A stretch of DNA of 64,000 nucleotides from an uncultured Ruminococcus sp. (GTDB taxonomy: Bacteria > Bacillota > Clostridia > Lachnospirales > Lachnospiraceae). The position numbers were made by a program, and so were the translations under genes. Under the pieces are notes generated by a model. That model worked only from the letters and a program-made list of their open reading frames with translations. It searched no databases and was not told where the DNA came from. Position 1 is the first letter of the stretch; each line of letters opens with the position of its first letter. The stretch is taken from assembly GCA_904418845.1 (NCBI GenBank), contig CAJFQC010000009.1, positions 16,741 through 80,740 on the forward strand, in the 5' to 3' direction. Shown here one piece after another: positions 1 through 64,000 of this stretch.

Positions 1-1
1 T

Positions 2-775
2 CAGGTAGATGAGATCAAGCTTGTATACAGCCACATTGACCGAATCATCACAGGTTCCGCGGTTCCTGTGAAGGGAAGACTGAACCTGGCGGCGGGCAGC
101 GAGCTGAGAGCGGAGTATTTCCTGCAAAGAAGAGAGATGGGCCTGATCAATATAGGCGGAGACGGAATCGTGACGGTTGACGGACGTGTGTATGAGATCA
201 ACGCGCGCGACGGAATGTATATCGGGCGTGGGGCGAAGGATATTTCCTTTGAAAGCAAGGATGCCGCAGATCCGGCGAAGTTCTACCTGAACAGCTGTCC
301 GGCGCACACAGAATACCCGACTGTGCATATCAAGCCTGAGGGCGAGCCGGGGGAAGGCGTTGTTATAGTAAAGGAGGAGAACAAAGTGGAGATGGGAACG
401 CTTGAGGACTCCAACCACAGAGTGATCAACAAATACATCGTTACAGGACAGGTTCAGAGCTGCCAGCTTGCAATGGGACTGACAAAGCTTCTTCCGGGAA
501 GCGTGTGGAATACAATGCCCGCACATACACACGACAGACGGATGGAGGTATATCTGTACTTTGACATGGAGGATGACGCATTTGTTATGCATTATATGGG
601 CGAGCCGCAGGAGACGCGCCATATTGTCATGCGTAATCAGGAGGCAGTCATTTCACCGAGCTGGTCCATTCATTCAGGCTGCGGTTCCAGAGCATATACA
701 TTTATCTGGGGAATGTGCGGCGAGAATCAGGACTATGGCGATATGGACAATATTGATAACAAGGATCTGAGGTAA
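2..775 (+). CDS. kduI: 5-keto-4-deoxyuronate isomerase KduI (5' end outside window)
   Basis: Isomerises 5-keto-4-deoxyuronate (DKI), the spontaneous product of unsaturated uronates released by pectate or glycosaminoglycan lyases, to 2,5-diketo-3-deoxygluconate in the cytoplasm. The frame is open from base 2, reading [18 protein letters not shown], a typical KduI N-terminal segment. The GTG at 68 used in the ORF track is therefore internal, and the true start lies upstream. About 257 residues are present of a usual ~278. The cupin metal site is visible as [16 protein letters not shown] (two His, one Glu) and the later His in WSIHSGCG. It is followed after 29 nt by kduD, the next enzyme of the pathway, so co-transcription is likely. 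Function is confident; only the N-terminus is missing. Confidence 0.93.
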
Positions 776-804
776 CAGCGATAATCAAAAAAGGAGGGAA
801 AGAA

Positions 805-1596
805 ATGGTAAACTTTTCATTGGAAAAGAAAATTGCGCTTGTAACAGGCGCGTCTTATGGAATCGGTTTTGGTATTGCGTCCGCTTACGCAGAGGCGGGA
901 GCAACGATCTGTTTTAATGATATCAGTCAGGAGAAGGTCGATATGGGACTTGCTTCTTACAAAGAAGCTGGCATTGAGGCGCACGGGTATGTGTGCGATG
1001 TGACAGACGAAGCGCAGGTAAAGGCAATGGTGGCAAAGATCAATGAGGAAGTCGGAGTGATTGACATTCTTGTGAATAACGCGGGTATTATCATGAGAAA
1101 ACCGATGCTTGAGATGGAAGCAGATGAGTTCCGCAAAGTGATCGACGTTGACCTGAATGCTCCGTTTATCGTTTCCAAGGCTGTAATTCCGGGAATGATT
1201 GAGAAGGGGCATGGAAAGATCATCAATATCTGTTCCATGATGAGCGAGCTGGGACGCGAGACTGTATCCGCGTACGCGGCGGCAAAGGGCGGACTTAAGA
1301 TGCTCACAAGAAATATCTGCTCCGAGTACGGCGAGTACAATATCCAGTGCAACGGCATCGGGCCGGGATATATCGCGACACCTCAGACAGCTCCGCTCCG
1401 TGAGCGTCAGGCTGACGGAAGCAGACACCCATTTGATCAGTTCATCGTGTCTAAGACACCGGCCGCAAGATGGGGGAATCCCGAGGATCTTCAGGGACCG
1501 GCAGTGTTCCTTGCTTCTGATGCTTCCGATTTTGTGAACGGACACATTCTGTATGTGGACGGAGGCATTCTTGCTTATATCGGCAAACAGCCGTAG
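805..1596 (+). CDS. kduD: 2-dehydro-3-deoxy-D-gluconate 5-dehydrogenase KduD (SDR family)
   Basis: Classical short-chain dehydrogenase that interconverts 2,5-diketo-3-deoxygluconate and 2-keto-3-deoxygluconate (KDG) with NAD(P)H, the step after KduI. Visible are the Rossmann motif TGASYGIG (residues 14-21), NNAG, a catalytic Ser in INICSMMS, the YAAAK active-site motif, and the C-terminal substrate segment ending NGHILYVDGG. At 263 residues it is of normal length. A strong AGGAGGG site lies just before the ATG. A hairpin terminator follows immediately, so the kduI-kduD message probably ends here. SDR specificity is hard to read by eye (gluconate 5-dehydrogenase is an alternative), but position between kduI and eda-kdgK supports KduD. 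Confidence 0.9.
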   Translation: MVNFSLEKKIALVTGASYGIGFGIASAYAEAGATICFNDISQEKVDMGLASYKEAGIEAHGYVCDVTDEAQVKAMVAKINEEVGVIDILVNNAGIIMRKPMLEMEADEFRKVIDVDLNAPFIVSKAVIPGMIEKGHGKIINICSMMSELGRETVSAYAAAKGGLKMLTRNICSEYGEYNIQCNGIGPGYIATPQTAPLRERQADGSRHPFDQFIVSKTPAARWGNPEDLQGPAVFLASDASDFVNGHILYVDGGILAYIGKQP

Positions 1597-1602
1597 AGGA
1601 AG

Positions 1603-1641
1603 AAAAGCAGACACGTTCGGCAGATGAGCGTGTCTGCTTTT
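1603..1641 (+). terminator. Rho-independent terminator after kduD
   Basis: Perfect 13-bp inverted repeat AAAAGCAGACACG / CGTGTCTGCTTTT with a 13-nt loop, ending in a T-run. It separates kduI-kduD from eda-kdgK. Confidence 0.88.
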
Positions 1642-1678
1642 ATGCAGTATTCTGGAACCGGCTGCCCTGTAAATACCC

Positions 1679-1707
1679 TGAACACGAAACAGGCCGCGCA
1701 TTATACT
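1679..1707 (+). promoter_or_regulatory. Candidate sigma-A promoter for eda-kdgK
   Basis: TGAACA (four of six to consensus), a 17-nt spacer and TATACT, lying downstream of the kduD terminator and 62 nt before the eda start. It would give eda-kdgK its own promoter. No operator was recognised. Confidence 0.45.
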
Positions 1708-1769
1708 CACAAATAAGATACTGCACATCGAAAACATGATTTCATATTGTGAAACAAAGGAGAATGAAA

Positions 1770-2411
1770 ATGAATGAAGTATTAAAGCAGATTGAAGAGA
1801 TAGGGATCGTTCCTGTCGTTGTCCTCGATGACGCGAAAGACGCAGAACCTTTAGCCAGGGCTCTCTGCGAGGGCGGGCTTCCCTGTGCTGAGGTGACGTT
1901 CCGCACAGACGCGGCAGAGGAATCTATCCGTATCATGTCTGAGAAGTTCCCGGACATGCTCGTAGGAGCGGGAACAGTGCTGACAACAGAACAGGTGGAC
2001 CGCGCGGCGGCAGCCGGAGCGAAATTTATCGTAAGCCCGGGCCTTAATCCGAAGATCGTAAAATACTGTGCTGAAAAGGAAATTCTCATCACACCGGGAT
2101 GTGCGAATCCAAGCGACATAGAGCAGGCGATCGAGAACGGGCTTGGAGCCGTAAAGTTTTTCCCGGCAGAGCAGGCAGGCGGTCTGGCATACATTAAAGC
2201 GATCGCGGCACCGTACGTAGGGATAAAGTTCATGCCGACAGGCGGTATCAACCCGAAGAATGTAAAAGAGTATCTTGCATATGACAGGATCCTTGCCTGC
2301 GGCGGAAGCTGGATGGTAAAGGGCGACCTTGTCAAGGCGGGAGCATTTGACAAGATCAAAGAACTTGTAAAAGAAGCAGTAGAGATCGTAAAAGAAAGCA
2401 GAGGTAAATAA
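1770..2411 (+). CDS. eda: KDPG/KHG aldolase (2-dehydro-3-deoxyphosphogluconate aldolase)
   Basis: Class I aldolase that splits KDPG into pyruvate and glyceraldehyde-3-phosphate, the last step of uronate breakdown. Family marks are GIVPVVV at the N-terminus, GGLPCAEVTFRT, VGAGTVLT, the Schiff-base lysine in AVKFFPAEQAGG, and the phosphate-binding FMPTGGI. The ORF track starts at GTG 1749, but AAAGGAG at 1756-1762 sits 7 nt before the ATG at 1770, giving MNEVLKQIEEIG and 213 residues, normal for the family. kdgK starts 2 nt after its stop, so the aldolase and the kinase that makes its substrate are probably translated together. Confidence 0.93.
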   Translation: MNEVLKQIEEIGIVPVVVLDDAKDAEPLARALCEGGLPCAEVTFRTDAAEESIRIMSEKFPDMLVGAGTVLTTEQVDRAAAAGAKFIVSPGLNPKIVKYCAEKEILITPGCANPSDIEQAIENGLGAVKFFPAEQAGGLAYIKAIAAPYVGIKFMPTGGINPKNVKEYLAYDRILACGGSWMVKGDLVKAGAFDKIKELVKEAVEIVKESRGK

Positions 2412-2413
2412 GA

Positions 2414-3439
2414 ATGACAAAGAAAGTAATCACATTTGGTGAAATCATGTTAAGGCTTGCTCCCGAGGGATATTATCGTTTCGTACAGGCGGATACCTTT
2501 GGCGCTACATACGGCGGAGGAGAGGCAAATGTGGCTGTCTCCCTCGCAAACTACGGATTTGACGCAAAGTTTGTGACAAAGCTTCCGAAGCATGAGATCG
2601 GACAGGCTGCTGTCAACTCTTTAAGAAAATACGGAGTAGACACATCTTACATCGTGCGCGGCGGCGACAGAGTAGGCATTTACTTCCTTGAGAAAGGCGC
2701 TTCCCAGCGTCCTTCAAAAGTTATCTACGACCGTGCGGGGTCTTCCATCGCGACAGCTTCGGCGGAAGATTTCAACTGGAAAGAAATCTTCGGCGGAGCT
2801 CAGTGGTTCCACTTCACAGGCATCACACCGGCGCTCAATGACGAAGTAGCGGCTATCTGTCTTGAGGCATGTAAGGCGGCTAAAGAAGCAGGTGTTACGA
2901 TCTCCTGTGACCTTAACTACAGAAACAAACTGTGGTCCAAAGAAAAAGCCGGACAGGTAATGGGTGAACTGTGTCAGTATGTTGATGTATGCATTGCTAA
3001 TGAGGAGGATGCTTCCGACGTATTCGGCATCAAAGCCGCAGATACAGATGTAACGAAGGGAGAAGTAAACCACGAAGGTTACAAAGACGTTGCAAAACAG
3101 CTTGCAGACAGGTTCGGTTTCTCTAAGGTCGCCATCACACTGCGAGAGTCTATATCAGCAAACGATAACAAGTGGTCCGCCATGCTCTATGACGGAACGG
3201 ACTACTGCTTCAGTAAGAAGTATGCAATGCGTATCGTTGACCGTGTGGGCGGCGGCGACAGCTTCGGCGGCGGTCTGATCTGCGCGTGCCTTAACGGGTA
3301 TGATTCTCAGGCGGCGATCGAATTCGCGGTTGCGGCTTCCTGCCTGAAACACTCTATCGAGGGAGATTTCAACATGGTATCCATGGATGAAGTTCTCAAA
3401 CTGGCCGGCGGAGATGCTTCCGGACGTGTCCAGAGATAA
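2414..3439 (+). CDS. kdgK: 2-keto-3-deoxygluconate kinase (PfkB family)
   Basis: Phosphorylates KDG to KDPG, feeding Eda. It is a ribokinase/PfkB fold protein of 341 residues: an N-terminal TFGEIMLRLAP strand, the GGGEANVAVSLA sugar-binding segment, and the C-terminal ATP/anion-hole motif VGGGDSFGGGLI, whose Asp is the catalytic base (the usual form is GAGD). Start ATG 2414 is 2 nt after the eda stop. Substrate identity rests mainly on its place after kduI-kduD-eda; other PfkB sugar kinases look alike. Confidence 0.88.
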   Translation: MTKKVITFGEIMLRLAPEGYYRFVQADTFGATYGGGEANVAVSLANYGFDAKFVTKLPKHEIGQAAVNSLRKYGVDTSYIVRGGDRVGIYFLEKGASQRPSKVIYDRAGSSIATASAEDFNWKEIFGGAQWFHFTGITPALNDEVAAICLEACKAAKEAGVTISCDLNYRNKLWSKEKAGQVMGELCQYVDVCIANEEDASDVFGIKAADTDVTKGEVNHEGYKDVAKQLADRFGFSKVAITLRESISANDNKWSAMLYDGTDYCFSKKYAMRIVDRVGGGDSFGGGLICACLNGYDSQAAIEFAVAASCLKHSIEGDFNMVSMDEVLKLAGGDASGRVQR

Positions 3440-3475
3440 TCTTGACGACGTGAAATTTATATAAACCCATCCTTT

Positions 3476-3512
3476 GCGGGGATGCTGTCTATCATGCAGT
3501 ATCCCCGCTTTT
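3476..3512 (+). terminator. Terminator of the eda-kdgK transcript
   Basis: 12-bp stem GCGGGGATGCTG / CAGTATCCCCGC (one G-T pair) with a 9-nt loop and TTTT. The stop codon of the convergent AraC-type gene (3492-3494) lies in the loop, so the two genes overlap this hairpin from both sides. Confidence 0.85.
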
Positions 3513-4448
3513 AGTGTGTCCGCGGCGCGCGCCCAGACTGTCAGAAAAGACAGACTTTGTAATAAGCTTCCGGTACTGTGAAGGAGTCGTGTTTATTATC
3601 TGCATAAACACTTTTGAGTAGCGCTGCGAGTCATTGAAACCGACGCGGAGCGCAATATCAGTGAGGGAAAGGCTGCTGTCCGCCATAAGCTCTATCGAAC
3701 GGTTGATCCGGTAAATATTGATATAGCTGGAGAGTGAAAGCCCCATATAGGTTTTAAACAGTCCGCGCAGGTATCGGTCCGATACATGAAGCTGTCGGGC
3801 GATATCTTCCTGCATGATTTTCTCCGCATACCGTTCCCTGATATAATTCAGTGTATAAGCCATATAGCTGTTCTGACGCTGCGGAAATGAAAAGATTCGG
3901 TCCGATCTGCTTTTGTCAAGTATGTGCAGCATCAGGTGGATGAGGGCGATATTTATATTGGCGGCAGAGAACAGGCTGTCCGACGAAGAATAAAGACTTA
4001 TAAGTCTGTCAAGCATCCCGTCGATCGTGTTGTCTGACAAAAAATAATAATAAGAATGCGAACTGAACAAAATGGCATGCAGCAATGTAACCGGCTGTAT
4101 TCCGTTGTCCTCCAGCACAATTTTTGAGAATAGTTCCGGATTGAAATGGACATGCTGAAATGAGCAGCCTGATTCTTTATTTAAATAAAGAGAATGAACG
4201 ACGTCAGGAAGAATCATTATAAAGTCGTTCTGTCTGCAATGCACGGTCTCTGAACGGATATCCATATAACATTCTCCGGACAGGATACGGTATATTTCTA
4301 CTGTGGAGTGCATGTGGCGGGGAAAAGTATATCCCGCGCTGCGGGACTCCGTGAGAGCGCCTGATAAAATAGAGTCGGAAAGGGGCATGATAACAGACGC
4401 TTTATCCTGTATAATATCTGTGCTGCTGCGCAGACGATTATCTTTCAA
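3492..4448 (-). CDS. AraC family transcriptional regulator
   Basis: Two-domain AraC/XylS regulator of 318 residues. An N-terminal cupin-like sensor carries FPRHMHSTVEIYRILSGE and QNDFIMILPDVVHSL. The C-terminal double helix-turn-helix carries IMQEDIARQLHVSDRYLRGLFKTYMG and the family signature LTDIALRVGFNDSQRYSKVFMQ. The ORF track's ATG at 4493 has no ribosome site. AAGGAGG lies 8 nt before a TTG at 4448, which gives LKDNRLRSSTD and is taken as the start. It is convergent with kdgK and divergent from the exported-protein genes at 4.7-9.6 kb, so it may control either the uronate genes or the beta-helix protein. The ligand is unknown. Confidence 0.85.
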   Translation of the reverse strand: MKDNRLRSSTDIIQDKASVIMPLSDSILSGALTESRSAGYTFPRHMHSTVEIYRILSGECYMDIRSETVHCRQNDFIMILPDVVHSLYLNKESGCSFQHVHFNPELFSKIVLEDNGIQPVTLLHAILFSSHSYYYFLSDNTIDGMLDRLISLYSSSDSLFSAANINIALIHLMLHILDKSRSDRIFSFPQRQNSYMAYTLNYIRERYAEKIMQEDIARQLHVSDRYLRGLFKTYMGLSLSSYINIYRINRSIELMADSSLSLTDIALRVGFNDSQRYSKVFMQIINTTPSQYRKLITKSVFSDSLGARRGHTKSGDTA

Positions 4449-4748
4449 ATGTCCTTCCTCCTTTTTTATTCGTATATAAGCATACAGAGCCATACTTTTT
4501 ATTTTTCATAATAAGCCACTCCTTTCCCTTTATGAACTATTCACATAATAACACAAAATCAGATGCCTGGAGACAAATAATTAAAAAAATAATTTGTCTT
4601 TGACGCTGTGTTCCTATGAGTTCCGAATATGACAAATATACACATGAAAACCTACGAAAGAACCAAGAAAGTAAATGGCAGGACTGATATAATTTTTCCA
4701 TAGCAGGCATCTGATAAAGAGGATGCTCTGCCGGGAGGAATACAGACT
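4449..4748. promoter_or_regulatory. Divergent intergenic control region
   Basis: About 300 AT-rich bases between the AraC-type gene and the 4749 gene, with no credible ORF. An inverted repeat AGACAAAT / ATTTGTCT (4571-4578 and 4592-4599) abuts a TTGACG hexamer at 4600. Nearer the rightward gene is an extended -10 box (see next entry). The repeat is a candidate operator for the divergent regulator; this is inference. Confidence 0.4.
4685..4693 (+). promoter_or_regulatory. Extended -10 element before the SurA-like gene
   Basis: TGATATAAT is an extended -10 box with a full TATAAT, 55 nt before the GTG at 4749. The position expected for -35 (about 4665-4670, AAGAAA) is far from consensus, which fits an activator-dependent promoter, possibly using the neighbouring AraC-type protein. 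Confidence 0.5.
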
Positions 4749-5489
4749 GTGAAAAGACGAAAAATATGTCTGATTATTATTTCGGGGATTATCTTCGCGG
4801 CTGCGGCAGCCGTGGCTGCAAAGGCAGTTTTCGAAAGGGCGGCCGGGCCGGATATTGTCATAGACGGGAAGAGAGTCAGCAAAGAAGAATATCTTATCTG
4901 TATGAAGTCAGTGGAGTATGATACGAAAATTCAGATACAGCAGGAGTACGGGGCCGGTTACGATGAAAAGTTCTGGACTCGGCAATACGGCGGCAGCGCC
5001 GGATACGAAATCCTGGCTGAGAACACAATAGAAAGACTGAAGCACATTCATGCAGTATATGACATTGCCAGGCAAAATGGTGATGTCGGCGACTCCGGCT
5101 ATGAAGCGATCAAGAAGCGCTGGGAATCTGAGAATGCCCGACGCAGTGAAAAAACCGGGAGCGGAGAAGTGATCTACGGCCTCAAAGAGTATACGTTTGA
5201 CCTGTATCTCCAGTATGAGATGAGCACCCTGAAAGAGACGTACTGCAATGACCAGTCGCGGGAAGGCATGGATCTTACGGAGGAAGAAGTACTTGAGCAC
5301 TATAACAGACGTGACTGGATATTTGGGGAGGACGCGGAGAAGGCGGACCTTGATACGGCAAGGATTGCAGTGGAGAGGGAGCTGCGTGAGCAGAAGTATG
5401 ACCATATAGTCAGACAGCGTGCGGAGAATTCTAAAGTGGACGGAGACATGGAGTCAGTGTCCGAATTCACTTTGAAGAATATACAGTAA
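4749..5489 (+). CDS. Exported SurA/PrsA N-terminal-like protein without a PPIase domain
   Basis: 246 residues with a basic start (MKRRKIC) and one hydrophobic segment (about residues 6-25), so it is membrane-anchored or secreted. The rest is helical and charged. It reads like the N-terminal chaperone part of SurA/PrsA-type foldases: a DIVIDGKRVSKEEYLICMKS opening (the usual form is 'v.gk.is.ee'), then LTEEEVLEHYNRRDWIF, and a C-terminal helix with LDTARIAVERELREQKYD. No parvulin PPIase domain is present between them. GTG start with GGGAGG 10 nt upstream. It ends 20 nt before the large surface protein and probably shares its transcript, suggesting a dedicated folding or export helper. The family assignment is tentative. 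Confidence 0.6.
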   Translation: MKRRKICLIIISGIIFAAAAAVAAKAVFERAAGPDIVIDGKRVSKEEYLICMKSVEYDTKIQIQQEYGAGYDEKFWTRQYGGSAGYEILAENTIERLKHIHAVYDIARQNGDVGDSGYEAIKKRWESENARRSEKTGSGEVIYGLKEYTFDLYLQYEMSTLKETYCNDQSREGMDLTEEEVLEHYNRRDWIFGEDAEKADLDTARIAVERELREQKYDHIVRQRAENSKVDGDMESVSEFTLKNIQ

Positions 5490-5509
5490 AAGCAAAGGAG
5501 AGAAGAGCT

Positions 5510-8500
5510 ATGAAAAAGAGATGGATAGGAGGAATTATGGCCCTGGTTCTTGCCGGCACGTCGGCTTTCTCGCTGATGCCCGCATATACGGCGCAGGCGG
5601 AACCGCAAAGAGCGTCCGGGACGACTTATTACGTCGACTCTAATGGCGGAAACGACGGGAACAACGGGACTTCTGAGAGTCAGGCATTTAAGACGCTTGG
5701 AAAGATAAACAGCCTGGATCTGGGGCCTGGAGACCAGGTACTGCTCAAGAAAGGTTCGGTCTTTGAGAGCCAGTGGCTCCATGTACAGGGAAGCGGAAGC
5801 GAGGGGAATCCGATTATAATCTCTACCTACGGCGAGGGAGACAGACCAAAGATTAATACGAACGGCCAGGGGCAGTGGGAGCAGAATTACGGAAAGCCTC
5901 TGGATAATGCGAACCACAGGTGGAACGGCACAGTGTCATCTGCAATTCTTCTCAAAGATGTGGAATACATCGAGATAAGAGGTCTGGAACTTACAAACGA
6001 CCGGGACGCGGCAGGCAATCCGTCTGCTGAAACAGCCAAAAAGTATAATGCTGCGGACTGCATGGACAGAACCGGCGTCGCCGGGGTCGCAAAGGATAAA
6101 GGAACGCTGGAACACATTGTGCTGGATGATTTATACATACATGATGTGGACGGCAACGTGTATAATAAGCATATGGCGAACGGCGGCATTTACTTTATTA
6201 TTGAGAAACCGACGGATGACGCTTCTGCGGAAATACCGAGATATGAAGACCTGGCAATCAGAAACTGCCGTCTGGATACAGTGAACCGCTGGGGAATTGC
6301 GGTGGGATATACCTATAACTGGGATAAATTTCAGTCTGCTGAGATAAGCGACAGTGTGGTAAAGACATATGGCTCGTCAGATGTTGTGATAGAGAACAAC
6401 TATCTGAACAATGTGGGCGGAGACGCAATCACAACGATGTATCTGGACAGGCCGCTTATACAGTACAATGTGTCAGAAAACGCTGCGGCGCAGATCAGTT
6501 TTGACCATTATACGGAACGGCAGCCGGTACTGAACAATCAAGGGAAGCCCACTGGCCGTTATCAGGATGTCTCAGCAGGAAGAGTTGCGGCAGGTATCTG
6601 GCCGTGGAAGTGCAAGGATCCTGTGTTCCAGTACAATGAGTGCTTCAGAACCCTGAACGCTTCGAATGGAAACGGCGACGGACAGCCATGGGATGCAGAT
6701 TATGGCGACGGCACGAACTACCAGTATAATTATAGTCATGGGAACACAGCAAGCACAATCATGTTCTGCGGAGTAGATTCTGTGAACACTACATTCCGTT
6801 ACAATATCAGCCAGAATGAGGATATGGGGCCCCTGGATCCGGCTGGGAACTCGGGCTATACCCATGTGTATAATAATACGTTCTATATCAAAGAAGGCCT
6901 GACGCATATATGGAGCACCCTGCATTCAAACAACGGTCCGGTGAAGATAGAGAACAATATTTTCTACTTCGCAGGAAATTCACCGGTACATGTGACAAAC
7001 TGGAATCCGAGCGGTAACAAGACTTATGATAACAACCTGTACTATAATGTGACGAATGTTCCTGCTCAGGATCAAAATGCAGTGAAGGTGGATATAGGAG
7101 AACCGCTGTTTGAAAATGCAGGGACAGGACCCACGGGAGCGGCAGCGGACAAGATGGCCAGAAAGCATGAAGATCCGAACCAGTCGACAGAGTTTGACGG
7201 CTATAAACTCGCAGAGGGCTCCAGGGCAGTCAATGCGGGAAAGATTATTACAGATGAAAACGGATATGCGATTGAGAAAGACTTCTTTGGAAATCAGATT
7301 ACTGCGGTGCCGGAGATAGGAGCGGCGGAGAGTACTTCGGCGATATCCCTTGTCCTGCGGTCGGACGAATATACAATTACAGATAAAACAATCAGCGATA
7401 TCCCTAAGTACACGACACTGGAGAAATTTCTTAAGAACGTGGTTTTCGATAACGGCGTGACAGTGACAGTCAGGGATGGGGCGGACATACTCGACAGCGC
7501 GGATATCATAAAAGGCGGCGTGACAGTGACACTTTCCTATGAGGGAATGAGTGATGTGACATATACAGTCGAGCCGAGTGCGGACAAAGAACTGAAGTCT
7601 GCATACTATGAGGTCAAGGACGCTGTAATCAGGGTTCCCTATACGGCAGCGAATCCGACGACAGCAAGTCAGCTAAAGCAGAACCTCACAGTAAGCGACA
7701 CTGCGACAATATCCGTCTTAAACGGAGGCAGCGAGCTTGCGGACGCAGAACCTGTGTCGGCGGGAATGACAGTGCGCATCACGGCAGAGAACGGGGATGT
7801 AAATGACTTTACAATTGAGGAGAAGAACGAGTATAACTGGGTGGCCGACTATACGGGACCGCACAATGGATCTGCCGGAGTACAGGGCAACGTCTGGTTC
7901 GCGCAGCAGCGAAACTCATCCGGAGGAGAGTGGGAGAATCTTACGGAGAGAGATAAGGGAGGCTGGCCAAACTGGGTAGTAGGGAGCTCATGGCCGGTGG
8001 GCGTAGACAGCCCTGTCGAACCGCCCATTGGAGCGGACAAAGACGGTCTGATCGGCTCTCCCGACGGCACGGACGCGGCGATGGTATTTCGGGCGCCCAA
8101 GGACGGATATGTATCATTTTCCATAAAAGACGATGAACCTTATTTCCGACATACTAACAATGGTGGAGACAGAGTGGTTACTCTGATGATTATGAAAAAC
8201 GAGGAAATCATTGATTCGGTTGAATTAAACAATTTAGATGTTAACGTACCGGCAACCGGATGGATCAACGGTAAGGCGGGCTTTGGCGGCATTCTTGTAA
8301 AAAGGGGAGACTTTATCAGAGTGGCCACTGTTTCTACGGGAAATACAGCTCAAAATACAATCCACATTACTCCGGAGATCAGCTACATGGATCAGGAAGT
8401 GGCGGACGAAGAGGCGCCGGATATACCGCAGGCAGTCAGAAGCGTGGAAGTGTCGGAGGCGGGCGCCAGGATTGCCTGGGCGGGAGCTTTGGACAATGTG

Positions 8501-9580
8501 GCAGTCGTGGGATACAACATCTATGTAGACGGCGTAAAAGTAAATACAACGCCTGTCACAGAGACAGAGTATGTGCTGTCAGGGCTGACAGGAAGCACGA
8601 AATATACTGTCACAGTGAAAGCGGTAGATGCGGCGGGAAATGAATCCGAGGCATCTGAAACCGTGGAATTCACTACGGACGCGCCCGCGCCGGACACAAC
8701 GGCTCCAAGCGCTCCTACGGACGTGAAAGTAACGGACATAACAGAGAACAGCGCGGCGGTAACATGGACAGAATCGAAAGACGATACCGGAGTCGCGGGG
8801 TACAATGTGTTCGTAAACGGAGAACTGAAAAACGCAGCAATGAAGAGAACGGCCGGACTTGTCACAGATACCCGGTATGTGCTGTCGGGACTTGCGGCAG
8901 ACACGGTATATGAAGTGGAGATACAGGCTGTGGACCAAGCGGGAAACACATCGGCTTTATCGGCTGCTGTTACGTTTGCTACACAGAGCGCTCCTGTTCA
9001 GGGAACAGTAAACAAAGACAATCTGAAGGCGAACATGGACAGAGCCGAAGCGCTGCTTGCGATGACTGCCACATACACTGCAGAGTCTCTGGCAGTTCTT
9101 CAGAATGCGTATGACGCGGCCCTGGCGGCATATAACGATGCAGGCGCCTCACAGGCGCTGATAGACGAAAGAAATACAGCCCTTATGAATGCGATAAACG
9201 CTCTTGCAGAGGCAGAGCCCGGAAGCGGCGGGAATGGACAGACCGGAGGCAATGGACAGACGGGTGGAAACGGACAGACAGGCGGGAATGGACAGACGGG
9301 TGGAAACGGACAGACCGGAGGCAATGGACAGACGGGTGGAAACGGACAGACCGGAGGCAATGGACAGACCGGAGGCAATGGACAGACCGGAGGCAATGGA
9401 CAGACTGATGGAACGGGAACCCAGACCAGCGGGAACACTACAGGAAGCGCAGATGCGAAGAGTGCAAACAGAGCGCCGATTACAGGAGATACAGCGAATC
9501 TGGCAGGAAGCATAGCTGTTCTGGCCGCATCATGTGCCGCGGCTATTTCCGCGGCTCTGATAAGGAGAAGAAGACATTAG
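5510..9580 (+). CDS. Large wall-anchored surface protein: right-handed beta-helix, FN3 and PxTGD sorting signal
   Basis: 1356 residues. Signal peptide (about 1-30, ending AYTAQA). A right-handed beta-helix of the pectate-lyase/polysaccharide-lyase type spans about 35-605 (opening TTYYVDSNGGNDGNNGT, many 'N.YL.NVGGDAI' turns). Two small Ig-like modules follow (about 610-785), then a beta-sandwich that may bind carbohydrate (about 790-960), two fibronectin type III domains (about 970-1160) and a three-helix FIVAR-like module (about 1165-1237). Next come ten GNGQTG repeats (1241-1300) and a C-terminal sortase signal: PITGD, a hydrophobic stretch and RRRRH. An AAAGGAG site precedes the ATG. Near kduI-kduD-eda-kdgK, an extracellular lyase or glycan-binding role on uronate-rich polymers is plausible, but no lyase catalytic triad could be identified by eye. 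Confidence 0.82.
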   Translation: MKKRWIGGIMALVLAGTSAFSLMPAYTAQAEPQRASGTTYYVDSNGGNDGNNGTSESQAFKTLGKINSLDLGPGDQVLLKKGSVFESQWLHVQGSGSEGNPIIISTYGEGDRPKINTNGQGQWEQNYGKPLDNANHRWNGTVSSAILLKDVEYIEIRGLELTNDRDAAGNPSAETAKKYNAADCMDRTGVAGVAKDKGTLEHIVLDDLYIHDVDGNVYNKHMANGGIYFIIEKPTDDASAEIPRYEDLAIRNCRLDTVNRWGIAVGYTYNWDKFQSAEISDSVVKTYGSSDVVIENNYLNNVGGDAITTMYLDRPLIQYNVSENAAAQISFDHYTERQPVLNNQGKPTGRYQDVSAGRVAAGIWPWKCKDPVFQYNECFRTLNASNGNGDGQPWDADYGDGTNYQYNYSHGNTASTIMFCGVDSVNTTFRYNISQNEDMGPLDPAGNSGYTHVYNNTFYIKEGLTHIWSTLHSNNGPVKIENNIFYFAGNSPVHVTNWNPSGNKTYDNNLYYNVTNVPAQDQNAVKVDIGEPLFENAGTGPTGAAADKMARKHEDPNQSTEFDGYKLAEGSRAVNAGKIITDENGYAIEKDFFGNQITAVPEIGAAESTSAISLVLRSDEYTITDKTISDIPKYTTLEKFLKNVVFDNGVTVTVRDGADILDSADIIKGGVTVTLSYEGMSDVTYTVEPSADKELKSAYYEVKDAVIRVPYTAANPTTASQLKQNLTVSDTATISVLNGGSELADAEPVSAGMTVRITAENGDVNDFTIEEKNEYNWVADYTGPHNGSAGVQGNVWFAQQRNSSGGEWENLTERDKGGWPNWVVGSSWPVGVDSPVEPPIGADKDGLIGSPDGTDAAMVFRAPKDGYVSFSIKDDEPYFRHTNNGGDRVVTLMIMKNEEIIDSVELNNLDVNVPATGWINGKAGFGGILVKRGDFIRVATVSTGNTAQNTIHITPEISYMDQEVADEEAPDIPQAVRSVEVSEAGARIAWAGALDNVAVVGYNIYVDGVKVNTTPVTETEYVLSGLTGSTKYTVTVKAVDAAGNESEASETVEFTTDAPAPDTTAPSAPTDVKVTDITENSAAVTWTESKDDTGVAGYNVFVNGELKNAAMKRTAGLVTDTRYVLSGLAADTVYEVEIQAVDQAGNTSALSAAVTFATQSAPVQGTVNKDNLKANMDRAEALLAMTATYTAESLAVLQNAYDAALAAYNDAGASQALIDERNTALMNAINALAEAEPGSGGNGQTGGNGQTGGNGQTGGNGQTGGNGQTGGNGQTGGNGQTGGNGQTGGNGQTGGNGQTDGTGTQTSGNTTGSADAKSANRAPITGDTANLAGSIAVLAASCAAAISAALIRRRRH
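9230..9409 (+). repeat. Ten tandem 18-bp repeats encoding GNGQTG
   Basis: Ten in-frame 18-bp units with core GGNAAYGGACAGACNGG, all translating GNGQTG (the last is GNGQTD). Units differ at synonymous sites only, in two main variants (AATGGACAGAC and AAACGGACAGAC). This is a flexible wall-spanning linker that can change length by slippage without changing frame. Confidence 0.95.
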
Positions 9581-9595
9581 GCATTGAGAATACTG

Positions 9596-9625
9596 AAAAA
9601 CTCCCGTTGTTATGTGGGAGTTTTT
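9596..9625 (+). terminator. Terminator after the beta-helix surface protein
   Basis: AAAAACTCCC / GGGAGTTTTT, a 10-bp perfect stem with a 10-nt loop, 15 nt after the stop codon. Confidence 0.88.
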
Positions 9626-9773
9626 CGTTTCTAAAGCTGCCGGTCATATTTAGTGCCTTTTGCGGGACAAAAGACCTGCGGCGGGGTTGTGCTCGTCCGG
9701 CTCCTGTGGTAAGATTTATCTAACAGTTCATATTCCAGTCGGAATGAGGGTGAGGCTTTGCGGAGGGTATGCC

Positions 9774-10349
9774 ATGATAGATGACGCGATAGAATTTGCA
9801 ACGAAAGCGCATGAAGGACAGTTTCGGAAAGGAACGAGGAGGCCGTATATCGTCCACCCTATTGAGGTGGCGGATATCGTTTCCACGATGACAGACGACG
9901 AGGAAGTGATCTGCGCGGCGGTACTCCATGATACGATCGAGGATTGCCGGGGGATTACAAAGGATGTTTTAAAACTCAGGTTCGGCAGCCGTGTGGCGGA
10001 CATTGTGGTGAGGGAAAGCGAGGATAAGTCCCGTACTTGGGAAGAGCGCAAAGGCGCTACGATCAATCGCCTTAAGGAGGCTCCTGTGGAAGTACAGATG
10101 ATCGGTCTTGCAGATAAGCTATCCAATATGCGCGACATCGACAGAGATTACCCGGCGGCAGGAGACGCTCTCTGGATCCGCTTTCGTATGCAGAGCAAGG
10201 AGGCTCTCGCGTGGTATTATAAAAGTATCCGCGATGTGTTGGAAGAGGCTTTTAAAGGAGTCCCGGCATACGAGGAATACTGCCGCCTGATCGACAAAAA
10301 TTTCGGCCCGGGGCCGGCGCATACGGAATGGAAACAGACGCAGACCTAA
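9774..10349 (+). CDS. HD-domain phosphohydrolase, MESH1/SpoT-hydrolase-like
   Basis: 191 residues, essentially a lone HD domain. AIEFATKAHEGQFRKGT, YIVHPIEVA (metal His), AAVLHDTIEDC (HD motif with the downstream ED) and LADKLSNMRDI match the (p)ppGpp hydrolase half of RelA/SpoT. No synthetase, TGS or ACT domain is present, so it fits a small alarmone hydrolase (MESH1 type) and may remove 3'-pyrophosphate from (p)ppGpp or a related nucleotide. The ORF track extends to 9660, but GGAGGG at 9762-9767 sits 6 nt before ATG 9774, and the first HD-domain residues start there. It converges on the DUF6512-type gene with a 4-bp stop overlap. Confidence 0.8.
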   Translation: MIDDAIEFATKAHEGQFRKGTRRPYIVHPIEVADIVSTMTDDEEVICAAVLHDTIEDCRGITKDVLKLRFGSRVADIVVRESEDKSRTWEERKGATINRLKEAPVEVQMIGLADKLSNMRDIDRDYPAAGDALWIRFRMQSKEALAWYYKSIRDVLEEAFKGVPAYEEYCRLIDKNFGPGPAHTEWKQTQT

Positions 10350-10861
10350 GGTTCCTGAAACAGTCCGATTTGCGGCGGCAGAAAGGTAAACAGGAAGAAG
10401 GACAGCGCAAGGAGAACGGCCATTGCGGCGATCGGCTTTCGAAGCCGGTATATTCTGTCGGACGCTTTTAGTTTCCACGCAGTATAAAACGCGGCGGCGA
10501 CAGCGATAAAAAAGATCGCGATGTCTACGAAAGATACATTTTGTCCCAGGATGCCCGAGTAAGTGTAGAAGAGCACCGGGACCAGGAAAGTGCCGAGCAG
10601 ACTGCCTGCAAGAAGAGCGGGGCATAAGGAAGGGTATTCCTTTCTTATGCGTGACGGCATGAACAGTGCCCAGAGCAGAACAGGGAAGAAGACAAGTTTC
10701 ATATGTTCCCATGCAGACTCGTTTACCGGGGAGAAGAGGGAGACTGCCTGGCTGTTCCCGCTCCATTCGTAGAAAAAATGTAACAGGGCGCCGAGTACAG
10801 CGGTGAAGATGAACCCTGCGATAACATAGGATATAACGGATCTTTTTGTGGTTTGTTCCAT
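10346..10861 (-). CDS. DUF6512-type small integral membrane protein
   Basis: 171 residues with four to five hydrophobic helices and a conserved-looking motif SPVNESAWEHMKLVFFP between helices 1 and 2, which I associate with the DUF6512 family (function unknown). It starts ATG (MEQTTKRSVIS) after a weak GGGGGTAA site. It lies downstream of the AGCS symporter gene on the same strand with 90 nt between, including a palindrome that may be its operator. No catalytic role can be proposed. Confidence 0.65.
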   Translation of the reverse strand: MEQTTKRSVISYVIAGFIFTAVLGALLHFFYEWSGNSQAVSLFSPVNESAWEHMKLVFFPVLLWALFMPSRIRKEYPSLCPALLAGSLLGTFLVPVLFYTYSGILGQNVSFVDIAIFFIAVAAAFYTAWKLKASDRIYRLRKPIAAMAVLLALSFFLFTFLPPQIGLFQEP

Positions 10862-10893
10862 AAAATTACCCCCGTATACTGTGACAGCACAGA

Positions 10894-10909
10894 TGCTGTA
10901 TATACAGTA
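10894..10909 (-). promoter_or_regulatory. Palindrome CTGTATATACAG upstream of the DUF6512-type gene
   Basis: Perfect 12-bp palindrome (10896-10907), extended by imperfect flanks, with further TACTGT and ACAG half-sites nearby. It sits about 35 nt before the ATG on the minus strand, where a repressor operator overlapping the promoter would lie. The cognate regulator is not visible. Confidence 0.35.
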
Positions 10910-10951
10910 TGCAGGGGTGATTGTTTTTATACATATTCATATATGCATATG

Positions 10952-12355
10952 TCAGTTCCAGAAGTCGGTTTTATCTTTCAATCCAATATCCGCTGCTTTG
11001 AACACTGGATCTTTTTCAGCTTTTTTTTGCTTTATATAATCGTGCATGGCGCGGATTGACGGTCCGCCGAGTATCAGGATGACAGGCAGATTGATCAGTG
11101 CCATCAATCCCATGAGCACATCTGCGGTGTTCCATACAAGACCGAATTCCATTGTCGCGCCGGCCAGAACGATCAGCGCCGCGATGATGCGGAATCCTGT
11201 GATCAGAGCCTTGCCAGGCTTTCTTCCGCAGAGGAATTTCAATCCCATCTCAGCGTAGTAGAAGTTCCCTATCAGCGTAGTGAAGGCAAACAGACAGAGC
11301 GCGATGGTAATGAAGATGGTGCCGAATCTGCCCAGCGAGTTAGAAGCGGCGGCCTGTACCCATGTCATGCCCGCCAGGTCTTCGGACGGCGCTACTCCTG
11401 AACAGAGCAGCATGAAAGCTGTGGCAGAGCAGATGAGGAGAGTGTCGATAAAAACAGAGAGCATCTGTACCAGCCCCTGTTTCACCGGATGAGAGACAGC
11501 CGCGCTGGCTGCCGCGTTAGGAGCAGACCCCACGCCTGCTTCGTTGGAGAAGAGACCTCTCTTAATACCCTGCATAACGCAGGAACCTGCGAATCCGCCG
11601 AAGATTGCCTGAATGTCAAATGCATTCCCGAAGATGTCAGCGAACATCTGCGGGATCGCCCGGTAATGAGTTACAACGATAAAAAGAGCTACACCCAGGT
11701 AAAAGATACCCATTGCCGGGACCAGCACCCCTGTGATCTTTGAGATCTGTTTACTTCCGCCAAAGACCGATGCCGCGAAGACGAGCGCAAGGATCACGCC
11801 TACTATTATTGGAGTGGAATTTTCATTAAAGAAGCTGTATGTGCGGAAGGAATCCGCGATGTTAAAGGAGGCCACAAGATTGAATCCGCCCATGTAGGTC
11901 ATGATGAGAACGACAGCAAACAGTACCCCGATCCAGTGCTTTTTAAGTGCTGCCTGAATATAGTAAGCCGGACCGCCGTAGGAGCTGCCGTCTTCCGCGC
12001 GGTGCTTGTAGATCTGTGCCAGTGTGCTTTCGATGAACGCAGAAGCGCTTCCCAGAATCGCGGTCAGCCACATCCAGAATACGGCTCCCGCGCCGCCGAG
12101 GCAGATGGCTGTAGAAATGCCGGCGATATTTCCGGTCCCTACGCGGGAAGCGGTGGATACCATGAGCGCCTGGAAGGATGAAAGTCCGTTCTCATCATCG
12201 CCGGGCTGTGCCACGACACGAAGTGATTCGATGAACATGCGGAACTGTACGAACCGCGTCCGGAACGAAAACCAGATTCCTGCCGCGAGAAGCAGGATGA
12301 TCAAGATATAGCTGTATAGCAGATCGCTTAATGTGTTGATAATTTCTGCAAACAT
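10952..12355 (-). CDS. Sodium:alanine/glycine symporter family protein (AGCS)
   Basis: Cation-coupled amino-acid (alanine/glycine) transporter of the AlsT/DagA family, 467 residues with about ten hydrophobic helices. Family marks are the early FSFRTRFVQFRMF segment, GTGNIAGISTAICLGGAGAVFWMW, YGGPAYYIQAALKK and RGLFSNEAGVGSAPNAAA. The ORF track starts at 12439. The start is placed at ATG 12355 (MFAEIINTLSDLL) because GAGAGGGA lies 7 nt upstream and the extra N-terminus (MHRNSHTGKP...) has no family character. It is a single gene, divergent from murE. The substrate cannot be refined from sequence. Confidence 0.88.
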   Translation of the reverse strand: MFAEIINTLSDLLYSYILIILLLAAGIWFSFRTRFVQFRMFIESLRVVAQPGDDENGLSSFQALMVSTASRVGTGNIAGISTAICLGGAGAVFWMWLTAILGSASAFIESTLAQIYKHRAEDGSSYGGPAYYIQAALKKHWIGVLFAVVLIMTYMGGFNLVASFNIADSFRTYSFFNENSTPIIVGVILALVFAASVFGGSKQISKITGVLVPAMGIFYLGVALFIVVTHYRAIPQMFADIFGNAFDIQAIFGGFAGSCVMQGIKRGLFSNEAGVGSAPNAAASAAVSHPVKQGLVQMLSVFIDTLLICSATAFMLLCSGVAPSEDLAGMTWVQAAASNSLGRFGTIFITIALCLFAFTTLIGNFYYAEMGLKFLCGRKPGKALITGFRIIAALIVLAGATMEFGLVWNTADVLMGLMALINLPVILILGGPSIRAMHDYIKQKKAEKDPVFKAADIGLKDKTDFWN

Positions 12356-12527
12356 TATATTTCCCTCTCTTTCTCTCAGCGCTGCATGACAGAGCGCTGG
12401 CACTGATGTAGGCTTTCCGGTGTGAGAGTTTCGGTGCAAAGACCTGATATCACCGTAAAGCCACAGTCAGTTATTTATTATACAACAAGGCGCTATCCTT
12501 TGCAACATAGGGAGGATTGTGTTATCC

Positions 12528-12533
12528 TATAAT
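12528..12533 (+). promoter_or_regulatory. Candidate -10 box for the murE-priA operon
   Basis: A perfect TATAAT 48 nt before the murE GTG. No good -35 lies at 17 nt (a TTGCAA is 22 nt away), so the promoter call is weak. Confidence 0.3.
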
Positions 12534-12581
12534 AGTATTTCCGTAAACAGACAAATGCTGCGAAAAAGAGGAGGAACCATC

Positions 12582-14051
12582 GTGAGATTAGATAAACTGT
12601 TAGGGCGCCTGGATTATGAAGTGGTGCAGGGGAGTGATAAGACCGAGATCACAACGCTTGCCAATGATTCGAGAAAGATTCAGGCAGGAAGTGTCTTTGT
12701 ATGTATCAGCGGGGCGGTCTCCGACGGACATAAGTATGCGCACGATGTGTGTGAAAAGGGGGCTGCCGCAGTCATCGTGGAAAAGGATGTGGAAGTGCCG
12801 GAGCCTGTGACTGTTATCAAAGTATCTGATACCAGGTATGCCCTTGCCCTGATGTCAGCGGCATATTTCGGATATCCGGCGGAGAAGCTGAAAGTCATCG
12901 GCATTACCGGAACAAAGGGAAAGACGACGACCACATATATGATACGTTCCATCTTAGAAGGGGTGGGACACAAGGTCGGCCTGATCGGCACTATTGAGGC
13001 GGTCATAGGAGACAAAACGATACCTGCTGCTAATACAACACCGGAATCGTTCACCATCCACCAGTATTTTGCGGAAATGGTGGAAGCGGGCTGTGACAGC
13101 GTGGTCATGGAGGTCTCATCACAGGGTCTGATGCTTCACCGTACGGCGGGCATCATGTTTGAGATCGGGATTTTTACCAATCTGGGGAAAGACCATATCG
13201 GGCCAAACGAGCATAAAGATTTCGACGATTACAAACGATGCAAAGCCATACTGTTCAAACAATGTAAGCTGGGTATCGCGAATATAGATGACAAGTATTT
13301 TGGAGACATTTTCAGAGACGCCACATGCCGGACAGAGACATTTGGTTTCTCCGAGAAGGCGGCTCTTCGGGCAGAGAACGTGGAGCTTGTCTCAAGACCG
13401 GGATACTTAGGCGTAGCTTATCATGTATCAGGGCTGATGGACTTTGATGTGGAGATCGACATACCGGGTATGTTCAGTGTATATAATTCCCTGACCGCCA
13501 TCGCGGTGTGCCGCCACTTTGGCGTACCTGCGGAGAAGATAAAAGAAGCATTGAAAAAAGCGAAGGTAAAAGGCCGGATCGAGATGATCAAAGTGTCTGA
13601 TGATTTTACATTGATGATCGATTACGCGCACAATGCCATGAGTCTTGACAGTCTTCTGACCACCCTGAAAGAGTATCATCCAAACCGTCTCGTCTGCCTT
13701 TTCGGGTGCGGAGGAAACCGTTCCAAAGACAGACGGTACGAGATGGGAGAGGTATCGGGACGGCTTGCAGACCTGACCATCATCACATCGGACAATCCGA
13801 GATTCGAAGAGCCGCAGGATATCATCAATGATATTAAAGCAGGCATCGGCAGAACAGATGGAAACTATGTGGAAATCTGCGACCGCAAGGAAGCGATTAA
13901 ATATGCGATCAAGAACGGACAGCCGGGAGATGTGATCGTGCTGGCCGGAAAAGGCCATGAGGATTATCAGGAGATCAGGGGAGTAAAACATCCCATGGAT
14001 GAGCGCGTGCTCATAGCGGAGGTACTCAAAGAGCTGAAAGAAGGAAAATAG
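12582..14051 (+). CDS. murE: UDP-N-acetylmuramoyl-tripeptide synthetase MurE (meso-DAP type)
   Basis: Adds the third residue of the peptidoglycan stem peptide to UDP-MurNAc-L-Ala-D-Glu. It carries the Mur-ligase ATP motif GITGTKGKTTTTY, the NTTPESF and MEVSSQGL segments, FTNLGKDHIGPN, the DYAHN motif, and DNPR (in SDNPRFEEP), which in MurE marks meso-diaminopimelate as the added amino acid. Start is GTG 12582 (MRLDKLLGRLDY), 7 nt after AGGAGG, not the TTG at 12519 of the ORF track; 489 residues, normal. It is the first gene of a tight run; priA starts 4 nt after the stop. Confidence 0.95.
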   Translation: MRLDKLLGRLDYEVVQGSDKTEITTLANDSRKIQAGSVFVCISGAVSDGHKYAHDVCEKGAAAVIVEKDVEVPEPVTVIKVSDTRYALALMSAAYFGYPAEKLKVIGITGTKGKTTTTYMIRSILEGVGHKVGLIGTIEAVIGDKTIPAANTTPESFTIHQYFAEMVEAGCDSVVMEVSSQGLMLHRTAGIMFEIGIFTNLGKDHIGPNEHKDFDDYKRCKAILFKQCKLGIANIDDKYFGDIFRDATCRTETFGFSEKAALRAENVELVSRPGYLGVAYHVSGLMDFDVEIDIPGMFSVYNSLTAIAVCRHFGVPAEKIKEALKKAKVKGRIEMIKVSDDFTLMIDYAHNAMSLDSLLTTLKEYHPNRLVCLFGCGGNRSKDRRYEMGEVSGRLADLTIITSDNPRFEEPQDIINDIKAGIGRTDGNYVEICDRKEAIKYAIKNGQPGDVIVLAGKGHEDYQEIRGVKHPMDERVLIAEVLKELKEGK

Positions 14052-14055
14052 TTTC

Positions 14056-16275
14056 GTGTTTGCAGATATTATCATAGATATACAGCATGAAAAACTGGAT
14101 AAAATCTTCCAGTACCGCATCCCGGGGCGGCTTGAGGGTAAGCTGGAACCAGGCATGGAGGTGCTGGTGCCTTTCGGGAATGGAAACCGGCAGATCAAGG
14201 GATATGTGACCGGATTGTCGGAGACGTGTGATTATGACCTTTCGAAAGTAAAAGACGTGGCGGACATCTCGGAGAAAGGTGTAGAGATCGAGACGAAGCT
14301 GATAGCTCTTGCCGCGTGGATGAAAGAGAATTACGGCGGGACTATGCTCCAGTCGTTAAAGACTGTGCTCCCCATCCGGCAGAAAGAGAACGCCAAGATA
14401 AGAAAGAGGCTGCGCCTTCTTCTTGACAAAGAGACCGGAGAACGTCAGCTCCATTATTATCTGGAAAAGAACCAGAAAGCGAGGGCGCGTCTTATGGCAG
14501 CGCTCCTTGACGACAGGGAGTTAGAATACGAGCTTGTGACAAAGAAGCTTAATATCACCGTCCCGGTCATCCGGGCGCTGGAAGAGCAGAGGGTGCTCTC
14601 GGTGGAGACAGAGCAGGTCTACCGCAATCCGGTGAAACAGGCGGACGCAGAAGCGCGGAGGATCACCTATACCCAGGAGCAGAGAATGGTCATCGAGCGG
14701 TTTCAAAGGGATTATGAGACCGGGATAAGACAGACATACCTTATCCATGGCATCACGGGAAGCGGAAAGACCGAGGTATATATGGAAATGATCCGAACCG
14801 TGGTAGATATGGGGAAACAGGCCATCGTGCTCGTCCCGGAGATTGCCCTCACCTATCAGACAGTAATGCGCTTTTACCGGCGGTTCGGAGACCGGGTGTC
14901 CATCATGAACTCCCGGCTGTCCGCAGGGGAGCGATATGACCAGATGATGCGTGCGAAGGACGGGAAGGTGGACGTGATGATCGGTCCGCGCTCCGCTCTC
15001 TTTACTCCTTTTCCGGATCTGGGGCTCATCGTTATTGACGAGGAACATGAACCCACATATAAGAGCGAGCAGACACCCCGGTATCACGCGCGGGAGACCG
15101 CGGTGAGAAGAGCGCAGACAGAGGGGGCGGGAGTAGTGCTCGGGAGCGCAACTCCGTCTATGGAAGCAATGTACCGGGCGAGAAAGGGAGAGTATGTACT
15201 CTTCGAGATGAAGAGCCGTTCGGGGATGCAGCAGCTTGCAGACGTATATACTGTAGATCTGCGGGAAGAATTAAAGAGCGGGAACCGCTCGATCTTAAGC
15301 AGGAAGCTTACAGAGCTGATGCGGGACCGATTGGAAAAGAAGGAGCAGATAATGCTTTTTTTAAATCGCAGAGGCTACTCAGGGTTTCTTTCGTGCAGAG
15401 AGTGCGGACATGTGATAAAATGTCCCCACTGCAATGTGTCACTTTCCGTCCACCGGGACGGGAAGATGCGGTGTCACTACTGCGGTTATACGCGGCCAAA
15501 GGCGGGCGAATGCCCGGAATGCAGATCCCGCCATATCGGAGAGTTCCGGGCAGGAACCCAGCAGATCGAGGATATTGTAAAAGAGACATTTCCCGAGGCA
15601 AGAGTGCTGCGCATGGATATGGACACAACCCGGCAGAAGGATGCCCATGAGAAGATACTTTCTGCGTTTGCCAATGAGGAGGCGGATATTCTTGTGGGGA
15701 CGCAGATGATCGTGAAAGGGCACGATTTTCCCAACGTTACTCTTGTGGGGGTACTTGCGGCGGATATGTCCTTATACACGGATGATTACCGTTCCGGCGA
15801 ACGGACATTCCAGCTTCTGACCCAGGCGGCGGGACGCGCGGGAAGAGGAGAGAGAAAGGGCGAGGCGGTCATCCAGACATACAGCCCGGACCATTACGCA
15901 GTGGTGACTGCGGCGGCGCAGGACTACGAAGCATTTTATGAAGAGGAGATCTGTTACCGGGAACTGATGGGATATCCGCCTGTGGAAAACCTGCTGGCAG
16001 TATTCGTCTCCTGCGAGGATGAGGAGCTGCTGGAAAAGGGCTGCCATTACCTGAAGGAATACATTCTCCGTGTGAAAGGGAAAAGCGGGGCAGATGTGAT
16101 CGGGCCCGCCAGTCCGGGGATCGATAAGATCAAAGACGTATACCGCCGTGTGATCTATGTAAAGGCGGCGGATTATGGCGCGCTGGTCGTGATAAAGGAC
16201 AGAGTGGAACAATATATTGAGATAAATTCAGGATTTAACAAGATGCGGATACAGTTTGATTTTAATCCGCTGTAA
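14056..16275 (+). CDS. priA: Primosomal protein N' (replication restart helicase PriA)
   Basis: Superfamily 2 DNA helicase that reloads the replisome at stalled forks. 739 residues: N-terminal 3'-DNA-binding domain (FADIIIDIQHEKLDKIFQYRIP), Walker A HGITGSGKTEVYM, DEEH box (VIDEEHEPTYKSEQ), LGSATPSME, a cysteine-rich zinc region with paired CxxC motifs (CRECGHVIKCPHC to CPEC) inserted in the second helicase lobe, and the AAGRAGRGE motif VI. Start GTG 14056 is 4 nt after murE, whose last codons supply AAGGA. def follows after 10 nt. Confidence 0.96.
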   Translation: MFADIIIDIQHEKLDKIFQYRIPGRLEGKLEPGMEVLVPFGNGNRQIKGYVTGLSETCDYDLSKVKDVADISEKGVEIETKLIALAAWMKENYGGTMLQSLKTVLPIRQKENAKIRKRLRLLLDKETGERQLHYYLEKNQKARARLMAALLDDRELEYELVTKKLNITVPVIRALEEQRVLSVETEQVYRNPVKQADAEARRITYTQEQRMVIERFQRDYETGIRQTYLIHGITGSGKTEVYMEMIRTVVDMGKQAIVLVPEIALTYQTVMRFYRRFGDRVSIMNSRLSAGERYDQMMRAKDGKVDVMIGPRSALFTPFPDLGLIVIDEEHEPTYKSEQTPRYHARETAVRRAQTEGAGVVLGSATPSMEAMYRARKGEYVLFEMKSRSGMQQLADVYTVDLREELKSGNRSILSRKLTELMRDRLEKKEQIMLFLNRRGYSGFLSCRECGHVIKCPHCNVSLSVHRDGKMRCHYCGYTRPKAGECPECRSRHIGEFRAGTQQIEDIVKETFPEARVLRMDMDTTRQKDAHEKILSAFANEEADILVGTQMIVKGHDFPNVTLVGVLAADMSLYTDDYRSGERTFQLLTQAAGRAGRGERKGEAVIQTYSPDHYAVVTAAAQDYEAFYEEEICYRELMGYPPVENLLAVFVSCEDEELLEKGCHYLKEYILRVKGKSGADVIGPASPGIDKIKDVYRRVIYVKAADYGALVVIKDRVEQYIEINSGFNKMRIQFDFNPL

Positions 16276-16285
16276 GGAGGAAACT

Positions 16286-16789
16286 ATGGGAATCAGAGAA
16301 GTAAGAGAGATCGGAGACGATATACTGACAAAGCAGTGCAAAGACGTGTCGAAGATGACCCTTCGGACAAAGATCCTCATCGGAGATATGCTGGATACGA
16401 TGTACGAGAAATGCGGCGTTGGCCTTGCGGCCCCGCAGGTGGGTGTCTTAAAGAAGATCGTGGTCATTGATGTGGGAGAAGGACCGGCCGTGCTCATCAA
16501 CCCGGAGATCATCGAGACATACGGAGAGCAGACCGGGGAGGAAGGCTGCCTGAGCGTCCCGGGGAAATGGGGCATTGTCACTCGGCCGGCAAAGGTGAAG
16601 GTACGAGCCCTGAATCAGGATATGGAGCCTTTTGAGATGGAGGGCGAAGGACTTCTGGCGAGGGCGATCTGTCATGAGATCGATCACCTTCGCGGAGAGC
16701 TTTATGTAGATAAGACGGAGGACGGTCTCCACGATACGGCTTATGAAGAGTATGACGAAGAGGCCGGTGGAGAAGAAACGGAGGAATAA
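16286..16789 (+). CDS. def: Peptide deformylase
   Basis: Iron/zinc metallohydrolase that removes the formyl group from nascent N-formyl-methionyl chains. All three family motifs are intact: GVGLAAPQVG, EEGCLSVPG (metal Cys) and CHEIDHLRG (HExxH-type). The ATG at 16286 follows TAAGGAGGAAACT, whose TAA is the priA stop, so it is preferred to the 16256 start of the ORF track. 167 residues plus an acidic C-terminal tail. It pairs with fmt 4 nt downstream, the usual formylation/deformylation pair. Confidence 0.96.
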   Translation: MGIREVREIGDDILTKQCKDVSKMTLRTKILIGDMLDTMYEKCGVGLAAPQVGVLKKIVVIDVGEGPAVLINPEIIETYGEQTGEEGCLSVPGKWGIVTRPAKVKVRALNQDMEPFEMEGEGLLARAICHEIDHLRGELYVDKTEDGLHDTAYEEYDEEAGGEETEE

Positions 16790-16793
16790 AGCA

Positions 16794-17753
16794 ATGCGAG
16801 TAATATTTATGGGAACACCGGATTTTTCCGTTGGAACGCTGGAAGCGCTGATTGAGGCGGGACATGACGTGTGCCTCGCGGTAACCCAGCCGGATAAGCC
16901 CAAAGGAAGAGGAAAAGATATGCAGTTTTCCCCGGTGAAAGAGACAGCGCTGAGACACGGTATCCCGGTCTTTCAGCCGCGGAGGATACGGGAGCCGGAG
17001 AGTGTAGAAGAGCTTAGAAAATACAATGCGGACGTGATGGTCGTCATTGCTTTCGGCCAGATTCTGCCGAAGACGATCCTGGAGATGACGCCTTACGGGT
17101 GCGTCAATGTCCATGCGTCCCTGCTCCCAAAGTACCGCGGCGCGGCTCCTATCCAGTGGTCCATCATCGAAGGAGAAACCGTCACGGGCGTGACGACCAT
17201 GCAGATGGACGAAGGAGTGGATACGGGCGATATGATCCTGAAGACAGAAGTGCCGATTGCAGAGAATGAGACCGGAGAGAGTCTGCATGAGAAGCTGGCT
17301 CAGGCCGGAGCAGAACTTTGTGTAAAGACGCTTAAAGCGCTGGAAGATAAGACGGCAGTATTTGAAAAGCAGAGTGAGAGTCCCACAGCTTACGCGAAAA
17401 TGCTTACAAAGGAGATGGGCAACATCGACTGGGCTCAGTCTGCCGTGCAGATCGAACGGCTCATCAGGGGATTAAATTCCTGGCCCAGCGCGTATACCCA
17501 CTGGAATGGAAAAGTGTTGAAGATCTGGCGGGCAAAGGCGGAAGCCGGGGCAAAAAGGAGCGCGGAGTCAGGCGCCGGTCCTGCGCAGCCGGGAACCGTG
17601 GTCTCTGTTGGAAAAGAAGAGTTTGCCATACAGACGGGGGAAGGCGTGCTTTATGTGTATGAAGTCCAGATTCCGGGAAAAAAGAGAATGGAGACAGGCG
17701 CTTTTCTGAGGGGGTACACAATGGAGCCGGGCACGGTTCTCACCGGAGAGTAA
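16794..17753 (+). CDS. fmt: Methionyl-tRNA formyltransferase
   Basis: Transfers formyl from 10-formyl-tetrahydrofolate to Met-tRNAi. VIFMGTPDFSV opens the N-terminal hydrolase fold, HASLLPKYRGAAPIQW is the folate/catalytic signature with active-site His, and TTMQMDEGVDTGDM follows. The C-terminal OB-like tRNA-binding domain is present (about residues 205-319). Start ATG 16794 (MRVIFMGTPDF), with GGAGGA inside the end of def, gives 319 residues; the longer ORF-track start would add an unconserved tail. Confidence 0.96.
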   Translation: MRVIFMGTPDFSVGTLEALIEAGHDVCLAVTQPDKPKGRGKDMQFSPVKETALRHGIPVFQPRRIREPESVEELRKYNADVMVVIAFGQILPKTILEMTPYGCVNVHASLLPKYRGAAPIQWSIIEGETVTGVTTMQMDEGVDTGDMILKTEVPIAENETGESLHEKLAQAGAELCVKTLKALEDKTAVFEKQSESPTAYAKMLTKEMGNIDWAQSAVQIERLIRGLNSWPSAYTHWNGKVLKIWRAKAEAGAKRSAESGAGPAQPGTVVSVGKEEFAIQTGEGVLYVYEVQIPGKKRMETGAFLRGYTMEPGTVLTGE

Positions 17754-17788
17754 CGCGGCGGCTTCTGTGAGATCAGGAGGTTAATATT

Positions 17789-18493
17789 ATGTTTTACTAT
17801 TATTATGACTGGACTTATATCCTTGTGCTGGCCGGAGCGCTCATCTGTATAGCCGCTTCCGCAAGAGTGAACAGCACATTTTCCAGATATTCTACTGTCC
17901 GCAGTCACTCGGGGATGACCGGGAGAGAGGCGGCGGAGCAGATACTTCACAGAAACGGGATCTACGATGTGCAGGTCATCCATATCCCGGGAAATCTGAC
18001 GGATCATTACAATCCTTCCAAGAAAACACTGGGGCTGTCGGATACAGTGTATAACTCCTCGTCAGTAGCGGCTATCGGCGTGGCGGCACATGAGTGTGGA
18101 CACGCGGTGCAGCACGCAACAGGGTATGCGCCGCTTTCCATCAGAGGAGCGTTGGTGCCTGTGGCAAATATCGGTTCTATGGCGGCATGGCCTCTTATTA
18201 TCATCGGTTTGCTTTTGAACGGGCAGACCTCTGCATTGTTCATCAATCTCGGTATCCTGCTTTTTACGGCTGCGGTTCTTTTCCAGATCGTCACTCTGCC
18301 GGTAGAATTCAATGCGTCAGGCAGAGCCATAAAAGTGCTGGAGACGTCCGGGATGCTCTATCCTGAGGAAGTAGGCTCTGTGAAAAAGGTGCTGGGAGCC
18401 GCCGCCCTTACTTATGTGGCAAGCGCTGCGGCAATGATTCTGCAACTTCTGCGTCTGATCATTATAGCAGGGGGAAGAAGAAGGAATGACTAA
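17789..18493 (+). CDS. Membrane zinc metallopeptidase, YugP family
   Basis: 234 residues with a first transmembrane helix near the N-terminus and two or three more in the C-terminal half. The zinc-binding HEXXH is AAHECGHAVQHATGYAPL, the hallmark of the YugP/'neutral zinc metallopeptidase 2' family. A further conserved Asn/Glu-bearing segment, VEFNASGRAIKVLE, follows. Its substrate is not known. A CAGGAGG site precedes the ATG. The gene overlaps rsmB by 8 bp, as in many Clostridia, so it is part of the priA-thiN transcript. Confidence 0.88.
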   Translation: MFYYYYDWTYILVLAGALICIAASARVNSTFSRYSTVRSHSGMTGREAAEQILHRNGIYDVQVIHIPGNLTDHYNPSKKTLGLSDTVYNSSSVAAIGVAAHECGHAVQHATGYAPLSIRGALVPVANIGSMAAWPLIIIGLLLNGQTSALFINLGILLFTAAVLFQIVTLPVEFNASGRAIKVLETSGMLYPEEVGSVKKVLGAAALTYVASAAAMILQLLRLIIIAGGRRRND

Positions 18494-19901
18494 ATCTGTA
18501 AATGAACGGGAGCTTGTTCTGGCAGTTCTCATGGAAGTGACGGAGAATGGACAGTTTAGCCATATCGTGCTCAGAGATGTGCTTTCGAAATACCAGTATC
18601 TGGAAAAGAGGGAGCGTGCGTTTATCACTCGTGTGACAGAGGGCACGCTGGAGCACCTCATCGAGATTGACTATATATTGGATCAGTTTTCCAAAGTAAA
18701 GGTAAAAAAGATGAAGCCGGTGATCCGCAATCTGCTGCGCAGCGCGGTATATCAGCTGAAATATATGGACAGTGTCCCGGACCGCGCCGTGTGCAGCGAG
18801 TCAGTGAAGCTTGCTGTGCGCAAAGGCTTCTCCGGGCTTCGCGGGTATGTAAACGGCGTGCTTCGGAATATTGCCAGAGGGATTGAAGATGTGAAATATC
18901 CTGCGGAAGAAGTCAGGGGGTTGTCTGTAAGATATTCCTGCCCGGAGTGGATTATCCGTCTGTGGCAGCAGTCTTACAGCGTGGAGGTGATCAGGTGTAT
19001 GCTTGAGGACTTCCAGACAGAGAAGCCGACGACGATCCGCTGCTGCTTAGACCGAACAACGCCGGAAGAACTGACAAAGCGCCTCAGGAGAGAATGTGTG
19101 GCGGTGGAAGCCCATCCATACCTGTCCTATGCACTCCGTATATCAGGGTATGATCATCTGGAAGGGCTTGAGAGCTTCCGGGAAGGGTTGTTCATGGTGC
19201 AGGACGTCAGTTCCATGCTCGTGGGAGAACTGGCGGCTCCGAAAGCAGGAGACAAGATCATCGACGTGTGCGCCGCTCCGGGAGGAAAAGCTCTGCACGC
19301 GGCGGAAAAGCTGTGGCGGGCGGAGACGGGGGCGGGCAGAGACGGCGGCAGCACAGAGAGGGACGAAGCGGGGCAGACAGGTTTCCGGGGCCATGTGGAA
19401 GCCCGCGACCTGACAGAGTATAAAGTGGAACTGATACAGGACAATATTGAGCGCTCTGGTCTTAGGAACATATCAGCCGTGTGCAGGGATGCCTCTGTGC
19501 CGGATGAGGAATGGCGGGAGAAGGCGGATATTGTGATTGCCGACCTGCCCTGCTCCGGCCTGGGCGTGCTCGGCAGGAAGGCGGACTTAAAATACAATGC
19601 CTCTCCCGAAGGAATAGAGAGTCTTGTTCAGTTACAGAGACAGATCCTCTCCTGCGCAAAGGACATGGTAAAGCCGGGGGGAACGCTCATATACAGTACC
19701 TGCACAGTGAGCCATCCGGAGAATATGGAGAACGTACGCTGGTTTCTTAAAGAAAATCCTCAGTATGAATTGGATGATATCGGGGAAAAGCTCTGTGTGG
19801 AATTAAGAAAAAGCGTGATTGAAAAAGGATGCCTCCAGCTTTTGCCGGGAGTACATAAAAGTGACGGTTTTTTTATTGCGCGGTTAGTAAAGAGCATGTG
19901 A
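18486..19901 (+). CDS. rsmB: 16S rRNA m5C967 methyltransferase RsmB
   Basis: SAM-dependent methyltransferase with an N-terminal NusB-like RNA-binding domain (about residues 1-140) and a C-terminal NOL1/NOP2/Sun domain: VCAAPGGKALHAAEKL (SAM loop), DLPCSGLG (first catalytic Cys) and IYSTCTVSHPENMENV (second catalytic Cys). A low-complexity, Gly/Glu/Arg-rich insert of about 25 residues (ETGAGRDGGSTERDEAGQTG) follows the SAM loop and makes it 471 residues against about 440 usual. It starts inside the end of the yugP-type gene. Confidence 0.93.
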   Translation: MTKSVNERELVLAVLMEVTENGQFSHIVLRDVLSKYQYLEKRERAFITRVTEGTLEHLIEIDYILDQFSKVKVKKMKPVIRNLLRSAVYQLKYMDSVPDRAVCSESVKLAVRKGFSGLRGYVNGVLRNIARGIEDVKYPAEEVRGLSVRYSCPEWIIRLWQQSYSVEVIRCMLEDFQTEKPTTIRCCLDRTTPEELTKRLRRECVAVEAHPYLSYALRISGYDHLEGLESFREGLFMVQDVSSMLVGELAAPKAGDKIIDVCAAPGGKALHAAEKLWRAETGAGRDGGSTERDEAGQTGFRGHVEARDLTEYKVELIQDNIERSGLRNISAVCRDASVPDEEWREKADIVIADLPCSGLGVLGRKADLKYNASPEGIESLVQLQRQILSCAKDMVKPGGTLIYSTCTVSHPENMENVRWFLKENPQYELDDIGEKLCVELRKSVIEKGCLQLLPGVHKSDGFFIARLVKSM

Positions 19902-19964
19902 TGCGGCAGACAGCGCACAGTTCAGGATATACAGAAACAGGAGAGATAAAAGGACAGACAGGGA

Positions 19965-21017
19965 ATGAAGAAAGATATCCGGGCATATGAATATGATGAA
20001 TTAAAAAATGAGATACAGGCTCTCGGCGAGAAAGCATTCCGGACGGGACAGATCTACGACTGGCTCCATGTGAAGCTGGCAGATGATTTTGACGATATGA
20101 CGAATGTCTCGAAAAATTTAAAAGAAAGACTGGTTCAGGAGTATGAGATTCTTCCCGTGCGTCTGGCGGAGCGCCAGGAGTCAAAACTGGACGGTACGAA
20201 TAAGTTCCTTTTCCGCCTGTACGACGGAAACATGGTGGAAAGCGTGCTCATGCGTTACAGACATGGAAATTCTGTGTGCATCTCTTCACAGGCGGGGTGC
20301 AGGATGGGGTGCATATTCTGTGCGTCCGCCATCGGAGGGCTGAAGAGGAATTTATCTGCTTCCGAGATGCTGGGACAGATCTATCAGATCCAGAAGATCA
20401 CGAAAGAACGGGTGTCCAACGTGGTCATCATGGGAACAGGAGAACCCCTTGACAACTACAACAACTTTCTGAAGTTCATCCGCATTTTGACAGATGAGCA
20501 TGGTCTGAACATCAGTCAGAGAAATGTGACCGTATCCACCTGCGGTATCGTGCCGAAGATACTCGAACTTGCGGAGGAGAACCTTCAGATTACACTGGCG
20601 CTGTCGCTTCATGGGGCCACGCAGGAAAAGCGCAGAAAGCTTATGCCTGTGGCAAATAAATATGATCTGTCAGAGGTGCTTGCCGCATGCGACGTTTATT
20701 TCCAAAAGACAGGGCGCAGGGTGACTTTCGAGTACAGTCTTGTCCATGGAGTAAATGATACACCGGAGGACGCGCGGGAACTGACGGCGATCTTAAAGCC
20801 GCGCAACTGCCATCTGAACCTCATCCCGGTCAATCCGGTGAGGGAGAGAGATTTCATCAGACCAGGCAGGAAAAATGCCTTGAATTTCAAAAATAATCTT
20901 GAAAAAAGCGGAATAAATGTTACTATAAGAAGGGAAATGGGTTCTGACATTGACGGGGCCTGCGGTCAGCTCAGACGCCGCTATGCGGAGGAAAGTTCGA
21001 CGGCGAAGGAGACATAA
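19965..21017 (+). CDS. rlmN: 23S rRNA m2A2503 / tRNA m2A37 methyltransferase RlmN
   Basis: Radical-SAM methyltransferase of 350 residues. The [4Fe-4S] motif CxxxCxxC is in SSQAGCRMGCIFCAS; GTGEPLDNY (SAM binding), the VSTCGIVP segment and the LSLHGATQEKRRKLMP motif are all typical. The methyl-carrying C-terminal Cys is in GSDIDGACGQL. The product helps translational fidelity. It lies between rsmB and the PP2C phosphatase, its usual place in Clostridia. Confidence 0.96.
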   Translation: MKKDIRAYEYDELKNEIQALGEKAFRTGQIYDWLHVKLADDFDDMTNVSKNLKERLVQEYEILPVRLAERQESKLDGTNKFLFRLYDGNMVESVLMRYRHGNSVCISSQAGCRMGCIFCASAIGGLKRNLSASEMLGQIYQIQKITKERVSNVVIMGTGEPLDNYNNFLKFIRILTDEHGLNISQRNVTVSTCGIVPKILELAEENLQITLALSLHGATQEKRRKLMPVANKYDLSEVLAACDVYFQKTGRRVTFEYSLVHGVNDTPEDARELTAILKPRNCHLNLIPVNPVRERDFIRPGRKNALNFKNNLEKSGINVTIRREMGSDIDGACGQLRRRYAEESSTAKET

Positions 21018-21028
21018 GGAGACAGATT

Positions 21029-21772
21029 ATGAAGACATTTTCAATTACAGATGTGGGAATGGTGCGGCAAGTGAATCAGGATTATGTCTATACGACAGAC
21101 AGGCCTCTTGGTATCCTTCACAATCTCTTTGTGGTGGCTGATGGAATGGGCGGACATCAGGCGGGTGATTATGCTTCAAAATATACAGTGGAAGTGCTCA
21201 AAAGAGAACTGAAGATGAGCGAGGCAGAGGACGTGGAGAAATGCCTTGTATCGGCGATCAAGACGGCCAATAAGGAGATCATCAGGGAGGCTGCCCGCGA
21301 CGAGCATCTTAAGGGCATGGGTACCACGGTGGTAGCTGCCACGATTATGAATCAGATGATGTATTTTGCAAATGTGGGAGACAGTCGCCTGTATCTGATC
21401 AACCAGGGCATCCAGCAGCTTTCCAAGGATCATTCACTTGTGGAAGAGATGGTAAGGCTTGGGGGAATTAAGCCGGAGGAGGCGAAGCACCATCCTGATA
21501 AAAATATTATTACAAGGGCGATCGGCGCGAAGGCTGACGTAGAGGTTGACTTTTACGAACACCGTCTGAAACGGGGAGACATCATTTTGATGTGCACAGA
21601 CGGTCTGAGCAATATGGTGGAGGACGAAGAACTCTTCCACATCGTGCAGGGAGGCAGGGATATCGTAGAAGCCGGGCAGGCTCTCGCAAACGCTGCAAAA
21701 GAAAACGGCGGTACGGATAATATAGGGATTGTCCTTATAGAGCCGTTCGCGGATGAGGTGAGTGTATTATGA
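21029..21772 (+). CDS. PP2C-type Ser/Thr protein phosphatase (Stp/PrpC)
   Basis: Manganese-dependent phosphatase that reverses PrkC phosphorylation. It carries the PP2C motifs VGMVRQVNQDY, FVVADGMGGHQAGDYAS, GMGTTVVAA, NVGDSRLYLI, MCTDGLSN and GGTDNIGIVL with their metal Asp residues. 247 residues, cytoplasmic. AAGGAG precedes the ATG. Its stop overlaps the kinase start by 4 bp (ATGA), the standard phosphatase-kinase coupling in Firmicutes. Confidence 0.95.
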   Translation: MKTFSITDVGMVRQVNQDYVYTTDRPLGILHNLFVVADGMGGHQAGDYASKYTVEVLKRELKMSEAEDVEKCLVSAIKTANKEIIREAARDEHLKGMGTTVVAATIMNQMMYFANVGDSRLYLINQGIQQLSKDHSLVEEMVRLGGIKPEEAKHHPDKNIITRAIGAKADVEVDFYEHRLKRGDIILMCTDGLSNMVEDEELFHIVQGGRDIVEAGQALANAAKENGGTDNIGIVLIEPFADEVSVL

Positions 21773-23856
21773 TTAAAGAAGGAGTAGTATTAGGAAAACG
21801 CTATGAGATACTGGGCCGTATCGGTTCCGGCGGAATGGCGGATGTCTATAAGGGCAAGGATCATAAGCTGAACCGGTATGTGGCGATCAAAGTGTTGAAA
21901 AGTGATTACCGCACGGACGAGGTGTTCATCAAGAAGTTCTTAAGCGAAGCGCAGGCAGCGGCGGGACTGATGCACCCGAACGTGGTAAATGTCTATGACG
22001 TCGGACAGGACAGAGGACTGTATTACATGGTCATGGAACTTGTGGAAGGGATCACGCTGAAGGACTACATCGAGAAAAAAGGAAAACTTTCAGCGAAGGA
22101 GACGATCAGCATCTCGATCCAGATGGTGACCGGGCTTCAGGCAGCTCATAACCAGCATATCATACACAGAGATATCAAACCGCAGAATATCATCATATCA
22201 AAAGACGGAAAAGTAAAGGTGACAGACTTCGGTATTGCCCGCGCGACGACGTCTACGCAGACGATCAGCACAAATGTAATGGGCTCTGTTCACTATACAT
22301 CACCTGAACAGGCCAGAGGCGGCATTGTTGATCAGAAAAGTGATATCTACTCTATCGGTATCACTATGTACGAGATGGTCACAGGACATGTTCCTTTTGA
22401 CGGGGATTCTACTGTGACGGTGGCGCTCAAGCATCTTCAGGAGGAGATTGAGTCCCCGGCAGTGGAAGTGCCGGATATCCCGTACAGCTTAGAGTGTATC
22501 ATCATGAAATGCACCCAGAAGAATCCGGGGCTGCGCTACCATGACTGCGCCGCTCTTATACTGGATTTGAAACGCTCTCTTGTGGAGCCTGACGGTGACT
22601 TCGTCGTTCTCGGAGCGGCCGGATCGGGGGATACGGACCGCACGATGGTCATGTCTGCGGAAGAACTGGAGCAGGTGCAGAGACGCGGCTACGGACAAGA
22701 CGATGATTATGATGATGATGATTATGACGATGAGGATGATGATTATGATGACGATGATGACTATGACCAGGGGAGATATTCATCTGACCGTAGAGGTAAA
22801 AAGAACAATGTGAATCCTGACACAAAGCGGATCATGCGTATCCTGATGATTGTGGCGGGCGTAGTCATTGCCCTGCTTGTGCTTTTCCTTGTGGCGAATG
22901 CAATGGGATTCTTTAAAGGGCCGGGACTGAGCGCGAACACAGAGGATACAGTAGAGGTGCCGGATGTCCGCGGCATGACTTATGAGGCGGCACAGGCAGA
23001 ATTAAATAAGCATGAGCTTGGGATTACGAAAGCAAAAGAGGAAGAGCCTTCCAATGAGTATGCGCAGGGAGAGGTGAAGAGCCAGGATCCTGGCGTAGGC
23101 GAGAAGGTCAAAAAGAATACAACCATTACAGTTGTGATCAGCAGTGGCGAGGAAGCAAAGAAAGTGGCAGTGCCAGATGTGATCAACAGAAGTGAATCAG
23201 AGGCAGAAGACATACTTCAGGATGCGAATCTGAAAGTCACACATGGCAATGCACAGTACAGTGATGATGTTGCCGCGGGAAATGTTATTTCTACAGATCC
23301 ACAGCCGGGGACTGAGGTGGATGAAGGAACAAGCGTACAGATTGTTGTAAGTCTTGGAAAAGAAAAAGTGCAGGTGCCGAATCTGCTTGACAGGAGCCAG
23401 GCGGATGCGGAATCGGCATTGGCGGCGCTGGGACTGACTGGAAGCGTCACCGAAGATTACAGTGATAAAGCGGCAGGAACCGTCATATCCCAAAGTCCGG
23501 ATGCCGGTGGAGAAGTAGAGAAGGGGACGACTGTCAGCTATGTAGTGAGCCTCGGACCGAAGACAGAGTACGTGGCAGTGCCGGATGTGCGTGGAATGGA
23601 TCTCAACGCAGCGGAGAAGAGACTGAGCGAAGAAGGTCTTACGCCGTCTTATCAGGGAGACTCAGGCTATAACAGTTCCTACGGGGCAGGGCAGGTGTGC
23701 GAGATGTCGTATACCCCCGGCACAACAGTTGAAAAAGGAACAACAGTGCAGTTTTGGACCAGTCTCGGACCAGAACCTGAGGATCCGGAGAATCCATCGG
23801 GAGGAGATGCGGAGAACGGCTCAGGTGATGGAGGACAGACGGGGACGGAAGGATAA
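21769..23856 (+). CDS. prkC: PASTA-domain Ser/Thr protein kinase PrkC/Stk
   Basis: Membrane kinase that senses muropeptides or lipid II and controls wall growth and, in spore formers, germination. 695 residues. The cytoplasmic kinase domain (about 1-275) has GSGGMADVYKG, the AIKVLK lysine, IIHRDIKPQNI and VTDFGIARA. A long acidic Asp/Tyr-rich linker follows (about 306-330). One transmembrane helix is near 355-378 (IMRILMIVAGVVIALLVLFLV). Four extracellular PASTA repeats come next, each starting VPDV/VPNL and ending VV.SLG-like, then a Gly/Glu/Pro-rich tail. Confidence 0.95.
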   Translation: MIKEGVVLGKRYEILGRIGSGGMADVYKGKDHKLNRYVAIKVLKSDYRTDEVFIKKFLSEAQAAAGLMHPNVVNVYDVGQDRGLYYMVMELVEGITLKDYIEKKGKLSAKETISISIQMVTGLQAAHNQHIIHRDIKPQNIIISKDGKVKVTDFGIARATTSTQTISTNVMGSVHYTSPEQARGGIVDQKSDIYSIGITMYEMVTGHVPFDGDSTVTVALKHLQEEIESPAVEVPDIPYSLECIIMKCTQKNPGLRYHDCAALILDLKRSLVEPDGDFVVLGAAGSGDTDRTMVMSAEELEQVQRRGYGQDDDYDDDDYDDEDDDYDDDDDYDQGRYSSDRRGKKNNVNPDTKRIMRILMIVAGVVIALLVLFLVANAMGFFKGPGLSANTEDTVEVPDVRGMTYEAAQAELNKHELGITKAKEEEPSNEYAQGEVKSQDPGVGEKVKKNTTITVVISSGEEAKKVAVPDVINRSESEAEDILQDANLKVTHGNAQYSDDVAAGNVISTDPQPGTEVDEGTSVQIVVSLGKEKVQVPNLLDRSQADAESALAALGLTGSVTEDYSDKAAGTVISQSPDAGGEVEKGTTVSYVVSLGPKTEYVAVPDVRGMDLNAAEKRLSEEGLTPSYQGDSGYNSSYGAGQVCEMSYTPGTTVEKGTTVQFWTSLGPEPEDPENPSGGDAENGSGDGGQTGTEG

Positions 23857-23900
23857 CAACAGTCTGATTTTCAGTCGCAGAGAGCAGAAAGATCATAAGC

Positions 23901-24779
23901 ATGTATGGTAAAATTGTAAAAGGAATTGCCGGATTCTACTACGTTCACGTAGTAGAATCCGGTGTTTATGAGTGTAAAGCAAAAGGAATTTTCCGCAGGG
24001 ACGGCGTAAAGCCTCTTGTGGGAGATGACGTAGAGATGGAGGTCACTCACGAAAAAGATATGGAAGGAAACATCATACGTATCCTTCCGAGAAAGAATGA
24101 ACTGATCCGCCCGGCAGTGGCGAATATTGATCAGGCTCTGGTTGTATTTGCCGTGACTAAGCCGCGGCCCCATTTCAATCTGCTCGACCGTTTCCTCGTG
24201 ATGATGGAGAGCAAGCATATCCCTGCAGTGCTCTGTTTTAATAAGGCGGACATCGCGGAAGCCCCTGAGATTGCTGAGTTAAAAGAAATTTATTCCGGGT
24301 GCGGATACTCTCTTTTATTTACAAGTGCGAAAGAGGAAGAAAATATAGAAGAACTCAGGAAACTCTTGAAGGGGAAGACGACCGCTGTGGCCGGTCCGTC
24401 TGGCGTGGGGAAATCTTCTCTTATCAATCTTCTCCAGTCTGAAGTGAAGATGGAGACCGGGAGCATCAGCGCCAAGATCGGGCGGGGAAAACATACAACG
24501 CGGCATTCCGAGCTTATCGTGATCGGGGACGATTCCTATATTATGGACACGCCGGGATTTAGTTCACTGTATGTCAAGGATCTTGAAAAGGAGGAGCTGA
24601 AATATTGCTTTCCGGAGTTTATGTCTTTGGCGGGACAGTGCAGATTTAACGGATGCGATCATATCCATGAACCGGGCTGCGTTGTAAAAGATGCAGTTGA
24701 GGCGGGGAAAATACACAGGACTAGATATGAGGACTATGTCATGATGTATGGTGAATTACAGGAAAGAAAGAGGTACTAG
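23901..24779 (+). CDS. rsgA: Ribosome small-subunit-dependent GTPase RsgA
   Basis: Circularly permuted GTPase that checks late 30S assembly. An N-terminal OB fold (IVKGIAGFYYVHV...) is followed by NKAD (G4), the P-loop GPSGVGKSSLIN (G1), the TTRHSEL switch, DTPGFSS (G3) and a C-terminal zinc site (CRFNGCDHIHEPGC). 292 residues. The ribosome site is weak. The codons for residues 10-21 form a perfect 34-nt palindrome (separate entry). rpe starts 1 nt after the stop. Confidence 0.95.
   Translation: MYGKIVKGIAGFYYVHVVESGVYECKAKGIFRRDGVKPLVGDDVEMEVTHEKDMEGNIIRILPRKNELIRPAVANIDQALVVFAVTKPRPHFNLLDRFLVMMESKHIPAVLCFNKADIAEAPEIAELKEIYSGCGYSLLFTSAKEEENIEELRKLLKGKTTAVAGPSGVGKSSLINLLQSEVKMETGSISAKIGRGKHTTRHSELIVIGDDSYIMDTPGFSSLYVKDLEKEELKYCFPEFMSLAGQCRFNGCDHIHEPGCVVKDAVEAGKIHRTRYEDYVMMYGELQERKRY
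23929..23962. repeat. Perfect 34-nt palindrome inside the rsgA coding region
   Basis: CCGGATTCTACTACGT, TC, ACGTAGTAGAATCCGG: two 16-nt arms that are exact reverse complements with only two bases between. It starts 28 nt after the rsgA ATG and encodes part of the OB fold (GFYYVHVVESGV). In mRNA it would form a very stable hairpin close to the ribosome entry region. Confidence 0.97.
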
Positions 24780-24780
24780 A

Positions 24781-25446
24781 GTGAGAAAAAATATTTTGGC
24801 CCCATCCATATTATCAGCGGATTTTAAAATTCTGGGAGAACAGCTGAAACAGACAGAAGAGGCGGGAGCGCAGTACATTCATTTTGATGTGATGGACGGG
24901 AACTTCGTCCCCAGTATTTCTTTTGGGATGCCGGTGCTGTCGTCGGTGAAGGGGGCGACAGAGCAGACGCTTGACGTTCATCTCATGGTGACAGAGCCTG
25001 TCCGGTATGTGAAAGAATTTGCCGTGTGCGGGGCGGACATTATTACAGTGCATTTTGAAGCGTGCAAAGACCTTGCGGGGACGATCGATGCGATCCGCGC
25101 CTGCGGGGTAAAGGCAGGAGTTTCGATAAAGCCGGAAACTTCGGTGGAAGAACTGATACCATATCTTGACCGGGCAGATATGTTCCTTATCATGAGTGTA
25201 GAACCGGGCTTTGGCGGACAGGCTTTCATGCCGGAGGCGCTGCAGCGTATCAGACGTTTAAGAGAGATGCTTGAAGAGCGGGGGCTTGATAAGGATATCG
25301 AGGTGGACGGCGGCATCTACCATTTCAATGTGGCTGAGGTGCTGAGGGCGGGGGCCAATGTCATCGTGTCAGGCTCCGGCGTATACAAGGGGAACATCAG
25401 AGAAAATGTGGCAGAATTTGTGGAGATATTGAAAAATCATGAGTAA
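24781..25446 (+). CDS. rpe: Ribulose-phosphate 3-epimerase
   Basis: Pentose-phosphate enzyme interconverting ribulose-5-P and xylulose-5-P. TIM barrel with LAPSILSADF, the metal His motifs HFDVMDG and DVHLMV, VEPGFGGQAF and EVDGGI. 221 residues from GTG 24781 (MRKNILAPSIL), 1 nt after the rsgA stop; the ORF-track start at 24748 lies inside rsgA and adds an unconserved MVNYRKERGTR. It overlaps thiN by 8 bp. Confidence 0.95.
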   Translation: MRKNILAPSILSADFKILGEQLKQTEEAGAQYIHFDVMDGNFVPSISFGMPVLSSVKGATEQTLDVHLMVTEPVRYVKEFAVCGADIITVHFEACKDLAGTIDAIRACGVKAGVSIKPETSVEELIPYLDRADMFLIMSVEPGFGGQAFMPEALQRIRRLREMLEERGLDKDIEVDGGIYHFNVAEVLRAGANVIVSGSGVYKGNIRENVAEFVEILKNHE

Positions 25447-26092
25447 GCGGACAGTGATTGTGAGCGGCGGGATGCTGGAGAAAGATTTCGTGATCCCCAT
25501 ATTAAGAAGCGAAGAGACGGAATTTGTGATCGGGGTGGACAGAGGGCTGGAATTTCTCTACCATAATGAGATCAAGCCGGATTACATTGTGGGAGATTTT
25601 GACAGCGCGCCCCGTACGCTCGTCAACTATTACCGGGAAGAACTGAATGTGCCGATTCGAGAATTTAATCCTGTGAAAGATGCGTCAGATACAGAGATCG
25701 CCCTTAGGCTGTGTCTTGGCCTTAATCGGAAAGAACTATGGATTCTGGGGGCCACGGGAAGCAGGATCGATCATCTGTGGGCAAATGTGCAGTGCCTTCA
25801 GATCGCGCTGGCGGCAAATGCCCGGGCGCGCATTTTGGACAGCCACAATCAGATCAGGCTTCTTGATAAAGGGATAACTCTGAAACGGGAGGAAGCATTC
25901 GGAAAATATTTTTCCCTCTTTCCGCTGGAACTCCCGGTGGACGGCTTGAACATTACAGGGGCGAAGTATCCGTTGAAAGATCATTTTATGAAGCCGGAGG
26001 ACAGCCTGTGCGTGAGCAATGAATTCGCAGAGGATGAGGTGGTCATCTCATTTGCGTTTGGGAAAGTTATTTTGATGGAAACGAGAGATTAG
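25439..26092 (+). CDS. thiN: Thiamine pyrophosphokinase
   Basis: Makes thiamine diphosphate from thiamine and ATP. 217 residues: GVDRGLEFLY, the metal motif IVGDFDSAP, DASDTEIAL, and GATGSRIDHLWANV. The thiamine-binding C-terminal beta domain is seen as FSLFPLE. It ends the priA-thiN cluster and overlaps rpe by 8 bp. No TPP riboswitch is seen upstream, in line with salvage co-expressed with housekeeping genes. Confidence 0.93.
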   Translation: MSKRTVIVSGGMLEKDFVIPILRSEETEFVIGVDRGLEFLYHNEIKPDYIVGDFDSAPRTLVNYYREELNVPIREFNPVKDASDTEIALRLCLGLNRKELWILGATGSRIDHLWANVQCLQIALAANARARILDSHNQIRLLDKGITLKREEAFGKYFSLFPLELPVDGLNITGAKYPLKDHFMKPEDSLCVSNEFAEDEVVISFAFGKVILMETRD

Positions 26093-26136
26093 AGAAAAGA
26101 ATCATAATAAACGATATTGAGGAGGAACATTGATAT

Positions 26137-27234
26137 ATGAAATTAGGAATCGTAGGTTTACCAAACGTAGGAAAAAGCACATTGTTTAATTCACTGACGA
26201 AAGCGGGCGCGGAATCGGCGAACTACCCGTTCTGTACCATTGACCCGAATGTGGGCGTGGTGACTGTGCCGGATAAAAGACTGGATGTTCTGGGAGAAAT
26301 GTACCATACGAAAAAGATCATTCCGGCCGCGATCGAGTTTGTGGATATTGCGGGACTTGTAAAGGGCGCGTCAAAAGGAGAAGGGCTTGGGAACCAGTTT
26401 CTTGCCAATATCCGTGAAGTGGATGCTATCGTTCATGTGGTGAGGTGTTTCGAGAACAGCAATATTGTGCATGTGGACGGAAGTATTGACCCACTGCGCG
26501 ATATCGAGACGATCAATCTGGAACTCATCTTTTCTGATCTGGAAATTCTGGACAGGAGGATCGCGAAGACAGTCAAGCTGTCGCGAAACGATAAGACAGC
26601 GGCAAAAGAGCTTGATCTTTTAAACCGCGTGAAAGCACATCTTGAGGACAATAAGATGGCCAGGAGCTTCACTACAGATGACGAGGACGAGCAGACATGG
26701 CTCGCAGGATATAATCTCCTCACGGCAAAGCCGGTGATCTTTGCGGCAAATGTCTCCGAGGATGATCTTGCGGACGACGGCGCTTCCAACGAGGGAGTGA
26801 AAGCAGTGCGCGAATACGCAGTGCAGGAGGGATGTGAAGTATTTGTCGTATGCGCGGAGATTGAAGAAGAGATCTCCCAGCTTGGTGACGATGAGAAGGA
26901 GATGTTCCTGGAAGATCTGGGGCTTGAAGAGTCCGGCCTTGAGAAACTGATCAAGGCGAGCTACCATCTGCTCGGACTGATCAGCTATTTGACGGCAGGT
27001 GAGCCGGAGGTGCGTGCCTGGACGATCAAAAGAGGCACGAAGGCTCCGCAGGCGGCAGGAAAGATCCATACAGATTTTGAGAGAGGATTTATCCGCGCGG
27101 AGGTGGTCAGCTATGATGATCTGATGACGTGCGGCACTCATACGGCGGCAAAAGAAAAAGGACTCGTCCGTCTGGAAGGGAAAGACTACGTCGTACAAGA
27201 CGGAGATATCATGCTGTTTAGGTTTAACGTGTAG
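26137..27234 (+). CDS. ychF: Redox-regulated ATPase/GTPase YchF (Obg family)
   Basis: OLA1/YchF P-loop NTPase of 365 residues: [16 protein letters not shown] (G1), the PFCTIDPN switch, [19 protein letters not shown] (G3), and the NMSE-type ATP-specificity loop here as AANVSEDD. A coiled-coil insert is followed by a C-terminal TGS domain (about 280-365, [17 protein letters not shown], ending DIMLFRFNV). It binds ribosomes in studied species. GAGGAGG lies 11 nt before the ATG. Confidence 0.95.
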
Positions 27235-27311
27235 AAACCAGTTCAGTTATGCGCCTTCGTGTGAACTGTTGCGTAAGCGGGAAGGGTGAACTGTGGAAGG
27301 AGAAGCAAATT

Positions 27312-28271
27312 ATGCATTATGATATCAGTTTCCCGAATATTGGAATCTACTTAGACCATGTCGGGAAGAGCATCAGCGTTTTCGGATTTGAGATCGCATA
27401 TTACGGCATCATCATCGGGTGTGCTATCCTCATCGGATTTCTCATCGCTGCATCAGAGGCAAGGCGCACACGCCAGAATCCGGAGGACTATCTGGATATG
27501 GGGATCATCGGCGTCATTGCCGGCATTGTGGGCGCGAGGATCTATTTTGTAATCTTTTCGTGGGATATGTATAAGGATAACCTGCTGGAGATTTTCAATA
27601 CCCGAAATGGCGGGCTCGCCATCTACGGCGGCGTGATCGGCGCGGTGCTGGCGGTGTTTATCATGGCGCGTGTGAAAAAGCTCTCTCCGTTCGTGATACT
27701 TGATACTGTGGCAATAGCGATATTGAATGGTCAGATGCTCGGGCGCTGGGGCAATTTTTTTAACAGAGAGGCGTTCGGAGGGTACACAGACAGTCTGCTT
27801 GCCATGCGTCTTCCGCTGGACGCGGTTCGTCCCGGTGATGTGACAGAAGCGATGCGGGAGCATATGGAGACCATCGGAGGTATTGATTATATTCAGGTGC
27901 ACCCTACATTTTTGTATGAGTCAGCGTGGTGCGCGGTGCTGCTGATCATCCTTGTGTTTTACAGAAAAAACAAAAAGTATGAGGGAGAACTTTTTCTTCT
28001 GTATGTGTTCGGATATGCGCTTGGGAGAGTGTGGATCGAAGGACTGCGGACAGATCAGCTCCTTTTGCCGGGAAGCGCTTTCCCAGTCTCCCAGGTTCTT
28101 GCCGGTATCATTGTGGTCGTGGCGGGAGCGGCGCTTCTGTACCTGAGAAAGCATCACAAAGGTATCCCTATGATGACGGGCGGCAAGGTGTATGAGCCTA
28201 TGCCGGATAAGATCGAGGGGAAAAAACCGCCGAAGAAAAAGGACAGGATGTTTAAGTTCAAGGACAAGTAA
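27312..28271 (+). CDS. lgt: Prolipoprotein diacylglyceryl transferase
   Basis: Integral membrane enzyme that moves diacylglycerol from phosphatidylglycerol to the lipobox Cys of prolipoproteins. The Lgt signature is present as GRWGNFFNREAFGG, with YGGVIGAVLAVF before it and HPTFLYESAW later; seven hydrophobic helices. Start ATG 27312 (MHYDISFPNIGI) after GGAAGGAG, not GTG/ATG 27249. 319 residues with a basic C-terminal tail (GKKPPKKKDRMFKFKDK). Confidence 0.94.
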   Translation: MHYDISFPNIGIYLDHVGKSISVFGFEIAYYGIIIGCAILIGFLIAASEARRTRQNPEDYLDMGIIGVIAGIVGARIYFVIFSWDMYKDNLLEIFNTRNGGLAIYGGVIGAVLAVFIMARVKKLSPFVILDTVAIAILNGQMLGRWGNFFNREAFGGYTDSLLAMRLPLDAVRPGDVTEAMREHMETIGGIDYIQVHPTFLYESAWCAVLLIILVFYRKNKKYEGELFLLYVFGYALGRVWIEGLRTDQLLLPGSAFPVSQVLAGIIVVVAGAALLYLRKHHKGIPMMTGGKVYEPMPDKIEGKKPPKKKDRMFKFKDK

Positions 28272-28303
28272 AGAGACAAGATGATGTTTTGCAAGGTTTT
28301 TAA

Positions 28304-28333
28304 AGGCGTGCATGTTAAGAGGCACGTCTTTTT
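28304..28333 (+). terminator. Terminator after lgt
   Basis: 8-bp stem AGGCGTGC / GCACGTCT (one G-T pair) with a 10-nt loop and T5, 32 nt after the lgt stop. Confidence 0.75.
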
Positions 28334-28427
28334 CTATAGTTTATTTGTGTTCGGGGATATACGGTGCTGCCGGAGCTGTATTCAGACAACTGTACGTTAA
28401 AATATACAAAAAACCACATGTGGTCTA

Positions 28428-28456
28428 TGGACTTTTGGCATTTTTGGCGATATAAT
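28428..28456 (+). promoter_or_regulatory. Promoter of nifJ
   Basis: TGGACT, a 17-nt spacer and a perfect TATAAT, 79 nt before the nifJ ATG. The leader of about 70 nt has no ORF and ends with an AGGAGG site. Confidence 0.65.
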
Positions 28457-28535
28457 GTGAATATATGTGGCAGTATGCTTCACAGCAGTCTGCTGGAGTG
28501 TACTTTCAATGTAAAACTCAAGGAGGAACAAGAAA

Positions 28536-31500
28536 ATGGCAAGAAAAATGAAGACCATGGACGGTAATCAGGCTGCTGCTCACGTGTCATATGCATACAC
28601 AGAAGTCGCGGCGATCTATCCGATTACACCGTCATCTGTTATGCCGGAACATGTTGACGAATGGGCAACAGAAGGCAGGGAAAATATCTTCGGACAGACA
28701 GTGCATGTAGTAGAGATGCAGTCTGAGGCAGGCGCAGCGGGAGCTGTTCACGGATCTCTTTCAGCAGGTGCTCTTACAACTACATTTACAGCGTCTCAGG
28801 GACTTCTCCTCATGATCCCGAACCTATACAAGGTTGCAGGCGAGCAGCTTCCGGGCGTGTTCAACGTATCCGCTCGTGCACTGGCAAGCCACGCACTTTC
28901 TATTTTCGGTGATCACTCTGATGTTTACGCCTGTCGTCAGACTGGTGCAGCAATGCTGTGCGAGTCCAGCGTTCAGGAGGTAATGGACCTGACACCGGTT
29001 GCACATTGTGCGGCGCTGGAAGGAAAACTTCCGTTCATCAACTTCTTTGACGGATTCCGTACATCTCATGAGATCCAGAAGATCGAGACATGGGATTATG
29101 ATGACCTGAAAGATCTGGTAAACATGGACGCAATCGATGCTTTCCGTGCACATGCACTGAATCCGAATCATCCGTGTCAGAGAGGTTCCGCTCAGAACCC
29201 GGATATTTTCTTCCAGGCAAGAGAGGCGTGCAACCCGTACTACGACGCTCTTCCGGCGATTGTTCAGAACTACATGGACAAGGTAAACGAGAAGATCGGT
29301 ACAGATTACAAGCTGTTCAACTACTACGGAGACAAGGAAGCTGAGCATGTGATTGTTGCGATGGGTTCTGTATGTGATACGATTGAGGAGACCATCGACC
29401 ATCTGCTCAAAGCCGGTGAGAAAGTCGGAGTTGTTAAAGTTCGTCTGTATAGACCGTTCTGCGCAGAGGCTCTTATTAACGCAATTCCGGATTCTGTGAA
29501 GAAGATCTCTGTTCTTGACAGAACAAAAGAACCGGGAGCGCTGGGCGAACCGCTGTATCTTGATGTTGTTGCAGCACTCAGGGGTACAAAATTCGATGCG
29601 GTTCCGATCTATACAGGACGTTACGGTCTTGGATCTAAGGATACGACACCGGCTCAGATCGTTGCTGTATTCCACAATGAAGAGAAACAGAAATTCACGA
29701 TCGGTATCGTGGACGATGTTACTAACCTGTCGCTGACAGCGAATGAGCCGCTGATCACAACTCCGGAAGGAACGATTAACTGCAAGTTCTGGGGACTTGG
29801 CGCTGACGGTACAGTCGGAGCGAACAAGAACTCCATCAAGATCATCGGTGACAATACAGATATGTATGCTCAGGCATATTTTGATTATGATTCCAAGAAA
29901 TCAGGCGGCGTCACAATGTCCCATCTGCGTTTCGGAAAATCACCGATCAAATCTACATACCTGATCCACCAGGCGAACTTCGTGGCATGCCACAATCCGT
30001 CTTATGTGGACAAGTACAACATGGTACAGGAACTTGTTGACGGCGGAACATTCCTTCTGAACTGCCCGTGGGATATGGAAGGACTTGAGAAACATCTGCC
30101 GGGACAGGTGAAAGCTTATATCGCTAACCACAACATCAAGTTCTACACGATTGACGGTATCAAGATCGGCAAAGAGATCGGACTTGGCGGACGTATCAAT
30201 ACAGTGCTCCAGTCTGCATTCTTCAAGCTTGCAGCCATCATTCCGGAGAATGAGGCAATCGACCTGATGAAGGCGGCTGCCAAGGCTACATACGGAAGAA
30301 AGGGCGACAAGATCGTTCAGATGAACTACGACGCTATCGACGCAGGCGCTAAGCAGGTTGTTGAAGTCAGTGTTCCGGAGAACTGGAAGAACGCGGCTGA
30401 CGAAGGGCTTGCTACACCGCACGTAGACGAGAACGGAAGAAAAGATGTTGTTGATTTCGTTAAGAACATCCAGGCGAAAGTAAACGCTCAGGAAGGAAAT
30501 ACACTTCCGGTATCTGCATTCAATGAGTATGTTGACGGTTCTACACCGTCCGGCTCTTCCGCATACGAGAAACGCGGTATTGCAGTAGATATCCCGATAT
30601 GGAAACCGGAGAACTGTATCCAGTGTAACCGCTGTGCATATGTCTGCCCGCACGCTGTTATCCGTCCGGTAGCACTCACAGAGGACGAGCTGGCAAAAGC
30701 TCCGGAAGGCATGGAAGCAATCGATATGATTGGTATGCCAGGCATGAAATTCTCCATTACAGTATCTGCTTACGACTGTACAGGATGCGGCTCCTGCGCA
30801 AATGTCTGCCCGGGCAAGAAGGGCGAGAAAGCTCTCGTTATGGAGAACATGGAAGCAAATGTCGGCAAGCAGGACTTCTTCAACTACGGAAGAGAGATTC
30901 CGGTAAAACCGGAAGTTGTCGCAAAATTCAAAGAGACAACTGTAAAGGGAAGCCAGTTCAAACAGCCGCTGCTTGAGTTCTCAGGCGCATGTGCCGGATG
31001 TGGAGAGACGCCGTACGCTAAACTGATCACGCAGCTCTACGGTGACAGAATGTATATCGCAAACGCGACAGGATGCTCATCTATCTGGGGCAACTCCTCA
31101 CCGTCCACACCTTACACAGTAACCCCGGAAGGGAAAGGACCGGCTTGGTGCAACTCACTGTTCGAGGACAACGCAGAGTTCGGATATGGTATGCTCCTTG
31201 CTCAGAACACGATCAGAGAGAGAATGAAAAGTCATGCCGCTAAGCTTGCTGAGGATGCGCAGGATGCAGATGTTAAGGCAGCGGCACAGGAATACCTTGA
31301 TACATTTGCATGCGGAGCAACAAACGGAACAGCTACAGACAAACTTGTGGCAGCTCTGGAGAAATGCGGATGCGACCGTTTCGAGAAGACAGAACTTCTG
31401 AAACACAAAGATTTCCTTTCCAAGAAATCCCAGTGGGTATTCGGAGGTGACGGATGGGCTTACGATATCGGATACGGCGGTGTTGACCACGTACTTGCAA

Positions 31501-32078
31501 GCGGCAAGGACATCAACATCATGGTATTTGACACAGAGGTTTACTCCAACACAGGCGGACAGGCGTCCAAGGCAACCATGACAGGTGCTACAGCACAGTT
31601 CGCAGCAGGCGGTAAAGAGACGAAGAAGAAAGACCTTGCGGGAATGGCAATGAGCTATGGCTATGTATATGTTGCACAGATCGCAATGGGCGCTGACTTC
31701 AACCAGACAGTCAAAGCCATCACAGAGGCTGAGGCTTATCCGGGACCGTCACTGATCATCGCTTACGCTCCGTGTATCAACCACGGCATCAAGAAGGGTA
31801 TGAGCAAAGCTCAGACAGAGGAAGAACTGGCAGTGGCATGTGGTTACTGGAACAACTTCCGCTTCAACCCGGCTGCTGAGGGCAACAAGTTCTCACTTGA
31901 CAGCAAAGAGCCGAAACAGGAAGATTATCAGGCATTCCTTGACGGCGAGGTACGTTACAACGCTCTTAAGAGAGCAAATCCGGAGAAAGCTGCAAGACTG
32001 TTCGCGATCAACGAGCAGGAAGCTATGGAGAGATATGCTTATCTGAAGAAGCTTGTGGATGTATACGCAGCAGAGTAA
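28536..32078 (+). CDS. nifJ: Pyruvate:ferredoxin (flavodoxin) oxidoreductase
   Basis: Single-chain homodimeric PFOR of 1180 residues, of normal length, converting pyruvate and CoA to acetyl-CoA, CO2 and reduced ferredoxin; the main pyruvate-oxidising enzyme of anaerobic fermenters. Domains in order: pyruvate-binding domain I (AYTEVAAIYPITPSSVMPEH), domains II-III, EKR domain, a 2[4Fe-4S] ferredoxin domain (CIQCNRCAYVCPHA and CTGCGSCANVCPGKK), the proximal-cluster Cys in GACAGCGETPY, and the TPP-binding domain (GDGWAYDIGYGG). Strong AGGAGG site. Single gene between terminators, convergent with the hydrogenase-like sensor module. Its codon use is the evenly biased kind seen in abundant proteins. 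Confidence 0.97.
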   Translation: MARKMKTMDGNQAAAHVSYAYTEVAAIYPITPSSVMPEHVDEWATEGRENIFGQTVHVVEMQSEAGAAGAVHGSLSAGALTTTFTASQGLLLMIPNLYKVAGEQLPGVFNVSARALASHALSIFGDHSDVYACRQTGAAMLCESSVQEVMDLTPVAHCAALEGKLPFINFFDGFRTSHEIQKIETWDYDDLKDLVNMDAIDAFRAHALNPNHPCQRGSAQNPDIFFQAREACNPYYDALPAIVQNYMDKVNEKIGTDYKLFNYYGDKEAEHVIVAMGSVCDTIEETIDHLLKAGEKVGVVKVRLYRPFCAEALINAIPDSVKKISVLDRTKEPGALGEPLYLDVVAALRGTKFDAVPIYTGRYGLGSKDTTPAQIVAVFHNEEKQKFTIGIVDDVTNLSLTANEPLITTPEGTINCKFWGLGADGTVGANKNSIKIIGDNTDMYAQAYFDYDSKKSGGVTMSHLRFGKSPIKSTYLIHQANFVACHNPSYVDKYNMVQELVDGGTFLLNCPWDMEGLEKHLPGQVKAYIANHNIKFYTIDGIKIGKEIGLGGRINTVLQSAFFKLAAIIPENEAIDLMKAAAKATYGRKGDKIVQMNYDAIDAGAKQVVEVSVPENWKNAADEGLATPHVDENGRKDVVDFVKNIQAKVNAQEGNTLPVSAFNEYVDGSTPSGSSAYEKRGIAVDIPIWKPENCIQCNRCAYVCPHAVIRPVALTEDELAKAPEGMEAIDMIGMPGMKFSITVSAYDCTGCGSCANVCPGKKGEKALVMENMEANVGKQDFFNYGREIPVKPEVVAKFKETTVKGSQFKQPLLEFSGACAGCGETPYAKLITQLYGDRMYIANATGCSSIWGNSSPSTPYTVTPEGKGPAWCNSLFEDNAEFGYGMLLAQNTIRERMKSHAAKLAEDAQDADVKAAAQEYLDTFACGATNGTATDKLVAALEKCGCDRFEKTELLKHKDFLSKKSQWVFGGDGWAYDIGYGGVDHVLASGKDINIMVFDTEVYSNTGGQASKATMTGATAQFAAGGKETKKKDLAGMAMSYGYVYVAQIAMGADFNQTVKAITEAEAYPGPSLIIAYAPCINHGIKKGMSKAQTEEELAVACGYWNNFRFNPAAEGNKFSLDSKEPKQEDYQAFLDGEVRYNALKRANPEKAARLFAINEQEAMERYAYLKKLVDVYAAE

Positions 32079-32137
32079 AAAGCAGATATAGTGAAATGAA
32101 TAACTGTGAGGCTGTCGGGAAACTGATAGCTTCAGAC

Positions 32138-32177
32138 AAAGGGAGTATGTGACTGTTCTCGGTCACATACTCCCTTT
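32138..32177. terminator. Bidirectional terminator between nifJ and the SpoIIE-type gene
   Basis: Perfect 16-bp stem AAAGGGAGTATGTGAC / GTCACATACTCCCTTT with an 8-nt loop. The A-run on the left and T-run on the right let it work for both convergent transcripts. Confidence 0.88.
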
Positions 32178-32191
32178 CCAATCATAAGTTA

Positions 32192-33367
32192 TCAATAATA
32201 TTTTACACTTACAGTGCGACCCATCTTCTCCGCCGTCTTGATGAGCTGATCGACCAGATTCTGCCTCATGCTCAGGTCAAAATTCAATTCAGATTCCTTG
32301 TGCGCGTCGTTGATGGCTGTGCCGACGAAAAGATTTAGCTCCGTGCATTCTTCGATGAGCAGCTTTGCGAGGCGGGAGGCGCCGTTATCTGCATCCAGCT
32401 CATCGAAAAATTCTGCATCAAATTGATCGTTAACATATTTCTTCAAAAGTTTCAGTGCTTTTCCAAGTGTCAGGACACCCTCAGTCACAAGGTCAATGCC
32501 TTCCAATGTCGCTATGGGAGGCACATCAGGGTTGCGGCTGTCTGCTTTTGTGATGATTTCCTTTTCAAGGACGCGGGCAGCGATATTCGCAGTGGTTCCG
32601 CCCGCCACAACTTTCTTACCTTCTGCATGCATGAAGTCATGCATCAGGCGTTCGTCATCCTCTTTGGACCTGGGCGGGCCGGTAAAGATGTTGATCACCC
32701 TGCGCTCGATGACCCGGGCCACCGCAACTGTGGTGTCATCCCCCGGTTTCTCCTCATAGAGTTCGTCGCATGCCTGACTGAGCATGACGGCCAGACGGGA
32801 GGCGGAGAGGGTCTTTTTCGTGCACTTGAGTGTGTATTCTGCCATTGCCTCCCATGTCCATCCCTGGAGGTTTAAGATGGAGCCGGCTCCCGCGTAGATC
32901 ACCCCGTCGCTCATGAGGACAAAGCAGTCATTCTTTCTTACGTGAAAGCGGTACTCGTGTATCTTTTTTCCCTCGATCTCCCTTGTTTCAAACGGGTATT
33001 TAATGATCCTGCCATCACGGATAAAGACGCAGGAGGGGTTGTCGAACTCTACAAGATACGCCTCACCGCTGTGGGAGATCTGTAAAATGGAAAATGTAGC
33101 GTAAGCAACTTTACGTACTTTACAGATGGGAAGCGTCTTGGCGATAGTCTCTACACAGGATTCAATGGCAGCTCCTTCGTAGAGCATGGTGCCGAGGATC
33201 TTGGATGTCAGGGTAGCAAGGATGTTCGCTTTGACGCCGCTCCCCATTCCATCCGCAAGGATCAGGATATCAGAATCCGCGGTCTTCAGGACTTCGACCT
33301 TATCGCCGCAGAGCTCTTCTTTATGTTTGTTCAGACTTTTCCAAGCCACATCAATACTTACGCTCAT
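32192..33367 (-). CDS. SpoIIE/PP2C-type phosphatase paired with a hydrogenase-like sensor
   Basis: 391 residues. The N-terminal two thirds is a SpoIIE-type PP2C domain: ILILADGMGSGVKANILATL, YLVEFDNPSCVFI, CFVLMSDGVIYAG and KPGDDTTVAVARV give the metal Asp and Gly-Asp positions. The last ~150 residues (from NIFTGPPRSKEDDERLM) are an extra C-terminal domain with VVAGGTTANIAARVL that I do not recognise. Start: GAGGAGG is encoded by the final Glu codons of the upstream gene; it is 7 nt before ATG 33367 but only 1 nt before ATG 33373, so 33367 is chosen. With 2 nt between the genes it is surely co-translated with the sensor and likely its output, acting on a phosphoprotein. Confidence 0.85.
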   Translation of the reverse strand: MSVSIDVAWKSLNKHKEELCGDKVEVLKTADSDILILADGMGSGVKANILATLTSKILGTMLYEGAAIESCVETIAKTLPICKVRKVAYATFSILQISHSGEAYLVEFDNPSCVFIRDGRIIKYPFETREIEGKKIHEYRFHVRKNDCFVLMSDGVIYAGAGSILNLQGWTWEAMAEYTLKCTKKTLSASRLAVMLSQACDELYEEKPGDDTTVAVARVIERRVINIFTGPPRSKEDDERLMHDFMHAEGKKVVAGGTTANIAARVLEKEIITKADSRNPDVPPIATLEGIDLVTEGVLTLGKALKLLKKYVNDQFDAEFFDELDADNGASRLAKLLIEECTELNLFVGTAINDAHKESELNFDLSMRQNLVDQLIKTAEKMGRTVSVKYY

Positions 33368-33369
33368 GG

Positions 33370-35079
33370 TCATTCCTCCTCGTTTAAGATGGAATCCCGC
33401 AGCTTTGTTAGAGTTACCTTCGTCTCTGCTGTCGTCTCTCCTAAAAGTCCTGCGATCTCCTGCGCTACCATCATTTGTTTCTCAATGACCTTCTGCGCCA
33501 TCTCCACAGTCTCGACCTTGAGATTATAGTGCTGTTCTTTCACCCTTTCTTCATGAGTTATATCCTGATAGATGACAAGGACCGCATCCAGATTTTCGAT
33601 GTAGACAATCTTTTCCTCTGCGATCAGCTTACCGTTTTCAAGCTCAATCTTTTTATTTAAAATGGGTTCCCTCGTGAGAAGGACTGTCTCGATATCTGCT
33701 GTCTCGATAAACTCAAATATGTACCGCTCGACTGCTTCTTCGTGTCCTACTCCAAGGAGTTCCTGACCTTTCCGGTTGCAGTCCAGTATCTTCATATCGC
33801 TGCCGATGACGAAGATAAAGTTCGGCGTCACATCCATGACTACATTTGACATGGACTCTGCCTGTGCCAGCGCGTAGGGCATACACATTGAGAGTTCCGC
33901 CTTCCCCTGGAATACCGCGATCGCCTTATCCCGGCATGTGGAATATCCGCAGGCTCCACAGTTTAACTCGTCTTCCGCGGAATATTTTCCGGTAGACTGC
34001 AGGATACGTCTGATCTGATCTTCGGACGGCATTACATCTGAAAGGCTGTGATCGCCGAATTCTTTGGCGAGTTCTTCGGAGCTTATATCAGGGAGTTCAC
34101 GCGCTGCCTTGTAGGAGACGACATTTTCAATCTTTACCTTTGTCTTTACATAAGAAGTGTTCCAGTGTGCGGAAGCAGGTCCTTTTGCACATCCGCCCTC
34201 ACAGACGTTGGCCTCGATAAAGCAGTGATCCAGTTCACCCTTTCTCAGACATTCCAGCATCTCCATACAGTTTTCCAGACCATCTACGAATACCTTGTGG
34301 TAACCGTCCGCTTCCTCCTCGGTGATGACAGACTGGATGACGCCGCCGCTGACCGGATAGAGGCGGTTGATCTTTGGGTCGGGATTACCCATCGGCTTAT
34401 CCTCGCAGGCGTGGAGATCGATTCCGGCTTCCTGGAGCCAGTCAGCCAGCTCTTCGAACGTAAGGATCGCGTTGATGGCGCCTTCTACGCGTTCATCCCC
34501 TATGGCCTCCTGCTTCTTTGCGATGCAGGGCCCTAAGAATACGACCTTTACATCCGGGCCGTAGAGCTTCTTGATATATCTCCCGTGGGCGATCATGGGG
34601 GATACGACCGGCGCCATCAGCTTCGTGCAGTCGGGATAATATTTTTCAATCAGGTCGTTTACGCTGGGGCAGCAGGTCGTGATGATGTTCGGCATTTTGT
34701 TCTCACGAACCAGCTTCTTGTACTCGTTTGTGACCAGCGCCGCCCCTTCAGCGGTCTCGCGGACTTCGTAGAAGCCCAGTTTCTGCAAGGCGTCCACCAC
34801 CTGTCCGGGGGTGTCAAATTCCAGTACTCCGGCATAGGAGGGAGCAATGGATATGACCGTTTTTAAATGCTGCCGCAGATAGCCTTTGACGCGCTCAAGA
34901 TCGCTTGCAAATGTCTTCGCGTTCTGGGGACAGACTTCCAGGCACCGCCCGCAGTTGATACAGTGATCTACCATGATACGTGCCTGCTCATCCTTGACGG
35001 ATATGGCTTTGACCGCGCAGTTGCGCACACATTTGTAACAGTGACGGCACTTTGCGTCCTTAAAGTCAATGACTTTCAT
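33370..35079 (-). CDS. PAS-containing [FeFe]-hydrogenase-like sensor (HydS/group C type)
   Basis: 569 residues. Domains: 2[4Fe-4S] ferredoxin (CRHCYKCVRNC, CINCGRCLEVC; residues 10-60), H-cluster domain (about 75-360), a further [4Fe-4S] domain with CGACGYSTC...MC (about 392-425), PAS domain (about 435-535), and a C-terminal helix. The three hydrogenase motifs keep the cluster cysteines but diverge elsewhere: TTCCPSV (for TSCCPGW), GPCIAKKQE (for MPCxxKxxE) and EANVCEGGCAKGP (for ExMACxxGCxxGGG), so the usual Met contacts and Gly run are lost. That, plus PAS and the phosphatase partner, fits the sensory group rather than a bulk H2 enzyme. Start ATG 35079 after AGGAGG, not 35199. Confidence 0.86.
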   Translation of the reverse strand: MKVIDFKDAKCRHCYKCVRNCAVKAISVKDEQARIMVDHCINCGRCLEVCPQNAKTFASDLERVKGYLRQHLKTVISIAPSYAGVLEFDTPGQVVDALQKLGFYEVRETAEGAALVTNEYKKLVRENKMPNIITTCCPSVNDLIEKYYPDCTKLMAPVVSPMIAHGRYIKKLYGPDVKVVFLGPCIAKKQEAIGDERVEGAINAILTFEELADWLQEAGIDLHACEDKPMGNPDPKINRLYPVSGGVIQSVITEEEADGYHKVFVDGLENCMEMLECLRKGELDHCFIEANVCEGGCAKGPASAHWNTSYVKTKVKIENVVSYKAARELPDISSEELAKEFGDHSLSDVMPSEDQIRRILQSTGKYSAEDELNCGACGYSTCRDKAIAVFQGKAELSMCMPYALAQAESMSNVVMDVTPNFIFVIGSDMKILDCNRKGQELLGVGHEEAVERYIFEFIETADIETVLLTREPILNKKIELENGKLIAEEKIVYIENLDAVLVIYQDITHEERVKEQHYNLKVETVEMAQKVIEKQMMVAQEIAGLLGETTAETKVTLTKLRDSILNEEE

Positions 35080-35192
35080 CTTACAAAACCTCCTGTTGTA
35101 TATTTTTACGCACATTATGTCTATAAAATTTATTTTACCAGAGAGGCAGGGGAATATCCAGACTACGTTTTTGTTGTAAAATAAAAAATAAT

Positions 35193-35690
35193 GTGTCATG
35201 CAACTTTTTGGATGATAAACTCCGTCTAATATATGAGAATGTCAGAAAGGGTATCTTGTATAAAACTGCGCGCAGTCATTTTTCAGAGGAAGAAGACATT
35301 GCCGACGCTTTCCAGGACACGATTGAAGCAGCATACCGCACGATTACACATCTGAATAATGCGGAATATTTCAGGACATGGCTTATCCGTATCCTCATCA
35401 ATAAATGTATTGACATTAAGAGGAAAAAACAGAAGGAAAGCCCTGCATTGATATTCCCGGAGGAAGGAGAGACATGCATGGAACTGGCTAACTGTGAATT
35501 TGAAGAACTGATGCGCTCGCTGGATGAAAAATACCGGACAGTTCTTCTTTTGTATTATGGAGAAGGTTTTAAGATCACAGAGATCGCTCAGCTTCTTGAT
35601 ATGGAAGAGAATACGGTGAAATCAAGGCTGTCAAGGGGAAGAGATAAGTTCAGGCAGGTCTGGACGGCCCACAATGTGGCCACAGAATAA
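35193..35690 (+). CDS. ECF-type RNA polymerase sigma factor
   Basis: 165 residues, normal for a small ECF sigma. Region 2 is EEEDIADAFQDTIEAAYRTI with the EYFRTWLIRILINKCID core-binding helix. Region 4 is KYRTVLLLYYGEGFKITEIAQLL followed by MEENTVKSRLSRGRDKFRQ, the -35-binding helix-turn-helix. The start is uncertain: GTG 35193 (or TTG 35208) has no visible Shine-Dalgarno, though the N-terminus matches family length. The following gene, 16 nt downstream with a good AGGAGG, is the expected anti-sigma partner but is broken, so this sigma factor may be unrestrained or dying. It is divergent from the hydrogenase-like sensor (113 nt between). Confidence 0.8.
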   Translation: MSCNFLDDKLRLIYENVRKGILYKTARSHFSEEEDIADAFQDTIEAAYRTITHLNNAEYFRTWLIRILINKCIDIKRKKQKESPALIFPEEGETCMELANCEFEELMRSLDEKYRTVLLLYYGEGFKITEIAQLLDMEENTVKSRLSRGRDKFRQVWTAHNVATE

Positions 35691-35706
35691 GAGAGGAGGA
35701 GACGAA

Positions 35707-36980
35707 TTGAAAAAAGAATATTCACAGGGAAATGTTGAACGTATTTTAAAAAGCAGCGTGAAGATCCCGGCGAGTGTAGATGAGAGGATACAGACGACAT
35801 ACCGGGAGCTGGGGCTGACAGAAGACAATGACAAGGCTTCCGACGGACACCGAAGCGCACGCTATTGAAGTGACTCCGGGATATGTGCCGAAGGGATATA
35901 TATCACATAGACGGACCGCATACGGGGAAATATCACAACGATGAGACAGAGGGAGGCATGACTATTGTTCCCTTCAACGCCGTGGAACTTTACTTCCGCA
36001 CGGCGACAGGAAATAACTGGTTAGATGTGGTTTATGATGAAGATGCCTTTGTTAAAACGGTTGAAAATAACGGTACAGTGCTCAATCTGTTCAAAGAGGA
36101 TTCCATTTATGAGGATGACGGCACGGTTTTTCAGAATGCGTACCTCTTTAACGAAGAAGAAGGGTATGCTGTATGGGTACATGTCTCCGGCATCGGTATC
36201 GCTGAGGATGAGGCAGAAAAAGTTGCGGAAAATCTGACGGTCACAGTGCTTGATGAGACAGTGCCTTATGCGACTGAAGAAGAGATCGCGCTGGCGAGGA
36301 AGCAGAATGAGGCGGCAGAGAATAACTACCAGGAAAAACCGGCAATAGAAAGTGGAAGTATCCACAATGTAGGAGATATACTTACAGCGCCGGATTCTGC
36401 CACGGATCTCACCAATGCGGAGTTTACAGTCACCGATATCCGGGTAGTGGATTCCATGCCGGCTGACAAGTATCCTGAAGAGAATTATATCGTGGATTAC
36501 GACGAAGATATCGCTCCGCTCCTGGAACAAGACGGGACTATGAAGGCGCATAAGAGATACGATACGGATGCTGGGGAGAGCATCGATAAAGACAAAACAG
36601 AAACAGTTAATTCCAAATTTATTATTGCTGATGTTGAGATCACAAACACAGGAGACACAGCAGAAGAAATACAGATCGCTCCGGCTCTGGAACTTCTGAA
36701 GGAGACTGGAAGCGGAACCTATGAAACGTTCTGGTATACGTCTGCATCGAAAGCGTATTCAGAACTGGCCAGATGGGAAGGCACGCCCATCTATCAGAGC
36801 GTACAGCAGTTTACTGACAATAATAAGAAACATGTATATTTTGCAGAGATCGGGGAGGGGGAAACGATCAAATGTACTTTCGCATATGTGGTGGATGAAG
36901 ACTGTGTTGATAACGCATGTCTGGCATTCTTTAAGATGGGCGGCAGCGAAATCAACTATCCGCGGGTAAAAGTGCGGTAA
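35707..36980 (+). pseudogene. Broken anti-sigma-factor-like membrane protein gene
   Basis: Three reading frames carry one broken gene. TTG 35707 (7 nt after AGGAGG) starts an intact cytoplasmic head, MKKEYSQGNVERILKSSVKIPASVDERI, which stops at 35868. A second frame (about 35828-35900) continues EAHAIEVTPGYVPKGY. A third (35883-36980) carries GPHTGKYHNDETEGGMTIVPF and some 340 extracellular-type residues, including what looks like a DUF4352/telokin-like C-terminal domain. The transmembrane segment expected between head and extracellular part is absent, so a deletion near 35830 and a later 1-nt-type slip in the ATATATAT run at about 35897-35904 are inferred. The third ORF alone has no ribosome site at its ATG. 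Confidence 0.72.
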
Positions 36981-36998
36981 GCAGAATTAGTGCGGTGA

Positions 36999-37065
36999 CA
37001 GAAAGAAACAGCCGATGAGACATATATCTGCAAAAGATATATGTCTCATCGGCTGTTTCTTTCTG
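36999..37065. terminator. Perfect 30-bp-stem hairpin between convergent genes
   Basis: Two 30-nt arms (36999-37028 and 37036-37065, starting CAGAAAGAAACAGCCG) are exact reverse complements around a 7-nt loop (TGCAAAA). The outer ends are A-rich on the left and T-rich on the right. It probably terminates both the sigma/anti-sigma transcript and the convergent amidase transcript, though the stem is far longer than needed. Confidence 0.8.
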
Positions 37066-37089
37066 CTCAAACCGCTCTGGCGCTCAAAC

Positions 37090-38055
37090 CTACCGGCTCA
37101 CCACAATTGTCTGATACCCGGCCCTTTTCAGCTTTTTCTCCATTTCCACCGCTTCATCCAATGTCGGAAACTCTCCCACTGTGACGCGGTAGAGTCTATT
37201 TCCGGGTTCAATGACAGCAGGGAAGTCCTGTTCCAAAAGTTCGTTCTGCAGCCGCTGGGCATAGGAAGCGTTGCGGAAGGCCCCTGTCTGAACTGTATAC
37301 CTGGGCATCCCCTCTGTGTGTTCCGGCCTGTTTGCCGGCAGTTCACCCGGCCGGTTGTCTGGTCCGCTTTCAGGGCGCGGCAAAAGATTTCCGGGAGAAG
37401 TCGTGTTGTTTCCGGGCATCCCTGCGCCTGGTGCGGGTGGGATGATCCCCTGCGGCGGCATGGCGGGATTCATCTCGTATTTCCCGTCGGATGCAACATC
37501 CTGACTTGTCTCAATGAGCCCGTTCATCTGGAGCGTATCGAGAATACCTTCGGCAATCGCAAGTGCGATATCATCAAAATTATTGTCGAAGAGCTGATTG
37601 TCGGTATCGGAGTTGATGAATCCGACTTCGACAAGAACTGCAGGCATGCGGGTGCGGCGCAGCACTACAAGCCCGGGGCGCTCTTTCACACCTAGATTGA
37701 CGAAACCTATGGATTCAAGCTGTTCGTTTATGTTCTCTGCCATCTGAAGTTTGATGCCTGATTTGTCGTAGACAAGGGATTCTACCCCTGAGTAGGTGTT
37801 TGGGGTCGGACTGGAGTTGCGGTGGATGGATATGAAGAAATCCACGCCCGCCTCGTTTGCTTCCATGGCTTTTTGATAAGGAGATTCGTATACGTCGGTT
37901 GTGCGGGTATACAGGACGTCGATGCCGCGCCCTTGCAAAATCTCACCAATGGCGAGAGTCAGGGCGAGAGTATCGTCTTTTTCCTGTCTTCCGTTATAGA
38001 CAGCTCCGGGATCGCGGCCCCCGTGCCCGGCATCTAACATGATAGAAACTGGCAT
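37090..38055 (-). CDS. N-acetylmuramoyl-L-alanine amidase with C-terminal SPOR domain
   Basis: Zinc amidase (Amidase_3) that cuts MurNAc-L-Ala bonds in peptidoglycan. LDAGHGGRDPGAV gives the first zinc His, Glu follows in NGRQEKDDTLAL, SIHRNSS gives the second His, and VEVGFINSDTDNQLF the catalytic Glu. A Pro/Gly-rich linker (about 195-245) leads to a SPOR domain (RYTVQTGAFRNASYAQRL to the C-terminus) that binds glycan strands. 321 residues. It starts directly at the catalytic domain with no signal peptide, as in Bacillus CwlC, a mother-cell lysis amidase made late in sporulation; a phage-type lysin is the alternative. Confidence 0.87.
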   Translation of the reverse strand: MPVSIMLDAGHGGRDPGAVYNGRQEKDDTLALTLAIGEILQGRGIDVLYTRTTDVYESPYQKAMEANEAGVDFFISIHRNSSPTPNTYSGVESLVYDKSGIKLQMAENINEQLESIGFVNLGVKERPGLVVLRRTRMPAVLVEVGFINSDTDNQLFDNNFDDIALAIAEGILDTLQMNGLIETSQDVASDGKYEMNPAMPPQGIIPPAPGAGMPGNNTTSPGNLLPRPESGPDNRPGELPANRPEHTEGMPRYTVQTGAFRNASYAQRLQNELLEQDFPAVIEPGNRLYRVTVGEFPTLDEAVEMEKKLKRAGYQTIVVSR

Positions 38056-38101
38056 AATGGTTAGTTCCTTTTATAATTGCTCTTATGATAAGATATGCAG
38101 G

Positions 38102-38135
38102 AAAAGAATAAAGGTGACTGCCAATAACAGCCACC
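38102..38135 (-). terminator. Terminator of the CNNM/CorC-type gene (minus strand)
   Basis: On the minus strand GGTGGCTG / CAGTCACC (8 bp, one G-T pair, 7-nt loop) followed by TTTATTCTTTT, just downstream of the stop at 38144. Confidence 0.65.
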
Positions 38136-38143
38136 TGAAAAAA

Positions 38144-39523
38144 TCAAAGTCCATTGTCTGGGGATGCCGTAGAATGACCGAACGCCTTTCCATCACTCTG
38201 ATTTTCATATTTTTTTTCAAGTGAAGATGCGTCTTCGTCTGGTTCTTTGTCCGGCGTTTCCGCATCATTTCCTTCAGGAAGATATACATGCACACTCTCT
38301 ACACGGTTCTTGTCCAGCGTCTCCACCACAAGCCGGATACCCTCCTCCGTACAGACAGCATCTCCGACTTCAGGAAGGCGGTCAAGGTGTTCGATGATAA
38401 ACCCGCCGAGGGAGTCGTAATCCTCGGACTGAAGCTCTATGTTCAGGCGATCGTTGACATCGTCCAGATTCATAGAACCTTCAATGACGTATTCGTGATC
38501 AGACAGTCTGAATACGAGTTCATCTTCTTTTTCGTCGTACTCGTCATGAATCTCTCCGACGATTTCCTCAAGGATATCCTCCAGCGTGATTAGTCCTGCC
38601 ATCTCCCCGTACTCATCAAGGACGATGGCAATATTAAAGGTAGATTCTCTCATCTCTACAAGCAGCTCGGAGATATTCTTGTACTCATAAGTAAAATGAG
38701 GCTGGCGCATGATATCGCGGATGTGGAAGGCTTCGTTCTTATTATAAAGAAGAAGATCCTTCATATTGATAATACCTACGATATTATCCTGTGTGTCCTC
38801 AAAAACAGGGAGTCTCGTGAATTTATCCTCCCGAAAAATATCAATCAGCTCGTCATAGGTATTGTTGATATCAGCGAATGTAACGTGCACACGGGGAACC
38901 ATGATATCCTTCGCGTTGGCGTCGCCCAAATCGAATACGTTGTAGATCATCTCTTTTTCATCGGATTCGATAATTCCATCCTCGTGGCTGACGTCCACAA
39001 TAGTGCGCAGTTCATCCTCGGTCATGCTCCTGTCGGCTCCATTTGGATCTACTCTGAGTAAAAGCATGATAAAGCGTGAGAAAAGATTTATGATAAAGAT
39101 AACAGGGGTCATCACAGTCATAAAGAGCCGGATGATCGGAATATATCTCAATGTCAGTTTTTCTGCTTTAAGGGTTGCATAGTTTTTCGGCGTGATCTCT
39201 CCGAATACAAGGATAGCGACAGTAAGAGCAGCAGTTGCGATACTGACCATGTAACCGCCGAAAGCATATGCCAGCGATGTCGCAAGCGCGGAAGCAGAAA
39301 GATTGACGATATTGTTTCCGATGAGAATAGCGCTGAGCATCTTAGCAGTATGATTCTCCAATACATCGAGAACCATCGCGGCGCGTTTGCTGCCGGAATC
39401 AGCCAGAGAACGGAGCCGGATTTTATTTACCGACATCAGAGCTGTCTCGTTAGATGAGAAAAATGCTGAAAGCATTAAAAGAATAATAAGTATTAATAAT
39501 TGAAAACTGTCTCCAGAATCCAC
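38144..39523 (-). CDS. CNNM/CorC-type membrane protein (DUF21-CBS-CBS-CorC_HlyC)
   Basis: 459 residues. A DUF21 membrane domain with about four helices (LSAFFSSNETALMSVNKIRL, GNNIVNLSASALATSLA) is followed by two CBS modules (about 205-330: MVPRVHVTFADINNTYDELI, NIVGIINMKDLLL, GLITLEDILEEIVGEI) and a C-terminal CorC/HlyC domain (VIEGSMNLDDVNDRL...GGFIIEHLDRLPEVGD), then an acidic tail. The family includes magnesium/cobalt efflux proteins; 'hemolysin' names are historical. Start GTG 39523 has AAAGGAG 13 nt upstream, rather far, so the exact start is uncertain. Confidence 0.88.
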   Translation of the reverse strand: MDSGDSFQLLILIILLMLSAFFSSNETALMSVNKIRLRSLADSGSKRAAMVLDVLENHTAKMLSAILIGNNIVNLSASALATSLAYAFGGYMVSIATAALTVAILVFGEITPKNYATLKAEKLTLRYIPIIRLFMTVMTPVIFIINLFSRFIMLLLRVDPNGADRSMTEDELRTIVDVSHEDGIIESDEKEMIYNVFDLGDANAKDIMVPRVHVTFADINNTYDELIDIFREDKFTRLPVFEDTQDNIVGIINMKDLLLYNKNEAFHIRDIMRQPHFTYEYKNISELLVEMRESTFNIAIVLDEYGEMAGLITLEDILEEIVGEIHDEYDEKEDELVFRLSDHEYVIEGSMNLDDVNDRLNIELQSEDYDSLGGFIIEHLDRLPEVGDAVCTEEGIRLVVETLDKNRVESVHVYLPEGNDAETPDKEPDEDASSLEKKYENQSDGKAFGHSTASPDNGL

Positions 39524-39644
39524 TGTTTTAATTTCACTCCTTTATGATTGTAAAAGTCCGCCGTATTACAGCATATAAAAATGTATAGATACGAAGACAG
39601 TATACACTGTTTCTGCAGATTTTGCAAGATTTGTGTCTGCTGCC

Positions 39645-39673
39645 TTTACTTTGCGCCATGTGTGCTCTATAAT
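39645..39673 (+). promoter_or_regulatory. Promoter of the murB-rapZ-whiA-HPr operon
   Basis: TTTACT, a 17-nt spacer and a perfect TATAAT, 124 nt before the murB start. The region is shared with the divergent CNNM-type gene. Confidence 0.6.
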
Positions 39674-39797
39674 GTGAAAAGATAATAGTTCAGCCATACA
39701 GTGTACGGGAAGTGCAAAACATACTTCCATGTTCTGGCAGAATGAATGGTTATTAGGAAAGATGAATACGAAAAGAAAGAATGAAATGAGGAAGTTT

Positions 39798-40703
39798 ATG
39801 GATTTATATAAAGAACTATGTGCGGCTGTGGGAGCGGAAAATGTGCTCAGAGATGAACCGATGAGCAGACATACGACTTTTCGGATCGGGGGACCGGCGG
39901 ACTTTTTTGTTCAACCTTCCTGTATGGAGGAGATCAAAGCGGTCAGAGAATTATGCAGATCGGGGAAAATGCCGTGTTATGTTATGGGAAATGGGAGCGA
40001 CCTTCTTGTGGGTGACAGGGGATACCGCGGCGTGATCATTCAGATCTGTAAAAGGATGAATGAAGTGCGTGCGGAGGGAGAACGGATTTTTGTTCAGTCA
40101 GGAGCCCTGCTGTCAAAGACAGCGTCTGCGGCTTATGATGCGTCTCTTACGGGAATGGAGTTTGCGTCAGGGATACCGGGAACAGTAGGCGGGGCGCTCA
40201 GAATGAATGCAGGCGCATATGATGGTGAGATGAAGCAGATCGTGGAATCAGTGGAAGTGCTGACGGCAGATGGGGAAGTGCTGGTACTGTCCGCAGGAGA
40301 GTTGGGAATGGGATACCGCACCAGCGTGATTTCAAAAAATGATTACGTGGCTTTGAGCGCGGTATTGAAGCTGAAAAAGGGAGAGAAGAGCGACATTCGC
40401 GCCCGTATGGATGAGTTGAAAAAGAAGCGTGTGGAGAAGCAGCCGCTGGAGTATGGAAGCGCAGGCAGTACATTCAAGCGTCCGGAAGGACATTTTGCAG
40501 GAAAGCTTGTTCAGAAGGCGGGACTGCGAGGATATCGCGTAGGGGATGCTCAGGTGTCAGAGAAGCACTGCGGTTTTGTCATAAACCGGGGAAATGCTAC
40601 GGCGGCAGAGGTTGCCCAGCTTATGGAGGATGTGGCAGACCGGGTGCAAGAGAAGTTTGGTATAAGGCTTGATCCAGAAGTGAAGAAGATAGGAGAATTT
40701 TAG
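39798..40703 (+). CDS. murB: UDP-N-acetylenolpyruvoylglucosamine reductase MurB
   Basis: FAD/NADPH enzyme making UDP-MurNAc for peptidoglycan. MSRHTTFRIGGPADFFVQP, VMGNGSDLLVGDRGYRG (FAD binding), GMEFASGIPGTVGGALRMNAGAYDGEM, the catalytic Ser in YGSAGSTFKRPEG and a C-terminal Glu region identify it. It is the shorter, type II form, 301 residues. Start ATG 39798 (MDLYKELCAAV) after TGAGGAAG; the ORF track's 39729 start adds an unconserved basic tail. rapZ begins 3 nt after the stop. Confidence 0.95.
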   Translation: MDLYKELCAAVGAENVLRDEPMSRHTTFRIGGPADFFVQPSCMEEIKAVRELCRSGKMPCYVMGNGSDLLVGDRGYRGVIIQICKRMNEVRAEGERIFVQSGALLSKTASAAYDASLTGMEFASGIPGTVGGALRMNAGAYDGEMKQIVESVEVLTADGEVLVLSAGELGMGYRTSVISKNDYVALSAVLKLKKGEKSDIRARMDELKKKRVEKQPLEYGSAGSTFKRPEGHFAGKLVQKAGLRGYRVGDAQVSEKHCGFVINRGNATAAEVAQLMEDVADRVQEKFGIRLDPEVKKIGEF

Positions 40704-40706
40704 AGA

Positions 40707-41585
40707 ATGCGTTTTGTGATCGTGACCGGGATGTCCGGGGCTGGAAAGTCAACAGCACTAAAGATGCTGGAAGATATGGGATATTTCTGTGTGGATAATC
40801 TTCCCATTCCTTTGCTTCCGCGCTTTGTCGAAATGTTCGGCGAGCCGGAGGAAGAGGTGAAAAAAGTGGCAATGGGGATTGATGTAAGAGGCGGGCAGGA
40901 TTTTCCGGGGCTGAAAGAAGTGTTAGACGATATGGATGTCAGAGAGATTGAGTATGAGATCCTGTTTCTCGACGCGAAAGATGATGTGCTCATCAAGCGG
41001 TATAAAGAGACAAGACGTCAGCATCCTTTAAGCGGTTCGGGGAGAGTGGACACAGGGATCGCCAAGGAGCGTGAAAAGATCATGTTCTTAAAAATGCGGG
41101 CAACCTATATAATGGATACGAGCAAGATGCTCACAAGAGAACTGAAGCTTGAATTGGAAAAGATATTTATCCGCGGGCAGAAGTTTTGCAGTCTCTACAT
41201 CACGGTGATGTCCTTTGGGTTTAAGTATGGGATACCTCAGGATTCAGATCTTGTGTTTGATGTGCGATTCCTTCCGAATCCTTACTATATAGATGAACTC
41301 AGAGAAAAGACAGGAAATGATCCGGAAGTGCAGGATTATGTCATGGAAAATGAGAAAGCTCAATTTTTTTTGCAAAAGCTCAAGGATATGGTAGATTTTC
41401 TTATCCCGAATTATATCTTGGAGGGCAAGAACCAGCTTGTTATATCCATTGGCTGTACCGGGGGAAAACACCGCTCTGTTACGATTGCCAACGCGCTTCA
41501 CAATATGCTTCAGGAACAGGAAAATTACGGGGTGCGCATCGAACATCGTGATATCGGAAAAGATGCGATCACCAAAAGGAAGTGA
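40707..41585 (+). CDS. rapZ: RNase adapter / nucleotide-binding protein RapZ (YvcJ)
   Basis: P-loop protein of 292 residues: VIVTGMSGAGKSTALKMLED (Walker A), FCVDNLPIPLLP, LFLDAKDDVLIKRYKETRRQHPL, FGFKYGIPQDSDLVFDVRFLPNPY and the C-terminal ISIGCTGGKHRSVTIAN segment are diagnostic. In Bacillus the homologue YvcJ binds nucleotides and influences competence; in E. coli RapZ controls GlmS through sRNA. It lies in the conserved rapZ-whiA-HPr order. Confidence 0.95.
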   Translation: MRFVIVTGMSGAGKSTALKMLEDMGYFCVDNLPIPLLPRFVEMFGEPEEEVKKVAMGIDVRGGQDFPGLKEVLDDMDVREIEYEILFLDAKDDVLIKRYKETRRQHPLSGSGRVDTGIAKEREKIMFLKMRATYIMDTSKMLTRELKLELEKIFIRGQKFCSLYITVMSFGFKYGIPQDSDLVFDVRFLPNPYYIDELREKTGNDPEVQDYVMENEKAQFFLQKLKDMVDFLIPNYILEGKNQLVISIGCTGGKHRSVTIANALHNMLQEQENYGVRIEHRDIGKDAITKRK

Positions 41586-41589
41586 GAAA

Positions 41590-42549
41590 ATGTCATTTTC
41601 CGGAAATGTCAGAAAAGAACTCTCAGGAAATATCAGTCTGGCAAGGCATTGCCAGATCGCCGAGATCACGGCGTTTATCGGGATGTGCGGGACAGTTGTG
41701 ATTAATAGTTTTGATCATTACAGCATCAGGATTCATTCTGAAAATTTTCTTGTTGCAAGAAAAGTCTTTACATTGCTCGAAAAAACATTTAATATAAAAG
41801 CTGATATTTCTATCCGAAGAAATATCAGCAAAGATAGTGTATCTTATGCAGTCATTATCCGGCAGCATCAAGATGCGCTGAGGATTCTTCAGGCAGCAAA
41901 AATGACCGGCGGGCACCGGCAGGATGGAGATGATATCCATGCGTTCAATCCTCTTGTGATCCAGCAGACATGCTGTAAAAGGGCATTTTTGAGAGGAGTA
42001 TTCCAGGCGGCAGGGTCCATGAGCGATCCGAATAAGTCTTACCATTTCGAGATTGTCTGTGCCTTACCAGAGGCGGCGCGGCAGATACAAAGCGTGATGT
42101 GCAGTTTCGGCCTGGATGCGAAGGTGGTGCCGCGTAAGAAATCATTTGTCGTTTATCTTAAGGAAGGATCCCAGATAGTAGATATCCTGAATGTAATGGA
42201 AGCGCACGTGTCTTTGATGGAACTGGAAAATGTCAGGATACTCAAAGAGATGCGCAATTCTGTGAACAGGAAGGTGAACTGTGAGACTGCCAATATTAAT
42301 AAGACTGTGTCGGCAGCGGTGAAACAGGTTGAAGATATTACTTACCTAAGAGATACGATCGGATTTGAAAATCTTCCGGAGAATCTGGTCGAGACGGCTT
42401 TTGCCCGTCTTGAAAATCCGGAGGCGGCCTTGAAAGAACTGGGGCAGGCGATGACGCCGCCGGTCGGGAAATCGGGTATCAATCACAGGCTGCGGAAACT
42501 CAGTGAGATGGCAGACAAGGTAAGGCTGGAACGAGGAGGATTATTATGA
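41590..42549 (+). CDS. whiA: WhiA family DNA-binding protein
   Basis: 319 residues: an N-terminal degenerate LAGLIDADG homing-endonuclease fold (FSGNVRKELSGN, KRAFLRGVFQAAGSMSDPNKSYHFEI), a linker, then a C-terminal helix-turn-helix (LPENLVETAFARLENPEAALKELGQAM, GKSGINHRLRKLSEMA). In other Gram-positives it affects sporulation or cell division and chromosome segregation. Start ATG 41590, 4 nt after rapZ, with AAGGAAG at the end of rapZ; the ORF-track start at 41437 lies in rapZ. No yvcK-like gene lies between rapZ and whiA, unlike Bacillus. It overlaps the HPr-type gene by 4 bp. Confidence 0.95.
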   Translation: MSFSGNVRKELSGNISLARHCQIAEITAFIGMCGTVVINSFDHYSIRIHSENFLVARKVFTLLEKTFNIKADISIRRNISKDSVSYAVIIRQHQDALRILQAAKMTGGHRQDGDDIHAFNPLVIQQTCCKRAFLRGVFQAAGSMSDPNKSYHFEIVCALPEAARQIQSVMCSFGLDAKVVPRKKSFVVYLKEGSQIVDILNVMEAHVSLMELENVRILKEMRNSVNRKVNCETANINKTVSAAVKQVEDITYLRDTIGFENLPENLVETAFARLENPEAALKELGQAMTPPVGKSGINHRLRKLSEMADKVRLERGGLL

Positions 42550-42806
42550 TTAAAACACCTGTTGTAGTAAAGACGGAAGATGGATTTGACGGAACACCGA
42601 TTGCTCTGCTCGTACAGGAAGCAAGCCAGTATGCGAGCAGGATCTACATACAGATCGGTGAGAAGAACATCAATGCCAAGAGCATCATGGGCATGATGAG
42701 TCTGACCCTTACAGACGGTGAGAAGATTACAGTTGTGACTGAGGGCGAGGATGAGAAGAAAGCGGCAGAGGGTATTCAGACGTTTTTTGCGAAAAAAGTA
42801 AGCTGA
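42546..42806 (+). CDS. Crh-like HPr family protein lacking His15
   Basis: 86 residues, an HPr fold. The region around the PTS phosphorylation site reads EDGFDGTPIALLVQEA, where HPr has GLHARPA and Bacillus Crh has GLQARPAALFVQEA, so the phosphorylatable His15 is replaced (Asp by alignment). The regulatory Ser46 site is intact in NINAKSIMGMMSLTL. A protein with Ser46 and no His15 should not carry phosphate in the PTS but could be an HPr kinase substrate and CcpA co-regulator, as Crh is. Its place after whiA also matches crh (yvcN). It starts with 4-bp overlap on whiA. Confidence 0.88.
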   Translation: MIKTPVVVKTEDGFDGTPIALLVQEASQYASRIYIQIGEKNINAKSIMGMMSLTLTDGEKITVVTEGEDEKKAAEGIQTFFAKKVS

Positions 42807-42815
42807 TGGCCGAGG

Positions 42816-42835
42816 CCTGTCTATGGAAAGACAGG
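42816..42835 (+). other. Small hairpin after the Crh-like gene
   Basis: CCTGTCT / AGACAGG, a perfect 7-bp stem with a 6-nt loop, 9 nt after the stop codon. No T-run follows, so a terminator is unlikely; it may be a 3' end or processing structure. Confidence 0.35.
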
Positions 42836-42937
42836 ATTCAGATAAAAAGGCAATAAGGTATGGGGGCTGTGCTGTGGGGTACAGTCCTTTGTTGTCCAAA
42901 AAAGCAGGTGGAGCTGACATAGGAAAGGGGAGATACT

Positions 42938-43843
42938 ATGAAAAAAATGCTGTTTATATATAATCCTAATGCAGGAACCGGAGTGCTGAAGCCAAAGCTT
43001 TCGGACGTTTTAGATATATTTACTAAAAGCGGCTATGACATAACGGCATATCCCACACAGAGACCCCATGATGCGGTTGAGAAGATTCGGGAATGTGGCG
43101 GTCAATATGATCTGATTGTCTGTTCCGGCGGCGACGGCACTCTCGATGAGGCTGTTACGGGGATACAGATGGGCGGCTTTCAGGTTCCGCTGGGATATAT
43201 TCCTGCCGGGACGACTAATGATTTCGCTACCAGTCTGAAAATACCAAAGGATATTCTTCTGGCTGCCGATACGGCGGTGAAAGGGATTCCGTTTTCGTGT
43301 GATGTAGGGGAGTTTAATGGGGATTATTTCATTTATATTGCGGCGTTTGGTATTTTTACTGATGTATCCTATGAGACGAAACAACGTATGAAAAATATCC
43401 TCGGACATCTCGCATATCTGTTAGAGGGGACAAAAAGGATATTCAATATACCTTCCTATAAAATAAAGGTAACTCATGAAGGAGAGACATTTGAGGACGA
43501 ATTTATATTCGGCATGGTCACCAATTCCCGGTCGGTAGGCGGATTCAAAGGCATCATAGGCTCTGAGGTCGTATTTGACGACGGGGAGTTTGAGGTGACG
43601 CTGATACGCACACCCAAGAACCCGATCGAATTGAATGAACTGCTGGGGGCTATCGTGAAGGGACAGATCAACCCTCAGCGGATGTATTCTTTTAAGTCGA
43701 GCAGTGTGAAATTTGAATGTGAAGAAGAGATCCCATGGACATTAGATGGGGAATTCGGGGGCGTGCATCGTGAGGTTGTTGTGAAAGATAAGAAGCAGGC
43801 GCTCAGTATCATGATTCCTAATAGTTCAGAGAGCCATTCGTAA
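42938..43843 (+). CDS. Diacylglycerol kinase family lipid kinase (YegS/DgkB type)
   Basis: 301 residues of the DAGK catalytic fold: FIYNPNAGTG, the nucleotide-binding CSGGDGTLDEAVTGI, and GYIPAGTTNDFATSLKIP, which is the GTxND motif. A C-terminal beta-sandwich domain contains VTNSRSVGGFKGI and DGEFEVTLI. The best-known role is re-phosphorylating diacylglycerol left by lipoteichoic acid or Lgt-type reactions, but related enzymes act on other lipids. AAAGGGGAG precedes the ATG. It stands 131 nt after the Crh-like gene. Confidence 0.88.
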   Translation: MKKMLFIYNPNAGTGVLKPKLSDVLDIFTKSGYDITAYPTQRPHDAVEKIRECGGQYDLIVCSGGDGTLDEAVTGIQMGGFQVPLGYIPAGTTNDFATSLKIPKDILLAADTAVKGIPFSCDVGEFNGDYFIYIAAFGIFTDVSYETKQRMKNILGHLAYLLEGTKRIFNIPSYKIKVTHEGETFEDEFIFGMVTNSRSVGGFKGIIGSEVVFDDGEFEVTLIRTPKNPIELNELLGAIVKGQINPQRMYSFKSSSVKFECEEEIPWTLDGEFGGVHREVVVKDKKQALSIMIPNSSESHS

Positions 43844-43870
43844 AACCGTTTAAAAAAATTAAAAAAATAC

Positions 43871-43899
43871 TTGCATTATCAAAAATCATATGATATAGT
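43871..43899 (+). promoter_or_regulatory. Promoter of tRNA-Glu
   Basis: TTGCAT, a 17-nt spacer and TATAGT preceded by TG (extended -10), 42 nt before the tRNA 5' end, in an A-rich stretch. Confidence 0.7.
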
Positions 43900-43941
43900 A
43901 ATATTCGCTGTGAGGGACAACAAAACAGCGAATATGAATAT

Positions 43942-44013
43942 GGCTCCTTGGTCAAGCGGTTAAGACGCTAGCCTCTCACGCTGGAATCAGGGGTTCGATT
44001 CCCCTAGGAGTCA
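43942..44013 (+). tRNA. tRNA-Glu (anticodon CTC)
   Basis: Complete cloverleaf of 72 nt: acceptor GGCTCCT / AGGAGTC with discriminator A, D-arm GTCAAGCGGTTAAGAC, anticodon stem CTAGC / GCTGG around the loop CTCTCAC (anticodon CTC, reads GAG), T-arm AGGGG TTCGATT CCCCT. The 3' CCA is not encoded. Confidence 0.93.
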
Positions 44014-44024
44014 CTTGAGAAGAA

Positions 44025-44055
44025 ACGGAAGTGTTCGAAAGCACTTTCGTTTTTT
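44025..44055 (+). terminator. Terminator of tRNA-Glu
   Basis: ACGGAAGTG / CACTTTCGT (9 bp, one G-T pair), 8-nt loop, then T-run, 12 nt after the tRNA. Confidence 0.8.
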
Positions 44056-44056
44056 G

Positions 44057-44085
44057 TTGTCTTTTTCTATCTGATGGGCTATAAT
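44057..44085 (+). promoter_or_regulatory. Promoter of fba
   Basis: TTGTCT, a 17-nt spacer and a perfect TATAAT, directly after the tRNA terminator and 71 nt before the fba ATG. Confidence 0.7.
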
Positions 44086-44155
44086 AGATGCAGATTCAAT
44101 AAAGCATTCCCGGCGGAACTGCAGAAGCCGGGATTGAGAAGTGGAGGAAAAGAAT

Positions 44156-45019
44156 ATGTTAGTATCAGCTACAGAAATGCTTAAGAAAGCAAAAGCAGGC
44201 CACTACGCAGTGGGACAGTTCAACATCAACAACCTTGAGTGGACGAAGGCGATTCTTCAGACCGCTCAGGATTTGAATTCTCCGGTCATCCTCGGAGTAT
44301 CTGAGGGAGCAGGAAAATATATGACAGGATACAAGACTGTTGTAGGTATGGTAAACGGTATGCTTGAGGAGATGAACATCACAGTTCCGGTTGCTCTTCA
44401 TCTGGATCACGGCAGCTATGAAGGATGCCTGAAGTGTGTAGAGGCCGGATTCTCATCTATCATGTTTGACGGTTCTCACTATCCGATCGATGAAAACGTA
44501 GAGAAGACAAAAGAGCTCGTTAAGATCGCGCATGACAACAATATGTCCATCGAGGCTGAGGTTGGTTCCATCGGCGGCGAGGAAGATGGTGTGATCGGAA
44601 AAGGTGAGTGCGCAGACCCGAACGAGTGCAAGATGGTGGCAGATCTGGGAATCGATTTTCTGGCAGCAGGCATCGGCAACATCCACGGAAAATATCCAGA
44701 CAACTGGGAAGGCTTAAGCTTTGAGACGCTGGATGGGATTCAGCAGAAAACTGGCGATATGCCGCTGGTGCTTCACGGTGGTACAGGCATTCCGGAGGAT
44801 ATGATTAAGAAGGCCATTGATCTCGGCGTTGCTAAGATCAATGTTAATACAGAGTGCCAGCTTTCATTTGCGGCAGCGACACGCGGGTATATTGAGGCGG
44901 GCAAGGATCAGGAAGGAAAAGGCTTCGATCCTCGTAAGCTGCTTAAACCGGGCACAGAAGCTATTATGGCTACAGTGAAAGAGAAAATGGAATTATTCGG
45001 CTCTGTAGGAAAAGCCTGA
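44156..45019 (+). CDS. fba: Class II fructose-1,6-bisphosphate aldolase
   Basis: Zinc-dependent aldolase of glycolysis/gluconeogenesis, 287 residues. AVGQFNINNLEW opens the barrel; LHLDHGSYE gives the catalytic Asp and a zinc His, FDGSHYPIDEN, GNIHGKYPD and LVLHGGTGIPEDMI give the remaining zinc His and phosphate-binding residues. ATG 44156 (MLVSATEMLKKA) lies 7 nt after GGAGGA; the earlier ATG of the ORF track overlaps that site and is rejected. Single gene between its promoter and the 45.1-kb terminator. Confidence 0.95.
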   Translation: MLVSATEMLKKAKAGHYAVGQFNINNLEWTKAILQTAQDLNSPVILGVSEGAGKYMTGYKTVVGMVNGMLEEMNITVPVALHLDHGSYEGCLKCVEAGFSSIMFDGSHYPIDENVEKTKELVKIAHDNNMSIEAEVGSIGGEEDGVIGKGECADPNECKMVADLGIDFLAAGIGNIHGKYPDNWEGLSFETLDGIQQKTGDMPLVLHGGTGIPEDMIKKAIDLGVAKINVNTECQLSFAAATRGYIEAGKDQEGKGFDPRKLLKPGTEAIMATVKEKMELFGSVGKA

Positions 45020-45063
45020 AAAAATTTCAGGAAACCTGAAGAAAATTTAGGGAGAAAAAATAC

Positions 45064-45092
45064 TTGCCTTTTGAGGGCGGGTAGGTTATACT
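45064..45092 (+). promoter_or_regulatory. Candidate promoter of glnN
   Basis: TTGCCT, a 17-nt spacer and TATACT. Transcription would start near 45099, before the terminator-like hairpin at 45112-45147, giving glnN a structured leader of about 150 nt. Confidence 0.55.
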
Positions 45093-45111
45093 GTCTCACA
45101 TAGACATGAAC

Positions 45112-45147
45112 AAGGGCGTTCCAGCATAGCGTGGAGTGCCCTTTTTT
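45112..45147 (+). terminator. Terminator-like hairpin between fba and glnN
   Basis: 12-bp stem AAGGGCGTTCCA / TGGAGTGCCCTT (two G-T pairs), 8-nt loop, then T-run. It could end the fba transcript or act as an attenuator in the glnN leader, since a promoter lies just upstream. Confidence 0.8.
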
Positions 45148-45193
45148 ATATCATAGGAAAGTCCCGGACCGACCTGTGATATAAAAAGCACTC
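45134..45193. repeat. 60-nt imperfect palindrome in the glnN leader
   Basis: GAGTGCCCTTTTTTATATCATAGGAAAGTCC is followed by its imperfect reverse complement GGAC..CCTGTGATATAAAAAGCACTC. It overlaps the right arm and T-run of the preceding terminator, so the two structures compete. Its core TCATAGGAAAGTCC recurs exactly at 51751-51764. Confidence 0.75.
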
Positions 45194-45251
45194 TGTGCGG
45201 GATGCGCACTCTTTGTTCTGTCGAAGCCAGACGGGAAGGAAGGGATTACAT

Positions 45252-47366
45252 ATGAGCACTGATAAGATCAATGTGGCAGAGATATTTGGAGAAAATGTAT
45301 TTAATGATACTGTGATGCAGCAGCGTCTTCCGAACAAGGTTTATAAAAAATTGAAACAAACGATCCAGGAAGGAAACGAATTGGATCTTGAGACCGCAGA
45401 CGTCATCGCGCACGAGATGAAAGAGTGGGCTATTGAGAAGGGCGCAACGCACTATACTCACTGGTTTCTGCCGTTGACAGGCGTTACAGCGGAGAAGCAC
45501 GATTCCTTTATCTCAGCCCCGCAGCCGAGCGGAAAGGTTCTGATGAGTTTTTCGGGCAAAGAGCTGATCAAAGGAGAGCCGGATGCATCCTCCTTCCCAT
45601 CGGGAGGCTTGAGGGCGACTTTCGAGGCGAGGGGATATACAGCATGGGACTGCACTTCGCCGGCGTTCGTGAGACAGGATGCGGCAGGCGCGACGCTGTG
45701 TATCCCTACAGCATTCTGCTCTTATACAGGAGAGGCTCTTGACCAGAAGACGCCGCTTCTGCGGTCGATGGAAGCGATAAACACACAGGCTCTGCGTCTT
45801 CTTCGTCTTTTTGGAAATACAACGTCGAAAAAAGCGACGCCGTCGGTTGGAGCGGAGCAGGAGTATTTCCTTGTGGATGCGGAGAAATTTCTTGAGAGAA
45901 AAGATCTGATCTATACAGGACGGACGCTTTTCGGAGCAATGCCTCCGAAAGGACAGGAACTAGACGATCATTACTTCGGAACGATCCGCCAGAGGGTCGC
46001 GGCCTTTATGAAGGATGTTAACGAGGAACTCTGGAAAGTAGGGGTTACCGCAAAGATACAGCATAACGAAGTGGCTCCGGCACAGCACGAGCTGGCTCCG
46101 ATCTATGCGGAGGCCAACATCGCGGTGGATCACAATCATATCGTTATGCAGACATTGAAACGTGTGGCATGCCGGCATGGACTAAAGTGCCTGCTTCATG
46201 AGAAGCCGTTTGCGGGAGTCAATGGATCTGGTAAGCACAACAACTGGTCAATCACTACAGACGACGGGATCAACATGCTTGATCCTGGCAAGACTCCGCA
46301 CGAAAACACGCAGTTCCTTCTCGTGCTCATGTGTATCTTACGGGCAGTGAACAAACACGCAGACCTGTTAAGAGAGTCTGCGGCTGATCCGGGAAATGAC
46401 CACAGACTTGGCGCAAACGAGGCTCCTCCGGCGATTATTTCCGTATTCCTCGGAGAACAGCTTGAAGACGTGATGGAGCAGCTTATCAGCACAGGAGAAG
46501 CAACGCACAGTCTGAAAGGCGGAAAGCTGCAGACAGGTGTAAGAACTCTGCCGGATCTTGCGAAAGATGCGACAGACAGAAACCGTACATCACCGTTTGC
46601 GTTTACAGGAAATAAATTTGAGTTCCGCATGGTCGGCTCAAGAGACTCTATCGCGTCTCCGAACATTGTGTTGAATACGATCGTTGCGGAAGCATTTGCA
46701 GATGCGTGCGATGTGATTGAAAAGTCAGATGATTTTGAACTGGCAGTGCATGACCTGATCAAAGGGTATGCAACGGAGAACCAGAGGATCGTATTCAATG
46801 GCGACGGATATTCAGAGGCATGGGTCGAAGAGGCAGAAAGGAGAGGACTTCCGAACATCCGCTCCATGGTTGAGGCGATTCCTGCCATCACTGCAGATAA
46901 GGCAGTAGCGCTCTTTGAGAGATTTGGCGTATTTACCAAGGCGGAACTGGAGTCGCGTGCGGAGATTCGGTATGAGTCGTATGCAAAAGCTATCAATATT
47001 GAAGCAAGAACGATGATCGACATGGCAAGCAAGCAGTTTCTGCCGACTTTCATCAAATATACAAAGACCCTCGCAGACACCGTGAATACAGTCAAGGCGG
47101 CGGGCGCCGACGCTTCCGTACAGCTTGACTGCCTGAACCAGGTGACGGAGCTCATGGGCGAGACCAGGTCAGCTCTTGATACTCTGGTACGGGTGACGAA
47201 TGAGGCGGCAGCGAAAGAAGAAGGATCTGTTCAGGCGAACTTCTATCACACAGATGTATTTCCGGCGATGGAAGCGCTGCGTGCTCCAATTGATAAGCTG
47301 GAAATGATCGTGGACAAAGAAGCATGGCCCATGCCGTCCTATGGCGATCTGATGTTTGAAGTTTAA
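45252..47366 (+). CDS. glnN: Glutamine synthetase type III (GlnN)
   Basis: ATP-dependent ammonia assimilation. 704 residues, as expected for the large type III enzymes and far longer than type I/II (about 450). Marks are EIFGENVFNDTVMQQRLP at the N-terminus, HYTHWFLPLTG, PSGGLRATFEARGYTAWD, the catalytic core GAEQEYFLVD, EVAPAQHELAPIYAEANIA, KPFAGVNGSGKHNNWS, and FRMVGSRDSIASPN. Start ATG 45252 (MSTDKINVAEI) with AAGGAAGGG 7 nt before it, not the ORF-track start 45195. No glnR or glnB-like gene adjoins it, but the leader is structured. Confidence 0.95.
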   Translation: MSTDKINVAEIFGENVFNDTVMQQRLPNKVYKKLKQTIQEGNELDLETADVIAHEMKEWAIEKGATHYTHWFLPLTGVTAEKHDSFISAPQPSGKVLMSFSGKELIKGEPDASSFPSGGLRATFEARGYTAWDCTSPAFVRQDAAGATLCIPTAFCSYTGEALDQKTPLLRSMEAINTQALRLLRLFGNTTSKKATPSVGAEQEYFLVDAEKFLERKDLIYTGRTLFGAMPPKGQELDDHYFGTIRQRVAAFMKDVNEELWKVGVTAKIQHNEVAPAQHELAPIYAEANIAVDHNHIVMQTLKRVACRHGLKCLLHEKPFAGVNGSGKHNNWSITTDDGINMLDPGKTPHENTQFLLVLMCILRAVNKHADLLRESAADPGNDHRLGANEAPPAIISVFLGEQLEDVMEQLISTGEATHSLKGGKLQTGVRTLPDLAKDATDRNRTSPFAFTGNKFEFRMVGSRDSIASPNIVLNTIVAEAFADACDVIEKSDDFELAVHDLIKGYATENQRIVFNGDGYSEAWVEEAERRGLPNIRSMVEAIPAITADKAVALFERFGVFTKAELESRAEIRYESYAKAINIEARTMIDMASKQFLPTFIKYTKTLADTVNTVKAAGADASVQLDCLNQVTELMGETRSALDTLVRVTNEAAAKEEGSVQANFYHTDVFPAMEALRAPIDKLEMIVDKEAWPMPSYGDLMFEV

Positions 47367-47396
47367 TTATTGAAAATATCATATGGAATGCAGTCA

Positions 47397-47433
47397 GCGC
47401 CCTCTCCGCATTATGATCGGAGGGGGCGCTTTT
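47397..47433 (+). terminator. Terminator of glnN
   Basis: 12-bp stem GCGCCCTCTCCG / CGGAGGGGGCGC (one G-T pair), 9-nt loop, then TTTT. Confidence 0.88.
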
Positions 47434-47503
47434 GGAATCGAGATTTTTTGTGATCGGAAATTTGCACGATCAAATGGCTTTTTCTGCATCCTGTAGGGCA
47501 ATT

Positions 47504-47519
47504 TTCTTTTATAAAAGAA
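47504..47519. repeat. Perfect 16-bp AT-rich palindrome after the second AraC-type gene
   Basis: TTCTTTTATAAAAGAA, self-complementary, 15 nt downstream of the minus-strand stop at 47535. Flanked by CTGCAT / ATGCAG, so it may be the terminator of that gene. Confidence 0.45.
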
Positions 47520-47534
47520 GTATGCAGGAAGGTT

Positions 47535-48341
47535 TTAGTTTAGTTTTCGGAACTTCAGAGGTGTGGTTCCTACGGTCTTTCTGAATGTGGCGATGAAATG
47601 GCTCGGATCAGAGAAACCGGTTCTCAGGGCAATGTCCTGTATATCCAGAAGAGGATTGGTGATCAGCAGCTCTTTTGCCTTGCTGATGCGGAAAGAGGTC
47701 AGATATTCGTAGGTGGAGCAGTTGAGATAACGACGGAAAAGACGGGAGAGATACTGGGGTGTGATAAATACTTTCCGGCTCATATTCTCAACTGTAAGAG
47801 GCAGGGCATAGGCTCTTTCAATTTCTTCTATTACAGGGAGCACATAATTCCGGTACAGAGGCTCATCCGCAGGACTGGTCACAGAGGTGCCGTCAGCAAT
47901 ATTTATAAGCATGGCGTAACATTTTATAGAGAGCTGTTTGCCGTCGAGAGGATGCAGACCATACATCTCCATGCAGTCGTCGATCAGGTCAGAGATGAGC
48001 CCGCCCTGCCCGCTTCCTACATGTATGACCTGCCGGTTTCCCATGATATGCGGAATGCTTCTCTCGGCAGTTCCGCTAAAAGCGGCGAATCTAGTGAACC
48101 ATAATTCGCCGCAGCGTTCATAAGAGTGGCGGATAAACGGGGCGATCAGTAATCCTTCGTTTTCGGGAAGGACAAAGGAACCCGCCGCTGTCTCTACTTT
48201 TCCACAGCCTTTTTCTGTCTGCAGATAATGATAGAAAGGATATCCGCCCGGGCGGGTGACATGATCCTGATCCCAGTTTCTCCCGATAGACTCAAATGTA
48301 AACGGTTCAGTCACAGGGGCGCTGCAAAATATAATAGGCAT
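47535..48341 (-). CDS. AraC family transcriptional regulator next to lacZ
   Basis: 268 residues. N-terminal cupin sensor (PFYHYLQTEKGCGKVE, GLLIAPFIRHSYE, WFTRFAAFSG) and C-terminal AraC helix-turn-helix pair (LTVENMSRKVFITPQYLSRLFRRYLN; IQDIALRTGFSDPSHFIATFRKTVGTTPLKFRKL). The start ATG follows AGGAG by 10 nt. Divergent from lacZ with 129 nt between, so it most likely activates lacZ in response to a galactoside or related sugar. Confidence 0.88.
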   Translation of the reverse strand: MPIIFCSAPVTEPFTFESIGRNWDQDHVTRPGGYPFYHYLQTEKGCGKVETAAGSFVLPENEGLLIAPFIRHSYERCGELWFTRFAAFSGTAERSIPHIMGNRQVIHVGSGQGGLISDLIDDCMEMYGLHPLDGKQLSIKCYAMLINIADGTSVTSPADEPLYRNYVLPVIEEIERAYALPLTVENMSRKVFITPQYLSRLFRRYLNCSTYEYLTSFRISKAKELLITNPLLDIQDIALRTGFSDPSHFIATFRKTVGTTPLKFRKLN

Positions 48342-48414
48342 AAGGGATATCTCCTGTTTCGAAATATTATATATTGTATTTTAACATGTCATACACCTGA
48401 TTGTCTATCAGCGG

Positions 48415-48420
48415 TATAAT
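48415..48420 (+). promoter_or_regulatory. -10 box of lacZ
   Basis: Perfect TATAAT 51 nt before the lacZ ATG with no acceptable -35 at 17 nt. Two roughly direct half-sites, TGTCATA and TGTCTAT, lie just upstream (48387-48407), a pattern suited to an AraC-type activator. The half-site idea is inference. Confidence 0.4.
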
Positions 48421-48470
48421 ATAGCCGACATTTAGAGCTGGCAGAAAGTAGAAAAAGGAGGAAGTGCGTA

Positions 48471-51400
48471 ATGCGTACATTTGATTACGAGAAAGTAAAA
48501 GATCCACAATATTTCTGTGACGGAAGAAGGGAAGCACATTCTGATCACGTATACTATGCGTCCGGGCAGGAGAGGGATGCCGGACGCTCCTCGTTTACTG
48601 AAAGCCTGAACGGACTGTGGAAATTTCACTATGCAAAAAACTACTATTCCACAGTGCCGGGGTTTGAGACAGAGGAATACCACTGCGCCCACTGGGACGA
48701 TATTTATGTACCGGCCCATATCCAGATGGAGGGTTACGATGTGCCCCAGTATGCGAATACCCAGTATCCATGGGAGGGCCGGGAGGATATACGTCCCGGG
48801 CAGATCCCAGAGTATTTCAATCCCGTAGGAAGTTATGTGAAATATTTCACTGTTCCAGAGAGGATGAAGGGGCAGAGGCTCTTCATCTCCTTTCAAGGGG
48901 CAGAGAGCACTCTGGCAGTCTGGCTTAATGGGAAGTTTGTGGGGTATAGTGAGGATTCATTTACACCGGCTGAATTCGAACTGACAGAGTATGTAAAAGA
49001 AGGAGAGAACAAACTGGCAGCTCAGGTATTCAAATGGTCCGCAGGCAGCTGGTGCGAGGATCAGGATTTCTATCGGTTCTCGGGTATATACAGGGATGTA
49101 TATCTCTACACAGTGCCTCAGACACATATTTGTGATCTCAAGATACATGCGGTGCCTGATGAGACACTGACGACAGGAGCGCTTACGATCTCAGCCCGGA
49201 CATGGGGAGAAGGAAAAGCAAAGTTCACACTTTCTTATGAGGGAGAGGTCTGCTTTGAAGAGGAGAAAGAACTGACAGGTGAGGATACTTATAAATGGGA
49301 GGTTGCCAAGCCGGCGCTGTGGAGCGCGGAGACTCCGAATCTCTACGATCTTACTGTCGAGGTGTTCACAGCGGATGGAACACTTTGTGAGTTAATCCCG
49401 GAGCGTGTGGGATTCCGTCGTTTTGAGATAAAGGGCAATATCATGATGATTAACGGAAAGCGTATTGTGTTCAAAGGAGTGAACCGCCATGAGTTCAGCT
49501 CCGTCACAGGGCGCAGGGTATCCAGGGAGGAGACTCTTAAGGATATTGTGACCATGAAGCAGAACAATATCAACGCCATCCGCACCAGTCATTACCCGAA
49601 CAGCTCTGAGATCTACAGGCTCTGCGACGAGTACGGACTGTATATGATCGATGAGGCTAACCTGGAATCTCATGGCTCATGGGATACGGTGAGGGATACG
49701 GAAGATTACGACTATGTCGTGCCATACAACAAACCGGAATGGCTGGAGATGATGCTGGACCGGGCCAACTCTATGTACCAGAGAGACAAGAACCATCCCT
49801 CGGTTCTGATCTGGTCCTGCGGAAATGAAGCATTCGGCGGGAAAGATATCTATGAGATGTCCGAGTTATTCCGCAGAGAGGATCCGACCCGTCTTGTCCA
49901 TTATGAGGGTGTGTTCCACGACCGTACATACAATGGGACGAGTGATATAGAGAGCCAGATGTATTCGTCTGTGGAGTTTATCAAAGAATTTCTGGACAAA
50001 GACAGGAGCAAGCCGCTTATCTGCTGTGAGTATACTCATGCCATGGGAAATTCCTGCGGCGGAATGCACAAGTACACAGATCTGACAGATACAGAGCCCC
50101 TTTATCAGGGAGGATTTATCTGGGATTACATTGATCAGACTATCGGAAAGACAGACCGGTACGGCAGGGGATTCCAGGCGTTTGGGGGAGACTTCGGCGA
50201 GAGACCGACAGATTATAATTTCAGCGCCAACGGTATCGTCTATGGCGGCGACAGAGAACCTTCCCCAAAGATGCAGGAGGTGAAGTTCAATTATCAGAAC
50301 ATCGCCGCAGAGGTGACAGCAAATGAAGTGAAAGTAGTCAATAAGAATCTGTTTACCTCCACAGATGCATACGACTGCGTTGTGACAGTGGAAAGAGACG
50401 GACACCAGGTGCGGAAGGCGGTTCTGGAGACAGACGTGGAGCCCCTGAGCGAGAAGGTATATGCCCTTCCTGTTCCCAGGGAGACAGCTCCCGGAGAATA
50501 TGCGGTGACAGTATCCTTCCGTCTGAAAGAAGATACGCTCTGGGCATCTGCCGGGCATGAAGTGGCGTTCGGACAGGGAATTTATCAGGTAGAGGCAGCA
50601 GGTGCGGCAGAGCAATCATATGGAGAGGCGCATGGAACACTGGCTTCTGCGCAGACAGACCGCGGATTTAAGGTTATACAGAACAAGCATAATATCGGCG
50701 TGCGCGGTGAGCACTTTGAGGCAATGTTCTCTGTCCAGGATGGCGGTTTAGTATCCTACCGCTGGGCGGGCAGAGAGATGATCGACGAGGTGCCTAAGCC
50801 GAATTTCTGGAGGGCGCCTGTTGACAATGATCAGGGGAATCAGATGCCGAAGCGGTACGCACAGTGGAAGATCGCCAGCATGTATGTGGGACATAAAGAT
50901 TTCCGTGAAGGCGTATGCCGTAAAATATTGGAGCCTGAGACGGAAGTTGGAGAAGGCTCGGTGAAAGTGACTTATACTTATATCATGCCCACGATTCCGG
51001 TCAGCGAATGTAAACTCTCTTATGAGGTGTTTGGGGACGGACGCGTTAAGACAACTTTGTCTTATGATCCGGTCAGAGAATTGGGCGATATGCCGGAGTT
51101 TGGCGTGATGTTTAAGATGAGCGCGGATTATGATCATGTGAAATGGTACGGCCTGGGGCCGGAAGAGACATATGCGGACCGCAGACGCGGCGCTAAGCTG
51201 GGTATTTACGAAAACCAGGTAAAAGACAATATGGCCAAGTATATTGTTCCGCAGGAATGTGGAGCTAAGCAGGAGGTGCGCTATGCTGCGGTGACAGATC
51301 AGAGGGGCCGGGGCATCCTCTTTGAGATGGATGAGAAGAGCGGTCCTATGATGTTCTCCGCACTGCCCTATACACCGCATGAAATGGAAAACGCAGGACA

Positions 51401-51560
51401 TCCTTATGACCTGCCGCAGATTCATCATACGGTTGTTCGTGCGGCTCTGGGCCAGATGGGAGTTGCCGGTGATGACAGCTGGGGAGCTTTAACACATCCT
51501 GAGTATCTTCTTGATGTGTCTGATAAGATGGAGTTCAGCTTCAGTTTCCGGGGCATTTAG
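48471..51560 (+). CDS. lacZ: Beta-galactosidase, glycoside hydrolase family 2 (LacZ type)
   Basis: 1029 residues, the size of E. coli LacZ. Sugar-binding jelly roll (WKFHYAKNY, YVPAHIQMEGYDVPQYANTQ), immunoglobulin-like domains, TIM barrel with VNRHEFSSVTGR, the acid/base Glu in WSCGNEAFGG, the nucleophile Glu in ICCEYTHAMGNS, and a C-terminal Bgal_small_N domain (HFEAMFSVQDGGLVSYRW, VKWYGLGPEETYADR). No signal peptide, so it acts on imported galactosides. AGGAGG 9 nt before ATG. A terminator about 100 nt after the stop closes the transcript. Confidence 0.95.
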   Translation: MRTFDYEKVKDPQYFCDGRREAHSDHVYYASGQERDAGRSSFTESLNGLWKFHYAKNYYSTVPGFETEEYHCAHWDDIYVPAHIQMEGYDVPQYANTQYPWEGREDIRPGQIPEYFNPVGSYVKYFTVPERMKGQRLFISFQGAESTLAVWLNGKFVGYSEDSFTPAEFELTEYVKEGENKLAAQVFKWSAGSWCEDQDFYRFSGIYRDVYLYTVPQTHICDLKIHAVPDETLTTGALTISARTWGEGKAKFTLSYEGEVCFEEEKELTGEDTYKWEVAKPALWSAETPNLYDLTVEVFTADGTLCELIPERVGFRRFEIKGNIMMINGKRIVFKGVNRHEFSSVTGRRVSREETLKDIVTMKQNNINAIRTSHYPNSSEIYRLCDEYGLYMIDEANLESHGSWDTVRDTEDYDYVVPYNKPEWLEMMLDRANSMYQRDKNHPSVLIWSCGNEAFGGKDIYEMSELFRREDPTRLVHYEGVFHDRTYNGTSDIESQMYSSVEFIKEFLDKDRSKPLICCEYTHAMGNSCGGMHKYTDLTDTEPLYQGGFIWDYIDQTIGKTDRYGRGFQAFGGDFGERPTDYNFSANGIVYGGDREPSPKMQEVKFNYQNIAAEVTANEVKVVNKNLFTSTDAYDCVVTVERDGHQVRKAVLETDVEPLSEKVYALPVPRETAPGEYAVTVSFRLKEDTLWASAGHEVAFGQGIYQVEAAGAAEQSYGEAHGTLASAQTDRGFKVIQNKHNIGVRGEHFEAMFSVQDGGLVSYRWAGREMIDEVPKPNFWRAPVDNDQGNQMPKRYAQWKIASMYVGHKDFREGVCRKILEPETEVGEGSVKVTYTYIMPTIPVSECKLSYEVFGDGRVKTTLSYDPVRELGDMPEFGVMFKMSADYDHVKWYGLGPEETYADRRRGAKLGIYENQVKDNMAKYIVPQECGAKQEVRYAAVTDQRGRGILFEMDEKSGPMMFSALPYTPHEMENAGHPYDLPQIHHTVVRAALGQMGVAGDDSWGALTHPEYLLDVSDKMEFSFSFRGI

Positions 51561-51798
51561 CAAATAGATGTAATATGGAGATAGAAGATGCCAGGCGGAA
51601 AACTGCTCCACGGGGCGACTATAATCCAGAACAGCGGCTTGAAATAAAATAGTGGTTGATGAATCCGCCTGTTGAGCGTACAATAACGCATAAGGCGGAT
51701 TCTTTTTTATTTTATCAGGAAAGTCCTTTGGGCTTGCAGATTTTGTTCTGTCATAGGAAAGTCCGCTGACTACGGGATGTGGAAAGGAGGCGCGGCGG
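51561..51798. promoter_or_regulatory. Structured region between lacZ and the anSME gene
   Basis: 238 nt without a credible ORF. AGGCGGA (51593-51599) can pair with TCCGCCT (51664-51670), which is also the left arm of the terminator whose right arm repeats AGGCGGATTC (51693-51702). That gives two mutually exclusive stems, an attenuator-like arrangement. Past the terminator are two copies of a short repeat (TCAGGAAAGTCC at 51715 and TCATAGGAAAGTCC at 51751) also found before glnN. Confidence 0.5.
51661..51708 (+). terminator. Terminator between lacZ and the anSME gene
   Basis: GAATCCGCCT / AGGCGGATTC, a perfect 10-bp stem with a 22-nt loop and T6. Confidence 0.82.
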
Positions 51799-52923
51799 AT
51801 GCCTTTACATACAATTCTGATCAAGCCTGTGTCAGGTTTGTGCAATATGCGGTGCGACTATTGTTTCTACTGTGATGAGATGGAAAAGCGGGAGGTGGCG
51901 TCCTACGGGATGATGTCAGGGGAGACCCTGAAAAGTATCGTGAAAAAAGCCATGCGTCAGGCGGGGGCGGAGATCTGTTTCGCTTTTCAGGGAGGCGAAC
52001 CTACGCTTCGGGGGCTCGATTTTTTTCGAAAAGCGGTTGAACTAGAGGAACGTTTTAACAGAGATCATATCCGTGTGATGAACACGATACAGACGAACGG
52101 ACTGGAGCTTAACGAAGAGTGGTGCAGCTTCTTTCATGAAAATGATTTCCTTGTGGGGGTGTCCGTAGACGGAACCGGGGCACTCCATGACACATATCGC
52201 CATGATGCGGCGGGCAATCCGACTTATGAACGTATAAAACGAAACATAGATATGCTGGAAGCCCACAATGTGGAATACAATATCCTGACAGTGGTGACTG
52301 CTGCTGTGGCAGAGAATGTCCGGGACATTTACGGTGAATATAAGAAGAACGGATGGAACTACCAGCAGTATATTGCCTGTCTTGATCCGATGGGAGAAGA
52401 GCCGGGCAAGAGGGCATATTCGCTGACAGCGGAAGCTTACGGCAGATTCCTGACCGAGCTTTTCCGGATGTGGGACAAGGACTGGAAAAGGGGGAAAGCG
52501 CCCTATATCCGTCAGTTCGAAAACTATATCGGAATGTTTATGGGATATCCGCCGGAAGCATGCGAACAGAGAGGCGTGTGCAGCGTGCAGTGCGTGGCAG
52601 AAGCGGACGGAAGCGCGTATCCCTGTGATTTTTATGTGCTGGATAAATACAGGCTGGGGGACTATAATAGAGAAAGTATACAGGATTTTCTTGACACAAA
52701 AACCGCAGTTGATTTTGTAAAGGAATCTCGGAAGCTTCATAAAGATTGTCTGGAATGTAAATGGTATCGTCTCTGCCGGGGGGGATGCCGCAGACATCGG
52801 GTGAAGGATGAGGAGAGCGGACTGTATAAGGACTATTTCTGTGAAAGCTATAAGATGTTTTTTGAACGGTGCGGCGGACGTATGAAAGAGATCGCAGAAT
52901 TTATGATAAACAAAAGAGGATGA
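51799..52923 (+). CDS. Anaerobic sulfatase-maturating enzyme (radical SAM/SPASM)
   Basis: Radical-SAM enzyme that turns the active-site Cys or Ser of sulfatases into formylglycine without oxygen. 374 residues: KPVSGLCNMRCDYCFYCDE (CxxxCxxC plus the FYCDE extension typical of anSME), AFQGGEPTLRG, IQTNG, and a SPASM domain with auxiliary-cluster cysteines (CEQRGVCSVQCVAEADGSAYPCDFY; CLECKWYRLCRGGCRR). AAAGGAGG 8 nt before ATG. No sulfatase is in the window, so its client lies elsewhere; other SPASM maturases are a less likely alternative. Confidence 0.88.
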   Translation: MPLHTILIKPVSGLCNMRCDYCFYCDEMEKREVASYGMMSGETLKSIVKKAMRQAGAEICFAFQGGEPTLRGLDFFRKAVELEERFNRDHIRVMNTIQTNGLELNEEWCSFFHENDFLVGVSVDGTGALHDTYRHDAAGNPTYERIKRNIDMLEAHNVEYNILTVVTAAVAENVRDIYGEYKKNGWNYQQYIACLDPMGEEPGKRAYSLTAEAYGRFLTELFRMWDKDWKRGKAPYIRQFENYIGMFMGYPPEACEQRGVCSVQCVAEADGSAYPCDFYVLDKYRLGDYNRESIQDFLDTKTAVDFVKESRKLHKDCLECKWYRLCRGGCRRHRVKDEESGLYKDYFCESYKMFFERCGGRMKEIAEFMINKRG

Positions 52924-52937
52924 AAGAGGATCAGGTT

Positions 52938-53738
52938 ATGTTGATGGTATTTGTATTTTTTATAGTGAGCATTTTTTCTTCGCTGGTCGGTTCGATCTGC
53001 GGGATCGGGGGCGGTGTCATCATCAAGCCGGTGCTGGACGCCACGGGCATCATGAGCGTGAGCAGCATCAGCTTTCTTTCGGGATGCACGGTACTGGCGA
53101 TGTCCATTGTGTCTGTATATAAAAATATCCGGGCAAAGTCAGCTAGGCTGGATGTGAAGATCGCCACAGCGCTGGCAGTGGGTGCGGCCGCGGGCGGCGT
53201 GATTGGGAAAATGATGTTCCAGTCGTTAAAGGAAGCAGTGGGCGACGAGAACCTGGTCGGTCTTGTGCAGGCAGCGGTGCTCATTATAATCACGCTGGGA
53301 ACACTTATTTACACCGTATATAAAACCCGTATCCAGACAAAAGAATACCGTCAGGTATGGCTCTGCATTGTTGTCGGCATCATCCTTGGCGTGATGTCCA
53401 GCTTTCTGGGGATCGGAGGCGGTCCAATCAACCTTGTGGTGCTGGCATACTTCTTCTCCATGTCCACAAAGGAAGCAGCGCTCAGTTCGCTGTATATCAT
53501 CATGTTTTCCCAGATTACCAGTCTGGTGCAGACAGCTGCCACGGGAGGCATACCGGACGTGGAGATATGGTATTTGGCATTCATGGTGATCGGCGGCATC
53601 GCGGGCGGCACGATCGGCAGTAAGATCAACAAGAAGATCAAAGAAGAAGATGTCAATAAGCTGTTTATCTTTCTGATGGTCGTGATTGTGCTTATTAATA
53701 TATACAATGTGGTACGGTTTGGAAGAGCATTATTTTGA
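52938..53738 (+). CDS. TauE/SafE family (TSUP) membrane permease
   Basis: 266 residues with about eight hydrophobic helices and the duplicated family motif GSICGIGGGVIIKPVLDA and SSFLGIGGGPINLVVLAYF. The TSUP family exports or takes up sulfite, sulfoacetate and other sulfur-containing or organic anions. Start ATG 52938 (MLMVFVFF) with AGAGGA 7 nt before; ATG 52920, overlapping the anSME stop, is possible. 14 nt after the anSME gene, which suggests handling of sulfate/sulfite released by sulfatases; substrate not proven. Confidence 0.85.
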   Translation: MLMVFVFFIVSIFSSLVGSICGIGGGVIIKPVLDATGIMSVSSISFLSGCTVLAMSIVSVYKNIRAKSARLDVKIATALAVGAAAGGVIGKMMFQSLKEAVGDENLVGLVQAAVLIIITLGTLIYTVYKTRIQTKEYRQVWLCIVVGIILGVMSSFLGIGGGPINLVVLAYFFSMSTKEAALSSLYIIMFSQITSLVQTAATGGIPDVEIWYLAFMVIGGIAGGTIGSKINKKIKEEDVNKLFIFLMVVIVLINIYNVVRFGRALF

Positions 53739-53784
53739 TTATGCAGAAGTTCGCAGCAGGAAAGAATGAGAGGAGACAAAGTAA

Positions 53785-55482
53785 ATGCAGTCATCGACAG
53801 ATTTAAGAAGTTTATTGAACAGGATTGATCACAGGGGTTATCCTGCTTATAAAGATACAAAGGGAACATACCAGTTCCCGGAATATGTCCTGTCTGTTGA
53901 CCATGTGCAGGGAGATCCGTTCGCGTCGCCGTCGAAGGTGAGCGTGCACGTGAGTGGAAAAGTGGCGGGATTTCCGCAGGAGTTATATAAGGATGATCAC
54001 CAGCGTACTGCTCTTCAGGACGAACTTACGAGGCAGTTCGGCAGAAAGGCGGATCAGTTTGCCTTCAAGGCGAAGGGGTCGGGAAAGAGCGGACTGATCT
54101 CGGTGAGCCGCTGCTATCAGGAGATTCTTGAGCGGACGGCATGCCGCCTGGCCCCGAAGAGCGGGGATATCATCCTGCGCATGGAAATCGGCTTTCCTGC
54201 TAACGGAAGGACCATCAACGCCAGAGAATTGGAGAAAATTCTTTTTGAATTTGTGCCGGAATGTGTGAAAGCATCGCTGTTTTATAAAAACATGGACGCG
54301 AAAAGGCTTCGTGCTATCGTTGATCTGGCGGAAGACCAGCAGTATATCAGAGAACAGCTTCCGAAAATGGGACTATGCGCGTTCGTGGCGGACGGCAGCA
54401 TCCTGCCCCGTGAGAGCGGCATCTCCCCACGTCCGATGAAGGGCGGCGTAAAGTTCAAGTCCCCAAAAGAACTGGAAGTGACGATGGAACTTCCTCATAA
54501 GGGAAAGATCACAGGCATGGGGATAAGAAAGGGGATTACCCTGATCGTGGGCGGAGGATACCACGGAAAGTCCACACTCTTAAAAGCATTGGAGCTGGGT
54601 GTGTATAACCATATCGCAGGAGACGGCCGTGAGTATGTGATTACGGACGATACAGCTATGAAGATCCGCGCAGAGGATGGACGTAGTATCTGGAAAACAG
54701 ATATTTCCATGTTCATCAACGATCTGCCAAACGGCAGAGATACCGTGGGATTCTGCACAGAAGATGCGAGCGGAAGTACCTCTCAGGCAGCGAACGTAGT
54801 AGAGAGCATCGAAGCGGGGACAGCCCTGCTCCTTATTGATGAGGATACAAGTGCGACGAATTTCATGATCCGCGATGAACTGATGCAGAGGGTCATACAC
54901 AGAGATATGGAGCCTATCACGCCGTTTATTGAGCGAATTCGCGAACTATATGACGATTACGGCATTTCCACGGTCATTGTGGCCGGAAGCTCGGGCGCGT
55001 ATTTCCATATCGCGGACAGCATCATCCAGATGGACCGCTATGTGCCGAAAGACATCACTGAGTACGCGAAGAAAGAGGCGGAGAGATTTCCTGTGATCAG
55101 CGGGCCGGAAGAAACGGCGAAGAAACCGGACTTCAGGCGGTGTCCGAGAGCGCGGCAGACCTTTAAGGGGAACGACCGCATCAAAATGAAGACCATGGGA
55201 AGAGAAGCTGTGATGATCAATAAAGAGACCATTGATCTGCGCTATGTGGAGCAGATTACGGACAGCGAGCAGGTGGCGGCGCTCGGGTATTGTATGAGCT
55301 ACGCACAGAAACACATTCTCGACGGCAGAAAGGATCTTCGCGCTGTCGTGGATGAACTGGAAAAAGTGATCGAAAAAGGCACGCTTGCCGCACTGTGTGA
55401 GAGCAGATCCAGTGTGGCATGCATAGCGGCGCCGAGGAGGCAGGAAATCTTTGCATGCTTTAACAGGTATCGGGGATTGTAA
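53785..55482 (+). CDS. ABC-class P-loop ATPase, cytosolic (PF09818 type)
   Basis: 565 residues, an uncharacterised family called 'predicted ATPase of the ABC class'. N-terminal domain (about 1-240) with LLNRIDHRGYPAYKDTKGTYQF and the repeated hydrophobic-acidic pattern; ATPase domain with Walker A LIVGGGYHGKSTLLKALELG, GDGREYVITDDTAMKIRAEDGR, the signature-like DASGSTSQAANVVESIEAG and Walker B ALLLIDEDTSATNFM. No membrane segments or permease neighbour, so it is not a transporter subunit. Biological role unknown. AGAGGAG precedes ATG. Confidence 0.85.
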   Translation: MQSSTDLRSLLNRIDHRGYPAYKDTKGTYQFPEYVLSVDHVQGDPFASPSKVSVHVSGKVAGFPQELYKDDHQRTALQDELTRQFGRKADQFAFKAKGSGKSGLISVSRCYQEILERTACRLAPKSGDIILRMEIGFPANGRTINARELEKILFEFVPECVKASLFYKNMDAKRLRAIVDLAEDQQYIREQLPKMGLCAFVADGSILPRESGISPRPMKGGVKFKSPKELEVTMELPHKGKITGMGIRKGITLIVGGGYHGKSTLLKALELGVYNHIAGDGREYVITDDTAMKIRAEDGRSIWKTDISMFINDLPNGRDTVGFCTEDASGSTSQAANVVESIEAGTALLLIDEDTSATNFMIRDELMQRVIHRDMEPITPFIERIRELYDDYGISTVIVAGSSGAYFHIADSIIQMDRYVPKDITEYAKKEAERFPVISGPEETAKKPDFRRCPRARQTFKGNDRIKMKTMGREAVMINKETIDLRYVEQITDSEQVAALGYCMSYAQKHILDGRKDLRAVVDELEKVIEKGTLAALCESRSSVACIAAPRRQEIFACFNRYRGL

Positions 55483-55529
55483 AGTATTTTGATTAAGAAG
55501 CTAATTCTGATAGAAGAGGAGAGGCAGTT

Positions 55530-56081
55530 ATGGAACTGGTAAAAGGCAGACCGGCGGATACAGCGGGAAGGCTTGATAAGGAGATACGGGTGTATGACCT
55601 TCTGGATTCGCTGGGAGTAATTTATGGGCGGACTGATCATGAGGCAGCTATGACCATGGAAGCGTGTGAGGACATTGACCGTGCTTTAAGCGAGGGCGTG
55701 GAGGAAGGTGTAACGATCTGCAAGAACCTTTTCCTGTGCAACCGTCAGGAGACAGACTTTTACCTCCTGCTTATCCCGGGGGATAAGCCTTTTAAGACAA
55801 AATATCTGTCTGCTCAGATCGGCAGTTCAAGATTATCATTTGCGAAGCCGGAATATATGGAGACGTATCTGGATATCACACCCGGATCGGTGAGCGTTAT
55901 GGGGCTGATGAATGATGGTGAGAAGAAAGTGCGGCTTCTGATTGATGAGGACGTACTGGAACAGGAATATTTCGCGTGTCATCCGTGCATCAATACATCC
56001 AGTCTGAGATTTTTGACGAAAGATCTGGTGGAAAAGGTGATCCCGGCGATGGGACATGAGCCGGCGATGGTGAAATTATGA
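55530..56081 (+). CDS. YbaK/ProX-type aminoacyl-tRNA deacylase family protein
   Basis: 183 residues of the YbaK/EbsC fold: KEIRVYDLLDSLGVIYGRTDHEAAMTMEACEDIDRAL, then ICKNLFLCNRQETDFYLLLIPGDKPFKTKYLSAQIGSSRLSFA, and TPGSVSVMGLMND. These match prolyl-tRNA deacylase ProXp-ala/PrdX, which hydrolyses Ala-tRNA(Pro) to keep proline codons accurate. The conserved Lys of YbaK-type active sites is seen in CKNLFL. AGAGGAGAGG before ATG. It stands between the ABC-class ATPase and sbcD with no clear functional link. Confidence 0.85.
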   Translation: MELVKGRPADTAGRLDKEIRVYDLLDSLGVIYGRTDHEAAMTMEACEDIDRALSEGVEEGVTICKNLFLCNRQETDFYLLLIPGDKPFKTKYLSAQIGSSRLSFAKPEYMETYLDITPGSVSVMGLMNDGEKKVRLLIDEDVLEQEYFACHPCINTSSLRFLTKDLVEKVIPAMGHEPAMVKL

Positions 56082-56120
56082 GAATATGCACCATGGTTTT
56101 TCCGATGGAGAAAGGAAAAT

Positions 56121-56135
56121 GGGGGGGGGGGGGGG
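56121..56135 (+). repeat. G15 homopolymer before sbcD
   Basis: Fifteen consecutive G, 73 nt upstream of the sbcD ATG and 39 nt after the ProX-type stop. Long G runs slip in replication and can also be sequencing or assembly errors; the exact length should be treated as uncertain. Confidence 0.9.
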
Positions 56136-56208
56136 ACCAGGCGCATGGCGGGAATTGCAAAAGCGCCGAGGAGAAGCGGCAGGAAACAAATAGTAAAGGA
56201 CATGTGTT

Positions 56209-57369
56209 ATGAAATTTTTCCACTTATCAGACCTTCACATAGGCAAACAGCTTCATCATTATAACCTCCGTGCAGATCAGGAGCACATTCTCTCGGAGGT
56301 TATTTCGCAGGCAGAAAATATACACCCTGACGCGATCCTCATCGCCGGGGATATTTATGACAAATCGGTTCCATCGGGCGAGGCAGTCAGCTTGTTTGAT
56401 GATTTCCTGACCCGCCTTTCAAATATCGAACCTGCGATTCCAACTCTTATTATTGCGGGAAATCATGATTCCTCCCAGCGGCTTGATTATGCCAGCCGTC
56501 TGCTCGGCAGCCATCATATCTACATATCGGGAAAAGTCCCGGAGACAGAGGATGAGCATTTGAAAAGGGTCACGCTGGCGGACGGGTATGGAGAGGTGAC
56601 TTTTTATCTGCTTCCCTTCTTAAAGCCGGGATATGTACGGGGGCTGTGCGGCGGAGAACTGCCGGAGAGCTACACAGACGCGGTGAAGGCGGTGCTGGAG
56701 AGGGAGGACATTGATTTCTCAGAGCGAAATGTACTTTTGTCCCATCAGTTCTATACGGGAAACGGAGAGATGCCGGAGACATGTGATTCGGAGCTTCTGA
56801 GTGTGGGGGGCATGGACAACGTGGACGTCTCGTCGGTGAAGGAATTCGATTATGTGGCGCTGGGACATCTGCACGGCTCGCAGAGAGTCGGTATGGATCA
56901 TATCCGCTACTGCGGGACACTTCTCAAATATTCGGTCAGCGAAGCCGGGCAGGAGAAGTCTCTTCATGTAGTTGAACTCGGCGCAAAGGGAGATCCGGTC
57001 TGTGTTGAGAAGATCTTGCTTCATCCGCTGCGGGATGTGCGGAAACTGAAAGGGAATCTGGCGGATATCATCGCGCAGGCAGAGGAGTCACAGCAGGAGG
57101 ATTATGTGAGCGTTACTCTGACGGATGAGATTGACCCGTACAATCCGAAAGAACAGCTTGAAAAAGTATACAGCCACATTCTTGAGGTGCGTACTGATAA
57201 TGAACGGACACGGAAGAAACTGGAATTTTCCGAAGAGGATATCCGTATCGAGGATCCGGTGTCCGTGTTCAGTGATTTCTACCGCGAGATGCAGGGACGG
57301 GAAATGACAGAGGAAGAACAGGGTATTCTGGACAAAGTATTTGACACAGTAAAGGGGGATGCGCCATGA
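56209..57369 (+). CDS. sbcD: Exonuclease SbcCD, nuclease subunit D
   Basis: Mre11-type manganese phosphoesterase, 386 residues: FHLSDLHIGKQL, AGDIYDKSVPS, IIAGNHDSSQRL, LLSHQFY and ALGHLHGSQ give the metal ligands in order; a C-terminal capping domain follows. With SbcC it opens hairpins and trims blocked DNA ends. It overlaps sbcC by 4 bp (ATGA), so the subunits are translationally coupled. Confidence 0.95.
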   Translation: MKFFHLSDLHIGKQLHHYNLRADQEHILSEVISQAENIHPDAILIAGDIYDKSVPSGEAVSLFDDFLTRLSNIEPAIPTLIIAGNHDSSQRLDYASRLLGSHHIYISGKVPETEDEHLKRVTLADGYGEVTFYLLPFLKPGYVRGLCGGELPESYTDAVKAVLEREDIDFSERNVLLSHQFYTGNGEMPETCDSELLSVGGMDNVDVSSVKEFDYVALGHLHGSQRVGMDHIRYCGTLLKYSVSEAGQEKSLHVVELGAKGDPVCVEKILLHPLRDVRKLKGNLADIIAQAEESQQEDYVSVTLTDEIDPYNPKEQLEKVYSHILEVRTDNERTRKKLEFSEEDIRIEDPVSVFSDFYREMQGREMTEEEQGILDKVFDTVKGDAP

Positions 57370-60047
57370 GACCCATAAAACTTACCATGTCTGCCTTTGG
57401 TTCCTACTCCGGGGCAGAAGTCATTGATTTTACGAAAATACAGGGCGGCCTCTTTCTTATCACCGGAGATACAGGGGCAGGAAAGACAACGATCTTCGAC
57501 GCCATCACCTATGCTCTTTACGATAAGACCAGCGGCGGCAGACGCGACGGAAATATGATGCGAAGCCAGTATGCGGCAGAGGATACGGATACCTATGTGG
57601 AATATACGTTTTCGTACAGGGGGGAGGAATATACGGTACGCAGGAATCCGGAATATATGCGTGTGGGAAAACGGAAGAATGCGGACGGGAGTATTCGTCT
57701 TGTAAAAGAGACGGCGAAAGTCAGTCTGCTTTTGCCGGACGGGAAGGAATATCAGGGAAAGAAGCGGGAGACAGACCAGAAGATCGAGGAGATCATCGGA
57801 CTGGACGCGGGGCAGTTTACGCAGATTGCAATGATTGCTCAGGGGGATTTCCTGAAGCTGCTTCATGCCGAATCCAGAGATCGTAAGAAGATTTTTTCAA
57901 GGATCTTCCAGACGCAGATTTACTGGCGGATACAGGAAGAGCTGAAAGAGCAGGGAAAGCAGTTGTATACCCGCCTGAAAGAGAACGAGACAGATATTCA
58001 GCGTGAGATGTCAAGGGTGGATCTAAGCAGTGCGGAGATGGGGCAGGAACCGGCTTGCAACTCCGTGGAACAATGGGAAGAATCGGCTCGTGGCATTGCG
58101 GAGCGATGGGAGAAAATCAGCCGCGTCCCCATGCCGTCTGCCGAAGAGGCGCTTGCTGTTTTAAAGGAAATATTAGATGTGGGAAAGCAACATGCCAAGA
58201 CGCTGGAAAAAGAACAAAAAGCGCTCCGCAAAGAGGCAGAAGAACTACGTATAAGTATTGAGAAAAAGCAGGAGACAAACCGTGTCTTTGACCTTTTGGA
58301 ACAATCGCAGAGGCGGCTTTTACAGCTTGAAGGTGAGCGTGGTGAGAAGGAGGAACTGAAACGGCAGTCGCTTCTCGGAGAGCGGGCAGAGCGGGCCCGC
58401 AGTCTGGAAGTACAGGCAGTCCGCACGAAGAAGGAACTGGAAAAGACAACGGAAGATATGCAAGAACTGCTGGCATGGAAGAAGGAGCATGAGACGGATG
58501 AGGAAAGGTTAAGAGAAAAAGTATCCGTGCTGGAGAGAGATCTGGAGCAGACAGAGCCGGGCATGCAGGAGCAGATCATCCGCCTGAGAGAATTTTTGCC
58601 GCGCTTTGAGAATGTGCGCAGGCTGCGGGCAGAAAATGCCAGGCGGACAGAAGAACTGTGCCGTTGCATGGAAGTGTGTCAGGCAGCGTCGCAGAAGTAT
58701 GAGCAGATGTACGAGATGTTCTTCCGGGAACAGGCGGGAATCATGGCAAAAGAGCTGAAAGAAGGGCAGCCTTGTCCGGTGTGCGGTTCCGTCCATCATC
58801 CGATGAAAGCAGCCCTGCCGGGAAACGCTCCCGATCAGGAAGCCGTGGAACAGGCGAAGCAGATTCGGGATGATGAGGAGAAGAAGCGCTCTCGGGCACA
58901 GGAAAACTATCAGCGCGTTCGTGCTGAATTAGAAGCGGAACAGGCTGCGCTGAAAGAAAATGCGGACAATGAGGCGGAGGTGAAGGCCCGGCTGAAAGTG
59001 TCGGAAGAGGAATTGAAAACCAAAAAAGATATTCTGGCGATGACACAACGGGAATATCAGAAAAGCGCCGAGGAAAACCGCCGCAGGAGCGGACAGCTTG
59101 AAAGTCTTGCCACGCAGAAGGAGAATCTGGAAAAGCGTTTTACGGAAGAGCAGGAGAATTTCCGTGAGGAGATCAGAAGGCAGCAGTTTTCTGATCAGGA
59201 TGAATACCGTGAGGCAAAACGGTGGATCGAAGGATGGCAGGAGAAAGCGTCCCGGGTCAAGACGTATGAGGACGCTGTCTTAAAAGCGCGCGCCCAGACT
59301 GAGACACTGAACGAGCAGACAAAGGGACGGAAGCGAGAAAATGTCGGGGACGACAAAGAGCGCCAGAAAGAACTTGTACGGCAGATAAATGAGAAGGAAA
59401 AGATCCGCCTGGATATCTATGGGAAAAACGTAGGGAATCAGGGCGCGTATGATGCCCTTGTGAAATGCTTTGGTTCTCAGGAAGAACTGCGGAAGCAGTA
59501 TGAAGTGATCGGCAACTTAAGCCGTACTGCCAACGGGAACTTAAGCGGCAGTGTGAAGCTGGACTTTGAGACTTATGTGCAGAGGAAATATTTCCGGCAG
59601 ATCATACAGGCGGCGAACCGAAGGCTGGTACGGATGACATCCAATGAATTTATCCTGCAGTGCAGGGAGATAAAGAACTTAAGCAGTCAGGGACAGGCAG
59701 GGCTTGATCTGGATGTGTACGATCTTGTGACGGATTCGGTGCGTGACGTGAAGTCTTTATCCGGCGGTGAATCCTTTATGGCGGCCCTCTCCATGGCCCT
59801 TGGGCTGGCAGACATCGTGCAGAATACGGCGGGAGCGGTGAGCCTGGACACAATGTTTGTGGACGAGGGTTTTGGTTCTCTTGATGATACTTCTAGGGAG
59901 AGGGCGATACAGATATTAAAAGAACTGGCCGGAGAAAAAGGGCTGGTGGGGATCATTTCCCATGTGAATGAACTAAAAGAGCAGATCGACTGGAAACTGA
60001 ACGTGAGAAAAAGTGAACACGGCAGTCATTCACAGTGGATATATTAA
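57366..60047 (+). CDS. sbcC: Exonuclease SbcCD, ATPase subunit C
   Basis: Rad50/SMC-like ATPase of 893 residues, shorter than the ~1050 of E. coli. Walker A GDTGAGKTTIFDAITYALYD at residues 32-51, Q-loop segment IAMIAQGDFLKLLHA, long charged coiled coils (about 190-440 and 490-690), the zinc hook EGQPCPVCGSVHHPM at about 465, then C-terminal LSGGESFMAALSMALGLADI (signature) and TMFVDEGFGSLD (Walker B). Paired with sbcD upstream. Confidence 0.95.
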   Translation: MRPIKLTMSAFGSYSGAEVIDFTKIQGGLFLITGDTGAGKTTIFDAITYALYDKTSGGRRDGNMMRSQYAAEDTDTYVEYTFSYRGEEYTVRRNPEYMRVGKRKNADGSIRLVKETAKVSLLLPDGKEYQGKKRETDQKIEEIIGLDAGQFTQIAMIAQGDFLKLLHAESRDRKKIFSRIFQTQIYWRIQEELKEQGKQLYTRLKENETDIQREMSRVDLSSAEMGQEPACNSVEQWEESARGIAERWEKISRVPMPSAEEALAVLKEILDVGKQHAKTLEKEQKALRKEAEELRISIEKKQETNRVFDLLEQSQRRLLQLEGERGEKEELKRQSLLGERAERARSLEVQAVRTKKELEKTTEDMQELLAWKKEHETDEERLREKVSVLERDLEQTEPGMQEQIIRLREFLPRFENVRRLRAENARRTEELCRCMEVCQAASQKYEQMYEMFFREQAGIMAKELKEGQPCPVCGSVHHPMKAALPGNAPDQEAVEQAKQIRDDEEKKRSRAQENYQRVRAELEAEQAALKENADNEAEVKARLKVSEEELKTKKDILAMTQREYQKSAEENRRRSGQLESLATQKENLEKRFTEEQENFREEIRRQQFSDQDEYREAKRWIEGWQEKASRVKTYEDAVLKARAQTETLNEQTKGRKRENVGDDKERQKELVRQINEKEKIRLDIYGKNVGNQGAYDALVKCFGSQEELRKQYEVIGNLSRTANGNLSGSVKLDFETYVQRKYFRQIIQAANRRLVRMTSNEFILQCREIKNLSSQGQAGLDLDVYDLVTDSVRDVKSLSGGESFMAALSMALGLADIVQNTAGAVSLDTMFVDEGFGSLDDTSRERAIQILKELAGEKGLVGIISHVNELKEQIDWKLNVRKSEHGSHSQWIY

Positions 60048-60092
60048 GGCGGCATAGTCAGAGGGCTGCTTTAAATGGGAATAAAACGGATG

Positions 60093-60126
60093 CGAGGGAC
60101 CCCGAAACCGGAATCCCTCGTTTTTT
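60093..60126 (+). terminator. Terminator after sbcC
   Basis: CGAGGGA / TCCCTCG, 7 bp with a 14-nt loop that can itself pair, followed by T6. It abuts the stop codon of the convergent GH13 gene. Confidence 0.82.
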
Positions 60127-61449
60127 CTATACCATTTTCAAATACTGTATACTGTACGCCGGTATTGTGAATTGCCCCTGGAGCGTCACGATATTTTTTT
60201 CACTGTTCTCTTCCAGTACCCGGCAGAAATCCCCCTGCAGCTCGTGGTGGTTTGCCGTAAAATCTGCGTCCGCCGCATTGATCGCTATGAGCATGCGTTC
60301 TTTGTCTGTCTTGCGCTCAAAGACAAGCTGGTGGTTCGTAAGGACAACATTTTTGTAAGAACCATTGCAGAGAGCATCGCTTTTGTGTCGTGCGGCAATC
60401 AGCTTCCGGATAAAGTCTGTCAGCTTATTGGGCTTCGGCTCCTCGAAGCACGGCCGCAACGCATAATCGTTGTCCGGGGCTTTCGCCCCTTCCTCGCCCC
60501 ATTCACTTCCGTAGTAGAGGCAGGGGATACCCGGCATGCCGAAGAGCAGGCCATACGCCAGAGGGAGATGGTTCTTGTTCGCCAGGATTGTGGCGAGTCT
60601 TGACACGTCGTGATTGTCCACGAAAGACATCAGGTGCTTGCCGCGGTAAATACACCATGGCTCCGATCCGTACTGACGATTCAGAGAATGTGCAATCTCA
60701 AACATGTTCATGCTGTTGAAGCTGGAATAAATCCCCTTGTAGCACTCATAATTTGTGCAGCTATGGAGCATTTCGTCATTGACGATGAGGTTATAATCTC
60801 CGAAGAGAACTTCGCCGATCAGAGCAAACCCCGGCTTGAGTTCTTCGCAGTAAGCGCGGAGTCTGCGCATGAAATTATGATCCAGGCAGTATGCCACATC
60901 AAGCCTCAGTCCATCGATATTAAATTCTTCAATCCACATTTTCACACAGCTTAACAGATAGTCAGTTACCTCCGGGTTCTGGAGATTCAGTTTGACCAGT
61001 TCATAATGGCTCTCCCATCCCTCGTACCAGAATCCGTCATTATATGCGCTGTTTCCGTCAAAACTGATGTGGAACCAATCCTTGTACGGAGAATCCCATT
61101 TCTTCTCCTGCACATCCTTAAATGCCCAGAAGCCTCTGCCTACATGGTTAAATACGCCGTCAAGCATGATCTTGACATCGTGCTTGTGGAGCGTCTGGCA
61201 GACCTCTTTAAAATCTGCATTTGTTCCGAGACGACAGTCGATCTTGAGAAAATCTCTCGTGTCATATCCGTGGTTGTCAGATTCAAAGATCGGATTGAGG
61301 ATAATAGAACCGATACCCAGCTTTTGAAGATATTCCGCCCAGTCTGCAATCTTTAAGATGCGGTGTTCCGTCGTGCCGTCATTGTGTACCGGAGCCCCGC
61401 AGAAGCCGATGGGATATATCTGATAAAAAGTTTCATTGTAAGCCCACAT
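60127..61449 (-). CDS. Cytoplasmic alpha-amylase family (GH13) glycoside hydrolase
   Basis: 440 residues, no signal peptide, so it acts on imported oligosaccharides. GH13 motifs: LDGVFNHVGRG (region I), GLRLDVAY (nucleophile Asp), ALIGEVLFGDY (acid/base Glu) and FVDNHDVSR (region IV). A short C-terminal beta domain ends AYSIQYLKMV. The compact form and the WAYNETFYQIYPIGFCG start are typical of gut Clostridia maltodextrin-type glucosidases; the exact linkage (cyclomaltodextrinase, alpha-glucosidase) cannot be read. AAAGGGA 8 nt before ATG; single gene, convergent with sbcC. Confidence 0.88.
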   Translation of the reverse strand: MWAYNETFYQIYPIGFCGAPVHNDGTTEHRILKIADWAEYLQKLGIGSIILNPIFESDNHGYDTRDFLKIDCRLGTNADFKEVCQTLHKHDVKIMLDGVFNHVGRGFWAFKDVQEKKWDSPYKDWFHISFDGNSAYNDGFWYEGWESHYELVKLNLQNPEVTDYLLSCVKMWIEEFNIDGLRLDVAYCLDHNFMRRLRAYCEELKPGFALIGEVLFGDYNLIVNDEMLHSCTNYECYKGIYSSFNSMNMFEIAHSLNRQYGSEPWCIYRGKHLMSFVDNHDVSRLATILANKNHLPLAYGLLFGMPGIPCLYYGSEWGEEGAKAPDNDYALRPCFEEPKPNKLTDFIRKLIAARHKSDALCNGSYKNVVLTNHQLVFERKTDKERMLIAINAADADFTANHHELQGDFCRVLEENSEKNIVTLQGQFTIPAYSIQYLKMV

Positions 61450-61522
61450 AATTTAGTCCCTTTCCGTTTTATGTCTGAGTGCCTTCATGAAAGTCTGGGA
61501 ATGAGGCACGCACTATGGGAGT

Positions 61523-61528
61523 ATTGTA
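61523..61528 (-). promoter_or_regulatory. Candidate -10 box for the GH13 gene (minus strand)
   Basis: TACAAT on the minus strand, 73 nt before the ATG at 61449. The -35 region is poor, so this is a weak call. Confidence 0.3.
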
Positions 61529-61582
61529 CCATAAATGCTTCTGGAAGAGAAGATATACATGGTGATGTTCCCAATTTATCCT

Positions 61583-62173
61583 CTAGTTTTGCGTCTTCTT
61601 TTTCTCGGACAGTTCTTCTTTGCCCCAGAGCACTCTTAAATTTCGCTTACCATAAACAAACAGGGTAAACAACATTGATATAAGGCAGATGATAATGGTT
61701 ATAACGGAGACTTCGGGAGTGATATCGATCCAGAAAATGTGGAGGATCATCATGGCATAGAGCAGAGTGGTGGCAACCTTCCCATGGAAATCCGCGCCCA
61801 CTACCCTGCCTGTTTTCCGGATCATCAAAAGCCCGGTCGTTCCGATAAAGATCTCTTTCATCACGAGCACGCCAAAAGGCGCCGCCATAAGAGGAAAACG
61901 TGTGACAAGGCAGAAGAGCATGGCTGCCTGCGTCAGTTTATCTGCAATGGGATCCAGTATCTTGCCCACATTGCTGACTGCGTTAAAATGTCTTGCGATA
62001 AATCCGTCAGCTAAATCGGTAAGGCCGGAGAGGATGAGCAGTGCTCCCGCCGGGAAATAATCCCTCTTGATCGTATACAGCCAGATAATGACGGGGATCA
62101 GCAGCATGCGGAATAAAGAGAGCAGATTTGGTATGGTTAAAATTTTGTTTTGTGTTTCGCGATTTGAATTCAT
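61583..62173 (-). CDS. pgsA: CDP-diacylglycerol-glycerol-3-phosphate 3-phosphatidyltransferase
   Basis: Makes phosphatidylglycerol phosphate in the membrane. CDP-alcohol phosphatidyltransferase signature LTDLADGFIARHFNAVSNVGKILDPIADK (four Asp, AR and G in register), about five hydrophobic helices, basic C-terminus. Start ATG 62173 (MNSNRETQNKIL) 7 nt after AAAGGAAG; the 62314 start of the ORF track adds unconserved sequence. 196 residues, normal. Supplies the PG that Lgt uses. Confidence 0.93.
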   Translation of the reverse strand: MNSNRETQNKILTIPNLLSLFRMLLIPVIIWLYTIKRDYFPAGALLILSGLTDLADGFIARHFNAVSNVGKILDPIADKLTQAAMLFCLVTRFPLMAAPFGVLVMKEIFIGTTGLLMIRKTGRVVGADFHGKVATTLLYAMMILHIFWIDITPEVSVITIIICLISMLFTLFVYGKRNLRVLWGKEELSEKKKTQN

Positions 62174-62428
62174 TTGTAACTTCCTTTTTACTATTATCTC
62201 TGTTTTATTGTTCAGTCCGGCGTTGGAAACACAGCCGACAGAAAAAAGTATATAAGGCTTCTGTTTTTCTGTCAATGCGCAGGGAAAAGAAACATGCAAA
62301 GCGCTGATTGACACTGAAACAGACAGAATATATACTTAAAAATAAGGGCAATCCATCGATTGAAATGTGTTGACAAAGATTCACTGCTAACAGCAAAGCT
62401 TAAGAAGCATTGATCGGGAGGGATTTAT

Positions 62429-62896
62429 TTGAAGAAGAGAAGAGATACGAAGAAGAGAGCGGCTGCATTTTTTCTGACCGCAGTAGTATCGGTATTGGTG
62501 TTTTCCGGTATCGTGTGGGCGGAAGAAGAGGGAAGTATAGCAGATGCGGATACAGTGGGAAATTCCTCGGATATTGCCGGGCCTGAGAATGCAGCAGCGG
62601 CAGGGGAAAGTGAGGCGGAGGCGCTGCAGGATACAGAGTCAAACGACACTACACACGGAGATCTTGAGGAAGGCGGGACAGAGCTGCCATCTTATCTGGA
62701 ACCCACACATAAAATTGATAAACTGGAACTTACAAAACGTGAACCTGTGACGCTGTACGAGGTGAGCGTGAGAGCTCTTTCATTCACACCGCAGACCGGG
62801 GATGAGGAGAACCCGCAGGTGATGCTATGGATTGGAGGCATGGTTGCCGCGGTTTTAGCTGCTGTTATTATCATTATATGGAAGAAACGCAAATAA
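62429..62896 (+). CDS. Small surface protein with PxTGD sorting-type C-terminus
   Basis: 155 residues from a TTG start after GGGAGGG. Signal peptide (RRDTKKRAAAFFLTAVVSVLVFSGIVWA), an acidic Ala/Glu/Asp-rich middle (about 32-95), then TPQTGD, a hydrophobic helix (VMLWIGGMVAAVLAAVIIIIW) and KKRK, the three-part plan of a sortase substrate. The motif PQTGD matches PITGD of the 1356-residue surface protein, so both may be anchored by one sortase encoded elsewhere. No domain of known function seen. Confidence 0.68.
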   Translation: MKKRRDTKKRAAAFFLTAVVSVLVFSGIVWAEEEGSIADADTVGNSSDIAGPENAAAAGESEAEALQDTESNDTTHGDLEEGGTELPSYLEPTHKIDKLELTKREPVTLYEVSVRALSFTPQTGDEENPQVMLWIGGMVAAVLAAVIIIIWKKRK

Positions 62897-62946
62897 GTTT
62901 TCAGAACCGGAAGGCAGATAGGCGCAAGGAAAATCTAAAAAATATC

Positions 62947-62975
62947 TTGACAGGGGGAGAAGCCAGTACTATAAT
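62947..62975 (+). promoter_or_regulatory. Consensus sigma-A promoter of rplM-rpsI
   Basis: Perfect TTGACA, 17-nt spacer and perfect TATAAT, 112 nt before the rplM ATG. Confidence 0.92.
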
Positions 62976-62981
62976 ATTACA

Positions 62982-63087
62982 GCATGACTAAAGGAGAAAC
63001 AGTATACGCCATAGCCCCGGAGTGTGCTGATTTCACATATACAGGCAAGTAAATGTTATCAGATGATTCTTAATAGGAGGAACACCC
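62982..63087 (+). promoter_or_regulatory. Leader of rplM, possible L13 autoregulatory element
   Basis: About 105 nt of untranslated leader. GTATA (63002) can pair with TATAC (63038) enclosing TGTG / CACA, a small stacked hairpin. Firmicute rplM genes often carry an L13 leader structure; whether this one fits that family is inference. Confidence 0.4.
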
Positions 63088-63516
63088 ATGAAAACTTATA
63101 TGGCTAACCCTGACAAGATTGAAAGAAAATGGTATGTGGTTGACGCTGAGGGATGTACACTCGGACGTCTTGCATCTGAGGTCGCTAAGGTTCTCAGAGG
63201 AAAGAATAAGCCGGAGTACACACCGCACATTGATACAGGCGATTATGTGATCGTTGTAAACGCAGAGAAAGTAAAGGTTACAGGCAAGAAGCTCCAGCAG
63301 AAGATCTACTACAATCACTCTGATTATGTAGGCGGCATGAAAGAGACAACACTTGCTGAGATGATAGCTAAGAAGCCGGAGAAGGTAGTCGAGCTGGCTG
63401 TTAAAGGAATGCTCCCGAAAGGACCTATGGGAAGAAGCATGATCAAGAAACTTCATGTTTACGCTGGCCCAGAGCACGCGAATCAGGCTCAGAAGCCGGA
63501 AGTTCTTACGTTTTAG
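63088..63516 (+). CDS. rplM: 50S ribosomal protein L13
   Basis: 142 residues: [62 protein letters not shown], and [20 protein letters not shown] are canonical L13. AGGAGG site. Cotranscribed with rpsI, 25 nt downstream, the universal pair. Confidence 0.98.
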
Positions 63517-63541
63517 GTAGAGGTGAAAGGAGGAAATAACA

Positions 63542-63934
63542 GTGGCTAACGCAAAATATTACGGAACAGGAAGAAGAAAAAAATCAATCGCAAGAGTTTA
63601 TCTTGTACCGGGAACGGGCAAGATCACGATCAATAAAAGAGACATCGACGAGTATCTCGGACTTGAGACGCTGAAGGTTGTTGTCCGTCAGCCGCTCGTG
63701 GCTACAGGTACAACTGACAAGTTCGACGTTATCGTGAATGTATGCGGCGGCGGATATACAGGACAGGCAGGAGCGATCCGCCACGGTATCGCAAGAGCTC
63801 TTCTTGAGGCTGACGCTGATTACAGACCGGTGCTCAAGAGCGCAGGTTACCTGACTCGTGACCCGAGAATGAAAGAACGTAAGAAGTACGGCCTCAAGGC
63901 TGCTCGTCGCGCGCCTCAGTTCAGCAAGAGATAA
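63542..63934 (+). CDS. rpsI: 30S ribosomal protein S9
   Basis: 130 residues: [26 protein letters not shown], the [21 protein letters not shown] core and the C-terminal [16 protein letters not shown] tail that reaches the P-site tRNA. GTG start after AAAGGAGG. Confidence 0.98.
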
Positions 63935-63964
63935 CAGGCCCGACAAACCAATTCAAAAATGCTC

Positions 63965-64000
63965 AAAAAGCCCGGAACCATGCGGTTTTCCGGGCTTTTT
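63965..64000 (+). terminator. Terminator of rplM-rpsI
   Basis: AAAAAGCCCGGA / TCCGGGCTTTTT, a 12-bp stem whose T-run reaches the window edge. Confidence 0.92.

What the first reader, a model, noticed from the sequence alone, without database searches (positions are those of the whole stretch)
32192..35079. Hydrogenase-like redox sensor fused to PAS and paired with a SpoIIE-type phosphatase
The H-cluster cysteines are all kept (TTCCP, GPCIAK, CEGGC), but the flanking residues that tune catalysis in ordinary [FeFe]-hydrogenases are changed: Met of the MPC and MAC motifs and the Gly-rich run are lost. An extra [4Fe-4S] domain and a PAS domain follow, and the next gene is a PP2C phosphatase with an unrecognised C-terminal domain, two nucleotides away. 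This looks like a signalling device that reads H2 or redox state and answers by dephosphorylating a protein. The phosphoprotein target and the C-terminal domain's role are, as far as I can tell, undefined. Its neighbour nifJ makes the reduced ferredoxin that such a sensor would monitor.
Basis: partly seen in the sequence, partly recalled or inferred. Interest (0 to 1): 0.62.

Follow-up and report, generated by a model that had tools for sequence, protein, structure and literature searches.

The report
Phosphatase-linked hydrogen-sensing hydrogenase gene pair
A gut Lachnospiraceae bacterium carries two coupled genes, a hydrogenase-like sensor with a PAS domain and a SpoIIE-type protein phosphatase, which form a known but barely tested pair thought to let fermenting bacteria feel hydrogen or redox state and adjust their metabolism.

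Summary
At 33370-35079 (-) lies an [FeFe]-hydrogenase homologue (two [4Fe-4S], H-domain, C-terminal [4Fe-4S], PAS), coupled to a SpoIIE/PP2C phosphatase (32192-33373) whose last ~167 residues match no Pfam, NCBIfam or PDB family.

It is not a new kind. HydDB (2016) defined this arrangement as [FeFe] group C3, 'phosphatase-linked (putative)'. The genes also match HfsB and HfsC of the Thermoanaerobacterium hfsABCD operon by architecture and order. In a tree the H-domain lies apart from group A.

Pairing is near-universal: HydS sits directly upstream of the phosphatase in 189 of 191 loci examined across Bacillota, and all 85 sampled class genomes with the HydS C-terminal half also carry the phosphatase.

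New here: (1) the most conserved HydS segment outside its cysteines is a post-PAS helix (AQKVIxKQMxVAQEIASLLGETTAETKxxLTKL), while the phosphatase has no sensor domain of its own, so this tail is the likely contact; (2) the phosphatase C-terminal domain occurs almost only in this pair, except standalone copies between two hydABC operons in one genus; (3) conserved company is a [2Fe-2S] protein, HydABC or HfsD, AdhE and Rex. The window's nifJ is convergent and not conserved. Substrate, ligand and sign of regulation remain unknown.

The parts
33370..35079 (-). hydS: group C (C3-type) sensory [FeFe]-hydrogenase, 569 aa
34915..35058 (-). HydS residues 8-55: two [4Fe-4S] ferredoxin-type clusters
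   Evidence: Pfam Fer4_10; eight invariant Cys
34060..34857 (-). HydS residues 75-340: H-domain with H-cluster ligands C137, C185, C293, C297; C136 = CpI C299, G183 = M353, N291 = M497
33865..33993 (-). HydS residues 363-405: C-terminal [4Fe-4S] domain, Cx2Cx4Cx16C
   Evidence: Pfam PF04060; C374, C377, C382, C399 invariant
33562..33849 (-). HydS residues 411-506: PAS domain
   Evidence: Pfam PAS E 2.5e-5; model pLDDT mostly above 80
33382..33558 (-). HydS residues 508-566: post-PAS helix and hyper-conserved tail motif, proposed contact with the phosphatase
32192..33373 (-). HfsC-like SpoIIE/PP2C phosphatase, 393 aa, translationally coupled to hydS
32708..33373 (-). phosphatase residues 1-222: PP2C (SpoIIE) domain; invariant D41, D156, D212, D213
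32195..32698 (-). phosphatase residues 226-393: uncharacterised alpha/beta C-terminal domain (GPP, GGTT, EG, GxAxNxAH motifs)
   Evidence: no family hit; confident model; profile search
35089..35094 (-). ribosome-binding site AGGAGG of hydS

Best explanation
The locus encodes a group C3 (phosphatase-linked) sensory [FeFe]-hydrogenase and its dedicated SpoIIE-type phosphatase, equivalent to HfsB and HfsC of the hfs operon. Shown by sequence: domain order, kept cluster ligands, intact phosphatase metal-site aspartates, translational coupling and obligate pairing. Inferred: the H-cluster meets H2 or equilibrates with the ferredoxin pool; the state passes through the C-terminal [4Fe-4S] cluster to PAS; PAS moves the long C-terminal helix; the invariant tail of that helix binds the phosphatase in trans, doing what the built-in PAS-coiled-coil linker does in RsbP or RsbU, and switches its activity. 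The phosphatase dephosphorylates an unidentified protein that sets the level or activity of fermentative hydrogenases and AdhE. Its extra C-terminal domain probably adds ligand sensing or substrate recognition.
For: Group and architecture. Published class with the same arrangement: PMC5037454, PMC6776011, PMC11837493. Pairing: adjacent in 80/80, 72/74 and 37/37 loci; genome co-occurrence 85/85. Conserved neighbours [2Fe-2S] protein, HfsD, HydABC, AdhE, Rex. Tail motif 0.84 mean identity against 0.46 for PAS and 0.52 for the H-domain, 0.76 against 0.44 in a broader set; the tail is modelled as one long helix. The phosphatase starts with the PP2C fold and has no N-terminal regulatory region. Coiled-coil linkers control PPM phosphatases, including PAS-bearing RsbP (PMC12143880). 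hfsA or hfsB deletion raises adhE transcript and ethanol, while hfsC or hfsD deletion does not (PMC5707799).
Against: No test of H2 binding, phosphatase activity or HydS-phosphatase contact was found for this clade. The tail-phosphatase contact rests on conservation and single-chain models only; no complex was modelled. hfsD expression alone restores high ethanol in a delta-hfsABCD strain (PMC11837493), so HfsC is not always needed for the known phenotype. The window lacks adjacent hfsA and hfsD.
Confidence: 0.72

Rival explanations
1. HydS senses ferredoxin or cell redox state rather than H2; the H-cluster serves as a low-potential redox element.
For: Two ferredoxin-type clusters, an extra C-terminal cluster, and often a [2Fe-2S] partner gene next door; M353 and M497 positions replaced.
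Against: All four H-cluster ligands are invariant in 107 HydS, and TmHydS and TamHydS do turn over H2 slowly (PMC10055695, PMC8163306), so H2 reactivity is kept.
Confidence: 0.3
2. HydS is a slow catalytic hydrogenase and the phosphatase controls the hydrogenase, not the other way round.
For: The C299-equivalent Cys is kept in the window and in 48/70 class homologues, against 17% of sensory hydrogenases in general (PMC10055695).
Against: The rest of the proton path is changed (S319 position Ala, E282 position Lys); PAS and tail are unexplained; adding this Cys to TmHydS lowered activity (PMC10055695).
Confidence: 0.1
3. The phosphatase is controlled mainly by a metabolite bound to its own C-terminal domain; HydS is a scaffold or second input.
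For: The C-terminal domain is conserved (0.59 mean identity), confidently modelled as alpha/beta, and occurs standalone between hydABC operons (L234-L236); very weak similarity to nucleotide or sugar-phosphate binding folds.
Against: The similarities are not significant; near-total dependence on HydS pairing.
Confidence: 0.2
4. The pair is a partner-switch module acting on an STAS anti-anti-sigma factor, as SpoIIE, RsbU and RsbP do.
For: SpoIIE-type phosphatase; the genome has three STAS and three above-cut-off HATPase_c_2 genes, one HATPase beside the group-D-like hydrogenase.
Against: No STAS or RsbW-like gene emerged as a recurrent neighbour family of the pair in the loci whose neighbours were clustered; the kinase that recurs in some loci is APH-like.
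Confidence: 0.15

Closest known systems
[FeFe]-hydrogenase group C3, phosphatase-linked (HydDB, PMC5037454)
   Same: HydS-type hydrogenase encoded with a serine/threonine phosphatase; proposed H2 sensing
   Different: HydDB gives no mechanism; the HydDB classifier itself was not run here
HfsABCD of Thermoanaerobacterium (PMC5707799, PMC11837493) and HydS/HydA2 of Ruminococcus albus (PMC6776011)
   Same: PAS hydrogenase (HfsB) followed by serine phosphatase (HfsC); many relatives of the window pair show the full A-B-C-D order
   Different: the window keeps only the B and C equivalents: no HfsA homologue in the genome and no HfsD next to the pair; the Hfs sequences themselves were not compared
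Thermotoga maritima HydS (TmHydS)
   Same: domain set and M353-to-Gly change
   Different: C299 position Cys here, Ala in TmHydS; M497 position Asn here, Ser in TmHydS
RsbP/RsbU and SpoIIE PPM phosphatases
   Same: phosphatase fold; PAS and coiled-coil control logic
   Different: sensor and phosphatase are separate chains; extra C-terminal domain

Membership tests
[FeFe]-hydrogenase group C / M2f (C3) | H-cluster ligands and N-terminal two [4Fe-4S] domain | tested here: met
[FeFe]-hydrogenase group C / M2f (C3) | C-terminal Cx2Cx4Cx16C [4Fe-4S] motif followed by PAS | tested here: met
   C374, C377, C382, C399; PAS 411-506
[FeFe]-hydrogenase group C / M2f (C3) | H-domain outside groups A and B | tested here: met
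   tree (branch to the rest 85/71, HydA 100/100); below NCBIfam A and B1 cut-offs
[FeFe]-hydrogenase group C / M2f (C3) | H-domain groups with named group C references (TmHydS, R. albus HydS) | not testable with these tools
[FeFe]-hydrogenase group C / M2f (C3) | linked serine/threonine phosphatase gene | tested here: met
[FeFe]-hydrogenase group C / M2f (C3) | H2 sensing | not testable with these tools
   needs biochemistry
hfsABCD operon | complete A-B-C-D gene set at one locus | tested here: not met
   only the B and C equivalents in the window
SpoIIE-type PPM phosphatase | PP2C fold and metal-site Asp motifs | tested here: met
   Pfam above cut-off; D41, D156, D212, D213 invariant; Foldseek to SpoIIE
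group A catalytic [FeFe]-hydrogenase | groups with CpI and HydA; M353 and M497; intact proton path | tested here: not met
RsbP | PAS, coiled coil and PPM in one chain | tested here: not met
   two separate genes

The most novel reading that the evidence does not exclude
The HydS post-PAS helix is a detachable signalling linker: its nearly invariant tail docks on a separate phosphatase and supplies in trans the coiled-coil switch that other PPM phosphatases carry in cis, while the phosphatase's unclassified C-terminal domain is a hydrogenase-associated sensing domain also used alone in hydABC clusters.
Probability: 0.4. Interest if true: 0.65.

Novelty: new member of a known kind. Interest (0 to 1): 0.4.

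Why it matters
Group C3 pairs are common in fermenting Bacillota (about 30% of sampled genomes of this class) and sit with HydABC, AdhE and Rex, so they probably tune H2 and ethanol output in gut and rumen; hfsB deletion already raises ethanol yield in Thermoanaerobacterium. How any [FeFe]-hydrogenase signals is unsolved. The obligate pairing plus one hyper-conserved tail motif gives a small, directly testable handle on that question.

Tried and rejected
A Rex operator near hydS: nothing above chance. nifJ as functional partner: convergent and not conserved. HfsA elsewhere in the genome: only NuoE-like hydrogenase proteins. Identifying the C-terminal domain by Pfam, NCBIfam and PDB profiles: only insignificant hits. 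The Foldseek search of the full phosphatase listed only PPM phosphatases among the 50 matches shown, so the C-terminal fold stays unassigned. APH-like kinase as obligate partner: it recurs in only some loci; the genome's homologue lies elsewhere, beside coaX-like and coaBC-like genes. A catalytic group A enzyme was rejected.

Full report
What is there. The minus strand carries two coupled genes. hydS (33370-35079) encodes 569 aa; the start at 35079 has an AGGAGG site and is conserved in the nearest relative. The phosphatase gene (32192-33373) follows with a 4-nt overlap, or a 2-nt gap from the start most relatives use. HydS has two N-terminal [4Fe-4S] clusters, an H-domain, a C-terminal [4Fe-4S] domain with Cx2Cx4Cx16C, and a PAS domain. 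The phosphatase has a SpoIIE/PP2C domain (37-221) and about 167 residues that match no family.

Active site. In 107 homologues the four H-cluster ligands never vary. The M353 position is Gly in 103 of 107. The S319 position is mostly Ala and the E282 position mostly Arg or Lys, with Glu in a minority, so the group A proton path is broken. The M497 position varies (Ser or Asn in most of the class, Leu or Met in the wider phylum; Asn in the window). The C299 position is Cys in the window and in 48/70 class homologues, but only 15/37 in the wider phylum sample. TmHydS has Ala there, and Cys occurs in 17% of sensory hydrogenases overall (PMC10055695). My class sample is therefore richer in Cys than the published set, but the window is not unusual for its own clade.

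Group. In a 52-row tree of H-domains the window falls among HydS proteins (with the nearest relatives at 96-100% support), apart from HydA, CpI and T. kivui HydA1 (100/100) and from HfsD plus the genome's own C17 hydrogenase, which is group-B-like. The branch joining all HydS against the rest is weaker (85/71). Named group C references (TmHydS, R. albus HydS) could not be included. NCBIfam scores for groups A and B1 fall far below their cut-offs.

Pairing. The phosphatase, mostly at full length, was found in 87 of 291 genomes of the class (one weak hit there is probably an ordinary SpoIIE). HydS lies directly upstream on the same strand in 72 of 74 class loci, 37 of 37 phylum loci and 80 of 80 named GTDB loci. 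These three samples overlap in a few species, and the 80 named loci are biased towards close relatives. Conversely, all 85 class genomes with a match to the whole HydS C-terminal half also have the phosphatase (my comparison). About ten other genomes match only the C-terminal [4Fe-4S] part, mostly in ~880-aa proteins, and were not pursued.

Company. The recurrent gene order is [2Fe-2S] protein, hydS, phosphatase, then either HfsD or HydC-HydB-HydA, with Rex and AdhE often near. This is the hfsABCD layout. The window has only the B and C equivalents; no HfsA homologue exists in the genome beyond NuoE-like proteins. In several near relatives the pair follows hydABC. nifJ is convergent and not conserved. 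An ECF sigma factor diverges from hydS in the window and in the nearest relatives only.

Mechanism. The strongest new clue is the HydS tail. Residues 529-562 average 0.84 identity to consensus, against 0.46 for PAS and 0.52 for the H-domain; in a wider set 0.76 against 0.44. AlphaFold2 models it as a helix of 39 residues followed by a second helix, though confidence falls to about 60-75 there. The phosphatase begins at its PP2C fold (SpoIIE is the top Foldseek match) and so lacks the N-terminal linker through which RsbU and RsbP are controlled (PMC12143880). I infer that the HydS tail supplies this control in trans. Genetics in T. saccharolyticum supports a regulatory role for HfsA and HfsB upstream of adhE, but later work shows that hfsD alone can restore high ethanol yield, so the sign and target are open.

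C-terminal domain of the phosphatase. It is modelled with high confidence as an alpha/beta domain. A profile search found it in 122 of 399 phylum genomes, nearly always inside an ORF of about 390 aa. Three genomes of one genus carry a standalone copy of 156-159 aa between two hydABC operons (L234-L236). Weak similarity to nucleotide or sugar-phosphate binding folds is not significant.

Verdict. A sound observation of a published class. Its worth lies in the open questions (signal, contact, substrate) and in the handles found here, not in novelty of kind.

Noticed in passing
L037:5674-7422 (genome contig C3): The bifurcating-type HydA reads TSCSPGW: position 300 (CpI numbering), a [4Fe-4S]H ligand Cys, is Ser. 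The same motif occurs in 17 of 24 motif-bearing proteins in named relatives. A similar change was noted in Melainabacteria (PMC3787301).
   Followed up: partly
L037:10881-14369: A second sensory-type hydrogenase of 467 aa with a C-terminal [4Fe-4S] and no PAS (group-D-like), flanked by DRTGG-like proteins, an RsbW-like HATPase and a PHP-like protein, divergent from hydABC. DRTGG and PHP are my reading of the sequences.
   Followed up: partly
L234, L235, L236: Standalone copies of the phosphatase C-terminal domain between two hydABC operons in one genus.
   Followed up: partly
35193-35690 (+): ECF sigma factor gene diverging from hydS, conserved only in the nearest relatives.
   Followed up: partly
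L271:8554-9309: APH-like kinase homologous to the one that accompanies adhE and the hfs genes in some relatives, here at an unlinked locus.
   Followed up: partly
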